From Sorghum bicolor (taxonomy: Eukaryota; Streptophyta; Magnoliopsida; Poales; Poaceae), in the NCBI RefSeq assembly GCF_000003195.3, contig NC_012879.2:36325596-36389595 (forward strand): 64,000 nt of DNA. The letters are read 5' to 3'. This document shows positions 1-64,000 of this stretch, piece by piece. Both the position numbers and the translations under genes were made by a program. Below the pieces are notes generated by a model that saw nothing but the letters and a program-made list of their open reading frames with translations, had not been told where the DNA came from and made no database searches. How positions within the stretch are numbered: the stretch's first letter is position 1; every line of letters starts with the position of its first letter.

Positions 1-1197
1 AAACCGTTGTTTTGGTGGACAAAGATGAAAAAGGAGATAGCTACTTTTGTCGCTCGTTGTGACAATTGTTGTCGTGTGAAGGCTGTTCACATGAATGCTG
101 GTTTGCTTCAACCCTTGTCTATTCCTGGATGGAAATGGGAAGAAGTTAGCATGGATTTCATCAGTGGACTCCCAATTTCTGTTAAGGGGTATGACTCCAT
201 CTGGGTGATTGTCGATCGTTTGACCAAGGTTGCTCGATTTATTCCAGTCCGAACCGACTATCATCCACATTAGTATGCGGAGTTGTATTTCGAGCACATT
301 GTTCGTCAGTATGGTGTGCCTCGAACAATCATATCAGATCGTGGACCACAGTTCACTGCTCGTTTTTGGGAATGTCTGCATGAGCAAATTGGTACTCATT
401 TAGTCCGTAGCTCTGCTTATCATCCCCAAACGGCCGGTCAGACTGAACGAGTTAACCAAATCCTTGAAGATATGTTGAGGGCATGTGCTCTCTCTTCAAA
501 GGGTTCTTGGGTTAAGTGGTTGCCATTAGCTGAGTTCTCCTACAACAATAGTTATCAGGAGAGTTTCAAGATGGCTCCATTTGAAGCCCTATACGGTCGG
601 AAGTGTCGAACTCCGTTGAATTGGGTAGAAGCTGGAGAGCGAAGATTTTATGGCATCGATTTCGTGAACGAAGCAGAGCAGAAAGTCCGTACTATCCGGC
701 AACATCTGGAAGCTGCTCAAGCTCATCAGAAAAGTTATGCCGACAAGAGAAGGAAGCCGATTGAGTTTTCAGTTGGTGACCATGTGTACATCAAGGTGTC
801 TCCGATGAGGGGTGTACAAAGGTTCGGAGTCAAGCGAAAGCTTGCACCTCGCTATGTGGGACCTTATCGGATTCTCGAAAAGAAAGGGAATGTGGCATAC
901 AAGGTTCAACTCCCAGTTGCGCTTCGAGCTATTTTCCCTGTATTCCACGTATCACAATTAAAGAAGTGCCTTCGTGTACCGGAGGAGCGAGTGGAAATTT
1001 GAGATATCAAGTTGAAGTCAGACTTGGTATATGAAGAAAAACTGGTAGCGATTCTTGATCGCAAGGAACGGGAGATGCGTAATCGTGTGGTTAAACTCTA
1101 CAAGGTATTGTGGAGCAACCACGGGGAGGAAGATGCTACTCGGGAGACGGAGGATTATTTAAGAGAAGTTTACAAAACATTCTTCGAAAATCAGTAA
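1..1197 (+). pseudogene. Chromovirus pol C-terminus: integrase and chromodomain, two in-frame stops
   Basis: One reading frame runs from the left edge to the stop at 1195-1197, broken by TAG at 271-273 and TGA at 1000-1002. The visible part starts at the end of the integrase zinc finger (CDNC) and carries the core triad: Asp in MDFISGLP, Asp in ISDRGPQFTARFW and Glu in GQTERVNQ. After it come the GPY/F-type module (RYVGPYRIL) and a short tail with VLWSNHGEEDATRE, the pattern of a plant chromovirus chromodomain, which in active elements directs integration to heterochromatin. The stops and the missing N-terminus make this a non-functional copy, although the catalytic residues survive. Integrase is certain; the chromodomain rests on one short motif. 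Confidence 0.88.
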
Positions 1198-1221
1198 GCT
1201 TTCAAATCTCGGGACGAGATT

Positions 1222-1238
1222 TTTGTAAGGGGGAGGGC
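1222..1238 (+). other. Polypurine tract of the chromovirus
   Basis: The purine-rich stretch GTAAGGGGGAGGGC lies directly before the LTR start TGTAACACCCC at 1239. This is where plus-strand DNA synthesis is primed in LTR retrotransposons and it fixes the LTR boundary. Confidence 0.85.
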
Positions 1239-4200
1239 TGTAACACCCCAGTGTTATGGTTGCATTAATCATGTGCATAGCATAAGCATCATCATCTACT
1301 CAAAGCATATCATGATCATCATCTATCTCGAGCCATGTCATTTTATGCAAAAATGTGGTTTAAATTGCTTAAATAGTCTTCCTATGCTTATGTTTGAGTG
1401 AACCATGATTGTGTTTGTGCTTAATGCCTTGGTAATTAGTTTATCTATGCTTAACTTGACCTTGGGAACAATGTTCATGTTGGTCACTTCTCCAAAATAT
1501 GCCTTTAAGTCATACTTATGAAATTAGGTCCTAGAGACCTCTTTTGCTTAGGCTTTTAAAAAGTGTTTCATAAAATGCTTGCATGTCAAAACTTTCTACA
1601 GCAAAGTTGTAGAAAATTTTATAAGGAACAAAAGTTGTTTTATGGCCATCTCATGAAAATGATCACAAATAGCTCAAATTTTACCCACAAGGCAGATTTG
1701 GGGCTGTTTCCAACACTTAGAAAATTTTCTAAGTCTGGAATCTCTCCAGTTTGCTCGAGGGGATATTGTTCATCTTCCGGTTTGAATTCTAGGCCGAATC
1801 AAGCTTTGATCTAGTTAGCAATGTTGGAGTACTCATGTAGCTCTCCAGCATGGAGCAATTAGCCAGCAAAATCATCGAGTGGATAGGGAGTTAAGCGTCG
1901 GGCAAAATCGAGTTTCAGTCGGTTTGGGAACTGAATGGAGCCGCCGTCAGACAGGGGGAGCTCGCCGGTGTTGCCGCGTGTCTGGACTCGTGGCGTCCGT
2001 ACGTCGCCGTTGGCCCTGCTCGTCAGTCCTCCGCGCGTCCTTCAGCTCGCCACGGCGCCCCCGGTCGCGTGGACAGCGCCAGTCCACTCCTGGTTCGCTC
2101 TCTCTCGCGTGCGTCGTCGTCTCCGCGTCGCCACCGTTGCTTCGGCGAGCTCGCGCGCGCGTGTCTCGTTGTCTCCGGTCAAGCAACTCCGTCCAGTGCT
2201 CCGCAAGCCTCTCCTCTCCACCGTCGTCAAGTTGGCTGCGACTGCCGAGCCTCGGTGAGCCCGCATTGCCTTCTCCGCCGCGAGCTTACCTCGGCGGAGC
2301 TCTGCCATGGCCACCGGCGTCGTGGCCAGGGCTCTGTAGTCCACCATTCTTCCTCATTCTTGTCCCTAAAGCTTCGCTAGGTCTTGCTGTTGCTCGTCTG
2401 CATTCTCTTCTGCTCTGTCTCCGGCCAGAGACGCCGGCGGTCGGCCGCGCACCACCGCCGTGCCGCCATTCGCGAGAGCAAGGTACCTAGAGTCCGGTAG
2501 AGTTAGGGTTTTGGGTACCGCTAGATGCGGAATGCAGTGGGGAGCACGATGGTGCCCTTGGCCAGCGCCGAGACCTCGCCGTCGACGAGATCTCTGGCGG
2601 TCAAGCCGCGCCTCTGCTTCTGGGTCGCTGGCAGGTGGGGTCCGTTGACTCGCGGGTCCCCTCTGTCAGTCTCTCTTTCTCCTTTGTTTAAACTAGGGTT
2701 TGAGCTGTTTTTACAAAAATCATATCTCTAGTTCTGGTGATCCAAAAATGTTGAAACAAATTTTGTGGTATTCCTTGAGATGGCTAGTTTTTAATAAAAA
2801 TATAAAATGAACCATGTTTTCTGGGAAATTATTTATTAAGGATTTAATCTTGTTATTCATGGATAAATGTATATCTCTTGTTATACTGCTTAGTTTACTC
2901 TGAAAATTTTATGGTAGTCTCTGTATGGTATGAGAGTGCTTTGGTAAATACTTCAGTATTTTTGGAGCACTGCGGCTTTGTTATGTAATTTATGATTGAG
3001 ATGTGGCTTGTTTCCTTGATTAAATTATATAAATTAATTGGTGCTTATGCTGGTGCTCTACCTTGGTAGTAAACCTGTTTATGGTATTCCTAAGATGTAA
3101 ATAATCTGAAATCTGTTGTTTGACACCATATAAGTCATGTTTCTGAATTTATGAAATAATTACCTTGGCAAATGTTAAATACATATCTTTAATTTAGTAT
3201 GTGCAATTGCTCTGAAATTTTTATGGTGATGCCCTGATGTCATACTTGTGCTTCTGTAATTTTTGTAGATTTTTCTGAGCACTTTGACTGGTATATTATA
3301 ATTATGCTCTTTTCTAGAATTAATTAATAAATGCCTTGTTAAGTAAATGTTTAGGGGTTTTCATCTGGTGTTCTGGTAACCTTGTAATATGTTTGTGCTC
3401 ATAAGCCATGTGTTTGGCATGGTTTATGTTTTGGTTATGTCATTAAATAATTACTTAAAGGGTTAAAGGCTGTCCTGGACAGCAAGGAAAGGATTTAACT
3501 TTGCTTAATGATAACTTGACTTTCTGTGAAACTTGTCTAAATCACAGTTGTTCTAAACTTGTTGAACTAGCTGTAGTTTAAATTTGAGGTCATTTGGCCA
3601 AGTAGTTTAAAAGTTATAGCTATTCCAAGTTGGGTTCCAGAAATAGGTGCTCTCTGTTTTTCTAGGACAGAACCTGGAACTTTGTTTAAATGACTGGTTT
3701 AATATATGAATCTTGCTGTGATGATTAAAGATGAGTAGTAGACAATTTCATAAGCTTTCCAGAATGTCTTCACTCATGATTGGTGGACCTGTCTATCATT
3801 AGTTATGATTTATTTAATTGACTGGTTTTGAGCTGAGTTGACTTATTTACTTATGTGAGCTTGTATGACTTTGCTCCGTGAATGAGTGTCCAGTGAGTTA
3901 CTTGTGTTATCAAGCCTTCATCTTTAGCATGTGCATCTTCTTATTGTTCGAGCATGCAATAGGTGCATCGGATGCGACAGCCTCCTACTAGCTACAAGTG
4001 AATCCCGAAGGCCAGGAGGGCAGCCAAGAGGTGGAGGTCCAGCAAGCCGGACTCGAGGAGCCCAAAGAAGAAGTTGAGTGCCCGAATCACGAGCCGGCGT
4101 CGTTCGTGAAAGGCAAGCCCCGGAGCATTCTAAGTCTCCCTTTATTTTCGAAAGTTCACTTAATATGTTCTATCTATTGATGCATTACGTATAGGAGTTG
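1239..4200 (+). repeat. Chromovirus 3' LTR, first part (interrupted by LINE)
   Basis: This non-coding LTR begins TGTAACACCCC. It has an AT-rich opening, a GC- and CpG-rich block at about 1900-2650 and a long T/A-rich stretch from 2700 to 3960. The same order of GC-rich block and AT-rich flanks, inverted, is seen in the antisense solo LTR at 17676-21025. ORFs in the GC-rich block overlap in several frames and look like chance. The LTR stops at the LINE insertion (GGAGTTG at 4200) and continues at 11467. Confidence 0.8.
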
Positions 4201-4365
4201 TGATGTAGCCAATTGATCTCCTCTCACATCATCAAGATTTTGAGCCGGCCCTCAAGATGTCCCTCTCCTCCGATCTCCGGCGAGTTCTGGGCGCTGACCT
4301 CCTTCGCTCTGCACCAGTGATCGGCCCCTTGCCCTCCAGGTGATTTCTCCTCTTCCCTCGCTGCA

Positions 4366-7300
4366 ATGGATCTTCCGGAAGAGCTTTCGAGGAAACTGGA
4401 TTTCTCTCATGGGAAAAAGTTCAAGAAAGAAATCCTTCAACTCTTTGGTTCGTCGGTGCATCACCCCAACGCTTCTACTGCTGGTTCTTTCTTTCTCCTA
4501 GCAACTTTCCGTCGCTATACTTTTTGGCTGACTGAGGAGTCGGTAGCTTTTTCTTTGGCCTCGTGCCTTGGTGGTTCACCAGCTGGTTTTCATGTGCAAT
4601 TTCAAAGTGATCGGCATTTTCGATTCTCGGTTTCCAATAAATCTGTGGGTTTTTATGTTTATTTGCTTCGGCGTTTCATTGGAGATCATTTTGATGTGTA
4701 CTTTCATCTTTGGAGAGATGGTACTGCAAATTGGGAACGAGAGAAAAGAATTTGGGAGGATGAACAACGGAAAGAATGGACAGAAGTTTTGAGCAAGAGT
4801 AAGAAGCGTAAAGCTAAATCAAATAAAAAAGTCTCTTTTGCCGCTGCTCCTTCCTTCGTTCCTCGCCAAAAGACAGTTGTTCCTAGTATTTCTGTGACAA
4901 GATTGCAAAGTTCCATGCTTGTTGGTCAAATTGAAGTTCCAATTCATTTTAGTTCAGAAGCAGTTTTCGGCTCGTGTTCTTCAGGTTCTTCGGAGGTTCA
5001 GTTTCCAAATCCTGCATGCAAGTCTAAGCCACCAATTGAGGAAACGCATGCATGCAGATCTCAAATTGTGTCCGCTAATTTAGCATCTGATCATGACTCG
5101 GTCCAACGGGCGATTACTTGCTCAAATTGCCTCATCTCAAACTGTGTCCGCTAATTTAGCATCTGATCATGACTCGGTCCAACGGGCGATTACTTGCTCA
5201 AATTGCCTCGTTCAGGGACATGTGGCTAGGGCTTGCTTAAGTCCAATTCGATGCAGACTTTATTTTCACTACGGCCATGTTGCCAAATCCTGCTTAACCC
5301 GTCTTCGGCCCAAGACTAGGTGGAAGCCCAAGAAGACAGTGCAACATATTTTGACGGCTGATGATTCTGGAAATAACATCGCCCCTTCCCTGAAGCCTGA
5401 CAAAACCCCAAATCAATCTACAGTCGCCCAGCTTCCATCAGCGACTTCTACGAGAACACACCCATCGGAGGCGACGATCAGACCCCCAGCTGAGCCAGTC
5501 ATGGCTAATTTTGATGTCAATCCAATCCCGTTCATCCCGACTGGCTTTGATCTCGAGCAATGGGCACGGCCAGCAAGAGGACGTACGATCATGGCGGCGA
5601 ACCCGCCAAAGCTGCACGAAGAGTTTGCCATTGTGACTTTGCACCCGGCTCCACCTCAGAATCTTCATCAACTACATGCTGCTATTGACTCGGTAATCAA
5701 CTACTTTGAGGGTGCACGCCAAGTGCATATTGAGTCTGCTTGTCCCTCGCCTTTAGGGCTCTGCTTGCTGGAGTTTCGGTCGGCTTTAACGAGGCAATCT
5801 ATGATTAACTTGAGTCCTCATTTTTTACCTGGGGGTAGAGAAATCACTTTGGTAGAGCATGACAACGGGATTAATCTGAGAGCGTCCCCTTTTACTAGAA
5901 CATGCTGGATCATGCTCCTCTGCTTCCCCCTGGATTTTCAATCCAAGCGTTACGTTGAACAGGCAGTTAACCTTTTTGGTACAGTGGTAGGCTGGACTAG
6001 CAATTCTCATTGCAGATCTCGTGTTTTGGTGAAGTGTGCTGTTTTGAATATGAGTAAAATTCCTAGAAGTATCATTGTGTGTAAGCCTGCCGTTATTGGG
6101 AGTGCTGGTCACTCTTGGACTGTGCCTGTCTTTGCCCTAAATTCCCAAAACAATGAAGCCTTTCCAGGTAATGAGGACCCCATTCCAGATGATGGAATTC
6201 CACACCCCTTTCCAGGTCAACAAAATCAGCAGCTTAATGACATGTTTGAGGACGTCCAGGACCTAGAGGAAGTGGAACAAGCAAATCTGAATGAGGGGTG
6301 GATCCCCCCTGTCCTTCCTAATGCAGCTGCGGCTGCAAATCTTCATGCAGCTTGGCCAGCTTGGCCAGAACCAGAAGCTGTGGTTGATCAAATTGAAGTC
6401 CAGCAAGTTCAAGCTCTAGCAGATGAGTTAGTTCAGCAAGCAATGCTCCAACTCCCAAATGCAAATCAGGTTTCAGAATCAGTAAGCTCAGATGCACTAG
6501 ATTTCTATAGAGCACAGGGTCGTCCAATCAGGCTAGAGTTTCCTTTAGTCCAGAACCACCAGGAGATCATCCCTTTAATGAATGCTGCTATGGATCGAGA
6601 AAGCGATTATCCCATCTTCCAGATTGCTAATACTTTGAAGTTGCATCAGGGACATGGGCCCATGCCATCTGCCCAAATGTTATTGCAAGAAATTCTCCTA
6701 TCCACCAGGGCGAACCAGCATACTATGTATATTGAGAGGCCACTTAACCTTGGGATTGCACAGTTTCCACCACTCATTCTCAGTCTAGAGCAATCAGGCA
6801 AGCAGCCCATAGTGCCCCCTCGGTACGACTCTGATGAGGATCTGTCTTGGATTGCTCAGAATGATTGGGAAGCTTCAACATCCTCCAATCCTATCATGCC
6901 AAGACGCCTAGTTAGAATGTGGGATGATCAGGATCAGCCCAAGCTTTCAGAACCTAGGCAGATTCAGCCTTTGCAAGACCATGTGGATTTTGATCTGCCT
7001 GTACATGAAAATAATCAGACCAAGATTCCAAAGGTCTTACAGAATCAGCCTTTGCAAGATCATGTCGGTTTTGATTTTCCTATACCTAAAAACAATCTCC
7101 CTTCAGAAGTTGCAAATGATGTGGATGAGACCATACTAAAGCTTCCCTCTGAGACAGAGCTTTCTGCTTCTGATTTGGTTATAACTGACAAGGAAACATT
7201 CAATTTTGGCATTCAAGGAGCCTTGCTGCAAGATGATACTTGTGCAGAGTTGATCCAGCCTGAGCCAATTCAGATTATTCCTCCTGCAGCACCACGGAAA

Positions 7301-7603
7301 AGGCAAATCAGGAAGAGGCCTACTCCAATTGTTGATGATGAAGTCCAAAGGAACACCAGAAGGCATCAGCTCCTAGGCTTCCAACATATGGAGCTAGATC
7401 AGAGGTCCATGCCGAGAAAGCTTTCCAAGGAAGACACTGTCATGCTTGAAGCTCATCTTAGTACAGCCCTAGTTCAAGCCACTACTGATGGTCAAGCTAT
7501 TCCAGTGGAAGTAATGCAAGGCATAGCTATCAATTTCTGTGATGTGCCTCCTGAGGAGGTCACTGAAGAAAAGCTCTTGTCAGTAGTTCCAAATGATGAT
7601 TAA
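4366..7603 (+). pseudogene. LINE ORF1 (nucleic-acid-binding protein), frameshifted by tandem duplication
   Basis: The first frame runs 4366-5154 (262 codons) and the second from about 5093 to 7603. Both read through the same CCHC zinc-knuckle region, so they are two parts of one ORF1. A 76 bp tandem duplication at 5058-5209 shifts the frame by one base and explains the break. Around residue 250 a basic KKRKAKSNKK-type segment precedes a knuckle CSNCLVQGHVARAC (C-X2-C-X4-H-X4-C). A second knuckle follows in which the second Cys position is Tyr (CRLYFHYGHVAKSC). The rest, several hundred residues, is acidic and Gln/Pro-rich and ends in a basic KRQIRKRP stretch. In LINEs ORF1p coats the RNA; here no full product is possible without the frameshift being bypassed. 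Confidence 0.8.
5058..5209 (+). repeat. 76-bp tandem duplication in LINE ORF1
   Basis: Two adjacent 76 bp units start at 5058 (ATCTCAAATTGTG) and 5134 (ATCTCAAACTGTG). They differ at only about two positions. As 76 is not a multiple of three, the duplication shifts the ORF1 frame. The near identity says it is recent relative to the LINE insertion. Confidence 0.92.
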
Positions 7604-7719
7604 TCTTTTTGTAACATGCTCGGTGGCTGGGCTTTCCGTTTCCTTTTTGTTATCCAGCTTTATGCTTGGTTGGTGGGTACTGTGTGGCCACCTTTTTTCC
7701 TATCCTAGTTGGTTTCCTT

Positions 7720-10700
7720 ATGGATTTTAATAGAAGTTGGAATGTTTTATGCTGGAATGTCAGAGGTCTTAATGACCCGGACAAGTGGGACCTTATTCGT
7801 AATAAACTTGATGAAAATGCTTGCTCTCTGTTCTGTTTTCAAGAAACCAAAAAGGAAGAGATCGACCCTGTTTTCTTTCATAAATTTGCACCTCGCTGTT
7901 TTGATTGCTTTGATTATTGCCCTTCAGAAGGAGCATCAGGGGGCATTCTAGTGGGATGGAATTCTAGAGTTTTCACAGTTAACACAATTGACAAAGAAGT
8001 TTTCGCCATGAGAATGCAAGTTACATCTGTGCACAATTTATCAGTTTGGCAGCTTATTACAGTATATGGACCTACACGAGAGCCAATTAGATCTTATTTT
8101 GTAGCATGGCTTTATAGCTTAGACATCTCCCCAGAAGATAACTATCTCATTCTAGGGGACTTTAACTTCTATCGTTCACCATCAAATAGAAACAGGCCTG
8201 GAGGAAATTTAAATGACATGTTGACTTTCAATGATGTTATTCAACATCTAGGTCTCATTGAGCTGCCAATAAAGGGTAGACGTTTCACTTGGAGTAATAT
8301 GCAGACACAACCACTTATGCAGCAGCTAGATTGGTTTTTTACATCTGCAGCTTGGACAGTGGCTTACCCTAACACTCTTGTCCTCCCTTTGGCAAAAAGT
8401 GTATCTGATCATATTCCTTGCAAAGTGCAAATTGGCTCAACTATCCCAAAGGCATCTTTGTTTAGGTTTGAAAACTTTTGGACTTTAGTCCCAGGATTTC
8501 ATGATGAAACTCTAAAGGCTTGGTTATCTGCCTCTCATTCAAATGCAGCTAGAAATATTTCTGTAAAATTTAAAGCTAGCAGGGCAGCCCTCAAAAAATG
8601 GATTGGTTCCAGATCAAGCCTGAAGGTCCTAATTCAGCACTGCAACATGGTGATAAAATTCTTGGATGATCTGGAACAAATTAGAGATTTGCAAATCTCA
8701 GAATTGAATTTCAGAACTATCATCCAGCTGCAACTTCAGAAACTCTTACACTGTCAACACATCTATTGGAAGCAGAGATATACAGAAAAAATGGTTAATT
8801 TGGGAGATAAAAATACCAAATTTTTTCACTCGAGAGCCACTGAGAGATACAGATTCAATGTCATCTCGCAAGTGCTAGCTCAAGATGGCAGATTGGTGAC
8901 TGAGCATGCAGAAAAGGCTGCTCTTTTTTGGCAGGAATTTAAAAGTAGACTTGGAGTCACTGTTGAACCTCAAATGTTATTTAACTTACAGGATCTTCTG
9001 GTGCAACATGATTTGAGAGATCTAGTCCTTCCATTCTCCAATGAAGAGATAGATGCTGTTGCCCATGATTTGCCAAATGATAAAGCTCTAGGGCCAGATG
9101 GTTTTAACGGCTTTTTTGTGAAAAGGTGTTGGCCCCTGATTAAGTATGATTTTTATAGGCTATGCAAAGATTTCTATGACAATTTGGCAGATCTGAAAAG
9201 CATTAATTATTCCTATATAACCTTAGTGCCTAAGAAATCAAATCCTGAGACAGTGGCTGATTTTAGACCCATCTCTTTGCTTAATTCTTCCATGAAGTTC
9301 ATTACAAAAATATTGTCCAACAGATTGCAAAAAGTGATTCTCGGAGTAATACATAGAAACCAATATGGTTTTCTTAGAGGAAGGACAATCCAGGATTGCC
9401 TTGGATGGGCTTTTGAGTTCCTGCATCAATGCCATACTTCAAAAAAGGAAATTATCATTCTAAAGTTGGATTTTGCAAAAGCTTTTGATATGGTTGAGCA
9501 TAAAGCTATTCTCAGTATCCTTCTTGCTAAAGGTTTCCCTGCCAAGTGGTGTGATTGGATAACTCAGATTCTAAGATCAGGAACTTCCTCTGTGTTAGTC
9601 AATGGAGTTCCTGGAAAGGATTTCATCTGCAAGAGAGGGGTCAGGCAGGGGGACCCCCTCTCACCCCTGCTCTTTGTTTTAGCAGCCGATCTCCTGCAAA
9701 GCATTGTTAATAAGGCCTATCAACAAGAGCTATTTCAGCTACCCATCCCAAATTGAGATGTGCAAAACTTCCCAATTATACAATATGCAGATTACACCCT
9801 CTTATTTTTGCAAGCAGATGCAAGGCAACTTTTCACTCTTAAAGCTCTCCTCAATAGTTTTGCTGAATCTACAGGCCTCAAAGTGAACTTCCATAAGTCT
9901 TGTTTGATCCCAATAAATGTCCCTCAGGAAAAGATACCTCTACTCACAGGAGTTCTTGGGTGTGTTCAGGGTCATCTGCCTTTTACTTATTTGGGAATCC
10001 CACTTGGAACTACCAAACCTCTGGTTAAAGATTATGCCCCCCTTATCTGCAGAATTGAGAGAAAGCTTTCAGCTAGCTCAGTTTTCTTAGCTTACTCAGG
10101 CAGATTGCAACTGATAAACTCAGTAATTTCATCCTTACCAACTTATTACATGTGCACCTTGAGTATGCCAAAGACAGTGGTGGAAATCATTGATAAATTT
10201 AGGAAAAAATGCCTATGGAGGGGAAGTGATATAGATGCTAAAGGATATAACTTAGCAGCCTGGGATTTGGTACTAGCTCCTAAACAAAAAGGTGGTTTAG
10301 GGGTGAGGGACTTGCTCTTACAGAATGAAGCCTTGCTCTTGAAGCACCTTCAGAAATTTTATAATAAAGCAGATATTCCATGGGTTCAGCTAATTTGGGA
10401 TTCTTATTATCAGAACAAGGTCCCTCACCTCTCACCACCAAGAGGGTCTTTTTGGTGGAAAGACATTTTAAAATTATTTGATAAATTCAGTGAGGTAGCT
10501 TTCTGCTCATCTGGTAAGGGAAGCACTGTTGGACTGTGGGGCAATTTCAACCAGCAAGTTTCTTTTGCAGAGAGGTTCCCTAATTTATATAACTATGCTA
10601 GAAACCAGAATTTGAGCCTGAAAGCTGCTATGTCCTCTGAGAATCTATTAAACCTTTTCAGATTACCAATGTGAAGAGCTTCTTACAATGAATTTCTAAT

Positions 10701-11270
10701 CCTTCAAGAGGAGATACTTACACTCAGTGAAGATACAATGCAAGATGATATTTGGATTTGTCTTTGGAAAGGTGGGCTGTATACCTCCAGCAGTTATTAC
10801 AAGCTACATTTTAGTGAGATTGCAGTCCCAGCGCCTCTGATTTGGATCTGGAAAGGAAAGAGTATGCCCAGGATCTGGGAATGTTGAGAAGAAGAAATAA
10901 GTTTCTTGAGGTAGGCTAGTCATGTGCACTCTGCCCATATGATCTGGAGGAAAGTACACTCCATCTTTTCTTTGATTGTACGTCTAGTTTCAGCAGATGG
11001 AATGCAATTGGAATCCAATGGAGCCAGCAAGGATCTGTATATGACCGTTTACAGCAGCAGAGAGCAGTTTTCCAGGGACCTTATTTCATGGATTTGTTCA
11101 TGATTGGAGCTTGGTGCATTTGGAAGGAAAGAAACGATTTCATCTTCAATCACAAAATGCCTTCGTTAGACTCCTGGAAGCAGCGTTTCAAGAATGAAGT
11201 TGGTCTTCATCTCTTTAGAATAAAGCCCTCAAAAAGAAGTTTTGTCATGAATTGGTTAAGCAACTTGTAA
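7720..11270 (+). pseudogene. LINE ORF2: endonuclease and reverse transcriptase, inactivated
   Basis: The start at 7720 is chosen because [18 protein letters not shown] opens the endonuclease domain. Endonuclease motifs include CFQETKKEE, the GDFNFYRSP motif and SDHIPCKV. Reverse transcriptase follows with [12 protein letters not shown] and [17 protein letters not shown] at 9754-9756 interrupts the frame just before the catalytic box. The box itself reads QYADYT instead of the usual ADD, so the second catalytic Asp is lost. The frame continues to a stop at 10672-10674. The last part, up to SNL at 11270 (with WCIWKERNDFIFNH), is reached only after an internal deletion and frameshifts at about 10680-11090. 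In active LINEs this protein nicks the target and reverse-transcribes in place. Confidence 0.9.
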
Positions 11271-11466
11271 TTTTGTTTTTTCAGCCTTACCTAGCCTCTG
11301 TCATCTCTGTTTACATAGGTGAGTTTTTAGGTAAGTTTTGGCCATGTGCCTGGTTAGCCCCCTGCTAACCTGTAGCTCTTGCTGCTTTGCACCTTGTTCT
11401 TCGTTTTGTTTTCTTCAATTTATTCCACTGGGGAGCTTTGCTCCACGGTTTTCCTCAAACAAAAAA

Positions 11467-12867
11467 TTGTTGCTGCATTCTACTCTATCCTTGTCCAGAT
11501 AACTCAACACACCCTGGTTGTAGAGTTAGGATCGAGTAGCAGCTTAGCCATGCTTTAATCGGTAGAAGTCGGGTGATATCCTGTCACCTGCGCGATATAG
11601 GGTTATGTCAGATCACGATGGTCTATATGTGCTATCGTGGATGGAACCGGATTAAATTGACTTAAGCCGGTCGGAGTTTTGCAAGTTTGTAGTGACACCG
11701 TCTGTGGCAGCTAAGGACCGATCGTTGTACGTCCTCTTGTCATGTTGAACGCATGCCTAACACTTAGTTGGCCGGATAACTCGTTCCGACTGTGAAGCCG
11801 AGTAGTATGACTCAGGCCGGAAGACCGGCAAGTATAAAGTGCGCACTACCGGAGGAAGTGCGTTGTGCGGGGGACCATTGGCGTAAGTCCAAAGGCAGGT
11901 GAGTTAAAATTCCTGACCTCCCTGGCAGAGTGGTAGCCCTAGAAGTGCGGCGCTGATCGGAGCCGCGATTCCTGAGTTGTACCAAAGGTGACCCGTTGGC
12001 TCTCCGAGAGGGGATGCTTGGGTGAGTGCTAGGAATAACCCTCCAGCTGGATAGGAATTCGATTCGAATCGCCGTCTCTCCCGGTTAGTGAGAACTTGAC
12101 AGAGCAGCGGCAAACGTAGCATTCACTAATGAACTTGGTTCATGAAAATGATGATAGCAAGAAGAACATATGATGAATTTGATATGGTTATTATTTTTTG
12201 TAATAATCAAGTGATGTGTTGTAGTATAGGTGCCAATCTAGTGGTAAGTTGATGATAATTAAAGATGATGCTCTCAAAATAACTTAGTTGTGAGTTAAGC
12301 TTTTGGCAAAAGGTGAGTCAACCAGCTCCACTTGATATTTAGCCTTGCATGATCCTTGGTGTCTTTTATGTTTTACTAGACGGGTAAGTCTAGCTGAGTA
12401 CATTCCCGTACTCAGGGTTTATTCCCACCTGTTGCAGATGATATCTTCTATGACGGTTTCTGCAAGACCTGTCTCCATCCCGCTGGGGATGAGGACTAAC
12501 CGTTGGGCACGATTCTCTAACAACTTCATACCTGTTGCTTTTGGAAGTGTGGTGTAGACTCTGGCAGTAACCCGAACTTATGAACTGAACTTTGGAATGT
12601 GTGTGTAACTATTTTGCTTCCGCTATTTCGAACAAGTGTTGGAATAACTTAATACTCCGATGTGGTGCCGCTTCGATGGCAATGTATGACTATGTAACAT
12701 TCGTTGTGTTTATGTTGAACTATTACGATCTTGGTTTGTTGCGAGTTGGTTTGAAGTCCTTCGTGATTTCAATTGACTACCGGGATTATATGGGCTCAAG
12801 TTTGGAAACTTGATTGCTGGTCGATCGTTTCTGCACTTGAACTCTTATAATTTGGTCGGTTCTGACA
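11467..12867 (+). repeat. Chromovirus 3' LTR, second part
   Basis: The LTR resumes after the LINE with TTGCTGCATTC and runs to the terminal TCTGACA at 12867. It is non-coding. The stretch at 12060-12080 (CGATTCGAATCGCCGTCTC) and the block with CGTACTCAGGG at about 12400 have inverted counterparts at 63095-63125 and about 62750-62780, which ties this LTR to the antisense LTR at the right edge. ORFs here are short and without recognisable domains. Confidence 0.82.
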
Positions 12868-13120
12868 GGCCTCCCGTTCGTTCTCGTGGCTTCTGGACTC
12901 TTCTAGATGATACAAAATTATGCGGCACGTTAATATCTCTATGTAAACCCGACGTGTGGGCCTTTCCCCCATATTTCCTGATAACCCCCTGCAGAAATAG
13001 ACAAACACAAAAACTCGTGGTATTCTGTCACATAAAACCCTAAGTCTGGGTGTTGGTTGCATTTGGATCCTTTTCTTTATATGTTTGATGATTATATTTG
13101 GTACTTAAGGACCGTCAACA
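12868..13120 (-). repeat. Athila-type LTR fragment, antisense
   Basis: This is the reverse complement of the first ~250 bp of the Athila LTRs at 17050, 37890 and 44156 (for example CCTTAAGGACCGTCAACA-type end at 13120 against TGTTGACGGTCC at their start). The rest of the LTR is missing because the chromovirus ending at 12867 inserted into it; its remainder should lie beyond the left edge. Confidence 0.85.
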
Positions 13121-13308
13121 AACACAAGGGATTCCACAATCATACTAGCATCATTGCACAATATAAACACACTTTAGTTCCCTAAGCATAAGCAACCAAA
13201 GTAAACTTGTTTTAATTTGATGCATCAAGAGGTGCTTAATCAATATGCTATGCAATGCTTATGATGACATTGTCCAGTTTTAGTAACCGTAACATCAGGG
13301 ATGTTACA
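13121..13308 (-). repeat. Start of a chromovirus-like LTR, antisense fragment
   Basis: Read on the minus strand the segment begins TGTAACATCCCTGATGTTAC at 13308, closely like the TGTAACACCCC start of the LTR at 1239, and contains the same GCATAGCATA-type sequence. It is cut at 13121 by the antisense Athila LTR. It is the older layer into which that Athila inserted. Confidence 0.65.
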
Positions 13309-14089
13309 CACCGCAGCCGAGGAGCGCTACCACCGCCGCCGCCATCGAGCCGAGGAGCTCACCCACCGCTTCTTTCTCCGGCGCCGAGCGCCTGCTTCTT
13401 TCTCTGGCGACTGTACCGGCCGCGCCGCCGAGAGCTTCTTCTCCGACGACCGTATGCCACGCGCGTTTCTTCTCCGTACACCGCACGCGCGAGCTTCTTC
13501 TCCCTCGGACACCACCGTATGAAGATGATCTCTCGGCTGGCACTTTCGCATTGTGATGTTTTTTTAGAAACTATATATGTTGAGCACTTTGTATATATAT
13601 TGAGAAGAGAAATTGTTATGTTTTTTTTATATAAAATATATGCAGTCCTATTTAGATTTGAATGAGAAATAATTATGAAAAATTGTTATGAGAAACAATT
13701 GAGATGAGAAATTGTTATGTTGCTTTGTATAAATTTATTTGATTGTGACTTGGCTGGCGGACAAAATCCTTGCGCATACTGAAATTTTCATAATTTTGTA
13801 GTTGGGATAGATATTGAGATGAGACGTATAATTTCTATTTTATAATTTATCTTTTGTATTATATAATTTATATGATATAATTTATCCTGTGTTGTAATTA
13901 GTTTATGTTAGCCCTTAGTTGTAATTAGTTTATTGTTATATATTTATCATGTATATAGAAGCTTAATTAGTTTATGTTAGCCCTTAGTTGTTGTATCGAA
14001 TATTTTCGAAACTAAACAAGTCTTTAGTTGTTGTATCGAATAATTTATGGAATATCGAAAGAGCAATTTGGATATTAATTAAAAAATTA

Positions 14090-14290
14090 ATTACATAATT
14101 TCTCTAGAAACTGTGAGACAAATTTATTATATCTAACTAATCCGTTATTAGCGTATCTGTGTTATTATAGTAATTATGGCTAACATAAAGTAATTAAGCT
14201 TAAAAGGTTTGTCTCGCGGTTTTCGTATGAACTGTGTAATTAGTTATTTTTTCTCTATATTTAATACTCTTAGCTAATTTGATCTAATTT
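14090..14290 (-). repeat. Diverged grass MITE-like fragment
   Basis: The segment with AATTAAGCTTAAAAGGTTTG, TGTCTCGCGGTTTTCG and GTGTAATTAGTTATTTTTTC resembles, in reverse orientation, a dispersed grass MITE type whose consensus I recall as carrying AGACGAATCTTTTGAGCC and CTAATTGCACAGTTTGG. The match is imperfect and made from memory, and no terminal inverted repeats are identified. Confidence 0.35.
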
Positions 14291-14344
14291 GTAGCTAAGG
14301 CATGTATACATATATATAGATGTGTTTCATTTATCATATTTGTG

Positions 14345-14525
14345 TCGCAAATTAATTACATGTTGTAAACATATATATGAAGGGCCTTGTTTGCTTGCAA
14401 AAAATTTGTCTCACAAATTTGTCTCGCAAATTAATTACATGCTGTAAACATATATATGGTGGGCCTTGTTTACTTGCAAAAAATTTGTCTTGCTAATTTG
14501 TCTCGCAAATTAATTACATCTTGTA
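14345..14525. repeat. 79-bp tandem repeat, about 2.3 copies
   Basis: The unit contains GGGCCTTGTTTRCTTGC, a TTTGTCTYRC run and CTCGCAAATTAATTACAT. GGGCC occurs at 14382 and again at 14461, giving a 79 bp period; the partial copy before it starts at about 14345. It is AT-rich and non-coding. Confidence 0.75.
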
Positions 14526-14739
14526 GTGGCACATCTCGCAAATTAGACAAGTATAAAAAGGTTACACATCTAGATTTACTTATTGATAAATATTTATATG
14601 TATTAAAATACTCATTAGATAATGTGTGGACAAAATATGTGGACAAATATTGTTTTCAAATATTGTCTAAGTTTAGCCTATCCAAATAATTTATGTTGAT
14701 CGCGTCAAAAACTTTTAACACTTGATTAAATTTGCAGAA

Positions 14740-16440
14740 ATGGCCAATCCGAATGACAACATGGATGATGCAATGATGGACCTAATCATCAGCGGTGCCA
14801 AGGCGAAGATGATGGGAGTCAGTACTTTGCTGATTATGAAAACCTTGTGGGAGACAATCCTGATGAGGTCTATCTACAATCTAGTATATATGTATATATA
14901 TGAAATTAAAATAAATGGCATTTATATTAATATATTTATACTTGTTTGTGTAGCCCTCTAGATCGACCTGAGTAGAAAAGTGCGCGGCCCCAAGAAGTTA
15001 TTGGAGGGTCGGTGCATTTTGTCGAGGACAAATACTTGTGGCCAATTATAAAAAAATTGTTGCGCACTGTGGCTACCTTGTAAGGGAAGGTTCTCGGTCA
15101 GTGCTCGTAAATGGAGGTAATAGAAAGATAACCCTAATATTAGTTTTGTCTCATATCGTGACAAAAAATTGATTTGGCAAGATATCCTTCAACATTTCAC
15201 GCTTGAAACACAAGATGAAGCTTTGAAGGAGAAGGTTAAAATCTGGGCTATGCAGAAGATGGCTAAACAATTTTAGGCTTGGAAGAAGACATTATACAAG
15301 ACTTTTGTTGCACGTGGCCGGACACCAGATTTCACCAACAAGGCCTACGTCAAGTTGAGGCCTTTTTGGGATGAGTTCGTAGAGTTTAAGAACTCAGAAG
15401 AGGGTCAGGCACGAATGATCAAGACTCAGGAAAATGCTGAACAAAAGCAATACCACCATCACTTGGGTACAGGTGGCTACAGGACTGCTATTCCTAAGTG
15501 GCAAAAGCTGGAACAGGAGATTCTTGAGAGAGGGATCGAACCCGAATCACTGCACTGGCCTGAGCGCACCTAGTATTGGTTCTTCGGTCACGGGGGAACC
15601 ATAGACCTAGAGACCCGAAAGGTAGTGTATGGCGAAAAGCTCTAGAGAGTGGGACAAGGAATGACCTATGCCAGAGGATTAGTTGAAAGTGGCACCTGGC
15701 AGCCAAATAGAGAGAAGGATAAGCTAACATACGCCTTGGAGATTGCTGAACACGGTGGGCGAACAAGAGGCCATGGGGAGGTATCGTGGGAGCATGGCTT
15801 CCCTAAGGATAGACCGACTTATAGAAGCTGCCAAAGAAAGAAGAAAGAGGAAGTAGAGCGGTTACATAGGTTGGAGGCAATGGTGATGGACTCACGTGAA
15901 GCGGCTCGTGAAGCGATAGCGTGAGAGATAGCGCTTGAAGAGAGAATGAACGAGGAGATTAAAAGTCAAGTGCAGATGGCAGTAAGTTCTATACAAAGGC
16001 AAACTGCATCAGATCCTAGAGTCAACATTAGCCCCCCCGGTCGGTTGAAAAGCAATTGCGCTTCCACGAATATGTCAACTATTCAAGACAACGTGGGGCT
16101 GCACTTTCCGTTGGATGACATCACTGAACCTCTGACAACATGTGAGCTGCACATTCCACAGGGGACTGCCACAGTCATGGTTGCTGTCGGCGTTGTAACT
16201 CCTGTCGACCCTACGAAGACACCAAGATCCATGGGGTGATAGTTCCTCCTGGATATGCTAGTGTCTCGATGGATAGAGTTGTCAAAGGCTTCAGTAATGT
16301 GCAACTTGAGATAGAAGGAGGTAATGGAGAGAAGACTCTAGGATAAGCAGAGAAGACTTTTATTTGTTGGCGCAAGCGCTACGTCATTATTCCTAGGGCA
16401 TCACCTAGTAGTCTACCACCACCTTCTCGTCATGAACCTA
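14740..16440 (+). pseudogene. Transposase_24-like (plant En/Spm-associated) gene remnant
   Basis: The stretch begins MANPNDNMDD and can be followed, through several stops and frame changes, along a protein typical of the second gene of plant CACTA elements. Recognisable parts are WAMQKMAKQF, FVARGRTPDFTNKAY, KYHHHLG-like QYHHHLGTGGYRTAIPKW, ESLHWPERT, GGRTRGHGEVSWEHGFP and a coiled-coil-like charged tail (KKKEEVERLHRLEAMV). An intron-like gap lies at about 14870-14950 (GATGAG/GTCTAT to TTGTGTAG). In-frame stops occur at about 15271, 15571, 15643 and 15922. The protein is thought to work with the TNP2-type transposase, which is not in the window. The family call is fairly sure; the gene is dead. 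Confidence 0.75.
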
Positions 16441-16604
16441 ATCCTAGGTGCGGATGAAAATTGACTATACATTTGTTCACTAACTTTATTTTGCATTATC
16501 TTAGTTAGCGGTTTACTCATATACCTTTTTGGTTTTACAGGTGGTCACCGACATGTCATCGTGTTGCGGGTGATGACGAGGGAGTGCAAGACACGGCTGC
16601 ATCG

Positions 16605-16810
16605 CCTCGGTCTCCAACGCCACCACCTCAGACTCTAACTCCACCACCTCGGGCTCCAACACCGCCACCTAGGGCTCCAACGCCACCACCTAGGGCTCCA
16701 ACACGGCCACCTCAGGCTCCAACACCGCCACCTCAGGCTCCAACGCCACCACCTAGGGCTCCAACGCCGCCTCCTCGGGCTCCAACACCGCCACCGGCCG
16801 CCCCATCGCC
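16605..16810 (+). repeat. 21-bp minisatellite coding PTPPPRA
   Basis: About nine imperfect 21 bp units (CCAACGCCACCACCTAGGGCT and variants) encode a seven-residue PTPPPRA/PTPPPQA repeat in the ORF 16584-16832. Proline-rich tails of this sort are common in CACTA accessory proteins. The stop after HVAPA at 16830-16832 ends the run; a lysine-rich stretch (KKKASEKKQ) follows downstream in another open segment. Confidence 0.85.
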
Positions 16811-17049
16811 TCTACACGTGGCTCCAGCATGAAAGAAGAAACCAGCCACACAATCAAATGTGTCGGCCGCCCAGCCGCCAAAAAAGAAAGCCTCTGAAAA
16901 GAAACAAGTTATCATTACTAAGAAGCTGTCCTTTGAGAAGACTGAGTAAGAACTAGATGCTTCGGTAAAGTCAGATGTGGATAATTTCTTCAAGAAACTT
17001 AAGACTAAAAGAGAAGCCAAGCGAAGCCCTGAGAAGCCATACCTCTTGC

Positions 17050-17675
17050 TGTTGACGGTCCTTAAGTATCAAATTGAATTAACAAATAAACAAAGAAAAG
17101 GATCCAAATGAAATCAACATCTAGACTTAGGGTTTTATCAGACAGAATTCCATGAATTTTGGTGTTTGTCTATTTCTGTAGGGGGTTATCAGGAAATATG
17201 GAAGAAAGGCCCACACGTCGGGATTACATATAGATATTAACGTGCCACGCAATTATCTTACATCTAGAAGACTCCAGAAGCCACGGGAACGAAGCGGAGG
17301 CAGAACGAAGCCTGGCCCAGGACGCCCACCCTAGGGACCAGGGTGCCCGCCCCCTGTTAGAGTCCAATCAGAACTCTCTTTCAAGATTACGCTCCACCAA
17401 CCTAAAGGATCAAGGATAACCGTTCAATCAATGTCGGTTTGATCCGAGGGCCCATATTCACATGGAAGGACTATAAAACCAGACCCCCTGGCCCCTGGAG
17501 GAGAGGACCTCTCAACCCTAATTCATTATTCATCAAGGGAGAAGAAGCGTCTGATCAAGCCTAGAGCCACCACATCAATTAGACATCTAGATTAGCATAG
17601 CTACAAAGGATTAGAACTAGAAGGAGTCAATCTTCGATTGGTTTCCAGATCTGCTAAGAGGATTCTTGGTAATTC
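17050..17675 (+). repeat. Athila LTR 1, first part
   Basis: It begins TGTTGACGGTCCTTAAGTATC and ends at AATTC (17671-17675), the left copy of the target duplication made by the antisense solo LTR. It carries the LTR promoter (TATA at 17473). It resumes at 21026. Confidence 0.92.
17471..17480 (+). promoter_or_regulatory. TATA box of Athila LTR 1
   Basis: GGACTATAAAACCAGACCCC is found at this point and at the same place in LTR 2 (about 38290) and LTR 3 (about 44577). Its conservation in all three LTRs supports it as the core promoter; transcription would start about 30 bp downstream. Confidence 0.7.
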
Positions 17676-20600
17676 TGTCACACCCTGGCTTTTAAAATAA
17701 GACCGGAGTCGTCATATGTGTGCCCAGGAAGTTCACTCATATAACAAAAGAATAGAAATAACAGAATCAATGTTATATATATAGCGGAAAACATATTTAT
17801 AATAACACTTACAAAATATCAGAGTACGCGGAAACAGTAGCTAGAACTTCTTAGGCTCCATTCTTCTCAGGGACGGTTGACTAGGGGCTCCGTACGCCAA
17901 GCACTTCTCATAAGCTTCTAGAAAACTCCATGACATCTTTATCCTTCTTCTGAGCAGCAGTTTACTACACACTGGGGGTGTGGGGGGGAAATAGCAAGGG
18001 TGAGTTCATGTCGAACTCAGCAAGCACAGACGGAAAGTAATGACATGCAAGGCTTAAAACAGGCGTACCGAGCAGCCTCTAACTTAATATTCATTACCCT
18101 AGTTACTTCCTCATGCCTACCCAGAAAGTAACACCCTACTAGTGGAGGTCCTGCTAATTAGTCAAGCCAGAGCCATATAGCTTGGAGCTGCACTGTATGT
18201 CCCAGGGGGCCGCTCCCTGACTAGTCCTTATGGAGAGCAGAGACAGGTACGCCCGGCAAACCGGACCACCAACAGTACCCGCTCCCCCTGTCACTACCAT
18301 CATCACGATGCTCGTAAGCATCCAACATCGCGATCACCGAAGTGACCAAAGATTCAGCACAGTTTAACAATCAAGTTATGTAGAGATTAATTCTTGTTTA
18401 AGCATGTGTATAAGATGAGTAGAGCAGCTAAGCAAACCTAGTATAGCCTAGACTACCCATACACATAACCCTAGGTGAACAAGGAATAGTAAGTAAAGCT
18501 AGTCATGTCCTTAGGGTTTGCATTCATTGGACACATGCATGTAAAGTAAATGACATTAATGAGTAGGTTCAAAATGATAAAACAGTGTCTGCACTTGCCT
18601 TTATTCCCAGTGTATATCTGCTCAGAATTCTTTGACTTCTTTCTTCTGATCTCCAACTTCTGCTTTGACTGTCGGTCCTCAGCTCCTGATCTTCACTGTT
18701 GATGAACCACGCTTCTACTCATAGCAACCAAGCAACACGAACAGACAAACAAATAATCATGACTAAGAACAAACAACAATCAAAAGAAAAGCTTAGAAAG
18801 AGCGCACTAAATGACATGACTCATTGCTACGATCGTGACAACGCAAGAATGATTGAGAACAGAGCTATCGTTAATTGGACACGACTTTCGAGGTTCGAAG
18901 TGTAACGGAGAAGACGACTATACGCTGGTCGTATTTTATTTAATAAAAGAAAGTGATAGACTTTCCAAAGAAATATATCAAAGTTGAATTGACCAAATTA
19001 TAAAGATGTATAAAAGCTGGAGTTAAACTTTAGTCATAACCTAATTACTAACCATTCTACATCACTTAAGTCACTTTACTATTTATAATTAGAAAATAAG
19101 GAATCTGTGACAAGTTAAACAGAGCATTTATGAAATAAGATTAGATTAAATAGATCACAACTAAAAAGGCATTTAAGTTGGCATAGAACATACTAATACT
19201 TATTTTATGAAAAAGATCAGAGATTTATTAACCCCTAAGTTGCTTTTGATTTCAACGATTATTGAATAAAAATTTTCAAAATAACATTTGTGGTGAAATC
19301 TAAAAGTATAAAACATGGTGAACATTTCTACTGACGCGTAGTTTACGTCGATACGAACCTAACACGACAAGAACGGGCTCAAATGGAGTTAAAACGCGCA
19401 TTCTATGGCCAAAACTAGGTCAGTGGCAAAACTGTGAATAAACAGAACTATTTTTCGTAATTTAAATAAATAAAACTGAATTTTAAAAGAATTTTGGACT
19501 AAATCTACGAATACCAACGGATCCAGGGGCTAGACTACTAAAAACAGGACTTATTTGTAATTATTTTTGAAAGGCAGTGGACGGCGGGTTAATTACCGAA
19601 AACTACAGGGGCTGTTTCGCAAAACGGCCAGGGCTGACTGGGCTGGACCTGGTTGACCGTCTTTGCTGATGTGGCGCTGACATGGTGCCGACGCGGCGCT
19701 GACGCAGCCGCTGACTTGGTCCGCGGTAGATCTGAGCCGTTGGATCAAGATCGGGCGGCTGCGGGTCCTCCAGCCGGAAAGGCCGCCGGGGCAGCGCCTC
19801 TCTGCGGCGGCGCGCCATGGGCGCCGGCTGGGGGCTCATCGGAGTTTGGCGAGATTGCGCGATAGGGCACGGGAGGCCGAGGCGAGGGTATGAGCAGGTG
19901 CGGCTTGGCGTCGCGAACTCGATGCAGGGTTCCACGGCAACCGACGCAGGCCGGAGGCGGCTGGGCACGCGGCGGAGCGTTTCGGCGGTGATAGCTCGCT
20001 CCGGTGAGCGCGCGCGGGGCAGAGAGAAGGGGGAGGGGGCGAACTAGGGGCACCACTGTGTTCCTTGTGCGATGGAGAAGCTCGGGTAGGTGTTCTTGTC
20101 GACGGTGACGCAGCGGCAGTGGAGATCGTCGGCGGCGGCTCGAGCTCCATGGCTATGGCGGCAGCAAGGACGCGGTTGCGGCTAAGGGCGGCGTGGCAGC
20201 TTCCCTAGGGTTCCGAGGGGGGCGCGGGGCTCTAGGCAGGGCCTTTATAGGCTGCGGTGAACCTCGGGGTGCGCGCACAAGGAGATCGGGCGGCGGCGGC
20301 AGCTCCCGCGCGATGCGGATGGAGGTTGGGGATGACCTCCCCGCTGAAGCGTGGGGCCGGGGCGTTAGCGGCTCGGGCGCTGGCTGGCAGGTGGGGCCCG
20401 CCTGGCAGTGGGAAAGCGTGGGCGCAGGGGCAGGTGGAGCTGGGGCGCGGGGCTGGGCTCGGCCTGCTGCTGCGATGCAGGGCCGGCTGTAGGAAAGGGC
20501 TAGGCCAAAAGCTAAAGTGGGCTAAAAAGAGAAAGGAAAAAAACTTTTCTTTTTATTTCAAAAGAGTTAAAACCAAATTTGTCAACACCTTTATAAACCA

Positions 20601-21025
20601 AAATTTGATTTATTAATTTGAGATTATTTTAGGAATTGTTTTCTTTCTTATTTTTGAAATCTTAATATATTTTAGTTTAAACACATTTCTAAATTATTTC
20701 CCAACTCGATTCTTTTGAATTAGTTTTCAAATAGGACTTTTGGAGCTTTAATTTTCCGAAAACCAAAAGGACCTAAACGTGGCTCGCTGAAAATTTTGTA
20801 ATTCATCATTTTTTTACACAAGCCAAATAAAGCTAGGGCACAAAGCACACAATAACAAAATAAAACACCCTTCTAATTTTATAAAAGTTTTAAAATTTCA
20901 CCTTTTCCTCATTTTATAAAAGCAACAATGAATAAAATCATGGAATATTTTACAAAAATTTTAAATCCTTAATTAATTTAGTGTTTTCTAAAACAATCCA
21001 AAATTAAAAATTTTGGAGTGTTATA
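17676..21025 (-). mobile_element. Antisense chromovirus solo LTR, 3350 bp, TSD AATTC
   Basis: It begins TGTCACACCC and ends GTGTTATA, flanked by AATTC at 17671-17675 and 21026-21030. The uninterrupted site is present in LTR 2 and LTR 3 (GGTAATTCTCTAATTG), which proves the boundaries. Read on the minus strand it starts TATAACACTCC and ends GGGTGTGACA, as in Tekay-type LTRs, and has the same GC-rich block (about 19600-20490) as the LTR at 1239. There is no internal region, so it is a solo LTR left by recombination. The many ORFs in the GC-rich block are on both strands and look spurious. Confidence 0.92.
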
Positions 21026-22055
21026 AATTCTCTATTGTTCTTCAATTGTTCATCTTTGTTCTTGTATATTATGAATATGACTTTGTTCTACTTCAATATA
21101 TTGCTTACGACTTTGCTCTACTTGTTTATATTCGTAATTATATTGTTCTTAGTTTATCATAGTTATATACTTGGCATAGTTAGATTGGATTTATATACAT
21201 GTTTAGGATCATATATCGTTTATCCATCGGATCCATGGGTAAATGATAGATATTGTGTAGGCGTGGTGCTTATACCGTATTTATCTATGATTGTACCCTA
21301 TATGCCAGATCGCGGGGTAGTTCTTGGTAGTGACAGCTCCATTGATTCTTATATAGTCCCCCTCTCGTGTTTTGGGCTGGTAGAGCAACATTATTACAGG
21401 GGAGTGATTACGATGTTTATCATATTCCTTGCTAATTCACTATGCATGGGCGTAGTCCTGTCTCACAATGATTGCTAAGTATAATTGCACTAACTATGAT
21501 ATGCTAGACTGTATAGTTAAGAATAACTTAGGAAATATTCTTGTAGTTCGTCCTAATTCCATACTAATGACTTGCTAGAATATCTAATTGAGGTGCTTAT
21601 CATATTTATATGTGGCCAAGTTATGCTGATCAGATTAATTATCTTTGTCACTATTCATTACTTTATATATCCTTTATGTGACACTTATCCCTGTATGAAA
21701 GAGTTAGATAAATGTTCTCAATTATACATGCAATGATAGATACTCAATCTTATATTCTATTTTATAATCAACATTGATGATTACTAATCCCTTCCCAGTG
21801 GTAAAAATATAAATAACGATACCTGGAATACTTCTCGGTTAAAATGCTACATCGGTATTAATCTGTGCGCTTGCAGATCCCATCTGTTATTTATTTAGAT
21901 GAGAAATTGCATATTTCAATACCGCGTCTCTCATGTCATGCCGGGGATGACAACTTGGCTTAAGTGGTATGAGGGATAGGTTTGACATTTTTGGCACTGT
22001 TATCAGATTATAAAACTAAGTCTACTTTTGGTAATGACGTTAAGAATACCCAACA
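21026..22055 (+). repeat. Athila LTR 1, second part
   Basis: It continues from AATTCTCTATTG to the end CCCAACA at 22055. It contains an uninterrupted ORF at 21035-21478 for a hydrophobic, tyrosine-rich polypeptide (147 codons) that also exists in the other two LTRs (see findings). Confidence 0.9.
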
Positions 22056-22064
22056 AGCATTTTT

Positions 22065-22082
22065 TGGCGCTGTTGCCGGGGA
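22065..22082 (+). other. Primer binding site of Athila unit 1 (tRNA-Asp type)
   Basis: TGGCGCTGTTGCCGGGGA, ten bases after the LTR end, is complementary to the 3' end of plant tRNA-Asp (CCCCGGCAACGGCGCCA) with one mismatch. This is the usual primer of Athila-group elements. Confidence 0.85.
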
Positions 22083-22206
22083 AGGTTGATTACTAATCAG
22101 GAATGAATATATTATCATTCGCATCACTAATATGATTGAGCTTATCAATTCTCTCATACAGTTTTACCCCGATATTTTTCTATTTTTATCTTATGCAGGA
22201 TAATGT

Positions 22207-25200
22207 ATGAGTAGAAGACATCTTCTAGGAAATTTTGTTGACAATCCCGAAGCATTATTCAGAAAAACAAGAGCCAAGCTCAAGAAGAGATCATCAACAC
22301 TTCAGCAAGAAGCTTCATCCAATCAAGAAGATCACCGGAACTTGTCTTCAGAGTTCGAAGCCATGGCGAACAAATCGACCGTGAGTTCCTAGCTCCCACT
22401 ACGGACAACATCCGCACTGGACCTGCTGCAGAGATCGATGGCAACATTGAGCTCAAGCCTGGACTTATCAACATGGTGCAATCCAACCAGTTCTATGGGA
22501 AGGCACACGAAGATGCTATGCTCATCTTCAACACTTCCTGGAGATTTGCAACACATTCACCATATCAGGAGTCCCCAGAGATGCTATACTACTTTGCCTC
22601 TTCCCATTCTCACAGTTAGGGATAGCGAAGCAGTGGTTCTACGCTACAAAGGAGAGGAATACTACGTGGGCACTCTGCTCCACAAACGTTTTGGCTAAGT
22701 TCTTTCCCATGGGCAAGACCAATGCTCTCCATGGGAAGATTACAAGTTTTTAGCAACAACATGATGAATCTGTTCCAGAAGCATGGGAACACTTCCAAGA
22801 CTACATCCTAGAATGTCCCCATCATGGAATGGAGAGTTGGCTACTAATGCAGACGTTTTATCATGGGCCCGGCAACAGTGCCCGAGAGACCATGGATGTT
22901 GCAGCTGGAGGAGCATTCCTATCACTTACCATATCACAAGCCACAGCTCTTGTGGAGAAGATGGCATCCAACCAAAGCTGGAATGAAGAGAGGACCTAGA
23001 CACGCAAGAAAGGTGGAGGTATGCATCAGCTCAAGGAGGTAGACATGCTGTCTGCAAAGCTAGACCTGCTCATGAAGAAGCTCGATGATAGGGCTGGAGA
23101 TAAGAAAAAAGTTATGCACATCTATGACCCTCACATGACTTGTGAGTAGTGTGGAGATACTGGACACTCAGGCAATCACTGCCCTGAGATACTTAAGGAT
23201 GTGAACTACATCAACAATAACAACAACTACTACTACAACCGTCCTCAACAAAATCAAGGTTGGAATCAACAGAGGCCTAACTACTCAGGTAATTATCAAG
23301 GTAACAATTCTTACAACAATAATAATAATTTTCCACCTCTGAGAGAGTTACTATCCAATCATGGAAAGCTAATGGATAACCTATCTAAGGAATTGGCATC
23401 TAATGATAAAATGCTAGAAAATATAAATAACAGAATGGATAATTTCTCTACTGCCATCAAGAATCAAATTAGCTTTAATAATGTCGGTGTTTTTCCCCCA
23501 GGGGGTCACACCAACGAGTAAATTTGTATGCGTGCTCCCATTCGCGGATGGTGATGCAAGAAGACACAGAGATTTATCCTGGTTCGGGCAAGAGAAGGCC
23601 CTACGTCCAGCGGGGGGAGAGAGTTTGTATTATCTTGCACCTAAGTGCTTGTACAGGGGCGAATACAAGCGTGGAATGAAGTGTGGAGCTCTACTATGTA
23701 TGAGCGTGGTCTTGTGTCGTGATCCCCGTTCTATTCCTGAGTCTCTCCTTTTATAGCTCCAAGGAGAGACCCAGGGTACATGCGTAGATGTTAGAGTAGG
23801 GGTCGATAGCCGCATGGAGCGCTGACCTACTCGGGGCTTCCGTACGGCATGGCCTCGAGCCGTCCCATCTTGATAGCCCGGTGATGATTACGCGTGCTCC
23901 TGCGTTCTGCCCTGCCCGCCGCCTCGCGCTGGTTCTGAAGTCGCATGCTTGTACGGTATGGCGGCGGATCCGGCGGGGTAGTTGTGGTGTTGTCAGTCGA
24001 CGCCCAACTTGTCCCTAGGAAGGGACCCTGTTCGGTCGAGGGTCGGACGCCGTGTAATATGCTGATATGTGGAGCGCTGACCTTGGGTGTCTCGAGGGGG
24101 TCCCGATTAGACGTTCCATCCTTGTTTCCTGCGTCCTGACACGCCCTGAGTCGTTCGGTGGCAAGGCTACAAAAAGAACGATGGGACAGAAGCCTGTTCC
24201 CTATCACGCCTTCTGTGACCCGTGTGTTAGGTGGGGAAGCGTCAGGTGCATTAAACGCCCTGGCTCTCGTGCGCGTGTCAGGCGGCGGACAGTGTCCTTG
24301 CGCTCGACGCCTCTCGGTTCGCTCGAGCCCGCTTCCGTATTCGACGGCAGCTGTCGCTCGACCCCTGACCGATTCGCTCGACGCTATTTCCGTCTTCGAG
24401 GTTGCGGACGTCGAAGGCTGTGTATACGCATGGCCGTCGATGGCCGCGCGTGCGTACGGATGGCCTGGTTATACGCATTGGTGAGGGTACCCCTTTTTGA
24501 TACCCTCGACAAATAACATGATTGAATCTCAGTTAAATCAAATAGTTGCTATTGTTCCTGCTACTAACCCCGGTATACCATCACAACCCGAAGGATTAGA
24601 ATCTGCAAATCTTGTAGACATGTTTGATGCAGGTAACTTTTGGAGTAACCCCGTCACTGAAGTTACTAATGACCTTCTGCCGGTCAAGAGAGGCGATCCA
24701 GGACTTCCTGTCATCTCGACCTCCATCGGCATGGTGGACTTCCCAGAAGCACTCTGCGACTTTGGCTCCAGCGTCAACATTATGCCCAGGGTACTATATG
24801 AAAAATTCTTTACATATCCTTTATCAGAAACAACCATGTGTTTGCAGTTTGTAGATCAAACGATAAGTTTTCCAAAAGGAATATTGAAGAACCTTTGTGT
24901 CCGAGTTGGTACCTTGTACGCCCCAGCAGACTTCGTGGCGATAGAGACCGGTAATGATGAGAGGGAACCCATCATCTTAGGGAGGCTATTCTTGAACACA
25001 TCGGGAGCTATCATCTATGCTAGTGCTGCCAAGATCAGTTTCTACATCAAAGGGAGGAAGGAGACGTTTTCCTTCAAGAACAAGACTACACACATCCCGG
25101 AGCAGATCCCGACATGAACCAAGGAAGAGGACCAAAAGGAGGATCAGGAACAAGCAAGTGTGGACCAAGTCAGCTAAGATGGTCACTGCAGTTCATGAAG

Positions 25201-25820
25201 GTCAAGATCATCGACTTAAGTCACCGTTTCTAACAAAGAAGGACAACCTAGGAATGCTAAGCATCTATTGCTCCATAAATGGGTACAACTTCTACAAGAC
25301 GACTTGTGACACAGGATCGGGCGTCAACCTAATGGCCGCAGTCACCTATCGGCTCTTGTTCGGAACCATGCCCCTAAAACTAACATACATTCAGCTCCAG
25401 ATGACAGATCAGACATTTTGAGAGGCTAAAGGTATAGTAACTGATGTCCCTGTCAAAATAGACGATCATTTTGTCTACACAGACTTTCAGGTTATTAACA
25501 TGGGAGAAGACGAATATGATCCACCCATCATCCTTGGAAGACCGTTCCTCAGCACCGTTAAATCAATCATCTACATTGGAACCGAAGAAGTCCATATGCA
25601 CTTCCCCACAGAGAAGGTACCCCGCTATTTTTCTGACCCTAACTATATCGTTGAAGACTCTAAGCAGGTCAGGACAAGAAGAAAACGACGCAACCGCAAC
25701 CAGAGGAGGAAGATCATCAAGAACAGATGGGTAGACTATGAAGGAGAAGTGGTAAGGTCAGAAGACATACAGTTTAAACAGAATTATCCAGAGCAGACCG
25801 TAGCACCGAGTCAGGTGTGA
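22207..25820 (+). pseudogene. Athila unit 1 gag and twin protease-like region, degraded
   Basis: The sequence is colinear with the better preserved copy at 39691-42144 but carries frameshifts and stops, for example after ANKSTVSS at 22392 and TAG codons at about 22997 and 23147. It is interrupted by the solo LTR at 23482-24511. After that insertion the first protease-like domain reads LCDFGSSVNIMPRVLYEKF and IILGRLFLNTSG (24530-25090). The second reads TTCDTGSGVNLMAAVTYRL (25280-25420) and, after a TGA at 25419-25421, IILGRPFLSTVKSIIYI (25500-25820). The nucleocapsid-like Asn/Tyr-rich stretch with NYSGNYQGNNSYN lies at 23200-23330. No reverse transcriptase follows. Gag packages element RNA and the protease matures it; this copy cannot make either intact. 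Confidence 0.85.
23482..24511 (-). mobile_element. Tat-type solo LTR, 1030 bp, TSD AATAA
   Basis: It starts TGTCGGTGTTTTTCCCCC and ends TACCCTCGACA, flanked by AATAA at 23477-23481 and 24512-24516. The empty site is seen in unit 2 (CTTTAATAAAATGATTG). The minus orientation is inferred from the TATA motif CTATAAAAGG on the minus strand at about 23750 and from its similarity in layout to the LTR of element C (GGTGAYGCAAGA, TTATCCWGGTTCGG, CCTACGTCC), which is itself minus-oriented. No internal region remains. Confidence 0.88.
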
Positions 25821-27005
25821 AAAAAGAAGATAAGTATACATGAAGAGGAGGCACTGTCGGAAGCACCGACTATGCCACCCAACGAATCCCAAGACAACTA
25901 GGACAGAGAGTCCCGTTCGGAGGACTTAAAAACACCGAACGCCTTGCCAAGAGGTAAACTTTGTAGTTATCCTTTTCCTTTCAACTATTTTAAATAGTTT
26001 GCTTAGCTAATCATGTTCATACTATCCTAAAAAGAAAATAAAAATGTTAAAAAACAGTAAGCCCCATGTGAGTATACGAGTGGCATAAAACCCATAAGTA
26101 CATTCACTGTGGTGGCATAAAAATAAAATAAATATTTTTTCTGCTCTATAAAACAAAAATATAAAAATAGAGAGTTACATTTATTAAGGAGGCTCAACAT
26201 GATGAAGGCTAGATATTTATGTTAACACTTAATCAGTTCCACAAAGCTTTGTTGTCTATTTGAGCTCCACAGAATTTAAGAATCAAGAAGACTAGCAGAC
26301 GGAGGACATTTTAATCGCTGTCAGGATACTGCCGACTTTCAAATACACCTCTACCATCTGCTAGCTACATCAAGAGAAATTACGTCAAAATTCAGCTTGG
26401 GGGAGAGCACCCCTATTTATCCCGCTAAGTATTTCTATCTATCTTTATACTTATACTATATTAAAATACATAACTATGGGAAACCAAATAAAGATTTTAT
26501 GCATATATATATATCTCTTTTGCTTAGTGTGTTTAATAAATAAATAAAGTGGCTATGCTAAACTAAATCTTAATAATAAAACTCTAGCATGGATATGATG
26601 AATAGTTGCTCTACTTAATTTTTCAAATTTGAGTTTTCTCTCTAGTTTAGACATAACTGTTATAATTTAAAGCTTGCTCTAAACCTAAACTTGTGGGAAG
26701 AAAACTTGATCTGAAGTCTAAGTTGTTAACGAATATGATATGGGAAGGTTGAGCTGCTATTTATCTGTTCCTAGAGATGCTAGAATTCTAGAGAATTTTA
26801 TCTTTGAAAATCTTTAAAATATTGCATGATGAGTTCCTGTATGATGAGAGTTTAAATTCCTACCACAGCCATATATACAAGCTTGCTAGACTTTGAGCCA
26901 CACATTTACTTTTTACTACTTATGAGCATTGAGTGTGGTCAAGCTGTGTAGACCCTTAGGAGCTTGTCATGTGGTTAAATCAAGATTCACTTGCACGTTC
27001 ACTCA
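25821..27005 (+). other. Athila unit 1, non-coding region after the protease domains
   Basis: This holds no convincing ORF. It is AT-rich from 25960 onward and matches the region 42245-43155 of unit 2, except for about 0.4 kb (25955-26240) absent from unit 2. It is interrupted by element C at 27011 and resumes at 36870. Confidence 0.75.
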
Positions 27006-27010
27006 CACAT

Positions 27011-27470
27011 TGTCGACGAAAGCTGGTCGGCAGTCTACCTTGGGGTATACCCACGGTAGTAGTTTATCGGTAGACGGTGCGCAAACTACGAACTCGATGG
27101 TGACGCAAGACACGGACAAGCTTTTTATCCAGGTTCGGCCGCCGAGTTGGCGTAATACCTACGTCCTGCGTCTGGTTGTATTGATTTGTGCTGAGAGAAT
27201 ATGATGTCCTAGGGGGGTCCCTTGCCCCTCCTTATATAGTCTGGAGGGCAGGGTTACAGATCTAGAAACTAATCCTAGTCGGTTACAATTGCCATAGATA
27301 ATTCGATATCAATTCCTATTCTAACCGACTAGAATCCTGCTTGATCTCCACGTCTTGTTTCCTTGCGCGAAACTCCGAGCTGTCGGATCAAGCCTTGAAC
27401 TCGTCTCGTAGTGAGCCAAGCTTCCTGGCTGAAGTCTAGCCGTAAGGGTATAGGGGTTTATACCCCCACA
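27011..27470 (-). repeat. Element C 3' LTR
   Basis: It is 460 bp, TGTCGACGAAAGC to TATACCCCCACA. On the element's own (minus) strand a TATA-like ACTATATAAGGAGG lies at about 27231-27244, so the promoter reads toward pol in the 5' copy. It differs from the 36405-36864 copy at one position (27369: G here, A there). Confidence 0.95.
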
Positions 27471-28044
27471 GCTAGTCCCCGAGCACCATGTATTGTGATG
27501 CAACACGCCGTCTTGAGCTTCTTCGATCAGCGAGGCTTGTCGTCTTCAACAAGCGGGAAAATCGCCCAAACAGTTGCAACGGTTCCTTGACCAACTCGAA
27601 AGACAGTTGATCAACATTGACATCGAAAAAGCAGGTTGTTCGAAGAATTGCATGGTGCTCTAAAAAAAATTTCTTTCCTGGTGAAGTGTGCCCACTTTGC
27701 CTTTTTGAAAGGTAGAAGCATCAAAAAAGCAAGCAAATTCACCGCTAGGTGAAGTGTGCCCACTTAGTCCCCGAGCCTGGTAGTAGGTGGCGTAGGCACA
27801 TGGTGCCAGGGTCAAAAGAAAATTCCCCAAAGTAGTTTTGAGACTGAGATGCATCGCTAGATGCATCGTACCGATGTAGTCCCCGAGCTTGCTGGAAGGC
27901 GAAGCATGAGCCTTGTAGCAAGGTCTAAAAAATTGAATTTACCAGTCCCCGAGCATGTCATGCTCGTCTGCAATTGAAAAGACCAATCGACCAGTCCCCA
28001 AGCACTTAGTGTGCTTCTTGGAATTATATGTTGCTATACTGTAC
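27471..28044 (-). other. Element C 3' untranslated region with purine-rich tract
   Basis: No ORF is supported. On the minus strand the bases next to the 3' LTR read GTGCTCGGGGACTAGC, a weak polypurine tract. Degenerate single copies of the CCAGTCCCCGAGC motif occur at about 27765, 27880, 27943 and 27980, the eroded edge of the array that follows. Confidence 0.6.
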
Positions 28045-28368
28045 GACCAGTCCCCGAGCATCGAGTGCTCAGTGGTCGGTGCATGCTTTAAAGCTTTGAG
28101 CTGATAGACTGAGCGACCAGTCCCCGAGCGTCAAGTGCTCGGTGGTCGGTGCAGTCCTTGAAGTTCTGAGTTGATAGACTGGGCAACCAGTCCCCGAGCG
28201 TCGAGTGCTCGGTGGTCGGTGCAGTCCTTGAAGTTCCGAGCTGATAGACTGGGCGACCAGTCCCCGAGCGTCGAGTGCTCAGTGGTCGGTGCAGTCCTTG
28301 AAGTTCCGAGCTGATAGACTGGGCGACCAGTCCCCGAGCGTCGAGTGCTCGGTGGTCGGTGCAGTCCC
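28045..28368. repeat. 70-bp tandem array in element C, about 4.6 units
   Basis: Units start at 28045, 28115, 28185, 28255 and 28325, each beginning GACCAGTCCCCGAGC (AACC in the third), and carry GTGCTCGGTGGTCGGTGCAG. The first unit is the most diverged; the inner ones differ at one to three positions. Tandem arrays next to the 3' LTR are common in Tat-lineage elements. The last unit is cut after about 44 bp. Confidence 0.92.
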
Positions 28369-28657
28369 CGGATTGTTGACTCACTGGCGTATGTGTCTTC
28401 TTACTTTTGAAAAGATCTTTCCAATTAAAGTTGACGTGACGGGGTCTCCTGACGATATGTCAGACGGATGCATGAAAAGTTGCACCTGGCAACTGTACAA
28501 CCGCTCTTTGCATGGTTTGAGAAAAGGAAACCATCAATTGGTACGAAAACTCCACCGCATTAATTGTCTATAATCATTGTAAACCGAAACGCCGCGTCCG
28601 CCGCATGGCCTGCCCACTTCCCGAGAATACAGGAAGTGGGAGAGGTGGGGTCGCAGG

Positions 28658-28666
28658 TTTATAAGG
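28658..28666 (+). promoter_or_regulatory. TATA box of the antisense gene in element C
   Basis: TTTATAAGG on the plus strand lies 120 bp before the ATG at 28778, in a GC-rich context (GGGGTCGCAGG upstream). It is well placed for an internal promoter that drives the antisense gene independently of the LTR. This is inferred from position only. Confidence 0.55.
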
Positions 28667-28777
28667 GCCTAATAGGTCTGCCTGTACTGCTTCGCCTGCC
28701 ATTGCCTTCAAACCTTCCGCTCTCATCTTCTCCAATCTCCTGCATCTTCCTAACTCCAGCCCACATTCGCACCTCTA

Positions 28778-31700
28778 ATGGCGAAGAGCGACTCCAGGAA
28801 GAGGGCCGAACTGATGGCCAAGGAGTGGAAGAAGTCTCGCAGTACCACAAAATCTCTTGGTGACCTCGTCGATATGGGGCTTCTGCACGGCGCAGAGCTC
28901 GGCGGCTGGAGGGCACCGGAGGGGGAGAGCTACCCCGACCCTCGCGCCGGTGAGATCGTCGTTTTTGAAGATTTCGTTAAGAGAGGCTTTGGTGTTCCTG
29001 TTCATCCTTTTCTTCAAGGTCTTCTTTTGTACTATGAGATCGGGATTTGCAATCTGCACCCGAACTCAATTCTCCTTATTTCCACCTTCATCCACCTGTG
29101 CGAGGCCTATGTTGGCATAGAGCCGCACTTCGATCTTTTCCGGTATCTTTTCTGCTTGAGGAAGAAGGGAGCAGTTGGAGGCTCCAAGGTTGCAGGTGGA
29201 GTATACCTCAACCTTCGTGATGGGATGAAGAATCGCTACCTGCACTGCCCATGGAACACTTCCTTGACCGAATGGTACAGGAAGTGGTTCTACATCAGGG
29301 AGGAACCGGGCAGCTCCACGTTCTGCGACGTGGGATACGTTCCCGAGAAGAGGGCGAGCTGGACCGACCGTCCGGAGTTCGATGGTCCAGTGGCGGATCT
29401 CATGAAGCTGATCGACTGGTCGCGCCTAGACGGGCTTGGCGTGGTCGGCAACTTCATTTGCCGCCGGGTGATGCCCTGCCAGAAGAGGGTGCACTCGGCG
29501 TACGAGTATGCCGGAAGCGCAGACCCGACCAGGATGCGGTCGGAGATCTTGGAGAAAGCGGAGGTACAACAGCTGTTGAACGAGCTGTTTAACTTCGCGG
29601 ATGGGGGCTTCATCCGTGGCAGTGACCGGGTGCAAGCCTTCAAGTTAGGACGACCAGCACCAAAGGTATGTAGCAGATTCTGTTTGATCATTCGTATATC
29701 GTCTGCAGTTAACTCATCTCTGTTGCTTTTGCAGGTCGGTGATGTCGACCGGTGCGCAGTGTATGTATCACTGGCACCGGGGATGGAAGATCCTGTGGGA
29801 GAGGTCCCGCCAGAGGAGGACGCTGCTCGGTGTACTCATTACACCAGCAGTGAGGAAGACCGAGCCCGCCCCGTCCCGACCTCCGAGGAGAGGGTAGCGG
29901 GGAAAAGGCCATTGCCGGTAGATCCTTTGCCGACACCGGAGCTGCCGGCAGATCTACCGGCGGAGAGCAGCCAAGCGCCGAAGCTTCGTCGGCTCGTGCG
30001 GATCGTCGACGACGACGACGACGAGGAGGCTGCGCCGTCGTTGGTCCGACGGCCTCGGAGCCGCCCAGACACTGCGCCGGTCGCCACTGATCGAGTGGCC
30101 AGCGGCGCCGCTGCCCCGCAAGTTGTCGAGACGGGGGCACAGGTGCCGACCGGCCGGGCGAGGAGGAGGTTCACTGCGACCCACCGTCGGTCAGACCTGT
30201 AAGTGTTCGACTTACGTATTTTGGACTCCTTTTTTTTTAACTTTTGTTCCCGTAGTGCGGCATCGGATGTCGACCCTGGTCAAACTGCCAGCCAGGGAAC
30301 GGGCGAGCCTGCCCGCGGTTCTGGGGATGCGGCCCCCCAGACCACAGAGCAGCCAACAGCTGCAGTCGCGCCTGGGAGCACCGAGGGGCTCCCGAGCGCG
30401 GCGCCGACTACAACAAGCAGCCCGACCAGGGCTGGAGAGGCTCCCCCAACTGACTCCTCGGAGAAGGGAAGTTCTCCGACCGCTCCTCCTGCCGGGGGGA
30501 GTGAAGTCCCCCCGCCGCCCCGAGCAGGAGCCTCTTCGGCTGCGGGCTCCCCAGGTCTGGTCCAAGGGCCAGTAATGCCTGGGACCACCACCGGGGGTGA
30601 CGCAGCACAGGAGGAGGAAACCCGGGCGGCCTCCGATGACGAGGTGGAGGAGATCGAGGGTCGTCCCCGTGATGGCCGCCAACACGTGTATGTGTGGCGC
30701 CAACGCGGGGATCACTTTATCGGTCATGAGGAGCTCGCCGAGACCGAAGAGGCCGCCAGGGTGGAGCGCGCGGCCAAGCGCCTTGTCGATGAAGTCAAGG
30801 TAAGCGGTTTTTTGTACTGCTGCGAATTCTTTTGCCTTGTCTTGCTTGATCGTTATATGCTTGCTTTGTAGGACGTAATGAAAACGGCGAAGTACCGGAA
30901 ACGGTGCTTTGACCAGATAGAAGGCGTCATGGCCGAGAACAAGGCCCTTGCCGCGGAGGTAGACCGGTTGCGGGCGGAGGTCGGGGAGAAGGTGGTCGAG
31001 ATGAGTGCCGTGAAGGAGCGTCGTCTCGACCTCGCTCGTCGTCTGGCCGACTAGTACCGGCTGCAGGAAGGTTAGTCACACGCTCCGAGCAGTTTCGCAT
31101 ACTTGTATAGTTTGCAATGCTGACCAGTTTAGGATTCATGCAGACTTGGAGGAGGAGGTGGCGAGCCTCCAACAAGAGAAGGAGCAGCTCAGCCAACAGC
31201 TCGCCGGTGCGCAGGAGTCCGGGCGGCGAGCAGAAGAGGAATTGGGTCGAAAAGACCGGGAGTTAGCTGGTAATGGGTGCCGCCTTGTTGGTTGCTGCCT
31301 GCCCCTTTGCTTGTCTGGTATGCCGAAAGTAACGTTTCGTTTCATTTGCAGTGCTCAAGGTGAACACCAAAAAGCACCTGGATGACCTGATCAAGGACCG
31401 GGACTCCTGGAAGGCCAACTGTTGCAGGATCTGGAAAGGAGTGTCCCCGGTCCTAGATCTAATCAGTCCCGAGCTCCCGGAGAGCCAGCCCCGCGCGCCG
31501 CAGTTGACCCCGGTCGAGAAGGCGCAACGGGCGTGGGACTGGCTCCAGCAGTTTGTGAAGGACGCCGGGGAGTTTGCCGGCGCGCACGTCCTCAGCATGG
31601 TGCGCGCCCACTACCCCCTGGTCGACTTGAGCAGGCTGGAGAAGGGGTACCCGAAGGAAGTCGGCCCACAGGAAGCGGACGAACTTCGGGGTAATCTGCT

Positions 31701-31926
31701 GGACTTGTCGTCGACGGTGATCGGCGACATCAATCTGTGCGGAACGGCCACTCCTCCAGACCAGCCGAGCTCAGATAGGTCGGCCAGGGAGTTGTCGGGC
31801 GCGTCCGTTGCGGGAGATGGGCGGTCGACGCCTGCGGTCTCGACCAGCCAGGCGCCGGTGGCCCCAACCCCTTCGTCCGGGCAGCAGGGCCAGGCGGGTG
31901 ATCAGCCCGAGCAGCTAGGCCAATAA
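28778..31926 (+). CDS. Antisense multi-exon gene of element C, PF04195-like protein with coiled-coil tail
   Basis: Six exons are proposed from GT-AG sites that keep one frame: 28778-29665, 29735-30198, 30256-30799, 30872-31070, 31144-31269, 31352-31926. The N-terminal ~130 residues (GEIVVFEDFVKRGFGVPVHP, LHPNSILLISTFIHLCEAYV, FDLFRYLFCLRKK) match what I know of the grass 'putative gypsy type transposon' family PF04195. The middle is Pro/Ala/Ser-rich with an acidic run (VDDDDDEEA). Exons 4-6 form a charged coiled coil (AENKALAAEVDRLRAEVGEK, then EEEVASLQQEKEQLSQQLAG). An in-frame TAG at 31052-31054 in exon 4 would truncate the protein before most of the coiled coil. The gene runs opposite to pol and ends 277 bp from it. 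Its function is unknown; the introns and private TATA box suggest a captured host-like gene. Intron 2 is unusually short (57 bp). Confidence 0.75.
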
Positions 31927-32003
31927 AGTAGTCTGTAGGAATAGACTAGTGTTTGCCCGTCAGGGTATTTATTGTAAACTTTGTATGTAAAGTTTGTAAT
32001 AAA
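31922..32003 (+). terminator. Polyadenylation signals of the antisense gene in element C
   Basis: AATAAA occurs at 31922-31927, overlapping the stop codon, and again at 31998-32003 in a T/G-rich stretch (GTAATAAAGTTTGC). The second is the likelier signal. The region 31927-32203 between the two convergent genes is otherwise non-coding. Confidence 0.5.
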
Positions 32004-32203
32004 GTTTGCTTTTTGTCATGACTATTGTTTTGAGCGCTGTAAGAATATCTGAGTGACATGTCACCGCATTTGTCTTGGTTGTCGCTAAGAGCATCCGTTG
32101 CAGGAGTTTTGCCAAGTGCTGTGTGTGACAAGGTATGGGCCAAAAATAGAGAATTTCATTATCAAAAATTATAAGATACTTACAAAAGAAAGTCATTAAA
32201 ACT

Positions 32204-35200
32204 TTATGGATAGAAACGTCGCAGTTTGTCGATGTGCCAAGAGTTAGGCACTCGTGTTCCGTCTGGGTATGCCAATCTGTAGGACGTAGGTCGTGTGACC
32301 TCGGTCACCACGAAGGGTCCTTCCCAGGGGGTGGATAGCTTGTGCATTCCCTCCTGGCTTGTTTTCCATCGAAGCACCAGATCGCCGACCACGAAGGAAC
32401 GGTCCTTGACATTCCTGTTGTAGTATCGCCTGACTGCTGCGAGATATTTTGCTGTTCGGAGACACGAAACTAAACGCTTTTCCTCCATGCAATTGATTTC
32501 GAGTTCTCTGGCGTTGTCGGCGGTCGCCTGGTCGAAATGCTCGATTCTAGGAGATCCGAAGTGTATGTCAGACGGCAAGACCGCCTCTGCACCGTACACC
32601 ATGAAGTAGGGAGACACCCCTGTGTTTCGACTGGTCTGAGTTCGGAGGCCCCAGACCACTGCCGGCAATTCTTTCATCCATCGACCGGGTGCTCTGTCGT
32701 TTTCGGTGTACAGCCTTTTCTTTAGGGCGTCGACGATCATTCCATTAGCACGTTCAACTTGACCGTTGGCACGTGGATGTGCCACTGACACATATTTTAT
32801 GACTATGCCTCTGTCATCACAGAAATCCCAAAAAGTGGTGCCAGTAAACTGAGTGCCCAGGTCGGTGATTATGCTGTTCGGGATGCCGAATCTGTGTATG
32901 ATTTGATTGAGGAACTCCACAGCCTTCTCGGAGGTTGCCTTGACTAGGGGCATGTATTCAATCCACTTGGAGAACTTGTCGATTAACACGAAGACAAACC
33001 TGAAGTTGCCCGGGGCTGGTTTAAATGGTCCGATCATGTCAAGCCCCCAGCAAGCAAAGGGCCAAGATGATGGGATGGTTTGAATTTCATGGGCAGGTAC
33101 ATGGGTCCTCTTAGCGAAAAACTGACATCCTTCGCAATGCCGAACCAGTTTTTCTGCGTCGCCGACCGCGGTTGGCCAGTAAAAACCTGCTCGGAAAGCC
33201 TTTCCGACCAGCGTTCTAGATGCGGCGTGGTTGCCGCAGGATCCAGCGTGTATGTCTTCCAAGAGCTTGATACCATCATCTTGGGGTATGCACTTGAGCA
33301 GTACTTCGGAGCTTGCGTTTTTCCGCATGAGTTTCCCGTCGACCAGGATGTAGTTCTTTGATCGTCGGATAAGGCGCTCGTTCTCTGTTTTGTCCTGAAA
33401 GCCTGTCCCGTCTGATATGTATTTGATGAACGGGGTACGCCAGTCACGCCCACCGGTTGTCGGAGTGGCGTCATCTATGAGCATTGCCTCGGTGGGTTGC
33501 TTGTCGACCAGGGGGGAGCCTACGCTCGGCTCATGGATGTCCTGGACGAAAATACCCCGCGGAATTTGGGCCCGAGAGGAGCCTAACTTTGACAACGCAT
33601 CTGCTGCTTGGTTCTTATCCCGGACCACGTGAATGTACTCTATGCCATAGAAGTTAGTTTCCCATTTGCAAATTTCTTTGCAGTAGAGATCCATCTTCTC
33701 GTGGGTTGCGTCCCACTCCTTGTTGAGCTGGTTGATGACCAAAGCGGAGTCGCCGTAGACATAGAGGCGCTTGACCCCCAGTTCAACGGCTAGTCGTATG
33801 CCATGCAAGCATGCTTCGTATTCGGCGACGTTGTTTGACGCCGGAAAAAGGATCCGAAGGACGTAACGGAGTTTGTCCTTGTTGGGTGATACGAACAATA
33901 TCCCAGCGCCTGCACCGTTGATGTTCAAGGACCCATCAAAGAACATTGACCAGTGGTCTGAGACATCTGGAACGGAAGGCTCGTTGAGATCCGTCCATTC
34001 GGCAATGAAATCGACCAGGGCTTGAGACTTGACAGTGGTGCGATTCTGGAATTCCAGGGAAAATGGACATAATTCCATTGCCCATTTCACGATTCTGCCA
34101 TTGGCGTCTTTATTGCGCAGGATGTCCCCGAGAGGAAAGCTGGTTGTCACCAGGACTCGATGGCCGTCGAAGTAGTGCTTCAGCTTTCTTGACGTTATCA
34201 GGATGGCGTATATAAGCTTCTGTATTTGTGGGTATCTGGCCTTGGATTCGTTTAAAACTTCGCTTATGAAGTAAACGGGTCTCTGGACCTTGAAGACGTG
34301 ACCTGGTTCATCTCGCTCGACCACTATTGCCGTGGAAACAACCCTGTCGGTTGCAGCAATGTAAAGGAGTAGGTCTTCATTGGGCTGAGGCGCTGTGAGG
34401 ACAGGCGGTGAGGTGAGGAAGGTCTTAAGCTGAGTGAACGCAGCGTCGGCTTCCTCTGTCCAAGAGAATTTTTCTGACGCTTTCAATAGTTTGAAGAAGG
34501 GGAGGCCTTTTTCTCCCAGCCTTGAGATGAAACGACTGAGGGCGGCCATGCATCCGGTTAGCTTCTGAATATCCTTGACGTTCTTCGGTGGTCGCATATC
34601 GAGTACGGCCTTGACTTTTGCAGAGTTTGGTCGTATGCCGTCGCGACTGACGACGTTGCCGAGCAGTAGACTGGAAGGAACGCCGAAAATGCATTTCTTG
34701 GGGTTGAGCTTCCACTTGTACCTATTGAGTGCCTTAAAGGTTCGGTCTAAGTTGTCGATTAGGGTGCTCGCGTACCTTGTTTTTACGACCACGTCGTCCA
34801 CATAGGCCTCGACGAGGTCATCGCGAATCTCGTCGTGGAGGCATTGCTGGATGGCCCTTTGATAAGTGGCCCCGGCGTTTTTAAGTCCGAAAGACATGGT
34901 AGTGTAGCAGTATGCGCCGAAGGGTGTGATGAAGGATGTTTTGATCTGATCTTCTTCCTTTAACGAGATCTGGTGATAACCAGAGTAGCAATCTAGAAAG
35001 GAGAGGAGTTCGCATCCGGCCGTTGAGTCGACCACCTCGTCGATGCGAGGGAGACCAAAAGGATCTTTAGGACAGTGTTTGTTGAGATCGGTGTAATCAA
35101 CGCACATTCTCCATTCATTATTCTTTTTGCGTACAAGAACCGGATTGGCGAGCCAATCGGGATGATACACTTCTTTTATGAATCCGGCTGCTAGAAGCCA

Positions 35201-35640
35201 TGTTATTCTGTCCTAATAGCCTCCTTTTTGTCACGAGCGAACCGTCGCAGTTTTTGCTTGATTGGTCTTGCGGTCTTCGAGACGTTTAAGGAGTGCTCGA
35301 TCAGGTTTCGTGGGACACCGGGCATGTCTGCGGGTTTCCATGCGAAAACGCTCACGTTGTCCCTTAGAAACCTGACGAGCGCGTCTTCCTATTTTGGATC
35401 CAGGTTAGCCCCGATGAGGGCTGTCTTCTCGGGGTTGCCTTCGACCAGCTGCACTTCTTTGTACTCCCTGGATTTCGAATTCTTTCTGGCTGTCTCCTGC
35501 TCAGGTAATCGGAGCTGGTCGGGAGGCAGCTGTGCGGCTTGGTTTGCTGTTTCCGCCATGCGGATTGAGAGGTCAATTGCCTCGGTGATCTTGAAGCTTT
35601 CTTCTTCGCAGGTGTACGCGGTGTAGACGTTGCCTCTGAT
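32204..35640 (-). pseudogene. Element C pol: reverse transcriptase, RNase H, integrase
   Basis: A long uninterrupted frame covers 35170-32204 (988 codons). RT motifs include [42 protein letters not shown] and the catalytic YVDDVVV. RNase H has [36 protein letters not shown] and ADALSKL, the D-E-D-D residues. Integrase has the finger residues CEGCQFF and the triad Asp (LDMIGPF), Asp (ITDLGTQF), Glu (NGQVERANG). The pre-RT part upstream (35640-35171, with LIEHSLKVSK) is readable only across a TAG at about 35387 and a frameshift at about 35200-35220. There is no protease before it. The enzyme domains therefore look intact but could not be made from a normal gag-pol protein in this copy. Confidence 0.9.
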
Positions 35641-36356
35641 GGTTAGGACACCCTTCTCCGGGGGGGGAATATCGGGAATCGGTCGAAACCCGGAGGGTGC
35701 GAAGGAAAATCTAGGTCGTAGCCCTCGTCCTCGGTGTTTATAACCTCGGTGGGGACGGAGCCGGTGCTTGAGTTGGTGCTGGAAACCTGGCCGTCCCGTA
35801 GCTCTCGGATTGTCACCATGTTGACATGGTGACGATTGTTCCTTGTCGGCGACCAGCCTGCTTTGCTGAAAACGGATTGGACATGTTGTGAGTAAACAGA
35901 GGCCGAGTTGTTCAGGCCGCAAGGATAGTCTTCCTTTTTGAGCTCGACGGATCATCCTGAGGGGGTTGAGGTTATCGTCAGGGACGTTCCCAGCCATTCG
36001 TGCGTGGTGACACGAGTTGGCCGGCGGGATTTCGAAAAATCCGCTCGAGCAGCTTGGTCGGGGCGGCGCAGAACTCCATCTATTAGTTGGGAGACTTCGA
36101 GTAGCTTGGAGTCAGCGCGATCGAGCGCTTGGAGGAGGTCCGAGCAGTCGATCTCCTTTCCCTTGTAGAGTGGGAACGGTGGTCGGGAGCTTGGTGCCGT
36201 CATGCGTGTGGTCGGAGACGACGTGATCTCAGATTGGATCTGGATCTCTTTCGGAACCGTGGTCGCGAAGCCGCCGCTGCACGTCGTCCACGTGATCTGG
36301 CCGACGGTGAACGTGAGGCCTTCGGGCACGGTCGCGGAAGCTGGGATCGTGACCAT
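35641..36356 (-). pseudogene. Element C gag remnant
   Basis: The minus-strand start at 36356 (MVTIPASATVPEG) follows the primer site. The first ~135 codons are open (with PPFPLYKGKEIDCSDLLQ) and end at a stop at about 35952; frames are disturbed after that. The capsid core, zinc knuckle and protease expected before reverse transcriptase are absent, as only about 1.2 kb separates the LTR from RT. The family normally has a gag of several hundred residues plus a protease, so a large internal deletion is inferred. Confidence 0.7.
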
Positions 36357-36385
36357 CTCGTTCGCCGGAGAAGTTGCACGCACAC

Positions 36386-36403
36386 CCCCTACCTGGCGCG
36401 CCA
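36386..36403 (-). other. Primer binding site of element C (tRNA-Arg type)
   Basis: On the minus strand TGGCGCGCCAGGTAGGGG begins one base after the 5' LTR. It is complementary to the 3' end of a plant tRNA-Arg (CCCCTACCTGGCGCGCCA, as I recall it), a primer used in the Tat/Ogre group. Confidence 0.75.
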
Positions 36404-36404
36404 C

Positions 36405-36864
36405 TGTCGACGAAAGCTGGTCGGCAGTCTACCTTGGGGTATACCCACGGTAGTAGTTTATCGGTAGACGGTGCGCAAACTACGAACTCGATGGTGACGC
36501 AAGACACGGACAAGCTTTTTATCCAGGTTCGGCCGCCGAGTTGGCGTAATACCTACGTCCTGCGTCTGGTTGTATTGATTTGTGCTGAGAGAATATGATG
36601 TCCTAGGGGGGTCCCTTGCCCCTCCTTATATAGTCTGGAGGGCAGGGTTACAGATCTAGAAACTAATCCTAGTCGGTTACAATTGCCATAGATAATTCGA
36701 TATCAATTCCTATTCTAACCGACTAGAATCCTGCTTGATCTCCACGTCTTGTTTCCTTGCGCAAAACTCCGAGCTGTCGGATCAAGCCTTGAACTCGTCT
36801 CGTAGTGAGCCAAGCTTCCTGGCTGAAGTCTAGCCGTAAGGGTATAGGGGTTTATACCCCCACA
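36405..36864 (-). repeat. Element C 5' LTR
   Basis: It is the 460 bp direct copy of 27011-27470 with one mismatch. As the element reads on the minus strand, this is the promoter-bearing 5' LTR; its TATA-like motif lies at about 36625-36638. Confidence 0.95.
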
Positions 36865-36869
36865 CACAT

Positions 36870-37889
36870 GCTGCTTCTACTCCGGAAGTACCATCCACAT
36901 ATATCCACTCATTATCATCTCCAGAACCACCTAAAAATATTCTACTCGTAATCCGGGAGAGAATAGCCAAAAATATTTCTATTTTTCCCCTGTAAAATAA
37001 ATGCTCAAGTTATCTTGGTTACTACCACTTGCTACATTACCTCATGTGAAGGGTGCTCTAAAAAGAAGAAGATATGAGGAAATAAAAAGGGGCAAGTGCC
37101 CGGAACCTCGAAAGAAAAGAAAAAGTGAGACAAGTGGTAAAAATGGACAAGTGTCCGACAGTAGAATTAGGGGTACAAGATACCGACCTGAGAGGAAAGA
37201 AAAATAAAATATAGAGCATCTCATTCTCCTCACAAAGTTTCAAAGAGCAAGGAAGGTATGTATCCCCTCAAAGAGCAAAAGTAGAATTAGACTTTCACCA
37301 TTGTTATCACCATCATCACCATACACCATTCATTCGTCACACATGCACATCTTGATTTGACATATTGATTTGTTTCTTTGGATCCAAGGTTTGACTATAC
37401 AATAAATGTCTTCTAAGTATGTATATTTTATCTCCCACCTATGAGCTCCAGATATTAAAGCCTTATTAGCTTAGGGTGAGAGAGAAGGCAATGTCACTAT
37501 GCCTTATACCACAAATACTACATATTTTGAGAGAAGGCATATACCATCACTGCCTTGGTAAGGATCCAGAAATACCACAAAAGAGAGATCTGAGAGAGTC
37601 ATACAAGGAATCTCTGAGTTTTATTTGAAAATCTGCAAAAACTTCAGAGCTATAGCTGATCAAGAATAAGAGACATGGCACTACTCAAGACAGAAGAGAC
37701 AGTTACAAGTCCCATGGTAAAAGGTAAAGTAAGTAAGTTTCAAGTCTTGACAGTTTACTCTAACTCAGATATGAGATCTTATTTAAAAGCATGTGTACCG
37801 TCAACTTTTAAAGACATTACAACAACTTCTGATCCATCGCTGAGATTATCCTTGCTCAGGGATGAGCAAGAGGTAAGCTTGGGGGAGTT
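36870..37889 (+). other. Athila unit 1, end of the non-coding region with polypurine tract
   Basis: It continues the unit after element C and matches 43160-44155 of unit 2. The ORFs (for example 37675-37905) are not conserved intact in unit 2 and look fortuitous. The tract GCTTGGGGGAG at 37878-37887 sits directly before LTR 2. Confidence 0.8.
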
Positions 37890-39531
37890 TGTTGACGGTC
37901 CTTAAGTATCAAATTTAATTATCAAATAAACAAAGAAAAGGATCCAAATGAAATCAACATCTACACTTAGGGTTTTATTTGATAGAATTCCAAGAGTTTT
38001 GGTGTTTGTCTATTTCTGCAGGGGGTTATCAGGAAATACGGAAGAAAGGCCCACACGTCGGGATTACATAGAGATATTAACGTGCCGTGCAATTATCTTA
38101 CATCTAGAAGACTCCAGAAGCCACAGGAAGGAAGCGGAGGCCGAATGGGGCCAGGCACTGGGCGCTCGCCCTCCTGCTGAGTCCAATCAGGACTCTGTTT
38201 TGGGGAAGATCTCCACCGACCTAAAGGATCAATGATAACCGTTCAATCTATGTCGGTTTGATCCAACGGCCCATATTCACTTGAAGGGACTATAAAACCA
38301 GACCCCCTGGCCCCTAGAGGGGAGAGCCTCTCAACCCTAATTCATTATTCCTCAAGGGAGAAGAAGCCTCTGATCAAGATTAGAGCCACCACATCAATTA
38401 GATATCTAGATTAGCATAGCTACATAGGATTAGAACTAGAAGGAGTCAATCTTCGATTGGTTTCCGGATCTGTCAAGAGGATTCTTGGTAATTCTCTAAT
38501 TGTGCTTCTAATTGTTCTTCTAATTATCTTTGTTCTTCAATATTATGAATATGACTTTGTTCTACTTCAATATATTACTTATGACTTTGCTCTACTTGCT
38601 TATATTCAAGATTATATTGTTCTTAGTTTATCATAGTTATATACTTGGCTTAGTTAGATTGGATCTATATACATGCTTAGGATCGTATAGCGTTTATCCT
38701 TCGGATCCATGGATAAATGATAGATATTGTGTAGGCGTGGTGCTTATACCGTATTTATCTGCGATTGTACCCAATATGCCAGATCGTGGGGTAGTTCGTG
38801 ATAGTGACAGCTTCATTGATTCTTATATAGTCCCCCTCTCGTGTATTGGGCTGGCAGAGCAATATTATTACAGGGGAGTGATTGCTATGTTTCTCATCTA
38901 CCTTGCTAATATCACTATGCATGGGCGTAGTCTTGTCTCACAATGATTGCTAAGTATGCTTGCACTAACTATGATAATGCTAGACTATATAGTTGAGAAT
39001 AATTTAGGAAATATTCTTGTAGTTCGTTCTAATTCCATGCTAATGACTTTCTAGAGTATCTAATTGAGGTGCTTATCATATTTATTATGTGGCTAAGTTA
39101 TGATCAGATTAATTATCTTTCTCACTATTCATTACTTCGTATATCTTTTATGTGACACTTATACCTGTATGAAAGAGTTAGACACAATGTTCTCAATTAT
39201 ACATGCAATGATAGATACTCAATCTCATATTCTATTCTGTAATCAATGTCGATGATTGCTAATCCCTTCCCAGTGGTAAAAATATAAATAATGATACCTG
39301 GAATACTTCCCGGTTAAAATGCTACATCGGTATTAATCTGTGCGCTTGCAGATCCCATTCATTATTTATTTAGAAGAGCAATTGCATATTTCAATACTGC
39401 GTCTCTCATGTCATGCTGGGGATGACAACTTGGCTTAAGTGGTATGAGGGATAGGTTTGACATTTTTGGCACCGTTATCAGATTTAGAAAACTAAGTCTA
39501 CTTTTGGTAGTGATGTTAAGAATACCCAATA
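37890..39531 (+). repeat. Athila LTR 2 (shared middle LTR), 1642 bp
   Basis: It runs from TGTTGACGGTCC to CCCAATA (terminal CA changed to TA). It has a polypurine tract on its left and a primer site on its right, so it serves as 3' LTR of unit 1 and 5' LTR of unit 2. TATA box ACTATAAAACC at about 38290. It holds the 138-codon LTR ORF at 38530-38946. Confidence 0.95.
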
Positions 39532-39539
39532 AGCATTTT

Positions 39540-39557
39540 TGGCGCCGTTGCCGGAGA
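39540..39557 (+). other. Primer binding site of Athila unit 2 (tRNA-Asp type)
   Basis: TGGCGCCGTTGCCGGAGA is complementary to the 3' end of plant tRNA-Asp with one mismatch near its inner end. It lies eight bases after LTR 2. Confidence 0.88.
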
Positions 39558-39690
39558 AGGTTGATTACAAATCAAGAATGGATATAGATTTTCGAGTTAT
39601 CATTCACATCACTAATATGATTGAGCTTATCTATTCTCTCATACAGTTTTACCCCGATATTTTTCTATTTTATCTTATGCAGGGGAATGT

Positions 39691-42144
39691 ATGAATAGAA
39701 GACATCTTCCAGGAAATTTTGTTGACAATCCCGAAGCGTTATTCAGAAAAACAAGAGCCAAGCTCAAGAAGAGATCATCAACACTTCAGCAAGAAGCTTC
39801 ATCCAATCAAGAAGAGCACCGGAACTTGTCTTCAGAGTTCGAAGCCATGGCGAACAAATCAATCCGTGAGTTCTCAGCTCCCACTACGGACAACATCTAC
39901 ACTGGACCTGCTGCAGAGATCAACGACAACTTTGAGCTCAAGCCTGGACTTATCAACATGGTGCAATCCAACCAGTTCTGTGGGAAGGCACACGAAGATG
40001 CTAGTGCTCACCTCCAACACTTCCTGGAGATTTGCAACACATTTACCATATCAGGAGTCCCCAGAGATGCTATACTACTTCGCCTCTTCCCATTCTCACT
40101 GTTAGGAAGAGCAAACCAGTGGTTCTACGCCACAGAGGTGAAGAATACTACGTGGGCACTCTGCTCAACAAACTTCCTGGCTAAGTTCTTTCCCATGTGC
40201 AAGACCAATGCTCTCCGTGGGAAGATTACAAGTTTTCAGCAACAAAATGATGAATCTGTTCCAGAAGCATGGGAGCGCTTTCAAGACTACATCCTAGAAT
40301 GTCCCCATCGTGGAATGGAGAGTTGGCTACTGATGCAGACGTTTTATCATAGACTCGGCAACAGTGCCCGAGAGACCATGGATGCTGCAGCTGGAGGAGC
40401 ATTCTTATCACTTACCATATCACAAGCTGCAGCTCTTGTGGAGAAGATGGCGTCCAACCAAAGCTGGAATGAAGAAAGGACCCAGACACGCAAGAAAGGT
40501 GGAGGTATGCATCAGCTCAAGGAGGTAGACATGTTGTCTGCAAAGCTAGACCTGCTCATGAAGAAGCTCGATGATAGAGCTGGAGATAAGAAAGAAGTTA
40601 TGCACATCTATGACTCTCACATGACTTGTGAGGAGTGTGGAGATACTGGACACTCAGGCAATCACTGCCCTGAGATGCTTGAGGATGTGAACTACATCAT
40701 CAACAACAACAACTACTACTACAACCGTCCTCAACAAAATCAAGGTTGGAATCAACAGAGGCCTAACTACTCAGGTAATTATCAAGGTAATAATTCTTAC
40801 AACAATAATAATAATTTTCCACCTATGAGAGAGTTAGTGTCTAATCAAGGAAAGCTAATGGATAACCTATCTAAGAAATTGGCATCTAATGATAAAATGC
40901 TAGAAAATATAAATAAAAGAATGGATAATTTCTCTACTGCCATCAAGAATCAAATTTGCTTTAATAAAATGATTGAATCTCAGTTAAATCAAATAACTGC
41001 TGCTGTTCTTGCTACTAACCCTGGTATACCATCACAACCGGAAGGATTAGAATATGCAAATCTTGTAGACATGTTTGATGCAGGTAATAACTGGAGTAAC
41101 CCCGTCACTGAATTCACTACTGAACTTCTGCCGGTCAAGAGAGGTGATCCAGGACGCCCCGTCATCCCGATCTCCATCAGCATGGTGGACGTTCCAGAAG
41201 CACTCTGTGACTTTGGCTCCAGTGTCAACATTATACCCAGGGTACTCTATGAAAAATTCTTTGCATATCCTTTATTAGAGACAACCATGTGTTTGCAGTT
41301 TGTAGATCAGACGATAAATTTTCCAACAGGAATATTGAAGAACCTTTGTGTCCGAGTTGGTACCTTATATGCCCCAGCAGACTTCGTGGTGATAGAGACC
41401 GGTAATGATGAGAGAGCACCCATCATCTTAGGGAGGCCATTCTTGAACACCTCAGGAGCTGTCATCTACGCTAGTGCTGCCAAGATCAGTTTCTACATCA
41501 AAGGGAGGAAGGAGACATTTTTCTTCAAGAATAAGACTACACAAATCTCAGATCAATCCAGACGTGAATCAAGGAAGAGGACCAACGGGAGAAAGAGGAA
41601 CAAGCAAGTGTGGACCGAGTCAGCTAGGATGGTCACTGCAGTTCATGGAGGTCAAGATCATCAACTTAATTCACCGTTTCTGACCAAGAAGGACGACTCA
41701 GGAATGCCAAGCACCTACTGCTCCATAAATGGATACAACTTCTACAAGACGACTTGCGACACTGGATCGGCCGTCAACATAATGGCCGCAGTCACCTATC
41801 GGCTCTTGTTCGGAACCATGTCCCTTAAACCAACATACATTCAGCTCTAGATGGCAGATCAGACATTTTGAGAGGTTAAAGGTACAGTAACTGATGTCCC
41901 TGTCAAAATAGACGATCATTTTGTCTACACAGACTTTCAGGTTATTGACATGGGAGAAGATGAGTACGATCCACCCATCATCCTTGGAAGACCGTTCCTC
42001 AGCACCGTTAAAGCAATTATCTACATTGGAACCGAAGAAGTCCATATGCACTTCCCCTCAGAAAAGGTACGCCGCTATTTTACTGACCCTAACTATATCG
42101 TTGAAGAATCTAAGCAGGTCAGAAAGCGACGCAACCGCAACTAG
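39691..42144 (+). pseudogene. Athila unit 2 gag with two tandem aspartic-protease-like domains
   Basis: A single frame runs from the ATG at 39691 to 42144, broken only by TAG at 41848-41850 and TGA at 41869-41871. The gag core (about residues 80-260) has HLQHFLEICNTFTISGVPRD, LLRLFPFSLLGRANQWFYA and the FPM/ALRGKITSFQQ region typical of Athila. A CCHC knuckle is CEECGDTGHSGNHC (about residue 315). An Asn/Tyr/Gln-rich stretch follows. Protease-like domain 1 (about residues 485-600) has ALCDFGSSVNIIP and IILGRPFLNTSGA. Domain 2 (from about residue 675) has TTCDTGSAVNIMA, then past the stops IILGRPFLSTVKAIIYI. Domain 1 has Phe where the D-T/S-G motif has T/S; domain 2 keeps DTGS. Nothing like RT follows before the next LTR. 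The TGA is shared with unit 1. Confidence 0.88.
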
Positions 42145-44155
42145 AGGAGGCAAGTCATCAAGGACGGATGGGCAGACTATGAAGGAGAAGTTGTAAGGTC
42201 AGAAGACATACAGTTTAAACATAATTATCAAGAGGAGACGGTAGCACCGAGTCAGGTGTGGAAAGAGAAGATAACTATACATGAAGAAGAGGCGCCGTCG
42301 GAAGTACCGACTTCGCCACCCAACGAATCCTAGGACAATTGAGAAAACGGAGAGTCCCGTTCGGAGGACTTAAAAACACCGAACGCCTTGCCAAGAGTTC
42401 CACAAAGCTTTGTTGTCTATTTGAGCTCCACAGAATTTAAGAATCAAGAAGACTAGCAGACGGAGGACATTATAATCGCTGTCAAGATACTGCCGACTTT
42501 CAAATACACCTCTGCCACCTACTAGCTACATCAAGAGAAATTACGTCAAAATTCAGCTTGAGGGAGAGCACCCCCATTTATCCCGATAAGTATTTCTATC
42601 TATCTTTATACTTATACTATATTAAAATATAACTATGGAAAACCAAATAAAGATTTTGTGCTTATATATACATCTTTTGCATAGTGTGTTTAATAAATAA
42701 AGTGGCTATGCTAATCTGTATCTAAATAAAACTCAAGCATGGATATGATGAATAGTTCCTCTACCTAATTTGTACATTTTAAGTTCTCTCTCAAGTTTAG
42801 ATATAACTGTTATAATTTAAAACTTGCTCTAAACCTGAACTTGTGGGATGAAAACTTGATCTGAAGTCTAAGTTGTCAACGGATATGATATGGGAAGGTT
42901 GAGCTGCTGTTTATCTGTTCCTAGAGATGCTAGCATTCTAGACAATTTTATCTTTGAAAATCTTTAAAATGTTGCATGTTGAGTTCCTGTATGATGAGAG
43001 TTTAAATTCCTATCACAGCCATATATACATGCTTGCTAGACTTTGAGCCACACATTTACTTTTTACTGCTTATGAGCATTGAGTGTGGTCAAGCTGTGTA
43101 GACCCTTAGGAGCTTGTCATGTGGTTAAATCAAGATCTCACTTGCACGTTCACTCATATATGCTACTTCTACTCTGGAAGTACCATCCACATATATCCAC
43201 TCATTTCCATCTATAGAACCACCAAAAATTATTCTACTCCTAATCCAGGAGAGAATAACCAAAAGTATTTCTGTTTTTCTCTTATGAAATAAATGCTCAA
43301 GTTATCTTGTTACTACCACTTGCTATATTATCTCAAGAGATAAGTGCTCTAAAAAAAGATACGAGGAAATAAAAAGGGGCAAGTGCCCGGAACCTCAAAA
43401 GAAAAGAAAAAGTGAGACGAGAGGTAAAAATGGACAAGTGTCTGATAGTAGAATTAGGGGTACAAGATACCCACCTGAGAGAAAAAAAAAGAAGAGCATC
43501 TCATTCTCCCCATAAAATTTCAGAAAACAAGGAAGGTATGTATCCCCTCAGAGAGCAAAAGTAGAATTAGACTTTCACTATTGTTATCACCATCATCACC
43601 ATTCATTCGCCACACATGCACATCTTGATTTGACTTATTGATTTGTTTCTTTGGATCCATGGTTTGACTATGCAATAAATGTCTTATAAGTATGTATATT
43701 TTATCTCCCACCTATGAGCTCCAGATATTAAAGCCTTATTAGAGTAGGGTGAGAGAGAGAAGGCAATGAGAGAAGGCAGATACCATCACTGCCTTGGTAA
43801 GGATCCAAAAATACCACAAAAGAGAGATATGAGAGAGTCATACAAGGAATCTCTGAGTTTTATTTGAAAATCTGCAAAAACTACAGAGCTATAGTTAATC
43901 GAAGAACAAGAGACATGGTGCTTGACTAGACAGTTCTATCTTTTAACTACTCAAGACAGAGGTGACGATTACAAGTCCCATGGTGAAAGGTAAAGTAAGT
44001 ATGTTTTAAGTCTTGACAGTTTACTCTAACTCACAGATGAGACCTTATTTAAAAGCATGTGTACCGTCAAATTTTAAAGATATTGCAACAACTTCTAATC
44101 CATCGCTGAGTCTATCCTTGCTCAGGGATGAGCAAGAGGTAAGCTTTGGGGAGTT
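42145..44155 (+). other. Athila unit 2, 2-kb non-coding region and polypurine tract
   Basis: No supported gene. It contains GAAGAGG-rich and AT-rich stretches, the same landmarks as unit 1 (GGGCAAGTGCCCGGAACCTC at about 43376) and ends in a tract AGCTTTGGGGAG at 44142-44153 before LTR 3. A full element of this clade would carry RT, RNase H and integrase (about 2.5 kb or more) between the protease and this region; none is present. Confidence 0.8.
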
Positions 44156-45817
44156 TGTTGACGGTCCTTAAGTATCAAATTTAATTATCAAATAAACAAT
44201 GAAAAGGATCCAAATGAAATCAACATATAGACTTAGGGTTTTATCTGACAGAATTCCAAGAGTTTTGGTGTTTGTCTATTTCTGCAGGGGGTTACCAGGA
44301 AATACGGAAGAAAGGCCCACACGTCGGGATTACATAGAGATATTAACGTGCCGCGCAATTATCTTACATCTAGAAGACTCCAGAAACCACGGGAAGGAAG
44401 CGGAGGCCGAACGGGGCCAGGCACTGGGCGCCCACCCAGTTGCCCTGGGCGCCCGCCCTCCTGCTGAGTCAAATCAGGACTCTGTTTCGGGGAAGATCTC
44501 CACCGACCTAAAGGATCAAGGATAACCGTTCAATCTATGTCGGTTTGATCCAACGGCCCATATTCACTTGAAGGGACTATAAAACCAGACCCCCTGGCCC
44601 CTGGAGGGGAGAGCCTCTCAACCCTAATTCATTATTCCTCAAGGGAGAAGAAGCCTCTGATCAAGATTAGAGCCACCACATCAATTAGATATCTATATTA
44701 GGATAGCTACATAGGATTAGAACTAGAAGGAGTCAATCTTCGATTGGTTTCCAGATCTGTCAAGAGGATTCTTGGTAATTCTCTAATTGTGCTTCTAATT
44801 GTTCTTCTAATTATCTTTGTTCTTCAATATTATGAATATGACTTTGTTCACTTCAATATATTGCTTATGACTTTGCTCTACTTGCTTATATTCAAGATTA
44901 TATTGTTCTTAGTTTATCATAGCTATATACTTGGCTTAGTTAGATTGGATCTATATACATGCTTAGGATCGTATAGCATTTATCCATCGGATCCATGGGT
45001 AGATGATAGATATTGTGTAGGCGTGGTGCTTATACCGTATTTATCTGCGATTGTACCCAATATGCCAGATCGTGGGGTAGTTCGTGATAGTGACAGCTTC
45101 ATTGATTCTTATATAGTCCCCCTCTCGTGTATTGGGCTGGCAGAGCAATATTATTACAGGGGAGTGATTGCTATGTTTCTCATTTACCTTACTAATATCA
45201 CTATGCATGGGCGTAGTCTTGTCTCACAATGATTGCTAAGTATGCTTGCACTAACTATGATAATGCTAGACTATATAGTTGAGAATAACTTAGGAAATAT
45301 TCTTGTAGTTCATTCTAATTCCATGCTAATGACTTTCTAGAGTATCTAATTGAGGTGCTTATCATATTTATTATGTGGCTAAGTTATGATCAGATTAATT
45401 ATCTTTGTCACTATTCATTACTTCATATATCTTTTATGTGACACTTATCCCTGTATGAAAGAGTTAGACACAATGTTCTCAATTCTACATGCAATGATAG
45501 ATACTCAATCTGATATTCTATTCTGTAATCAATATTGATGATTGCTAATCCCTTCCCAGTGGTAAAAATATAAATAACGATACATGGAATACTTCCCGGT
45601 TAAAATGCTACATCGGTATTAATCTGTGCGCTTGCAGATCCCATTTATTATTTATTTAGAAGAGCAATTGCATACTTCAATACCGCGTCTCTCATGTCAT
45701 GTTGGGGATGACAACTTGGCTTAAGTGGTATGAGGGATAGTTTTGGCATTTTTGGCACCGTTATCAGATTTAGAAAACTAAGTCTACTTTTGGTAGTGAT
45801 GTTAAGAATACCCAACA
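44156..45817 (+). repeat. Athila LTR 3, 1662 bp
   Basis: It runs from TGTTGACGGTCC to CCCAACA at 45817, with a TATA box at about 44577 (GACTATAAAACCAG) and the LTR ORF at 44744-45232. It is closer to LTR 2 than to LTR 1 by eye. The following bases CTAAG are already inside the copia element. Confidence 0.95.
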
Positions 45818-45829
45818 CTAAGTTCATTG

Positions 45830-47168
45830 GTGCACCATGGATGGGCTCAAAGAAGAAAGCCATTTGGGTACCAAAGAGCTTAATTGCTAACCTTGGAGGA
45901 CCCAATCAAGTTTGGGTACCTAAAAAGAATTGATCTTGTCTTGTAAGTCAATTACAAAGCTAGAGGAAGGAATTGGGTTCTTGATCGTGGGTGCACTCAA
46001 CATATGATCGGAGAGTCTTGTATGTTCAAGTCAATTGATACTAGTCAAAATGGTGGCTTTGATTCTATCACCTTCGGCAACAACAAGAAAGGCAAGGTCA
46101 AAGGGCTTGGTAAAATTGTTATCTCAAATGACATGAGCATATCAAATGTGTTGCTAGTTGAGAGCCTTGATTTCAATCTCTTGTCAATTGCACAACTTTG
46201 TGAGCTTGGTTTCAAGTGCATCTTTGGTAGTGATGATGTTTAGGTGGTTAGTGTTGATGGATCAAACTTGATTTCCAAAGGATTTAGGCATGGTAGCTTA
46301 TACTTGGTTGACTTCAATGATAGTGACACTCAATTGACATCTTGCCTAATTAGCAAATCAAGTTTGGGTTGGTTGTGGCATAGAAGGCTTGGTCATGTTG
46401 GAATGAAACAATTGAACAAACTATTGAGGCATGACTTAGTTAGAGGCTTAAAGGATGTCACCTTTGAGAAGGATAAACCATGTAGTGCTTGTCGAGCCGG
46501 AAAGCAAGTTGGAAATGCACATCCTAAGATAAGTGAAATGAGCACATCAAAGGCATTTGAGTTATTGCACATGGATTTATTTGGGACAACAACATACACT
46601 AGCATTGGTGGCAACAAGTATGACTTATGATAGTTGATGACTACACTAGATACACTTGGGTGTTCTTCCTCTATGACAAGAGTGATGTTTGTGATCTATT
46701 CAAGTATTTTGTCAAGAGGGTGCAAAATGAGTTTGAAACCACTATCAAGAAGATTAGAAGTGACAATGGTAGTGAATTCAAGAACACAAGAATTGAGGAA
46801 TTGTGTGATGATCTTGGCATTAGACATCAATTCTCTCCAACATACACTCCTCAATCCAGTGGTGTAGTTGAAAGGAAGAATAGAACCTTGATTGATATGG
46901 CTAGATCAATGCTTAGTGAATACAATGTTAGCCATTCATTTTGGAGTGAAGCTATTAACACGGCTTGCTATTGTAGCAATCGTCTTTATTGCCATGGAAA
47001 GCTTGGGAAGACACCATATGAGATATTGAATGGAAGAAAGCCCAACATTGCATACTTTAGAGTGTTTGGTTGCAAATGCTACATTCTCAAGAAAGGCACT
47101 AGATTGAGGAAATTTGAGAAGAAATGTGATGAAGGGTTCTTACTTGGTTATTCCACCACAAGCAAGGC
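45830..47168 (+). pseudogene. Copia gag end, protease remnant and integrase
   Basis: The left end encodes the gag tail (GAPWMGSKKKAIWVPKS). The protease active site region reads WVLDRGCTQHM, with Arg where the D-S/T-G motif has Ser/Thr. Downstream are WHRRLGHVGMKQLNKL and CSACRAGKQ (integrase HHCC finger). After a frameshift at about 46630 comes the core: VDDYTRYTWVFFLY, SDNGSEFKN and VVERKNRTLID (D-D-E). Stops occur at about 45931 and 46240-46243 (TAG). The reading frame stops at 47168, where element D is inserted within the STTSKA... part of the integrase C-terminus. Confidence 0.85.
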
Positions 47169-47848
47169 TTTTGATGCAAAACTGATCTGCAAACACAAAG
47201 GGCTAATACCCGATTCAAACGTTAAGGCGTGCCAGCCGATTTGACCTTGCTATCGGCAAAGGTGATAACTCGAATACTTTAGTCCTGACAACAGCGATGC
47301 GCGCGGATGTCACGGCTAAGAGGTACTCACGCGGAACTTGAGAACACGCCGAGCTTAAGTCGACGAATTCCTAAGAACTCGTAACAAAAGGAAAAAGTAT
47401 GACGAAGTCGTCGAAAAGTAAATGCTGGAATATGAGTAAAAACGTGTGTTTGAATCATTGATTGATTTTTTATTACAAGGCCCTAGGGTCTATATTTATA
47501 CCCTGCTCAAAGAGCTACAACCAGACACGATTAGAATTCGAATTCCAAATTACACGGAATCCGTATACAAAACGATGCAAATAATTAAGGAAATAACAAA
47601 ACTATCCCTCGTGACAAACCGAAACTCCTCCACATAACGACCGGCAGCTTCCGGACTCCCTCTTTGCATCATCAGCAGACCCTTTGCCATAGTCATCGGC
47701 AGACTTTCTTATCTAGCCATCGGCACCATATTACTGCCTGTGGACTTAGTCACGTTCAACTTCTCCCTCATCGGCAACCCACTTTGTAAACATCGTACTG
47801 CCACCTTATCCTGCCATCCTAGACACGTGCCCAAAAACGGTGTCAACA
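47169..47848 (-). repeat. Element D 3' LTR, 680 bp
   Basis: It runs from TTTTGATGC (a mutated TGTTGATGC) to GGTGTCAACA. It lacks the 16 bp ATCATCCTCATCGGCA duplication of the other copy. Next to it on the minus strand the polypurine tract reads CTGGGGGGCATG (47849-47860). Confidence 0.93.
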
Positions 47849-48331
47849 CATGCCCCCCAGTTTCGGAGTATAAAACTATTAATGCTCCGAAATTCTCTGC
47901 AGTAATGATGCCTTTTCCCGCAATTAATGCTCCTAATCTGGTAACCGACAACCTCAATCTGAACAACTCTGATCCTATTCCTCCGCAGATTTCTCGAAAT
48001 CTCCAACTTCCTAAACGGGCATTTTTCTCAGTCGTACATCGGCAACAATACCGTTACAAAGATCTGCCGATGTTCTGACCAGGATATTCGCACAAACGGT
48101 TACTTCCCCTCTATCCGCCCATCGGCAATATGACCGTTATAGAATATTGCCGATGGACCGACCAGGAGATCTCGCACAGTAAAATATCTTCAGATAATGA
48201 CCGCTTCCCATCAAATCACCTGCACAATCCCTGGATTACCGTGCGAACAGTTACCATATCCATCTGAGTACCCTCGGATTTCTCGGATGCAGCAAAGAGA
48301 TAAGTCGAATTTGCCCTTGCCCATTTTGTCC
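47849..48331. other. Element D spacer between 3' LTR and antisense gene
   Basis: Non-coding. It holds the polypurine tract for the minus-strand element (47849-47860) and several GCCGAT/ATCGGC words (48037, 48066, 48121, 48149). It presumably includes the promoter region of the antisense gene. Confidence 0.7.
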
Positions 48332-48339
48332 TATAAATA
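48332..48339 (+). promoter_or_regulatory. TATA box of the antisense PMD gene
   Basis: TATAAATA lies 150 bp before the proposed ATG at 48489, in the sequence GTCCTATAAATAGTTCC. It is a good match to a plant TATA box and has no role for the minus-strand genes. Confidence 0.6.
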
Positions 48340-48488
48340 GTTCCTTCTTGGGTACTCCTTCCCCATCACACCATTCTACTACCCAACTTTACTTTTCCAG
48401 CGGCGGCGCCACCAAAATCTCCCAAGGTCTCCGACAAATACCCCTCTTCACCAACTCCGGCGCCTTCAAACGCTTCCTTCGCAGCAAG

Positions 48489-51400
48489 ATGGCCGTCGGG
48501 TTCGTCGTCCCTGAGATCAAATCTCCACCCCGTCTTCTGTATTTTTCTTCATATCCCTGTTCACTCGCAATTCATTTTACTGAACATCTTCCTTTTCTTT
48601 CCTCTTTGTATTTCTTTTTACGCCCAAAATCACTAGGAATTGTCCAACAAAATTGTCATCCCCACCGATCAACCACACCTTCAATGCCTCGGCCCTCTAG
48701 GGGACCCAGATCCAACTGACCTTATCAACGCAGAAACCAACAGGATCCCCTTCAGAGCCGAAAATTTTTCCTTAGATCTGTGGAAGGACACCTTCCGCTC
48801 TTGGCCCAGCCCAACTGTAGGGTGGAAAGACTAGTTCTTGAGGGTCAGCAACTCTAATGAAGTTCAGTGAGGTGAAAGGAATCTAGCCCAATGCATTAGA
48901 TTGTCCATTGCCGATATGCATAGGAACGAGTCACTGCTGATAGCTGCATCCTACTTTTGGTCAGACACCCTCAATGCTTTTTCCTTTGGCCACGGCCCTG
49001 CTTCTCCTACTCTTGCCGATGTAGCCATGCTTACTGGTCTAGATATATCTTCTGCCGATAGCACCCACTTTTTTGATACTGCCCCTAGTGCCAAAGTGGA
49101 GACTCGCGCTATCGGCGGTTGGTCGGGGTACATTCAGAAGTACCGTGGGAAAGGATCTGTCACCATAAAGGAACAAACCACCTTTCTGAACATGTGGCTG
49201 GACAAGTTTGTATTCTGTGGTCGATCGGCAGGACCGACTTCTGTCTACCTATCGGCAGCAGAAAGACTGGCTAACGGTGGCCGATTCCCTCTCGGCCGAT
49301 ACTTGCTTGGCGCTGCTTACCACCTTCTCCATCAAGTAGCCCAGAAACTTCTGCTCGGCCAATCCACTGGCAACTTGGGAGGCCCCTGGTGGTTTGTCAA
49401 CATGTGGCTCAATCTGCATCTGCACAAGCGTCTCAACTTCAACCTGTTCACACAGCGTTTCCCAAGAGATATAGCTGAAAACCATGTATTGGGTGAAGAG
49501 GAATCGGCAACACGCGCCCCCTTGAACTTTGGCAAAGCTGTCATAGTTCTGCCTGGTTCAGGGGGTAATCCAGATCAGATCGGCCGATTCTTCCAGACTC
49601 TGTATGAGGGTTTGACCAGAGACGAACGACCATGGTTGGCTTATGATGACCCAGATAGCATACTCCCTCTGACCTTCAATCCATTTGATGAAGCTCTCGA
49701 CAGGGACAATGAGGCGATGATGGCAATTGTGACTCCCAGAATCATTCTAGTGAATTTCTTTGGTAGCACAAAAATCTCCCCTCAAACTTACGAATTTTAC
49801 AATCCATCGGCATTAGCTCGCCAGTTAGCTTTCGGCCAGTTGCCGATTGCACTTCCTTATGCCGATGTGATAAAACCCAGAGAAACTATCAACAACCTTC
49901 TTGAGTGGACTCGAGCAGCCCAACTACCACCAAACGCCGATATAGATGTAGATCTGTCAGAATGGGTTCCGGCTGCTTTTATCACTCAGGCATACAAGTT
50001 ATGGTGGGCAGAATGGAAAGAGCATCTATTCTGCAGATCGGCACTTTCATACCGCGGCATGATTGACTCCGAATACGAAGTTCCCGATGACACTGTAAGT
50101 AACTCAAACCAACGTTTCATTTTCTCAATATTACCTCCATCGGTAGCTTACCCTTGTATTCTTTTTGCAGGTTGACAATATTCCTCCATTGGTTAGCAGG
50201 AGTGGCAGGCCGATCGACTTGTTTCCATCAGGCCCGATTTCCTCAATCGGCCACAATGCTCCCACTCTAGCTTCCATCATGCATCGGGGTGTACGCCTCA
50301 GGAAAGTCACCACCAGAAGAACCCAGACATCACCAACGGTAGCTGCTCCCACTCTTGCGCGGGCTTTCAAGGCAATTTGTCAAATCTTTTCCTTTATGCT
50401 GATTATCTTTATATCGGCTATATTTATGCTTATAAACTCTTGTTTATTATTGCAGCAAACCGGCGCATCGGCGAAAGCCAGGTGTGAGAGTACCGATGCC
50501 CCCCAGTCTAGCCAACCCAAGAGAAAGGGCACCACGGGTGCTAAGACTGGAACAAAGCGCCAGAAGGTAGCAACTCCCCCTCCTCCTCCGGTATCTCCAA
50601 TTCCGGTGGAGTCTTCTCCTTCTTCTCCAGAAGCCCAGCCACAGCAAGCACCATCTCCCCCACCTATGCAGGAAGCACCACAGATAGAAGAACCCCAACA
50701 GGAAGGATCTCAAACAGAAGATACATCAGCTGACATGGGTGAACAAACAACTGGCCCGGTGGGTCCAGTTATACCATCGGCAGTTCTCCCGATTCAGACA
50801 ACCGTTGTCCCTCCTCCAGGTAACATACTTTAACAATATCGCTACCGATGAACTTATTCTTATTTAGTCTCATAACTCCTTTTGTCTTCTTTCAGTTGAT
50901 ATCGTTCCATCGGCAATCTCAGCCGATCAACCTGTAGCTCCATCGGCATCTTTGGCCGATCAGCCCGCAGCTCCGTCAGCACTTCTCAGTCAAAGACAAG
51001 AGATCGCTTTGAAGCAAGTAAGTCACCGTTTACCGTTAGCACTATTTGCCGATTCTCTGAGTATGAGCTAATTTTGCTTTCCCTCCCAGGAACAAGATTC
51101 TCCCGATAGCCTGTTCTCCTTCGCCATCGATCTCTCTGAAGAAGAAGGTGAAGAAGCAATCTCTTCTCAGACGGTCGGCATCACATCGGCAGAGATCAGG
51201 GTCAGGCTGGAAGAATTGTCAGCTCTCCTTCACCAGGACACAGCGCAATTGGTTGATGATTCCGACCCTACCAAGACCCTGTTCAGAACTCTCAGAGGCC
51301 AAATCCCAGCCGATGTTGAAGAAATCCTGTTCCAAGCCGCTCATCTGGAGAGTCGCCAGCTGCAGTACCAGAGAGCTTCTCGGCGTCTTGCCGATAGAGC

Positions 51401-51785
51401 CGCTCAGACTCAACTCTCCGATGAAATGAGGAAAGAGAAGCTTTTGACCGATGAGAAGCACAAGAACATCGGTATCCTGAGATCTTCTGGAGACGCGCTG
51501 AAGCAGAAGATATCCGATCTATCGGCAAGAAAAGAATCCCTGTTGGCGGAGCTCAAGGAAGTAGAGAACGCTCTGTCCCAAGCCCAACAGGAAGAGAGAC
51601 AATTGCCAGAGACCATCAGGCTTCTTGAGCACGAGCGAAATGCTCATGGTCGCAGGGCACTTCAACTGAAGAAGAAACTGAAGCCGATAGAAGGTTCTGC
51701 CGATGATGACATCAAGGAGATAGAAGGAGCCAACCAAATTCGGCTACGCGCTATATCGGCAATCCAGACGCTGCTTAACACATAG
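48489..51785 (+). pseudogene. Antisense plant mobile domain (PMD) gene of element D, two in-frame stops
   Basis: Proposed exons: 48489-48515, 48637-50094, 50171-50371, 50456-50819, 50896-51017, 51090-51785; phases agree at each junction. Exon 2 encodes a PMD (PF10536-like) region: YFWSDTLNAFSFGHGP, TLADVAMLTGLDI, WWFVNMWLNLHLHKRL, FNPFDEALDRDNEAMM and YEFYNPSALARQLAFGQLP. Later exons are Pro/Ser/Gln-rich with a basic segment (KRKGTTGAKTGTKRQK). The last encodes a coiled coil (SDEMRKEKLLTDEKHKNIG onward). TAG at 48832-48834 and TGA at about 48868-48870 interrupt exon 2. The donor of intron 1 reads GAG/ATCAAA, a lost GT, and intron 3 has a GC donor (AAG/GCAATT). Host PMD proteins MAIN and MAIL1 act in transposon silencing and genome stability; the role of transposon-borne versions is unknown. 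Confidence 0.78.
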
Positions 51786-51938
51786 AGTTTCCATCGGCAT
51801 TATATCTGCGCTTTCCTGCTTCCTCAGCTTTTAGTCTAGCCGATAGGACTGTTATCGGCACCTAAACTTTTGAAACACCAAGTCTTGTCCCCAAGCATTT
51901 GGATCCAGCCGATAGGAGTGTTATCGGCACCTAAACTT
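51786..51938. repeat. Intergenic spacer with 69-bp direct duplication
   Basis: The 32-base block AGCCGATAGGASTGTTATCG (and following) occurs at 51838 and again at 51907, 69 bp apart. Each copy has one GCCGAT and one ATCGGC facing each other. The spacer separates the convergent ends of the antisense gene and pol. Confidence 0.8.
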
Positions 51939-54900
51939 CTATGCATCGACCCATATACTGGGGTAGTACTTCTTTAAATATTTGCCGTTTAATGCTCTGG
52001 GAAATTCAATTCCTTCGAGGGTTTCTAGAATGTAGGCATTACCAGGAGCCGATCGACTTATCCGATAAGGACCCTCCCAATTAGGAGACCACTTTCCAAA
52101 CTTCGAACTTTTGGTCCCAATCGGTAAAATTAATTTCCATACCAAATCCCCATCGGCAAACTCTTTAGCCTTCACTTTCTTATCATACCATCTAGCAACT
52201 CTCTTCTTATTTTCTTCTATACTCATTAAAGCTTTTAACCGATGCCCTGCTAGATCGTCCAATTCATCGGTCATCAAAGTGGCATAACCATCGGAAGTTA
52301 ATTGATCTTGAAAAGATAATCGCCTAGATCTAGCCTTAATTTCCCAAGGCAACACTGCATCATGTCCATACACCAATTGATAGGGTGATACTTTGGTCGA
52401 TCCATGACAAGCCATCCGATAAGACCACAATGCTTCATTTAATAATGTATGCCACCGCTTAGGATTTTCTTCAATCTTTCGTTTAATAAGCTTGATAATT
52501 CCTTTGTTAGACGCTTCGGCCTGCCCATTGGCTTGAGCATAATAAGGAGAAGAATTCAACACTTTAATTCCATACCGATTGCGAATTCATCGAACTCCCC
52601 CGATGTGAACATGGTGCCCTGATCGGTAGTAATCGTTTGGGGAATCCCAAATCGGTAAATAATATGCTCCTTCACAAAATCAATCATATTGGCCGATGTG
52701 ACTTTCTTCAAAGGAATAGCTTCAACCCACTTAGTGAAATAGTCAGTGGCAACTAGAATGAACTTATGCCCTTTGCTAGATGGTGGATAAATCTGGCCGA
52801 TCAGATCGATGGCCCATCCCCGGAACGGCCAAGGCTTTATTATAGGATTCATAGCCGATGCGGGTGCTCTCTGGATATTACCAAACTTTTGACAACCCTG
52901 ACATCCCTTGAAATATTTAAAACAATCTTCAAGTATGGTTGGCCAAAAATATCCATTCCTTCGAATCATCCACTTCATCTTAAAAGCTGACTGATGCGCT
53001 CCACACACTCCTTCATGGATTTCCCCCATCAAACTTCTAGCTTCATCATCACCCAAGCATCGGAGAAGAATTCCGTCGATAGTTCGATAATACAATTCAT
53101 TTTCAAGGAGCACATACTTGGTTGCTTGAAATCGAACCCGTCTTTCAACTTTTTTGGATGGATCTTTTAGATAATCAATAATTTCTTTCCTCCAATCACC
53201 GGCACCGACTGCCGATGTCGCATTATTCATTGGCTGATATCCCGAGGCATGCTGAGCTAACAAATTAGCGTCTTCATTATGCAATCGGGGAACATGCTCC
53301 AATCGGAAATCCTTGAATTCCTTTAACAGTTGCATACTTCTCTCGAAATAAGTTATGAGAACTTCACTTCGGCATTCATAGCTTCCGGCCAATTGATTTA
53401 TAACCAACATAGAATCCCCGAATATTTCAACAGCATCAGCACGAACTTCTCTTAACAACTCCAATCCCTTGATCAGAGCCTGATACTCAGCCTGATTATT
53501 TGTTGATGTGGCAACAATCGGCAAGGAGAACTCATACTTCCTCCCCTTAGGGGAAACTAATACAATGCCGATTCCTGCCCCCCGGTCACAGGTAGATCCA
53601 TCAAAGAAGAGCGTCCAGGGTACAATTTCCAAGGTTTCCACTAGACCGCAATGCTGAGTCACAAAATCGGCCATAATCTGCCCTTTGACTGCCTTAGCCG
53701 ATTCGTAACGCAAATCGAACTCCGATAGCGCTAAAATCCATTTACCGATCCTACCACTCATAATCGGCATAGATAGCATGTATCGGACCATGTCATCTTT
53801 GCAAACAACAGTGCATTCGGCCGATAACAGGTAATGTCTCAGCTTGATACATGAAAAATATAAGCATAAGCATAGTTTCTCAATGGCCGAATACCTGGTT
53901 TCAGCATCAATCAACCTCCTACTCAAATAATAAATTACCCTTTCTTTCCCTTCAAATTCTTGAACTAAAGCTGAACCGATAACCGATCCATCGGTAGATA
54001 AATACAATCTGAAGGGCTTCCCTTGTTGAGGTGGAACTAGAACTGGAGGATTTACTAGATACTTCTTGATTTCATCCAGAGCCAACTGCTGTTCTTCTCC
54101 GCAAATAAACTCTTGATCGGCTTTCAATTTAAGAAGAGGACTGAAAGCACGAATCCTACCAGACAAATTTGATATAAATCTCCTGATAAAATTTACCTTG
54201 CCGATCAAGGATTGGAGCTCGGTTTTGTTGGTAGGGGCCACTATTTTATTGATGGCATCAATAGATCTTCGACTAATTTCAATACCTCTCTGATGTACCA
54301 TGAAACCAAGAAACTGCCCTGCCGATACACCAAATGCACACTTGTTGGGATTCATCTTCAATCCATGCTTCCTTGTGCACTCTAACACTTTTTGTAAATC
54401 GGCAAGATGCTTTGAGAAATCTCCAGACTTAACCACCACATCATCAATATAAATCTCCACGAGCTTGCCGATGAACTCATGTAATATAAAATTCATAGCC
54501 CTTTGATAAGTAGCACCAGCATTCTTCAACCCAAAAGTCATGACTATCCATTCAAATAGCCCAACATGACCAGGACACCTGAATGCGGTTTTTGGAATAT
54601 CCTCCTCCGCCATGAATATTTGATTGTAACCTGCATTACCATCCATGAAGCTGATGACCCGATGACCAGCCGCAGCATCAACCAGTAGATCGGCGACAGG
54701 CATTGGGTATCCATCCATCGGCGTAGCTTTATTGAGATTCCTGAAATCAATGCACACCCGAAGCTTCCCGTTCTTCTTGTAAACCGGAACAACATTGGAA
54801 ATCCACTCGGCATACCGACACTGCCGAATAAACTTAGCTTCAATAAGTTTGGTGATTTCGGCCTTAATATCAGGTAGAATGTTAGGATTACATCGGCGGG

Positions 54901-55171
54901 CTGGTTGCTGATGTGGCCAAAATCCAGACTTGATGGGTAACCGATGTTCAACAATTGATCGGTCTAAACCAAGCATCTCGGTATAATCCCAAGCAAAGCA
55001 ATCTTTATATTCCTTTAACAAACTAGTCAATTGTTGCTTACTCTCAGGATCTAATTTAGCACTAATAAAAGTAGGCCTAGGCTTATCACCACTACCTATA
55101 TCTACTTCTACCAAATCATCGGCCGATGTGAATCCCTGGCCTAATTTTTTATCATCGGCGAATCTATCCAT
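51939..55171 (-). pseudogene. Element D pol: reverse transcriptase, RNase H, integrase with one frameshift
   Basis: The frame 55171-52556 (871 codons) holds RT (NNV-type [44 protein letters not shown], catalytic YIDDVVV), RNase H (LFFDGSTCDRGAG, NNQAEYQALIKG, FGDSMLVINQL) and the first half of integrase (CQGCQKF; Asp in AIDLIGQ; Asp in TTDQGTMF). A frameshift at about 52556-52562 moves to the frame 52562-51939, which holds the rest (PYYAQANGQAEASNKG with the catalytic Glu, then NWEGPYRI). The start ATG overlaps the gag stop as TAATG. Except for the one frameshift all catalytic residues are present, so this was an active element until recently. Confidence 0.92.
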
Positions 55172-58100
55172 TAAACACCGTCGTCAGAACCGACTGCTTG
55201 GATCGGTGGAATCTCATAATCGGCGACTTTGAGAAAATCTTTCTCCCAAACTTCTCCTGAAATGCACCTGGTCCTTTCGTAAGTATCCGCTTCTGCCGAT
55301 GCGATAACATAAGAAGAATCTCCTGGGACAATCTCAATCTTGTCACCTACCCACTGAACCAAGCATTGATGCATTGTAGATGGGAAACAACAATTGGCAT
55401 GAATCCAATCTCTTCCCAATAATAAGTTGTAAGCACCTTTTCCGCTGATCACGAAAAAAGTTGTCGGCAAGGTTTTGCTGCCGATGGTCAACTCTGCACA
55501 TATCGCCCCCTTGTCTGGAGACACGTTTCCTTCAAAGTCTTTGAGCATCATATCGGTCTTGGTCAAATCTTGATCCCCTTTCCCAAGTTTCCGATATACT
55601 GCATACGGCATAATATTAATAGCAGCTCCACCATCAACTAGGATCTTGGTCATTGGCTGCCCATCAACCCTTCCTTTGAGGAACAGAGCTTTAAGATGCT
55701 GCCTCTCGTCATCGGCAGGTTTCTCAAAGATAGCCGTCATTGGATCTAGAGCCAACTGAGCTATCTGATCAGAAAATTCCAACTCATCATCACTGGCTGG
55801 TGCAAGAAACTCCATCGGCAACATGAAGACCATGTTGACGCCTGCCGATGGACCTTCCCTCTTAGTGTCTGACGGCTGCCGACTTCCAGAGTTCTCTCCC
55901 TTGTTTAGCTCTTCTTGCCTTTCACGTTGCAATCTCCTTTTCTGTGTCTTGGTTAATCCTCCAGGGCACCATGGAGGAAGTGGCCTTTGCCTTGCCGTCG
56001 GGCGTCGGTTCTCCCTTGACTCCATACGATGCGTGTTAGCATCCCTGCAAAATATGAATTCATCGGGAACCCGCGCATCAGCCATTTCCTCGAGCTCTTC
56101 TTGGTTCCTGGGAAAATACTGGACACGGTCACTAAGTCTGTCGTGCCCACTAAATCTGCCCCCCAGCCGGTCATGAACTGACACCCTTCCTCTGATCGGC
56201 CCATTAAATCGCCGTTCATCATCATGATAATGCCGATCGATCCTATCGTACCGATCATAACCGTTGCACTCAGGGCAGTCTCTGACAGTAGGAAGCTTGA
56301 TATTTTCCTCCCAACAATGGATGAAGAATGGACAATTCCAATGATCCCTGTGCCGATTCCACTCCTGTCGGCGTCCTTCTTCTTCCCGTTGATAATCTTC
56401 CTGCTGGCGCCGATACCGATCTTCCCGTTGTTGCCAATTTTCTCGAGGCCTTCTATGAGTTATGACGATACCAGATCGAGGAGGCCTTCCTGAGCTAGTT
56501 CCTCCCTGGACCAAGCCCTTACTTCTTGCATCGGCAGTAGTAACTTGATGCTGAGGATCTACCGATGCACTCTTCTCAGCTGTCTCCGATGTTAAGACCT
56601 TAGCCTTCCCCTTAGCATCCAACATGTTTGTCGGGAAAGGATGTTGGTCTATCTTCATCGGCTTCTGGGCTTTGGAACTGTCACACTTGATTCTCCCTGA
56701 CTCTATAGCCGATTGCAGCTGCTGTCTGAATACTTTGCACTCGTTGGTGTCATGGGAAGTTGCATTATGCCACTTGCAATATCTCATCCTCTTCAACTCT
56801 TCTGCCGATGGGATCACATGGTTAGGTGATAGTTTGATCTGACCTTCCTGAAGTAGAAAGTCAAATATCCTATCAGCCTTAGCGGTGTCAAAAGCAAACT
56901 TCTCTGGTTCCTTCTGCCCAAAAGGACAAGACATCGGCTTCTTGTTTTTTACCCACTCTGCCAAGCCGATTACTGGTTCTTCATCAGAATCTAAGCTTGT
57001 TGCTTCATCGACAAATGACACTTTCCTATTCCATGCTCTTTTAGGCTCGAAAGGCTTGATGTCTTGATCAGAAATCCTCTGCACCAAATGACTTAAACTT
57101 TCGAACTCCTGAGAGGCATACTTATCCCTGATATGTGGCAACAAACCCTGGAAAGCCAAATCGGCTAGCTGCCGATCATCCAGAACCAAGCTATAGCATT
57201 TATTCTTGACCTCTCGTATCCTCTGCACAAAACCCTCAACCGACTCATCATTACGTTGCCTCAACTTGACCAAGTCGGTGATCTTCTTCTCATGAACCCC
57301 CGAGAAGAAGTATTTGTGGAATTGCTTCTCTAGATCGGCCCAAGTAATTACTGAGTTGGGAGGTAATGATATGAACCAAGTAAAGGCCGATCCAGACAAT
57401 GATGATGAAAATAGACGAACCCTCAATTCGTCCCTGTTACCAGCCTCTCCACATTGAATGATGAACCTGTTGACATGCTCCATGGTTGACGTGTCGTCCT
57501 GCCCGGAAAACTTTGTAAAATCCGGTACCTTGTACCGATGTGGAAGCGGGATCAAATCATACGCGGGAGGATACGGTGTTCGATAAGAGTAAGTGTTGAC
57601 TTTGGGTTTTATCCCAAATTGTTCCCTCATTACTTCAGCAATCTTATCGGCCCAATATGCATCGGCATCTTGCCGATGAGGCGGCTGCGGATCTGGCACT
57701 TGGTGGCGAACCTCCACGTGTCTGTTCGGGACGTGATCTGCACGGAACATTGTATTGATCACCTGTCCTCCAATCTGCAGACCACCAAACTGCTGTCCAC
57801 CGATTGGCTGTCCTCCGAGTTGCTGTCCAAAATTCATTGGCTGGTTGGGAATCCCCTGACCTTGGAACCCGGGATAGACCTGCCCTTGCTGGAACCCTGT
57901 AGTCTGGTAACTCTGCTGGGGCGATTGTGGAAAGGCTTGCTGTCCAAGCCATCCATTATTAGCGTTCATCGGCATAGGTGCTGCCGATGATTGGTAATTG
58001 GGTACCGTCGTTGAATTGACATACCCCGACTGGGCCATAGACCTCTGTTGCATCAGCATTGACTCTGCCGATGCGTTGGGCATCTGGAACATTGAATCTT

Positions 58101-58818
58101 GAGGATTTCTAGTGTGAGGCCTTGCAGTAGTAGTTGTGGTATACCGAGGACTCTGGTTCACCGGCGCATTGGGAGGTGCCGATGTCATAGGAGTTTTGCC
58201 CCTCATGTCAGTTATTTGTGATGTTCCCGGTGTCAACTCTGGAGGCATACCGTAACCCCACCAGTTGGGAGGAAGAGTCAACCCTGACATTGCCGATGCC
58301 AACATATCTGTTGTCAGTTTATGCTGCCCAACTGAAATTTGTGGGTTGGTTGTCATCGGCATAGATAGTGCACCAGTAGTCCCCGATGTACTTGGAGGGA
58401 TGGCAGATTGTGCACTTGCAGTCGTCAAGGCAGCCGATGGAGCCGTGACCTCTGGTGCCGTTGGCTGATGATGGGAGGGGCCCACATAATCTGGTGGGAT
58501 TTGTCCTTCCTTGAAAGTTCTTGCCACGGCATTGAAAACCGTATTAGACAGTACACCAGCTTGGTTAATCAACGCTCGATTGATGGCATTGTCAACCATA
58601 TCTTGAAGCTTGCCAGGATTGGCGTCAAAGGTAACCTGCCGTGGTGCCGGTAGTGCATCTTTCTGGACCACTTCGCCGCTCCTGTTTATGCTGAAAGACC
58701 TCAGGCATTGCTGCTTGAACTCTTCCATGGCTTGGGCAATAGCTTGCTTCTGCTCATCCTTGAGGTTGGCCTCCGTCACGGGGATGACGTTCTCTTGATC
58801 GAGGTCAGAGATCGACAT
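55171..58818 (-). CDS. Element D gag-protease polyprotein
   Basis: The start at 58818 (MSISDLDQEN) is preferred to the upstream in-frame codon at 58893, which lies in the LTR/primer-site region. The 1215-codon product has a Pro/Gln-rich low-complexity N-terminal third (QQFGGLQIGGQ-type repeats). A Retrotrans_gag capsid core follows at about residues 430-600 (VPDFTKFSGQDDTSTMEHVN, LSGSAFTWFISLPP, KLRQRNDESVEGFVQR), then a Cys/His segment (MRYCKWHNATSHDTNECKVF) and an Arg-rich stretch. A retropepsin sits near the end (ILVDGGAAINIMPY, LLLGRDWIHAN) with D-G-G as active site. The ORF is open throughout. It should assemble particles and cleave itself. The stop overlaps the pol start by one base. 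Confidence 0.9.
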   Translation of the reverse strand: MSISDLDQENVIPVTEANLKDEQKQAIAQAMEEFKQQCLRSFSINRSGEVVQKDALPAPRQVTFDANPGKLQDMVDNAINRALINQAGVLSNTVFNAVARTFKEGQIPPDYVGPSHHQPTAPEVTAPSAALTTASAQSAIPPSTSGTTGALSMPMTTNPQISVGQHKLTTDMLASAMSGLTLPPNWWGYGMPPELTPGTSQITDMRGKTPMTSAPPNAPVNQSPRYTTTTTARPHTRNPQDSMFQMPNASAESMLMQQRSMAQSGYVNSTTVPNYQSSAAPMPMNANNGWLGQQAFPQSPQQSYQTTGFQQGQVYPGFQGQGIPNQPMNFGQQLGGQPIGGQQFGGLQIGGQVINTMFRADHVPNRHVEVRHQVPDPQPPHRQDADAYWADKIAEVMREQFGIKPKVNTYSYRTPYPPAYDLIPLPHRYKVPDFTKFSGQDDTSTMEHVNRFIIQCGEAGNRDELRVRLFSSSLSGSAFTWFISLPPNSVITWADLEKQFHKYFFSGVHEKKITDLVKLRQRNDESVEGFVQRIREVKNKCYSLVLDDRQLADLAFQGLLPHIRDKYASQEFESLSHLVQRISDQDIKPFEPKRAWNRKVSFVDEATSLDSDEEPVIGLAEWVKNKKPMSCPFGQKEPEKFAFDTAKADRIFDFLLQEGQIKLSPNHVIPSAEELKRMRYCKWHNATSHDTNECKVFRQQLQSAIESGRIKCDSSKAQKPMKIDQHPFPTNMLDAKGKAKVLTSETAEKSASVDPQHQVTTADARSKGLVQGGTSSGRPPRSGIVITHRRPRENWQQREDRYRRQQEDYQREEEGRRQEWNRHRDHWNCPFFIHCWEENIKLPTVRDCPECNGYDRYDRIDRHYHDDERRFNGPIRGRVSVHDRLGGRFSGHDRLSDRVQYFPRNQEELEEMADARVPDEFIFCRDANTHRMESRENRRPTARQRPLPPWCPGGLTKTQKRRLQRERQEELNKGENSGSRQPSDTKREGPSAGVNMVFMLPMEFLAPASDDELEFSDQIAQLALDPMTAIFEKPADDERQHLKALFLKGRVDGQPMTKILVDGGAAINIMPYAVYRKLGKGDQDLTKTDMMLKDFEGNVSPDKGAICAELTIGSKTLPTTFFVISGKGAYNLLLGRDWIHANCCFPSTMHQCLVQWVGDKIEIVPGDSSYVIASAEADTYERTRCISGEVWEKDFLKVADYEIPPIQAVGSDDGV

Positions 58819-58840
58819 GTTGATCTTGATCTTGAATCCT

Positions 58841-58858
58841 GTCCCACCAGGCGTGCCA
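58841..58858 (-). other. Candidate primer binding site of element D
   Basis: On the minus strand TGGCACGCCTGGTGGGAC begins seven bases after the 5' LTR, the expected place and start (TGG). I could not assign the tRNA with confidence. Confidence 0.6.
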
Positions 58859-58865
58859 AAAGATG

Positions 58866-59561
58866 TGTTGATGCAAAACTGATCTGCAAACACAAAGGGC
58901 TAATACCCGATTCAAACGTTAAGGCGTGCCAGCCGATTTGACCTTGCTATCGGCAAAGGTGATAACTCGAATACTTTAGTCCTGACAACAGCGATGTGCC
59001 CGGATGTCACAGCTAAGAGGTACTCACGCAGAACTTGAGAACACGCTGAGCTTAAGTCGACGAATTCCTAAGAACTCGTAACAAAAGGAAAAAGTATGAC
59101 GAAGTCGTCGAAAAGTAAATGCTGGAATATGAGTAAAAACGTGTGTTTGATTCATTGATTGATTTTTTATTACAAGGCCCTAGGGTCTATATTTATACCC
59201 TGCTCAAAGAGCTACAACCAGACACGATTAGAATTCGAATTCCAAATTACACCGAATCCGTATACAAAACGATGCAAATAATTAAGGAAATAACAAAACT
59301 ATCCCTCGTGACAAACCGAAACTCCTCCACATAACGACCGGCAGCTTCCGGACTCCCTCTTTGCATCATCAGCAGACCCTTTGCCATAGTCATCGGCAGA
59401 CTTTCTTATCTAGCCATCGGCACCATATTACTGCCTGTGGACTTAGTCACGTTCAACTTCTCCCTCATCGGCAATCATCCTCATCGGCAACCCACTTTGT
59501 AAACATCGTACTGCCACCTTATCCTGCCATCCTAGACACGTGCCCAAAAACGGTGTCAACA
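58866..59561 (-). repeat. Element D 5' LTR, 696 bp
   Basis: It runs TGTTGATGC to GGTGTCAACA. On the minus strand the TATA-like GGTATAAATATAG lies at about 59188-59200. It carries a 16 bp tandem duplication (ATCATCCTCATCGGCA at 59474-59489) that is absent from the other LTR. Confidence 0.93.
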
Positions 59562-61520
59562 AAGACATATAGAGTTTGGAACTTGACAAGTGGCACATTG
59601 GAAGAAGTCCATGATGTTGAGTTTGATGAAACCGAAGGATCTCAAAATGAAACTCAAAATCTTGATGATGTGAGAGGAGATGAATTTGACAAAGAATATG
59701 GATGTTGGTGACATAAGGCCAAGGCAAGTTGATGATGATAGTGATATTCACATGATCAATCAAGAAATGCAAATTGATACAAATCAAGCTAGTACTAGTA
59801 GCTCTCATGATGATGACCAAAATCAAAATCAAGCTAGTGGAAGCAATCAACTCCCAATACTCCAACCTACAATCATAGCAAGGGATCATCCATTGGATCA
59901 AGTCATTGGTGGTATTCAAAGTGATGTACAAACAAGATCAAGACTAGCATCCTTTTGTGATCACTATTCATTTGTCTCATTTGAAGAACCAAAGAGAATA
60001 GAAGATGCGTTGAAAGATTCTGATTGGGTAAATGCCATGCATGAAGAATTGAACAACTTCATAAGAAATCAAGTGCGGGAGCTTGTTGAGAGGCCAAAGA
60101 ACTACAATGTGATTGGTACCAAGTCGGTGTTTACAAACAATCAAGATCAAGATGGTATAGTTGTGAGAAACAAAGCAAGATTAGTAGCACAAGGCTACAC
60201 TCATGTTTAAGGTCTTGACTTTGGAGAAACTTATGCACCGGTTGTAAGATTGGAGGCAATTAGAATATTATTAGCCTATGCTTGTGCCCACAACATCATG
60301 CTCTATCAAATGGATGTGAAGAGTGCATTTCTCAATAGATACATCAATGAGTTGGTTTTTGTTGAACAACCTCCCGATCTTAAAGATGACAAGAAACCCA
60401 ACCATGTTTACAAGCTCAAGAAGGCATTGTATGGTTTAAAGCAAGCACCTAGAGCATGGTATGAGAGATTGAGAGATTTCCATCTCTCTAAAGGGTTCAA
60501 GATGGGAAAGGTTGACACTACCCTCTTCACCAAGAAGCTAGGCAAGGACTTGTTTGTGATGCAAATCTATGTTGATGATATCATCTATGGATCAACTAAT
60601 CAAGACTTTTGTGAAGAGTTTGGAAGAATGATGGTAATGAGTTTGAGATGTCCATGATTGGAGAGCTTAGTTACTTCCTTGGTCTTCAAATCAAGCAATT
60701 GAAGGATGACACTTTTGTAAGTCAAGGCAAGTACATCAAGGACATGATCCAGAAGTTTGGGTTGCAAGAAGCTAAACCAATAAGCACACCTATGGGCACA
60801 AATGATCAATTAGATAGTGATGCAAGTGGCAACATGGTAGATCAAAAGCTATATCAGTCCATGATTGGAAGTTTACTCTATGTCACCGCATCAAGGCCGG
60901 ATGTGATGTTTAGTGTGTGTAAATGTGCAAGATACCAAGCTTCACCTAGAGAAAGTCACTTGAAGGAAACTAAAAGAATATTGAGGTATCTAAAGGGCAC
61001 TCATGATGTTGGATTATTGTATCCCAAGGGGTCTAACTTTGAGTTGTTTGAATATTTAGACTCCGATTATGGTGGATGCAAGGTTGATAGAATGAGCACA
61101 AGTGGCACTTGTCAATTGCTAGGAAGGTCTCTAGTTTCATGGTCATAAAAGAAACAAAATAGTGTTGAAGTATCAACCGCCGAGGCCGAATACATTAGTG
61201 CCTGTAGTTGTTGTGCACAATTGCTTTGGATGAAAGCTACCTTGAATGACTTTGGAATCAAATTCAAGAATGTGCCTTTGCAATGTGACAATGAGAGTGC
61301 AATTAAGATGACACAAAATCCGGTTCAACATTCAAGAACCAAGCACATTGACATAAGGCACCATTTCATAAGAGATCATCAGCAAAAGGGTGATATTAGC
61401 ATTGAAAGCATTGGCACCGAAGATCAACCAGCCGACATCTTCACAAAGCCACTTGATGAGAAGAGATTTTGCAAGTTGAGGAATGAATTGAACATACTTG
61501 ACTTCTCCAACTTGAGATAA
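59562..61520 (+). pseudogene. Copia integrase tail, reverse transcriptase and RNase H
   Basis: After element D the frame resumes with KTYRVWNLTSGTLEEVHDVE and a low-complexity linker (QASTSSSHDDDQNQNQASG). RT follows: VNAMHEELNNF, RNKARLVAQGY, MDVKSAFLN, LYGLKQAPRAWYERL and the intact catalytic YVDDIIYGS. RNase H has QKLYQSMIGSLLYVTASRPD, STAEAEYIS, LQCDNESAIKM, HIDIRHHFIRDH and ADIFTKPL. Breaks are a frameshift at about 59705, TAA at 60208-60210, a frameshift at about 60640 and TAA at 61146-61148; the two TAA codons fall where Gln (or Ser) is usual. The ORF ends at 61520. The product would have been the copy enzyme of the element; this copy is dead. Confidence 0.9.
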
Positions 61521-62306
61521 GTGCACCACAACATATACATATGACATGCCTCTCCAACAAAGCAAGGTATAGTTGGTTGACATAGCATTCATACTTTGCT
61601 AAGGACATGATTAGAACATATAGACATGTTTGCATGACAAATAGGCTCATTCATGAAAATCAAAATATTTTGATGTATGTATGGTACAACTATTGCTTCT
61701 ATGTTTGATTGATCTAGTGGTAGCATATGACATGTTTGTGAGCTTGCAAGCCTAGTGTTGAATCTAGAATATGAGCTTACGATGTGTAATTCAACATAGT
61801 CAAGATAACCCTTATACTTCATGAGGTGTGAAGAAGCTTGTCCTTGGATCAAACCAAATTACATGTTCTAGGCAAGATATCTAGACTGAACCATAATTTG
61901 ACCCTCACTTTGATTGACTTAATTCTCACTAAAATTTGAACCTTTGTGGTCATTGATGACAAAGGGGGAGAAAAACAAAGATAAAGTCAAACAGGGGGAA
62001 GAGAAACAAAGATAGAGAGAGAAAAGAAGAGAAAACTTTTTAAACTTGAGCACGCAAATAGGGGGAGCAAGCTCATGAACTATTTGCTGCATTTGAATGT
62101 GCAATAACATAATGAGGTGTTGCATTGCAAGTTTCAATATACTACTCTTGTTTGATTGGTGCTTGCAAGAAATAGAACTTGAATGATGCTTTGAATTCTA
62201 GCATAGAGTTTTATTTTCATGTGGTATCTAGACAAATAATGAGATCTCACGAGGTATCTTGAGTTTTTGATGTATGTCTAGCTACATTGGTGCTAAGGAT
62301 GGTATA
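61521..62306 (+). other. Copia 3' untranslated region with three polypurine-like tracts
   Basis: No gene is supported. Purine tracts ACAAAGGGGGAGAAAAAC (about 61960), AACAGGGGGAAGAGAAAC (about 61990) and AATAGGGGGAGCAAG (about 62057) are spaced over 100 bp, as in SIRE-type elements. The region stops at 62306, where the antisense chromovirus LTR starts; the copia 3' LTR is not in the window. Confidence 0.7.
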
Positions 62307-64000
62307 TGTAACAGAACCGCCCAATTTACAAGAGATCAACTACGAAAAACTCCCGCTAAAGCAGTTGCTTTACCGTAATCGAACTCTCATAAACCCGGTA
62401 GTCCGTGAAATCACGAGGGATTTCAAACCAACCAACATACCAGCCAAGATCGTAGTGATTCAACATAACAAGTCACATGTTACATCCATTTCACAAATAG
62501 TTTGACATACATCTGAGTTCAATATAGTTATTACAACTTAAGTTGAAAAGTAGCGGAAGCAAAGTAATTTGAAACTAATATTCCCCTCATTTCAAATTAC
62601 ATGCCAGTATCCAGGTCAACTCCAACAAAAGCAACATAGATGAGGTAACTAAGAAGGATCATGCCCATGATCTTACTCCTCTAATATGGTAGGAGTCATC
62701 CAACTCTTGCAGTAGCCATGACACATCACAACCTGCAACAAGTGGGAATAAACCCTGAGTACGAGAAGGTACTCAGCTAGACTTACCCCTCATAAACCAG
62801 AAATAATATGACACCAAGGAGTATGCAAGGCTTTATTGGTGGGGCTAGCTTGACAACACTTTTTGCATAAAAAGCTTAAGTTGCAACTAAGTAACCTTTC
62901 AGGTATTTAGCTCAAGTTGATAATCATTACCTGTCATCTATATTAGCACCTGTACTAGAGCAATCACTTGATTAAGATACAACAGTAGTACCCATATTTG
63001 ATGTGGCATTTCTAACATCATCATACCATAACCATCCAAGTGTTCCATAAACATTACTACGATGACGAAGCTCAAGGCAAGTGCTCACTGTCCAGGAGCG
63101 ATGGCGATTCGAATCGATTTCTAACCAGCTGGCGAGTTTATTCCCCACACAAACCACACTCACCGGCCAAAGTGAGCTACAGGTCACCATATTGCACTAT
63201 CCAGGACCAATTCGCGGGTTCGGCAGGCACCGCCAGTACCTGAGGACCGTTCCGGCAACCGAGGTATCCAAGGTATACCAAGGTTGCGCGCCGCGCCCTC
63301 GTCGTTCTCCTCAACCATCACCAATACAGCGCATGGCGGCTCGACTCCCGGCCCGGATAGTGTTCAGGCTTCGCGGTCGGAACGACTTATCCTTCCAGCT
63401 AAGTGTGGGGCATGCGTTCAACATGACAAGAGGGCCGTCAACGATCGGTCCTTAATCGACACAGGCGGGGATAGATAGGCACCCAAGACCTCCATGTCTT
63501 GTTACTTCTCTACCATCGTCTCGCCCGGTCTCCAATTATTCATCCTCATCACTTGGTTATTTTCATGATAGCATATATAGCCAACCTTTTCAGGTGTCCA
63601 CCTATCTCGCTCAGGTGACGGGACATCACCTGGCTTCTACCGGTCTAAGCATAGCTAAGCATTTAGATTCGATCCTGAATCTACATAGGGTTATAGGTAT
63701 ATTTGCTGGACAAGGAGTGTTATATGCAGCAAGGGTTTCACCCAACTCCTATACTTAATGCAACAATACATATATAACATATATTCTCAACTGCATTCAA
63801 AAGTAGTGGGAGACTTATAATGCTCCGGGGCTTGCCTGAGATTAACACTGAGTCAATTCAGTTAGTTGCTCCGTCTTGGTGACATCTAAGGTCACAACAC
63901 TTGCTTAGACCTTCCACCTTCGGGATGGGTCCACCCAACACCATCTTAGGGTTTGTTTCCACATCATGCCCTTCACGTGATTCATCTAGCGCACCTAGAT
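62307..64000 (-). repeat. Antisense chromovirus LTR, running off the right edge
   Basis: It begins TGTAACAGAACCGCCC, the reverse complement of a Tekay-type LTR end (compare GGTCGGTTCTGACA at 12867). Internal blocks match the LTR at 11467-12867 inverted, such as the GATTCGAATCG box at 63110 and CTCAGCTAGACTTACCC at about 62775. The five bases before it (GTATA) should be one target duplication copy. ORFs at 63040-63478 and elsewhere have no domain and lie in frames of an LTR. Confidence 0.8.

Follow-up and report, generated by a model that had tools for sequence, protein, structure and literature searches.

Short DNA motifs concentrated in one transposon group are known from Arabidopsis, in which the VANC21 motifs lie mainly in non-coding DNA, in one orientation and as tandem repeats, according to the available text of Hosaka et al. 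2017 (PMC5735166). In plant Tat/Retand retrotransposons, the role of the antisense gene was called unknown, and the accessible sections of the two reports describe tandem arrays of 8-100 bp and do not mention a dispersed word (PMC7264820, PMC11963269). An excerpt of a recent survey placed antisense TRP28 (PF04195) in 97% of Retand-lineage clusters (Vicient 2025), and the Arabidopsis PMD proteins MAIN and MAIL1 were linked to a promoter motif in the part of PMC7156037 that was available. Among the matches listed from open-licence PMC titles and abstract openings, the word described below was not found in a transposon.

The window analysed here, the whole stretch of 64,000 nucleotides, contains an element (D, 47169..59561, no strand assigned) that bears 106 copies of the word GCCGAT/ATCGGC and 25 of the variant ACCGAT/ATCGGT along its whole length. 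Gene content and layout place D among the Ty3/Tat-type LTR retrotransposons that carry an antisense gene: its gag-pol is of Ty3 type, and an antisense ORF separates pol from the 3' LTR. Both LTRs are on the minus strand: the 3' LTR (47169..47848, 680 bp, 5 words) ends in TTTTGATG...TGTCAACA with flank AAGGC, and the 5' LTR (58866..59561, 696 bp, 6 words) ends in TGTTGATG...TGTCAACA with flank AAGAC, the flanks forming a 5-bp target duplication in which one base differs. The pair differs by 8 mismatches over 680 aligned bases and by one 16-bp gap, which corresponds to a unit present only in the 5' LTR and holding one of its 6 words. Also on the minus strand are the gag-protease frame (55174..58899, 30 words; Retrotrans_gag E 1.2e-13, gag-asp_proteas E 1.5e-6), the pol frame with reverse transcriptase, RNase H and integrase core (52559..55183, 21 words; RVT_1 E 3e-27, rve E 3.3e-11) and, in a different frame, the C-terminal part of the integrase (51942..52586, 2 words). 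Relatives of pol, 61-68% identical, came from rice and Lolium. The pol and antisense genes converge on a stretch (51835..51938, no strand assigned) that contains two 35-bp repeats (51835-51869 and 51904-51938), each with an inverted word pair.

The antisense gene lies on the plus strand and is probably spliced, comprising a PMD, a basic linker and a coiled coil. Its PMD frame (48871..50173, 16 words) matched PF10536 (E 4.6e-16) with 59.4 bits, above the curated cut-off of 34.9, which places it in the PMD family, and a metagenome protein (P0001) was 98% identical to it. A middle-part frame with a basic stretch (50147..50833) aligned with the central part of P0241, a Miscanthus PMD protein of 827 aa, at 35% identity across 146 aa, and the coiled-coil C-terminal exon (51072..51785, 7 words) aligned with the C-terminal end of that protein at 67% across 232 aa. 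TRP28 was absent from the three antisense frames scanned with Pfam, PMD being there instead. The Pfam content of D was limited to gag, pol and PMD, and LTRs were present; D therefore has no VANC protein and is not a MULE DNA transposon. AlphaFold models of the antisense protein (pLDDT 42 and 49) were too poor to reveal a DNA-binding fold, and the search for a solved structural relative gave none at E up to 1, with nothing below E 3 from Foldseek.

The original prediction had put about 105 words in the 12.4 kb of D where about 6 were expected, and the count bore this out: the 106 words (52 GCCGAT and 54 ATCGGC) compared with a mean of 5.19 (sd 2.23, maximum 12) in 300 dinucleotide shuffles, in none of which any 6-mer exceeded 32. 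The longer form TGCCGATG, which contains the core RCCGAT, with GCCGAT by far its commonest form, occurred 38 times in D against a mean of 0.41 and a maximum of 3 in the same shuffles. Elsewhere in the window the word was nearly absent, as had been claimed, with 9 copies in 51,607 bp against 15.9 expected from dinucleotides. The words were present on both strands and in LTRs, introns and coding DNA, and their predicted positions were correct to 0-2 bp. Mean spacing was 116.6 bp, close to the one word per 120 bp proposed, and could not be distinguished from random placement (CV 1.09 vs 0.98). Tandem duplication is accordingly ruled out as the chief source of words, although one LTR does differ by a slippage-like unit.

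The five coding regions counted contained 76 of the 106 words, and in 500 synonymous-codon shuffles of each the excess persisted: 30 words vs 5.6 (maximum 13) in gag-pro, 21 vs 3.6 (maximum 10) in pol, 16 vs 2.3 (maximum 7) in the PMD exon and 7 vs 1.2 (maximum 5) in the coiled-coil ORF. Only in the short integrase tail was the excess non-significant (2 vs 0.5, maximum 3). The coding DNA of D used all six strand and phase classes of the word, and the four peptides cited in the original prediction (Ala-Asp, Pro-Met, Ser-Ala and Ile-Gly) were encoded as claimed. Codon or peptide repeats are thus ruled out as the source of the word, and the first refuting outcome named with the prediction, loss of enrichment once codon and dinucleotide use are kept, did not arise.

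The word was many times denser in this group of elements than in the remaining genome, as seen in the window, in genome samples and in a genome count. Of ten 4-kb stretches sampled, two consisted wholly of N, and the other eight (32 kb) contained 3 GCCGAT, far from the equal density that would have spoken against the prediction, and TGCCGATG occurred 129,594 times in 709 Mb compared with 8,734 for the reversed word. By alignment, related families that make up one clade share a common word; they are 73-97% identical to D where pieces aligned and carry 6-9 words per kb. The prediction of a dispersed recognition site was supported as to a selected site, since the word outlasts its surroundings, and failed as to a single family. 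All 13 word-picked stretches that reached its region had the PMD gene, as did both protein-picked ones, and among the 97 genome copies with the best scores the gene was stop-free in 89. Relatives were also searched for in IMG/VR and GTDB genomes and none was confirmed; at least 120 IMG/VR stretches that matched a pair of words were set aside. A plasmid search gave 9 records, all matches to bacterial or archaeal reverse transcriptase or RNase H at <60% identity.

In 20 of 20 relative stretches, the sites of D were retained better than other 6-mers. Pooled over these stretches, retention of the word against other 6-mers was 0.87 vs 0.55 in LTRs, 0.85 vs 0.40 in non-coding DNA, 0.83 vs 0.47 in the PMD exon, 0.81 vs 0.55 in gag-pro, 0.79 vs 0.65 in pol and 0.70 vs 0.42 in the coiled-coil ORF. 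A base-by-base footprint from eight distant copies and 95 non-LTR sites gave identities of 0.89, 0.92, 0.88, 0.93, 0.98 and 0.97 for word positions 1-6, compared with about 0.82 for flanks and 0.72/0.66 for other CpGs, so that the constraint ended at the edges of the word. Among 151 common 6-mers in these copies, the word ranked first in conservation and ACCGAT fifth. Sites also turned over: at 43 positions D lacks the word and one or more of the other copies have it.

It is very improbable that the word has no function and was spread by mutational, slippage or gene-conversion drive and then inherited. Words that were simply inherited should disappear as fast as other 6-mers do, whereas two relatives chosen by PMD protein rather than by word kept 19 of 26 and 15 of 22 sites (0.68-0.73) when 21% of other 6-mers were intact; the footprint, with its sharp edges, points to fewer mutations inside the word than outside. 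In addition, one pol codon under a word is Met in D and in homologue P0121 and Lys in 18 other aligned homologues. What such a drive would explain is the parsimony result, in which internal branches gave 19 gains for the word and 118 for 51 control words combined, with losses per standing site not below those of control words, and the 16-bp slippage-like unit carrying a word in one LTR. The parsimony losses count against the reading favoured below, as do private changes, in which the first G of the word was no better preserved than other G/C (9/700 vs 376/29,720). Decay of word CpGs in resident copies (14/769 vs 53/1656 for other CpGs, P = 0.06) was suggestive of shielding from deamination; since they still decayed, strong standing methylation protection was not seen.

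The evidence suggests that the word is very probably a selected, protein-binding DNA word. TGCCGATG would then be a site recognised in double-stranded DNA, and selection in active lineages would keep it dense throughout the element, in LTRs and coding regions alike. A protein reading double-stranded DNA predicts equal orientations (52/54) and no arrays, as observed. A role at the RNA or cDNA stage, through Gag/nucleocapsid binding, GCCGAU-AUCGGC stems, nuclear import or protection of cDNA from self-integration, is improbable. The full-length transcript does contain all sites, 300-nt folds bring 40 of 101 words into pairing with a word of the opposite orientation, and folding is slightly stronger in D than in shuffled versions of it (mean z -0.88 vs -0.18 for the flank). 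However, equal use of both orientations would be unusual under single-strand reading, the folding would be a by-product of two orientations, neighbouring sites were opposite in 61 of 105 cases, which is within chance, and the strict word was conserved rather than covarying stems.

As to the reader, the product of the adjoining antisense gene is the likeliest candidate, and we put the probability of the joint reading, a selected DNA word read by the PMD product, at about 0.5; for the PMD product as reader, the odds seem roughly even. The protein, with its PMD, basic linker and coiled coil, might bind many sites at once and so mark the DNA of the element as self, its candidate target sequence being TGCCGATG. 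The observed constraint requires some reader, not necessarily one encoded by the element. A host transcription factor, chromatin protein or insulator protein could instead read the word, the element having multiplied a host site to recruit it, and the constancy of the word across families with PMD exons 67-81% identical to that of D is what a fixed host reader predicts. Every PMD-bearing relative that could be read had the same word, which left no case of word and protein changing together, the strongest pointer to a reader. Even so, we consider a host reader unlikely: about 100 sites spread through coding DNA are more than a promoter role requires, and the word is scarcer than expected in the window outside D. 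The neighbouring word GCCGAC, which we take to be the DREB/CBF-type site, showed no excess in D (4 vs 3.2 expected), ruling out that site. With the PMD protein as reader, the likeliest benefit would be opposition to silencing, or another chromatin control of D-type elements alone, as VANC provides for VANDAL; by this analogy, anti-silencing is a tentative proposal for the purpose of the word.

A weaker word in neighbouring element C, which bears TRP28, hints at lineage-specific words. Outside the array of C, CGACCAG occurred 17 times against 1.5 expected and CGACCA 29 against 5.5, and in its pol CGACCA occurred 11 times against 2.5, a count reached in 0 of 500 shuffles. In the single relative of C that was read, retention of CGACCA was not clearly better than that of all 6-mers (6/9 vs 0.57), and two other TRP28 loci (L162 and L163) had no CGACCAG-type word, so this enrichment is a lead. 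That each Tat-type lineage writes its own word on both strands of its whole body, read by its antisense-encoded protein (PMD with RCCGAT; TRP28 with CGACCAG and the array word AGTCCCCGAGC), is a doubtful generalisation at present.

A conserved target word beside the antisense gene makes the role of that gene testable by a single binding assay. Should the PMD protein prove to be the reader, self-recognition through multiplied motifs would extend beyond MULE DNA transposons, and a DNA target could be assigned to a PMD protein. The genome-wide count corresponds to roughly 3,200 element equivalents, or about 39 Mb and 5-6% of the genome, so that any consequences for chromatin or methylation could be considerable. 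The system may also supply a natural sequence-specific DNA-binding module.

The DNA uptake sequences of Neisseria and Haemophilus are likewise short words, dispersed over both strands of coding and non-coding DNA alike and preserved against mutation; they belong to bacterial chromosomes and transformation and are not known to be connected with transposons. D resembles the Retand/Tat elements maize Grande, rice RIRE2 and Silene Retand, as partly available, in its size, LTR size, Ty3 non-chromovirus pol and an antisense gene flanked by pol and the 3' LTR, and differs in that this gene has PMD rather than TRP28 (PMC11963269, PMC7264820). Gypsy elements encoding a plant mobile domain have also been described (PMC9289625; Steinbauerova 2011 cited therein), and unlike in D, a target word is not reported for them in the available portion of PMC9289625. 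The likeness to VANC that had been proposed held for the logic and not for the anatomy, as far as the available descriptions of VANDAL/VANC go. D is a Ty3 LTR retrotransposon with PMD instead of VANC, and its motif also lies in coding DNA, in both orientations and without tandem arrays; for D, binding of the motif and demethylation would be predictions. In both D and the VANDAL elements of Arabidopsis, which are MULE DNA transposons, a short motif is dense in one transposon group, rare elsewhere in the genome and adjoins a non-transposase gene of the element.

Element D, an LTR retrotransposon intact from end to end at window positions 47169-59561 (window at C10:36325596-36389595; genome 709.12 Mb), was inserted into copia coding DNA, with LTRs of 680 and 696 bp carrying 8 mismatches per 680 aligned bases, 5'-LTR ends of TGTTGATG...TGTCAACA, and a target duplication of AAGGC/AAGAC (one mismatch). 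Its gag-protease and pol lay on the minus strand, and pol of this copy consisted of two overlapping frames (51939-52586 and 52556-55183). The word GCCGAT/ATCGGC occurred 106 times in D (52 GCCGAT, 54 ATCGGC), against 5.2 expected and a maximum of 12 in 300 dinucleotide shuffles, and 9 times in the remaining 51.6 kb of the window. The original prediction, which had counted about 105 words on both strands, spaced at about one per 120 bp and nearly absent from the flanking DNA, was therefore borne out; placement was as at random, with a mean spacing of 117 bp. The strongest word of any 6-kb window piece not overlapping D reached z = 9.8, compared with 28-31 within D. The prediction had also held that codon use was not the cause, and the word stayed enriched under both shuffles it had proposed: the excess persisted under synonymous shuffles in gag-pro, pol, the PMD exon, and the coiled-coil ORF, four of five coding regions, with a count in the short integrase tail that was not significant. 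The wider preference was (C/T)T-GCCGAT-G with flat flanks, and among the 18 one-mismatch neighbours ACCGAT was the most raised (25 vs 4.8), followed by a mild excess of CCCGAT (12 vs 6.0), GCTGAT (15 vs 8.2), and GCCGGT (7 vs 3.0).

Genome-wide, the word characterizes a clade of D relatives. Genome counts of TGCCGATG were 64,990 + 64,604, against 4,400 + 4,334 for its reversal, and pairs of copies no more than 20 bp apart numbered 11,333 vs 16. Twenty stretches of C1 were taken from the list of such paired-copy loci; 18 contained kilobases of a D relative, and the other two (L129 and L137) held little beyond the LTR. Aligned element DNA carried 6.0-9.1 words per kb (D, 8.6; L131 and L144 lowest), while inserted or flanking DNA mostly held 0-2 words per 1-kb bin. 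Two stretches picked by a Panicum PMD search and not by the word (L159 and L160), each about 75% identical to D, had 26 and 19 words in 3 kb.

Sequence comparison indicated that the word is under constraint in the D clade. In pairwise alignments with D, it outlasted other 6-mers in every one of the 20 stretches. Examples are L133 (91% identity; 75/85 vs 0.58), L148 (84%; 60/83 vs 0.36), and L131 (80%; 34/65 vs 0.28); margins were smallest in L138 (96%; 76/85 vs 0.79) and L130 (97%; 79/84 vs 0.84). Selecting copies by LTR pattern can bias LTR sites, but inner sites and protein-picked copies are unaffected; L159 and L160 kept 19/26 and 15/22 vs 0.21, and better retention was seen in LTR, non-coding, gag-pro, pol, PMD, and coiled-coil regions. 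Outside the LTRs of eight distant copies, identity was 0.98 and 0.97 at the A and T of GCCGAT and about 0.82 in its flanks, and 0.88/0.93 at its CpG vs 0.72/0.66 at other CpGs; among 151 common 6-mers compared there, GCCGAT ranked first in retention and ACCGAT fifth. Private changes in 10 young copies affected its A and T 1/854 and 3/791 times, vs 356/42,695 for other A/T; its first G was no better kept (9/700 vs 376/29,720 for other G/C).

Sites also turned over. On the proposed check of whether copies gain sites at variable positions, there were 43 positions at which the word was present in at least one other copy and absent from D. Gag site columns occupied in >75% of 17 copies made up 27/49 for the word vs 47/272 for 51 control words, and internal-branch gains numbered 19 vs 118 for all 51 together. 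Per standing site, parsimony counted no fewer losses than for the controls (51 at 28.7 sites per copy vs 143 at 87.5). Some controls share sequence with the extended motif, and the losses were mostly C-to-T and G-to-A, so they are read as decay after insertion; even so, the parsimony result counts against a simple purifying picture. One 16-bp unit with an extra word was present in only one of the two LTRs of D (59467; compare the 3' LTR near 47765), a difference that a slippage-like event during insertion or later would have produced by adding or removing the site. At window 54717 (pol codons 154-156), the word spanned a codon for Met in D and in database protein P0121 and for Lys in 18/19 aligned homologues; it was lost in 8/16 copies read there.

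As the strands were used equally, coding and non-coding context made no difference, and the footprint was six or seven bases, the word would appear to be read by a protein on double-stranded DNA. Action at the RNA or cDNA level is a less likely reading. The natural candidate for a duplex-reading protein would be the antisense PMD product of D itself, since its gene recurs in the stretches that reach that part, is mostly stop-free, and encodes a basic segment, and since PMC7156037 links Arabidopsis PMD proteins to a promoter motif. This gene (PF10536, E 4.6e-16) lay on the plus strand between pol and the 3' LTR; it was present in 13/13 word-picked stretches reaching that part and in both protein-picked stretches, and, of 5,355 candidate copies in the genome, the 97 that scored best included 89 without a stop in it. 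P0241, a predicted Miscanthus protein of 827 aa, runs from a PMD through a basic middle to a C-terminal part matching D frame 51072-51782 (67% over 232 aa); its similarity to the middle frame of D was weaker. Because P0241 matches its separate frames, the antisense gene of D is probably spliced to give a protein with a PMD, a basic linker, and a coiled coil; structure prediction of this product gave no usable model. A PMD protein 98% identical (P0001; 135 member sequences) came from JGI metagenomes; its source is probably plant DNA sampled with roots or soil. The highest-scoring Pfam hits for PMD genome-wide (253-287 bits; C8:1457888, C10:6673546, C1:16639901, C5:61073639) were distinct from the D clade and are perhaps host genes or MULE-borne copies.

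The window also contains element C, a Ty3 element (LTRs 27008-27470 and 36402-36864) that bore TRP28 (PF04195, E 1.9e-22), a minus-strand pol, and an array at 28044-28367 with the word AGTCCCCGAGC. Outside its 70-bp array, CGACCAG occurred 17 times vs 1.5, on both strands, and CGACCA occurred 11 times vs 2.5 in pol (0/500 shuffles); CGACCAG is a weaker dispersed word than GCCGAT in D. In L161, a relative of element C, GCCGAT numbered 3 in 6 kb, whereas AGTCCCCG and CGACCA numbered 18 and 20, some of these lying in its 70- and 80-bp arrays; CGACCA was not clearly better retained there, and no such word was seen at two further TRP28 loci. The idea of lineage-specific words, each with its own antisense reader, has a weak basis in the element C word.

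Within the open-licence PMC literature, nothing on GCCGAT in a transposon appeared among the matches listed. The purpose of the word may be anti-silencing, as for VANC, the sequence-specific system of Arabidopsis VANDAL transposons. Resident copies decayed at 14/769 word CpGs vs 53/1656 other CpGs (P = 0.06), and because word CpGs still decay, any standing protection of them would be weak at best. The likeness to VANC held for the logic, to which VANC systems are the nearest known, but not for the anatomy or the protein. As D has neither, it is not classed as a VANC member, although it may work like one.
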